A stretch of DNA of 8,435 bases from an uncultured Bacilli bacterium (GTDB lineage Bacteria; Bacillota_I; Bacilli_A; RF39; UBA660): NCBI GenBank assembly GCA_949879835.1, contig CATLBU010000033.1:1-8435 (forward strand), in the 5' to 3' direction. The notes beneath the pieces are model-generated. The model was not told the origin of the DNA, did not search any database, and saw only the letters and a list, made by a program, of their open reading frames with translations. This document shows positions 1-8,435 of the stretch, piece by piece. How positions within the stretch are numbered: the first letter of the stretch is position 1; each line of letters opens with the position of its first letter. A program made the translations under genes and the position numbers.

Positions 1-144
1 GCGCGACTTCAAAATGCGAAAAAAGAAATTAAAATAAAGAAGGGAGAAATGGAGATAGAATTAAAAGGCATAAATATTACACCGGATGAAGTCATGAAAC
101 TACTTTTGAAATTGGAACAAAAAGAAAATAGTTATGAGATATAA
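1..144 (+). CDS. 3' end of an unidentified gene, possibly ParB-like (partial)
   Basis: The frame is open from the first base of the window to a TAA at 142-144, giving 47 residues of a C-terminus; the start lies outside. The visible part is a basic strand-like segment (KEIKIKKGEMEIELKG, residues 8-23) followed by an amphipathic helix (TPDEVMKLLLKLEQ). This strand-then-helix ending resembles the C-terminal dimerisation region of Spo0J/ParB partition proteins, where a Lys-rich strand precedes a helix ending in a double-Leu motif. That likeness is only a visual impression from a short fragment, and a partition gene would suit a mobile element. The next gene begins at the base after this stop, so the two are probably co-translated. 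The reading frame is well supported; the family assignment is weak. Confidence 0.5.
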   Translation, partial: ARLQNAKKEIKIKKGEMEIELKGINITPDEVMKLLLKLEQKENSYEI

Positions 145-618
145 ATGATTGGAGGAGATATAATAAATACTGAAGAAATAGTAAACAAAAAAATAGCAGA
201 AAAAAATTTAGCTAAAGAGAAATATGATCGAAAAATTGGAGATATAAAAGTAAAAAGAGGTATAAATTTTTCTATTGAATATTTGAAATCAGGAAAAATA
301 AATTCAATCGTATTTACGAATCTTGAATATAAAAATAAAGCAAAAAAAATTACTTTATATTATGATGCAGAAAGAAATAAATTTAATGCAGTTACTTATG
401 AAATATCAAAAAATGCTACAATTCAAGATTTAAGAGATACTACTTTGATAAAAAGATTAGAGAAAGAATATAAACTTCAAGTTGTAATAGAAGAAGTTGA
501 AAAAGCTAATATAGAATATATTAGAAGCCTTGATGAAATAGATAAAAAATATATGCAGATTGAAAGAGAACAATTGGTAACAGAAAAAGAACTAGAAATT
601 AAGAAGAATCATGAATGA
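145..618 (+). CDS. Hypothetical coiled-coil protein, 157 residues
   Basis: I do not recognise this family. The protein is rich in Lys, Glu and Ile. It has a charged N-terminal helix (residues 8-31), a central part that looks like beta strands (residues 34-88, with alternating hydrophobic positions in NSIVFTNLEY and KKITLYYDAE), and a long charged C-terminal helix (about 113-155) likely to form a coiled coil. There is no signal peptide or membrane segment. The ATG directly follows the TAA of the upstream gene, suggesting termination-reinitiation. The start is uncertain: the only strong Shine-Dalgarno-like sequence (GGAGGAG, 151-157) lies inside the reading frame and would serve an ATA at 163 better than the ATG at 145. 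It sits on the far side of the putative oriT from the mobilisation genes, so an accessory or partition-associated role is possible but unproven. Confidence 0.7.
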   Translation: MIGGDIINTEEIVNKKIAEKNLAKEKYDRKIGDIKVKRGINFSIEYLKSGKINSIVFTNLEYKNKAKKITLYYDAERNKFNAVTYEISKNATIQDLRDTTLIKRLEKEYKLQVVIEEVEKANIEYIRSLDEIDKKYMQIEREQLVTEKELEIKKNHE

Positions 619-673
619 TGTCATCTTTGAATATAATAATTATTTGGAAATAAAGCTAAAAAAGGGATTTTGA
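611..673 (+). CDS. Possible 20-codon small ORF at the end of the upstream operon
   Basis: An ATG at 611 overlaps the last 8 bases of the preceding gene and opens a 20-residue frame (MNDVIFEYNNYLEIKLKKGF) ending in TGA at 671-673. The overlap is the kind seen for coupled genes, but only a weak AAGAAG (600-605) precedes it. The product could be a true small protein, the remnant of a longer decayed gene, or chance. No family can be named from so short a sequence. Confidence 0.2.
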   Translation: MNDVIFEYNNYLEIKLKKGF

Positions 674-681
674 AGTTAGTA

Positions 682-705
682 AAGTCATGAAATGACTTCA
701 TTTTT
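682..705 (+). terminator. Hairpin with T tract, possible rho-independent terminator
   Basis: A perfect 7-bp stem (AAGTCAT at 682-688 with ATGACTT at 692-698, loop GAA) is followed by CA and five T residues (701-705). It lies just after the upstream genes and before the mobilisation genes, a sensible place to end transcription. The stem has few G-C pairs, so it would be a weak terminator. The two neighbouring inverted repeats suggest it may instead, or also, belong to the origin-of-transfer architecture. A rival pairing of TGAAGT (671-676) with ACTTCA (695-700) is possible. Confidence 0.4.
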
Positions 706-719
706 GCAAGTGCAAAAAT
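700..719. repeat. Near-perfect palindrome, 9-bp arms
   Basis: The arms ATTTTTGCA (700-708) and TGCAAAAAT (711-719) are perfect inverted repeats separated by AG. The symmetry suits binding of a dimeric protein, for instance one of the ribbon-helix-helix proteins encoded just downstream. It could also form a hairpin. The TTTTGC core recurs at 723-728, so this motif may be a repeated binding element in the region. Confidence 0.55.
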
Positions 720-725
720 AGGTTT

Positions 726-788
726 TGCCATCATTTTTATATGATAATATCCTTTTAAATAAAGGATTCTATCTAAAAAATGGTGGCA
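726..788. repeat. Long two-part inverted repeat of the putative oriT
   Basis: The outer arms are TGCCATCATTTTT (726-738) and AAAAATGGTGGCA (776-788), pairing over 13 positions with a single T-G mismatch. Nested inside are GATA (743-746) with TATC (770-773), and ATCCTTT (749-755) with AAAGGAT (761-767), closed by the loop TAAAT. The whole could extrude as one long interrupted stem. It lies 13 bases before the putative nick. In RP4-type origins an inverted repeat beside nic is the recognition site of the relaxase or an accessory protein, and this repeat fits that role by position and structure. Confidence 0.75.
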
Positions 789-808
789 TTATCTTATCCT
801 GTTGAATA
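726..808 (+). other. oriT: Putative origin of transfer (oriT) with IncP-like nick site
   Basis: The sequence TATCCTG|T at 795-802 matches the IncP-type nick consensus YATCCTG|Y, placing the predicted cut between 801 and 802 on the + strand. A strong inverted repeat (726-788) lies immediately 5', as in RP4 oriT, and a short tandem repeat (TTATC at 789-793 and 794-798) fills the gap. Two ribbon-helix-helix genes and a MobL relaxase gene follow directly, the usual setting for an oriT in MOB_L systems. The nick match is 8 positions and the cleavage position is inferred, not measured. If the + strand is the one transferred, the side carrying the relaxase gene would enter the recipient first. Confidence 0.6.
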
Positions 809-823
809 GTATATTTCATTATT

Positions 824-837
824 TGGAGGTTTTTGTG
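824..837 (+). promoter_or_regulatory. Ribosome binding site that fixes a GTG start
   Basis: TGGAGG (824-829) is followed by a five-base spacer and GTG at 835-837. This is the only good Shine-Dalgarno sequence for the first ribbon-helix-helix gene. It argues against the longer frame that begins with TTG at 802, which would start on the putative nick site itself. Confidence 0.75.
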
Positions 838-1158
838 AAGAATTTCACTCTTAGAATCAGTTCGGATTTGGACCAATTGCTTGAAATGTATATGAAGAAA
901 AATAATATTTCATCTAAGAATTTTGCTATCAATAATATGATTGAATATTATCTAAAAAATAATGATAGAATTATATCTTTTAAAGAATTAGATAAAAAAA
1001 TGGAAAGACTTTTAAAGCTAGAAAGTTTAAATAATAATCTTTTAGAACAACTATTTTCTAATCATGGATTTACAATGAATTTGGATAAAAAAGAAGATGC
1101 AATGTTAAAAGAAACTTATGATAATATTAGAAAAAAGTATGTTATTTTTATGGATTAA
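835..1158 (+). CDS. Ribbon-helix-helix relaxosome accessory protein (aux1-like)
   Basis: From the GTG start the product is 107 residues. The N-terminus has the ribbon-helix-helix layout: a strand (FTLRIS, residues 4-9), a helix (SDLDQLLEMYMKKNN), a turn with Ser (ISS) and a second helix (NFAINNMIEYYLKNN, to about 43). Proteins of this fold dimerise so that paired strands enter the DNA major groove. The remainder (about 49-104) is charged and helical, possibly a coiled coil for oligomerisation or relaxase contact. It lies between the putative oriT and a second small ribbon-helix-helix gene, so a nick-region binding factor comparable to the auxiliary proteins of pLS20-type systems is the natural reading. 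It may also repress its own operon. An antitoxin or plain repressor is the main alternative. Confidence 0.75.
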   Translation: MKNFTLRISSDLDQLLEMYMKKNNISSKNFAINNMIEYYLKNNDRIISFKELDKKMERLLKLESLNNNLLEQLFSNHGFTMNLDKKEDAMLKETYDNIRKKYVIFMD

Positions 1159-1163
1159 AATAA

Positions 1164-1406
1164 ATGGAATATGAAAAAAATATAAAAACAACTATCCGAA
1201 TTCCAAAAGAACTATTAGATAAAATTGAACTTTTTAAAAAGGAAAGTCAGCAAAAAACAAATAATATTTCCATTATTAGATTACTCGAATTAGGTTTAAT
1301 AAGATATCAAGAAGATAAAAATATTGAAGATTTTTTATTCCAAATTATAAAACAAAATAATTATATAATTGAATTATTAGAGGGAATAAATGAATCAAAG
1401 TCCTAA
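1164..1406 (+). CDS. Second small ribbon-helix-helix protein (aux2-like)
   Basis: An 80-residue protein with a typical ribbon-helix-helix start: strand KTTIRIP (residues 8-14), helix KELLDKIELFKKESQQ, then NISIIRLLELGLIRYQED as the second helix. The C-terminal third (EDFLFQIIKQNNYIIELLEG) is a hydrophobic helix that could mediate dimer or partner contact. It begins 5 bases after the previous stop without a clear Shine-Dalgarno sequence, so translation is probably coupled, and its last 17 bases overlap the relaxase gene. A pair of small DNA-binding proteins ahead of a relaxase suggests relaxosome accessory factors that position or stimulate the relaxase at oriT. Which of the two contacts the inverted repeats cannot be told from sequence. 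Confidence 0.7.
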   Translation: MEYEKNIKTTIRIPKELLDKIELFKKESQQKTNNISIIRLLELGLIRYQEDKNIEDFLFQIIKQNNYIIELLEGINESKS

Positions 1407-2841
1407 AATTTTTTTTAGAACGAATCATAACTATGCTGTTAATAATAAGGATAATAATTATAGGGTTTACTATGGAAAAGATAAAAATGGTAAGGAACGA
1501 TATTTTCAATGTAAAGATAGAAAACAATATCAGGAATATTTAACGAAATATATTTGTGGCTTTTTTGATTATAGTAGAAATGAAGAAAAAGCAAAAATAT
1601 CAATGTTTGATTATTATACTGGTGCAAAAAAATCAGATGAAATTTCAAAAGAAAAGAAAATGAAAAGGGAAGAAATGATGATGCTTCCCAATGGGAAATT
1701 TGCTACGGATGAAGATTCTAAAAGAATGCAAAAAACTTGGGCAAGGTATTTAATAAATTCTAATGTGCATCAAATGGTTCTTTCATTTAACAATGACTAT
1801 ATAAATGATAATATTGAAATTGAGAAATTGCAAAAAGAAGTAACAACAAAAATTATGCCAATGTTTTTAAAAAAATGTGGATATCAAGAACCGCAAAAAA
1901 ATATTGATTGGGTTGTATCACTTCATTGCGATACCGATAATCTTCATTTTCATATTTCTTGTATCGAGAAGAGAAAATGTTATTTAAATTCTAAAAATGA
2001 ATTATCTTATAAAAGAAGATTAGAATTTACAGAGGATGAACAAAATTTTTTTAAAAGACAAACAGCTATAGCAATAGAACGTGAAAAATTATACAAGCCA
2101 GCTTTAATAAAAATAAATAAAGAACTTGAAGAATTTCAAAGTTATTTCAGCCCCAAAGAAAGAAATTTTATTTTAAAAAATTATAAACAAATTGATCTTG
2201 AAGAAAAAATTTTAAAACTTGGTTTTTTATTAAATGAAGTTAGGAGTACGGATAAAAAATATATTAAATATAATTCGTTGCCTAAAAACGAGATTGGTGA
2301 TGAAATTAGAAATTTGACTAAGGAAATAAAAAATCAATTGTTTAAAGATACAAAATTGCTTTTACAAAAAAAGAATATTATGAATAGTATTGATGAGTTA
2401 AATGAAATATTTAAAAAAATCGATACCGATAATAATATATCAAAAATAGGATTTGAATCAGCTTTAGATAATCAATTAATTCAAAGCAAATTAGAGCGAA
2501 CCGATAACTATGTTTTAAATGCAATTGTGAACCATGCTTTGTATAAAAATAAATATTTAAAGGATAAAATTGGAAAAGAAAATATAACCATTGAAGATTT
2601 ATTGAATGAACTAGCATTATCCAATTATAAAAAAGAATCTAATGAGAATTTAAAAAATAAAGTCGTAATAAAGAAAATGAGAATAAGAATTCTTAGAAAC
2701 CATTTTCAAAACGATTATGTATATAAAAAAAATATTGTAAATGCTCTAAATCGAATAGAGTATGAGCAAAACAAAGCTGCCAAACAATTTTATGAAATGT
2801 TTGGCAATGATGAAAAAGGTAAAGCTATTTTAGAGAGGTGA
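1390..2841 (+). CDS. mobL: MobL-family relaxase (MOB_L conjugative relaxase)
   Basis: The relaxase should nick oriT, bind covalently to the 5' end of the transferred strand and lead it into the recipient. The N-terminal half shows the MobL pattern: a Tyr-rich segment (QYQEYLTKYICGFFDYS, about 46-62, where the nucleophilic Tyr might lie), the LPNGKFAT element (99-106), the strand HQMVLSFNNDYI (127-138) and the metal-binding motif HCDTDNLHFH (179-188), in which H179, H186 and H188 form the three-His cluster of HUH-type relaxases. The remainder (about 230-483) is Lys/Glu-rich and helical, probably for partner contacts. Its length of 483 residues fits the family. The start has a good AGAGGG (1379-1384) and overlaps the upstream gene by 17 bases. 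It is followed closely by a leader ORF and an XRE regulator. Confidence 0.9.
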   Translation: MNQSPKIFFRTNHNYAVNNKDNNYRVYYGKDKNGKERYFQCKDRKQYQEYLTKYICGFFDYSRNEEKAKISMFDYYTGAKKSDEISKEKKMKREEMMMLPNGKFATDEDSKRMQKTWARYLINSNVHQMVLSFNNDYINDNIEIEKLQKEVTTKIMPMFLKKCGYQEPQKNIDWVVSLHCDTDNLHFHISCIEKRKCYLNSKNELSYKRRLEFTEDEQNFFKRQTAIAIEREKLYKPALIKINKELEEFQSYFSPKERNFILKNYKQIDLEEKILKLGFLLNEVRSTDKKYIKYNSLPKNEIGDEIRNLTKEIKNQLFKDTKLLLQKKNIMNSIDELNEIFKKIDTDNNISKIGFESALDNQLIQSKLERTDNYVLNAIVNHALYKNKYLKDKIGKENITIEDLLNELALSNYKKESNENLKNKVVIKKMRIRILRNHFQNDYVYKKNIVNALNRIEYEQNKAAKQFYEMFGNDEKGKAILER

Positions 2842-2845
2842 TAGA

Positions 2846-2905
2846 ATGTTAAAAGAAAAATATTATAGCTATTCTTATTTAGATAGGAATTTTATTATAG
2901 GTTGA
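2846..2905 (+). CDS. 19-residue Tyr-rich leader ORF coupled to the regulator gene
   Basis: A strong ribosome binding site (GAGAGGTG, 2833-2840, overlapping the relaxase stop) precedes an ATG at 2846 that encodes only 19 residues, five of them Tyr (MLKEKYYSYSYLDRNFIIG), before TGA at 2903-2905. The stop overlaps the TTG start of the next gene as TTGA (2902-2905), the arrangement used for termination-reinitiation. The next gene has no good ribosome binding site of its own, so its translation probably depends on this leader. Alternatives are an attenuator-like peptide, or a one-base indel that split an originally longer regulator gene. Confidence 0.5.
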   Translation: MLKEKYYSYSYLDRNFIIG

Positions 2906-3204
2906 TAACAAAATCAAAAGGATCTTATAAGGATTCTTTTTTAAATGGAATTACGTTAGGTAAAACAATTAAGATGAAACGTGAAAATTTAGGATTGTCT
3001 TTAAATGAATTAGCAACAAAAATCAGTATTAGCAATTCTACTTTATCAAGAATTGAAAGTGGAAAAATAAAAAATCCTAAAGCAGTTTATTTATTCCGCA
3101 TTAGTAAAGTCTTAAATATAAACTATGAACTATTATTGGAACTTCAAGGTTATGACATTGGATATATAAACAATTATGAAGAAAGAAGACGAAAAAATGG
3201 ATAG
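2902..3204 (+). CDS. XRE/Cro-family helix-turn-helix regulator
   Basis: A 100-residue DNA-binding protein with a single XRE domain at about residues 20-80: LGKTIKMKRENLGLSLNELATK forms the first two helices, ISISNSTLSRIESGKIKNPK carries the recognition helix and the conserved S-R-I-E-S-G turn, and the rest (AVYLFRISKVLNINYELLLEL) closes the fold. No metalloprotease or sensor domain follows, so it is a simple repressor or activator type. TTG at 2902 is chosen because the domain begins at about residue 20 and the only in-frame alternative, an ATG for Met25, would cut into its first helix. It overlaps the leader ORF by 4 bases and the next gene by 8. A role in controlling the transfer operon is likely from context but not shown. 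Confidence 0.85.
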   Translation: MITKSKGSYKDSFLNGITLGKTIKMKRENLGLSLNELATKISISNSTLSRIESGKIKNPKAVYLFRISKVLNINYELLLELQGYDIGYINNYEERRRKNG

Positions 3205-4354
3205 AAAAACTATACCATATTATGATGCAGATGGAAATAAGATAGATGTTTATTTGAAATTTAGATTTTATCCAAACAAAACATTATATTTAGGATTGGA
3301 ATCAGAAGAAGGCTTTTGTGATGATATAACAACTAAAGATATTCCATATATTAATTCAAAATTTGGAAATACAGTTTTTTTGAATCCACTTTTAGACGAT
3401 TATACTAAAAATATACTAAAACAATATGGAATATTAGGAGAATGCAATTTTAAACAAAAAATTGGCAATGTAAAAATAGAGTCATATTTTGTGAATTTTG
3501 ATAAAATACAAGAATATGATCCACAGGGATATAAAAACTACAAAATAGAAAATAATAAAATAGAAGGAAATGAAAATCAAAACGTTTTAAGGAAAAATTA
3601 TTATGAAGTAGAAATTTTAAATAAGTGGGGAGAAAATGATATATACGTTGATTTTTTGATTCATGATCGAATATTAGGTAAAGCAGCTCATTGTTGTAAT
3701 TGGTATGATGGAAATGAAGAGCGAACCGATATTGAAATTATTGAAGATATTTATAATGATGGTGAGAAATGGTTTGAACTTCCTAAAACATCAGAACTAA
3801 GTGATATTACATATTCTATTTTTGAAGAATTATGCCAAACCGATAGTAGTATGTTGTGGATAGATGATGAATATAGTTTTGAATTATATCATTTAAATAC
3901 TGAAGAGAACTTGCAAATATTAAAATTTGATATTAAAAAATTTCATTTAGAAAGTTATATCGAATTTGATGGAAATGATAATATAACTATTTATGGTGGT
4001 TTACAAACTTTATTTGATGACAATAGAGAAAATGAAGAATATAAGAGCGATATAAAAATACATTTAGTTTCAAAAGATTATGTGTTAGAAAACTTTGATT
4101 TGATGAATGGCAAAAGTAATAGTCAATATGATTTGATAATATTTCAAGATAAAGAAAGATTTTTTGCTATTGATGATACTATTTGTAGTTGTAAAACAAA
4201 GGTGTGCAATAGTTTAGAAACAGCAGCTACTTGGCTTTTGGATGGAAAATTATCAGTTCGTGAATATAAAAAATTAAATGATTTTGATTATTTCAAAAAC
4301 TATATTATAGATGAAACAACGAATTTAAAGTCGGAGGATTTGTATGAGTTATGA
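3197..4354 (+). CDS. Large protein with DUF4313-like N-terminus, unknown function
   Basis: From ATG 3197 the product has 385 residues; an in-frame ATG at 3176 would add 7 but lacks a ribosome binding site and lengthens the overlap with the regulator gene. Residues about 8-112 resemble DUF4313, a small domain common in Gram-positive conjugative elements: strands YLGLESEEG and TVFLNPLLDD, then a helix leading to KQYGILGE, and a later FVNFDKIQEYDPQGY. Family members I recall are much shorter, so the remaining roughly 270 residues look like added domains. These contain HCC (165-167) and CSCKTKVC (331-338), possible metal or disulfide sites, in a very acidic, Tyr-rich protein. There is no signal peptide or membrane segment, so it is probably cytoplasmic. 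Function is unknown; the operon context suggests an accessory or recipient-acting factor. Confidence 0.7.
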   Translation: MDRKTIPYYDADGNKIDVYLKFRFYPNKTLYLGLESEEGFCDDITTKDIPYINSKFGNTVFLNPLLDDYTKNILKQYGILGECNFKQKIGNVKIESYFVNFDKIQEYDPQGYKNYKIENNKIEGNENQNVLRKNYYEVEILNKWGENDIYVDFLIHDRILGKAAHCCNWYDGNEERTDIEIIEDIYNDGEKWFELPKTSELSDITYSIFEELCQTDSSMLWIDDEYSFELYHLNTEENLQILKFDIKKFHLESYIEFDGNDNITIYGGLQTLFDDNRENEEYKSDIKIHLVSKDYVLENFDLMNGKSNSQYDLIIFQDKERFFAIDDTICSCKTKVCNSLETAATWLLDGKLSVREYKKLNDFDYFKNYIIDETTNLKSEDLYEL

Positions 4355-4934
4355 AATTGCTAAAGGAATAAGAGTAGATAAAAAAAATAATAAAATTTTT
4401 TTAAGAAGCTCATCCAATAATATTTATCCAAAATATTATAGTAGTTGGGAATTTATGAAAAGTGAACCTGATTTAGAAAAAAAGAAACGAGAACTTTTTT
4501 ATGGTATTATTGGAGGCTCAATAAATTTAAGAATTTGTGATAATAAAAATTGGAAATATGGAGCATATCGTTTTTTTGATTATTGTGATGAAAACAATAT
4601 TAGTACAAGTTATATTTGGGAACTTCCAAGAAATGGTGGAAGTATGGATTCAATAGAAGAATACTATAAAATATTTGAAGGGTTTGTGAACGAAAAATAC
4701 AAGGGATTATATTATTTGAACTCAAATGTTGGAAGGATTATAAATGTTAATAATAGGGGATTTACTTATACGAATTCTGATATAAGATTGGATAAATATA
4801 GTTATGATTATAAAACTGCATATTTAAAAAGAGCTAAATTAAGTAGAGAAACAATAGAAAAGTATGAAATTGAAATTCAAAAATATGAAAAGGTAAGAGA
4901 AGTAAAAGCAGAGGGAGATTTGTTATATAGTTAA
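4344..4934 (+). CDS. Hypothetical Tyr-rich protein of the transfer operon, 196 residues
   Basis: I do not recognise this family. The start is well supported by GGAGG (4333-4337) six bases before the ATG, and the gene overlaps its upstream neighbour by 11 bases. The protein is basic and very rich in Tyr, Asn and Lys. Residues 1-36 look like a compact strand-rich start (EIAKGIRVDKKNNKIFLRSS), followed by an alpha/beta middle with WKYGAYRFFDYCDEN (70-84) and IWELPRNGG (91-99), then a charged C-terminal helix (about 164-190). There is no membrane segment or known catalytic motif. It sits between the DUF4313-like protein and the coupling protein, so it is likely an accessory factor of the same element. 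Its last codons contain the ribosome-binding-like sequence of the coupling protein gene. Confidence 0.7.
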   Translation: MSYEIAKGIRVDKKNNKIFLRSSSNNIYPKYYSSWEFMKSEPDLEKKKRELFYGIIGGSINLRICDNKNWKYGAYRFFDYCDENNISTSYIWELPRNGGSMDSIEEYYKIFEGFVNEKYKGLYYLNSNVGRIINVNNRGFTYTNSDIRLDKYSYDYKTAYLKRAKLSRETIEKYEIEIQKYEKVREVKAEGDLLYS

Positions 4935-5001
4935 TTCACATTTTACTACGCCAGAATTTCTTTATTTCATCCTTATAGGAGTTTTACTTCTAATTGTTTT
5001 T
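4911..5001 (+). other. In-frame upstream extension of the coupling protein: membrane anchor with a non-standard start
   Basis: The coupling protein frame stays open upstream of its first ordinary start codon (TTG 5002) as far as 4906. This stretch encodes a clear transmembrane helix, FLYFILIGVLLLIVFLL, preceded by a short polar lead (VNSHFTTPE). VirD4-type proteins normally begin with such an anchor, so this is very likely translated. A GAGGGAG (4911-4917) lies 9 bases before an in-frame ATA (4927) and directly before an in-frame ATT (4918); no ATG, GTG or TTG in this frame lies upstream of 5002. The true start is therefore probably ATA 4927, or less likely ATT 4918. Confidence 0.6.
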
Positions 5002-7215
5002 TTGTTGTTTATTCAACCCAGGTTATCAAAAACAAAGGTAAGTAATAAAAATGAACATGGTTCCAGTAAATTTGCAGATTTAAAAGAAATAAAAAAGACT
5101 TTTGATAAAGAAGATTTAGAAAATATTGTTGAGGGTGGCTTTCCAATTTGGTTTGAAAAGAAAAATGATAAGTTTACTTCAGTTTATGTTGATAACAAAA
5201 GTCCACACCATTTACTTATCGGTTCTACAGGATCTGGTAAAAGTGTAACGGTCGTTCTTGTAGAGTGTTTAATGTTTGCTCAAGCTAAAAAACAACATTC
5301 TGTAATTGTTACTGACCCAAAGGGAGAAATATTTAGAGCAACCAGTGAAGTATTTAAAGATAATGGTTATGATGTAATTACAATTGATTTTAGAAATCCA
5401 AGAAAATCAACAAAGATAAATATCATGCAACCAATTATTGATGAATGGAAACTTCATTGTGAAAATCATAAAAAAAGCATATTTTTAATATCTTATTTGT
5501 TTAAATCAAAAAAAATAGAATTTAATAAATATCTAGATGAAGAAAATTATCGAAAAGAGATAAATAAAAAAATTAAATTTGAAAATATAATTCAAGAATT
5601 TATAAGAGATAATAATGATTCTATAATTACAAAAATAGAAGATTCAAATTTTTTTCGAAATGCTTATTTTAAAGAAGAGAAAAAAGAAAAAAGCCTTAAA
5701 CAATATTTAGGTTCATTATCTGATAAACAAATTATTCAATTAATAAAAGATAATTTAAATCAAAGTTCTATACATGAAGCTGAAGCGAATAGACTAACAA
5801 TATCCTTGGCAGATTTAATATTTGTTGAAAAAGATTCTAAAGATCCGTTTTGGATTACCTCTAGTAAAAACCTTTTTATTGGTATTGTTGGTTTGTTTTT
5901 AGAAGATTTTAAAGATGGAAAAATTAGAGAAGAACAAATAAATATTTCTAGTGTTAAGAAATTTCAAAACTCTTCTTTAATAAAAGAAAATCAAAACTAT
6001 TTGCAGAAGAACGTCAATAATAGAAAATATGGTTCTTTATCAAAAGATTACCTAACATCAATACTTTCGGCATCAGAAAATACCTACAAAAGTGTTACTG
6101 CTGTATTTGGTTCAAAGACAAATATCTTTGATGACTTAAATGTAGAAAATATAACAAGTGTAAGTGAGTTTGAATTTTCTAGTTTAGGGAAAAAACCTAC
6201 AGCACTTTTTATTATTGTTCCAGATGAGGACAGGTCGTATTTTCAACTTGTAACAATTATTATCGGTATTTTATATAAAGATTTAGTCAAGTTTGCAAAT
6301 CAGCCTGAAAATGGTGGAGCATTACCTGTACCGATAGAATGGATTTTAGATGAATTTGCCAATTGTCCGCCTTTGGATTCCATAGAAGCCCTAGTTTCAG
6401 TCGCTCGAAGCAGACGAATGCGTTTTCAATTTTTCATACAAAGTTTTAGTCAGTTAGATCAACTGTATGGAAAAGAAACATCTTCAATAATTCAAGATAA
6501 TGCTGCACTAACTTACTTAAAAACGAACAGTATCGAATGTGCAGAAATAATTAGTAAAAAAATCGGTCGTGCTACAATTACCACTTCTTCTATTAGTCAA
6601 AATACTGACCCGTTTAAAGTTGGAGCAAATAGAACTGAATCTTTAATGGGAAGAGAACTTTTAACTGCAAATGAAATTATTAATTTAAAATATAAAACTA
6701 TCATATTTCCAACAGTTTCAAATCCTATTTTTCGTGATACTTATCTTTATAGTGATATTTTTCCAAAATATAAAAATTCTAAGCCTATTGAAAGAAAAGA
6801 AAATGTTTTAAAAAGGATAACATCAAATTATTACACAGTAGAAGACATGAGGAAAAATGAGGAGAGTAATTTTGATAGAAATGTTGAATCTCAATTTAAA
6901 AAAATTGATGATGATTTCGATAAAATCTTTTCGAGCAATTTGAGAAATAGTAGAAATGTTTATAGAAAAAATAAAGTATTAAAATTTGGACAATGGATTA
7001 TGAAAAAAACATCTTTTAGCAGGTTTATAGAAAAACAAGAAATGATAGATAACAATGTATTTCAGTTAAAAATAAATAAATTGCTTAATATGTTGGAACA
7101 AAAAGAGATAATTTCAGAATTAGAGGATAACTTACAAGCTAGCATTATTTTAGATAGATTAAGTAAACAAAGTATTGTGAATATCTTTGAAGAGGAAAAA
7201 GAATGCGTAAGATAG
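5002..7215 (+). CDS. virD4: VirD4/TraG-type type IV secretion coupling protein (T4CP)
   Basis: This membrane ATPase links the relaxosome to the type IV secretion channel and pumps DNA. Numbering from TTG 5002 (737 residues): HGSSKFADLKEI (19-30) matches the family's HGSA-W opening; GSTGSGKS (74-81) is Walker A; VIVTDPKGEIF (101-111) is the conserved DPKGE strand; residues about 145-300 form the helical all-alpha domain, ending in DPFWITSSKNLFIG; WILDEF (447-452) is Walker B; FIQSFSQLDQLYG (478-490) is the sensor-like motif with Q480 and Q484. Past about 600 it has a charged tail. The start listed is only the first ordinary codon, inside the membrane segment; the real protein probably begins near 4927. 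It overlaps the sortase gene by 13 bases. Confidence 0.95.
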   Translation: MLFIQPRLSKTKVSNKNEHGSSKFADLKEIKKTFDKEDLENIVEGGFPIWFEKKNDKFTSVYVDNKSPHHLLIGSTGSGKSVTVVLVECLMFAQAKKQHSVIVTDPKGEIFRATSEVFKDNGYDVITIDFRNPRKSTKINIMQPIIDEWKLHCENHKKSIFLISYLFKSKKIEFNKYLDEENYRKEINKKIKFENIIQEFIRDNNDSIITKIEDSNFFRNAYFKEEKKEKSLKQYLGSLSDKQIIQLIKDNLNQSSIHEAEANRLTISLADLIFVEKDSKDPFWITSSKNLFIGIVGLFLEDFKDGKIREEQINISSVKKFQNSSLIKENQNYLQKNVNNRKYGSLSKDYLTSILSASENTYKSVTAVFGSKTNIFDDLNVENITSVSEFEFSSLGKKPTALFIIVPDEDRSYFQLVTIIIGILYKDLVKFANQPENGGALPVPIEWILDEFANCPPLDSIEALVSVARSRRMRFQFFIQSFSQLDQLYGKETSSIIQDNAALTYLKTNSIECAEIISKKIGRATITTSSISQNTDPFKVGANRTESLMGRELLTANEIINLKYKTIIFPTVSNPIFRDTYLYSDIFPKYKNSKPIERKENVLKRITSNYYTVEDMRKNEESNFDRNVESQFKKIDDDFDKIFSSNLRNSRNVYRKNKVLKFGQWIMKKTSFSRFIEKQEMIDNNVFQLKINKLLNMLEQKEIISELEDNLQASIILDRLSKQSIVNIFEEEKECVR

Positions 7216-7808
7216 GTATAACACTAATTATTGTTGCATTGTTTAGTTTTATATTTATAAAAATCTTTGATTTTAAAAAGGACAAAGAAGTTGAAAAACA
7301 AATCGATAAATATATTGAAATTACTAGTATAAAGGAAAATCAAGAGGAAGAAACAATTATTGAAGTCGAACCTGTAAAAAAAGATAATAAAACATCTAAT
7401 TTAAATTATGTAGCAATATTAGAAATTCCCATCATCAATTTAAAAACTGGAATGGTCGAAGCTACAGATAATTTTAAATCAATTAATTATGCAGTAAGTA
7501 TAGATAAAAGTAGTCAGTATCCAAACATTGAAGGCAATCTTATTATATATTCACATTCAGGCAATAGTCGTATTGCCTTTTTTAAACATCTTAATCAAGT
7601 AAAAATAGGAGATAAAGTATATATTTATTTTCATGGTATTAAATATGAGTATAAAATCTTTACAAATTATGAAATAGAAAAAGTGGGAAAATTAAATGTG
7701 ACTTATCCAAAAGATAAAAGATATATAACATTAATAACTTGTAATCCTAATAAAAAAGGATTTCAAATTGTATTAGTTGGCGAACAAATAAATCAAGAAA
7801 AATATTAG
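7203..7808 (+). CDS. Membrane-anchored sortase, catalytic Arg position altered
   Basis: Sortases are surface transpeptidases that cut a sorting signal and attach proteins to the cell wall or to pilins. This one has 201 residues: an N-terminal membrane anchor (residues 4-20), a charged linker (about 24-66), and the sortase barrel from NYVAILEIP (68-76). The catalytic His is H118 in IIYSHSG, followed by the usual FFKHLNQVKIGDKVYIY stretch, and the nucleophile is C180 in TLITC. The third catalytic residue, an Arg normally found shortly after the Cys just before the last strand, appears to be Gln188 (GFQIVLVGE). Ribosome binding site AGAGGA (7191-7196). Its 13-base overlap with the coupling protein gene implies coupled expression. 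No LPxTG-type substrate is visible in the window. Confidence 0.85.
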   Translation: MRKIGITLIIVALFSFIFIKIFDFKKDKEVEKQIDKYIEITSIKENQEEETIIEVEPVKKDNKTSNLNYVAILEIPIINLKTGMVEATDNFKSINYAVSIDKSSQYPNIEGNLIIYSHSGNSRIAFFKHLNQVKIGDKVYIYFHGIKYEYKIFTNYEIEKVGKLNVTYPKDKRYITLITCNPNKKGFQIVLVGEQINQEKY

Positions 7809-7826
7809 AGAGGAGATAGATTCAAT

Positions 7827-8339
7827 ATGAAACAAAATAGAAATATACATATACCAATATATAAATTTTCAGATATGAACGAGATATTAAAAATAATAAA
7901 ATCTATTCAAAATATTGAAGATTTTGATAAAAAAACCAGAATTTACCTTGTTGTCTTAGGATACAGATCTATTGATATTCAAAACTTTAAATTAAAATCT
8001 GCTGAAGAGTTGATTGAAAATGAAAATATTCCAAATAAAATTAGACAGGCAGTTGCAGATTCTTTAGAAAGAAGAAAGGTTTCTATTGAAAGCAACAATT
8101 TGAAAAACGATTTGGAATACTTGTTTGTTAATTCTGAAAATAAGCATATTCACGATTGCGTATTATTACGAGAATGGAGAGATTTTATTAAGAGCATTGG
8201 TTTAGAAGATATAAATATTCATGTTTTTAAGCAATCTATATCTTATATGAAATTTTTAGGAAAATATAAAAATTTAGAAATGTCAACTTCCAATATAAGA
8301 CATTCTTTTGAAGAAAGTGAGGAAAATTATGTTAAATAA
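7827..8339 (+). CDS. Stand-alone tyrosine-recombinase-like catalytic domain, possibly degenerate
   Basis: The 170 residues align by eye with the catalytic half of XerC/XerD-type recombinases, without the N-terminal core-binding domain. FSDMNEILKIIKSI (14-27) matches the domain's opening helix; YLVVLGYRSIDIQNFKL (40-56) matches the box I pattern with R47 as first Arg; LEYLFVNSENKHI (96-108) and IKSIGLEDINIH (121-132) match the region before HxxR, where H132 is followed by K135 instead of Arg; IRHSFEESEENY (157-168) gives H159 and a candidate nucleophile Y168, spaced nine residues as in XerD H270/Y279. The beta-hairpin Lys region is shortened. It could be an inactive DNA-binding relative used for regulation, or a minimal recombinase. 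GAGAGGAG (7808-7815) lies a rather long 11 bases before the ATG. Confidence 0.6.
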   Translation: MKQNRNIHIPIYKFSDMNEILKIIKSIQNIEDFDKKTRIYLVVLGYRSIDIQNFKLKSAEELIENENIPNKIRQAVADSLERRKVSIESNNLKNDLEYLFVNSENKHIHDCVLLREWRDFIKSIGLEDINIHVFKQSISYMKFLGKYKNLEMSTSNIRHSFEESEENYVK

Positions 8340-8435
8340 ACATGAAATTGAATGTATGATGAATTACTATTATGGAAATTCTGAATTAAAAGAAATAGGT
8401 TATAACGAATTAAAAGAAATAAATAAAGAGAATAA
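8329..8435 (+). CDS. 5' end of an unidentified gene (partial)
   Basis: An ATG at 8329 overlaps the preceding gene by 11 bases and has a good ribosome binding site (GTGAGGA, 8317-8323, five bases before it). The frame stays open for 35 codons to the window edge, beginning MLNKHEIECMMNYYYGN and continuing as a Lys/Glu-rich stretch. Too little is visible to name a family. The overlap pattern, the same as for most upstream genes, indicates that the operon continues. Confidence 0.6.
   Translation, partial: MLNKHEIECMMNYYYGNSELKEIGYNELKEINKEN

Follow-up and report, generated by a model that had tools for sequence, protein, structure and literature searches.

A predicted transfer origin with an IncP-type core in front of a relaxase near MOB_L

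Introduction

The oriTs of the MOB_MG plasmids pWBG749, pMG2200, pMC189, pHTbeta and pGL5 are described as a branched hairpin built from the inverted repeats IR1, IR2 and IR3, lying 5' of an 11-bp core, with an IR2 that varies among subtypes and relaxase-less copies on other elements (PMC4652767, PMC8136818). The published core is CTTATGCTCTT; oriT clones of pWBG749 that lacked it failed to be mobilised, and recombination together with deletion narrowed the pWBG749 nic site to 16 bp, CCTTATGCTCTTACGG, which enclose this core (PMC4652767). One of these plasmids, pHTbeta, was later assigned to MOB_L (PMC5313138). In the MOB_L plasmid pLS20, oriT, two auxiliary genes and the relaxase gene follow one another in that order (PMC5313138, PMC5675868), the relaxase has a catalytic tyrosine and a histidine motif (PMC5313138), and Aux1 binds a 25-bp stretch containing TGGTACCA (PMC5675868). 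The published pLS20 nick lies on the opposite strand, about 40 nt downstream of CTTATGCTC, where it was located by a drop in sequencing signal (run-off) beside a G+C-rich hairpin (PMC5313138). A different sequence, YATCCTGY, is given as the nick region of RP4/VirD2-type MOBP relaxases (PMC3772185). Finally, the term iOriT denotes an integrated mobilizable element that has an oriT but no relaxase (PMC11389934).

Here we analyse a stretch of 8,435 bases (the window), probably from a gut Bacilli-like bacterium as guessed from its relatives, in which the cut signal is by its sequence of the IncP type while the relaxase is near another family, MOB_L. As far as the open-access literature was searched, this core variant appears new in its group: a search for TATCCTG, Firmicutes and relaxase returned no paper that, judged by title and abstract, deals with a MOB_L oriT. 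With the locus comes an oriT signature that can be searched for in uncultured gut Bacilli, a group whose transfer is difficult to study.

Results

The features on which the comparison rests are the following.

700-719, plus strand: IR1 hairpin (arms 700-707 and 712-719, loop 708-711), from the fold; TTTYGCAAGTGCRAAA in 10/10 close-clade loci
726-738, plus strand: left arm of IR2, from the repeat search and own-partner pairing across 9 loci
749-767, plus strand: inner hairpin within IR2 (arms 749-755 and 761-767), from the fold
776-788, plus strand: right arm of IR2, from the repeat search, pairing and fold
793-803, plus strand: candidate oriT core CTTATCCTGTT, with CNTATCCTGTT conserved and a nick predicted at 801/802 by homology
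835-1158, plus strand: aux1, small RHH-like auxiliary protein, GTG start after GGAGG
1164-1406, plus strand: aux2, small protein, RHH-like by eye (TTIRIPKELLDKI)
1390-2841, plus strand: relaxase of 483 residues with invariant Y61 and the three-histidine motif H179/H186/H188
5002-7215, plus strand: VirD4-like coupling protein of the CD1115 family (NF045973, 270 bits; cut-off 250)

The original prediction placed a match to the nick consensus, TATCCTG|T, at 795-802, and this stands: TATCCTGT on the plus strand is the sole YATCCTGY on either strand of the window. The 13-position repeat that it paired between 726-738 and 776-788 is equally real (92% complementary, one mismatch), as is the nested stem, which the fold places at 749-755/761-767. 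By itself TATCCTGT is not significant, since 0.43 copies of YATCCTGY are expected in the window and 69/200 shuffles hold at least one; the repeat is unremarkable by itself, since a rival pair (I11), likewise of 13 nt and 92% complementary, lies within the same 1,200 bases. We rejected either one alone as evidence, both being near chance in this AT-rich window. The single-stranded DNA fold of 696-813 has an energy of -21.2 kcal/mol (z -6.48), equalled by none of 200 shuffles. This fold contains the hairpin at 700-719, which had been missed, so that the earlier 5' boundary of the candidate oriT, 726, was too short. Further upstream, a conserved ORF (145-618) without a family match has homologues in five related loci (L001, L002, L004, L006 and L035).

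Searches with the window relaxase gave six relatives in GTDB genomes, with further ones from wider genome searches, and after removal of duplicates the close clade comprises 10 loci including the window (tree support 100). Each of the 10 loci, of 3.2 to 13.5 kb, holds exactly one YATCCTGY, and in each the hairpin TTTYGCAAGTGCRAAA is followed after 66-77 nt by TATCCTGT; as a chance control for this spacing, the motif was found in 139 of 50,000 composition-shuffled 120-nt stretches. The 10 loci do not amount to ten independent events, the relaxases of L003 and L005 and those of L001 and L002 being near-identical. CNTATCCTGTT is present in 7/7 rows of one alignment and 9/9 of another, and C(T/A)TATCCTGTT in 9/9 aligned clade rows. 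Conservation in 10/10 loci lifts the site beyond chance, unlike the motif or the repeat alone, and the check proposed with the original prediction, whether TATCCTG and the repeat are kept in relatives, came out in its favour.

Base pairing is conserved as well. Among 9 sequences, 3 of the 8 base pairs of IR1 have had both partners changed, with a covariation score of 0.201 against a shuffled mean of 0.080 (0/500 shuffles as high; slid controls lower). For IR2, arms from the same locus pair with a mean score of 8.67 in 9 close loci, compared with 5.12 across loci and 3.93 after shuffling, and 4/72 cross-locus and 0/270 shuffled pairs reach the own-pair median. The corresponding means in 19 loci with a GCYC core (see below) are 8.84, 4.74 and 4.03, with 39/342 cross-locus and 3/570 shuffled pairs reaching the own median. 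L003, a near-copy of L005, and the GCYC rows L056 and L065 had been left out of this test beforehand. In 25 MOB_L plasmid loci, searched with a fixed window, arm pairing is weak (own 5.24, cross 4.07, shuffled 3.92; own median reached by 150/600 cross pairs). L001 and L002 are an informative pair, since their IR2 arms differ (TTGCACCA.../...TGGTGCAA versus TGCCGTC/GACGGCA) and each is still paired despite the near-identical relaxases. DNA folds contain IR1 and the IR2 stem in 9/9 close-clade sequences (z -3.15 to -7.59; L005, as a near-copy of L003, left out beforehand), and the core is unpaired, or unpaired except for its first base, in 7/9 minimum-energy folds and partly paired in L003 and L017. 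A CCTTAT..ATAAGG-like stem matching the inner hairpin is seen by eye in many relatives.

Loci of more distant relaxases (HMM score ~245-335) retain both IR1 and IR2, in most cases the inner hairpin too, and carry CTTATGCTC or CTTATGCCC at the place of the window's CTTATCCTG; where IR1 precedes the relaxase in these distant loci, CTTATGCYC is present in 18/18. Because pHTbeta has been placed in MOB_L, MOB_L plasmids were sampled for the core, 25 loci being picked by hand from match lists of 1,078 and 969 records. Of the first 19 sampled, 18 have TTATGCTC ahead of the auxiliary genes, and a GCTC core is found there in 22 of the 25, pLS20 included, with 3 on the other strand. Two near-identical Levilactobacillus brevis plasmid loci, L088 and L098, carry CTTATCCTGTT exactly as the window does, and the L088 relaxase, named MobL, scores 144 bits with PF18555. 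On this comparison of place and context, the window core is homologous to CTTATGCTC, the core of MOB_MG/MOB_L oriTs, and a modified version of it. The idea that an IncP-like nick before a MOB_L cassette would tie cleavage specificity between families is supported as to a link between families, the L. brevis MobL loci carrying CTTATCCTGTT, with the correction that the site is a homologue of CTTATGCTC and not a foreign IncP site. Another plasmid locus, the Lactiplantibacillus argentoratensis MobL locus L095, has CTTATCCTGAT behind a 17-nt repeat on the other strand, with ATTATGCCC nearby.

The likeness to MOB_MG extends to the layout, a branched hairpin 5' of the core and upstream of a cognate relaxase being found in the window. 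An RHH gene stands between oriT and relaxase in MOB_MG; in the window two small conserved genes take this place, with a tentative RHH assignment drawn from weak matches. The core itself differs, CTTATCCTGTT in the window against CTTATGCTCTT in MOB_MG, as do the hosts, and relaxase-less copies occur on resistance plasmids there and on genome contigs, often with serine recombinases, here. In pLS20 (L007, about 27650-27760), TGGTACCA, an inner hairpin, TGGTGCCA and CTTATGCTCTTT occur in the window's arrangement, TGGTACCA being the left arm at the homologous place and CTTATGCTCTTT standing behind the paired arms TGGTACCA/TGGTGCCA; pLS20 further shares with the window the gene order and the catalytic tyrosine and histidine motif, and differs in core sequence, in the published place of its nick and in its relaxase family, the window relaxase failing PF18555. 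With IncP/RP4 and VirD2 the window shares the nick sequence YATCCTGY with a 5' inverted repeat (PMC3772185). The histidine motifs are also alike, HCDTDNLHFHI in the window relaxase and HHDTDNLHIHI in an IncP TraI, but a profile comparison of these two proteins covers 34 columns only, at 23% probability, and the IncP gene order differs, oriT there separating traJ and traI from traK.

In the relaxase, Y61, H186 and H188 are present in 69/69 aligned rows and H179 in 64/69. The original prediction that it looks like MobL holds for profile homology (MOB_L over the relaxase domain, 93%, E 3.4e-7, 209 columns) and for the catalytic tyrosine and histidines, but not for family cut-offs: PF18555 gives no match at E 0.01, and NF041498 (MobP2) scores 29.2 against a cut-off of 200. 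Judged by these models and profiles, the window relaxase is near MOB_L and a non-member. The same boundary runs through its superfamily, where PF18555 (cut-off 28.5) is passed by two of seven relatives (L022, 33.3; L061, 30.3), is approached by L049 (25.8) and has no match in the remaining four. The window relaxase had no tblastn match in PLSDB and was in none of 11 IMG/VR stretches. A Foldseek search gave no match at E <=0.001, which we counted against the oriT reading.

Homologues of aux1 lie between core and relaxase in 9/9 other close-clade loci, and homologues of aux2 are found in 7/9. The weak profile matches of aux1 are 2kel (E 0.012) and NikR 1q5v (E 0.66), both of which we take to be RHH proteins, and its predicted structure is poor (pLDDT 68, pTM 0.34). 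For aux2, which had no Pfam match and no PDB match under E 0.8, the residue pattern suggests an RHH protein. Directly 3' of the coupling protein gene lies a sortase-like gene (7203-7808), with the same neighbour in L001 and L002.

We also searched 193 genomes, a sample of one order, for the pattern GCAAGTGCRAAA-N60-90-TATCCTGY. It occurs 35 times in 26 of the genomes, and the reversed control gave 0. While 5 of the 35 sites adjoin a relaxase of the window's superfamily, two HMMs from this superfamily and a scan for the histidine motif found no relaxase near the other 30 (29 loci, L150-L181), the exceptions being an 85-codon relaxase fragment in L180 (E 5e-4) and a histidine-motif match in a 239-codon frame of L160. 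Flanks of at least 3 kb were available on both sides at 20 of these 30 sites, and downstream, the expected relaxase side, at 27. Among the 33 stand-alone or fetched pattern sites, IR2 scores at least 7 in 20 and between 4 and 6 in 13. The L022 subtype of the CCTG core, CTTATCCTGC, and the L017 subtype, CATATCCTGTT, are both represented. Clustering put a large serine recombinase among the eight nearest frames at 17/29 relaxase-less loci (a short frame only in L165 and L181), in many cases about 1.1 kb 5' of the site or 1.25 kb 3' of it; the two tested have PF00239 and PF07508. By tblastn, one representative recombinase matched 11/29 loci and 0/79 controls, the latter being relaxase-centred loci of similar total length, not random DNA.

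These copies resemble iOriTs in having a predicted oriT and, often, a recombinase with no relaxase found nearby (PMC11389934), and are candidate iOriT elements. They are probably on elements that ride in trans. Copies with no relaxase found nearby and often a recombinase, which fit the iOriT description, are the strongest independent sign of a transfer origin, and they suggest that elements beyond those carrying a relaxase gene may be mobile. Other neighbour families at the relaxase-less loci are Fic and the YhcG nuclease. In L167 (G404:C15), two oriT-like sites (5923-6018 and 6546-6640) lie about 0.5 kb apart on opposite strands, and no relaxase was found.

To follow the core through evolution, we labelled a quick tree of 69 relaxases by strict core: 15 rows CCTG, 43 GCYC and 11 unlabelled. 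The CCTG list was named by hand, and GCYC comprises the other rows with a strict GCYC core except L095; L019 counts as GCYC though CATATCCTG is present on its other strand, and L027, L030 and L054, with CTTATCCTGC on the other strand and an aspartate (D) at position 181, stay outside the counts. A first, looser labelling, which gave both cores in 12/69 rows because ATATGCTC and similar matches inside genes were counted, was dropped. On the 69-relaxase tree the core changes three times, and twice among genome rows alone; the CCTG rows as one clade were rejected (AU p 2.6e-9), so the core switched more than once, with long branches making the deep joins unsure.

Scanning every column for a residue common to the three CCTG lineages led to position 181, the third of the H-x-D/N motif, which is D in 15/15 CCTG rows and N in 36/43 GCYC rows, the other 7 having D. 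It is N in L095, whose CTTATCCTGAT is ambiguous and outside the strict set, while in L035 an insertion leaves the place of the D unsure. The counterpart is D in an IncP TraI and N in RelLS20. Residue 181 as a core switch is a lead only: of three independent pairs, 2.2 on average agree in direction and none is opposed, which is not significant in a sign test, and the scan placed position 168 first, with P in 13/15 CCTG and 0/43 GCYC rows.

Discussion

We consider it highly probable, from the sequence comparisons above, that 700-803 is the oriT of a conjugative or mobilizable element, with IR1, IR2, the inner hairpin and a predicted nick at 801|802. Within the relaxase clade, IR1, IR2 and CTTATCCTGTT keep their order, their spacing and their base pairing ahead of the auxiliary and relaxase genes, and the original prediction of an oriT gains support from this conservation and from the pattern in 26/193 genomes with a reversed control of 0, its function being a predicted one. 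Against it we set the weak arm pairing in the 25 MOB_L plasmid loci, the low IR2 scores at 13/33 pattern sites, the published place of the pLS20 nick and the near-chance count of core-like 9-mers in still more distant loci. By homology we infer the nick position, 801|802 on the plus strand. In the mechanism we propose, the auxiliary proteins would bind the repeats, the plus strand would extrude the branched hairpin, and Tyr61 of the relaxase would cut between G801 and T802; the relaxase would stay on the 5' end (T802), and the coupling protein would guide it into the recipient, so that the relaxase genes would enter first.

A nick outside TATCCTG, at a hairpin on the other strand as in pLS20, would leave CTTATCCTG as a binding or melting element of a genuine oriT; we judge this unlikely. 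It draws on run-off sequencing, which put the pLS20 nick after GAATCGGGGGCCGG beside GGCTTTTTGCtgccGCAAAAAGCC on the template strand (PMC5313138), and on the resemblance of the window's IR1, TTTTTGCaagtGCAAAAA, to the pLS20 nick repeat, and L092 keeps a similar TTTTGC..GCAAAA hairpin downstream of its core, though not the published nick context. The conserved core and the published pLS20 nick do not coincide, and CTTATGCTCTT is kept in 7/7 MOB_L loci compared, whereas the published nick context is recognisable in just two (pLS20 and L090); the pWBG749 nic was narrowed to the 16 bp around that core (PMC4652767), and in the window IR2 stands between IR1 and the core. The running text of PMC5313138 and PMC5675868, figures aside, does not contain TTATGC. 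On conservation, the core thus appears a better nick candidate than the published pLS20 site, which contradicts a published measurement and, on the same grounds, casts doubt on the MOB_L prototype's nick, which one oriT test set lists as a reference nic site (PMC7755788).

Two further readings do without transfer at this site. One takes the site for a hairpin that regulates the aux-relaxase genes in cis, as terminator, attenuator or operator. Its place directly upstream of them would suit this, and RHH proteins often autoregulate; yet 600-900 contains no terminator-like site and a single promoter-like one where 1.9 are expected, none of the five Rfam matches with E up to 1 comes close to its gathering score, no such relaxase was found at 30/35 copies, and the homologous core has been tested for mobilisation elsewhere (PMC4652767), which makes this very improbable. 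A rolling-circle double-strand origin, with the HUH protein serving replication instead of transfer, strikes us as the least credible reading of all. The HUH fold and a hairpin with a nick motif are shared with Rep proteins, and oriT also serves some conjugative elements for replication, but the same strand carries a coupling protein gene further downstream, and the relaxase matches MobP2/PF03432 models with no Rep model among its matches.

Returning to the oriT reading, a wider proposal is tentative, and that all its parts hold together is possible but somewhat doubtful: the superfamily would have moved more than once between CTTATGCTC and the IncP-type CTTATCCTG at the same place, a change that may track residue 181; the core would be the real MOB_L nick and the published pLS20 nick misplaced; and recombinase-borne, relaxase-less oriTs in gut Bacilli would follow both CCTG subtypes. 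The site itself makes testable a general question, that of how a relaxase alters its cut sequence while staying functional.

An IMG/VR search gave five stretches with the CCTG-type pattern, none with a full IR1 hairpin, which we read as chance, and two with the GCYC-type pattern, of which L074 is convincing by eye and L073 is not. Extension of the core to 30 still more distant MobP2-like (NF041498) loci was rejected, a core-like 9-mer being present in 6/30, where 3.2 would be expected and 40 shuffles reached at most 6. One of these loci, L114, has an 11-point repeat ahead of CTTATCCTGTTT. In others, among them L102, L104-L106, L108 and L109, the MobP2-like relaxase frames contain several TGA codons and the genomes are small; these genomes probably use a code in which TGA specifies tryptophan.
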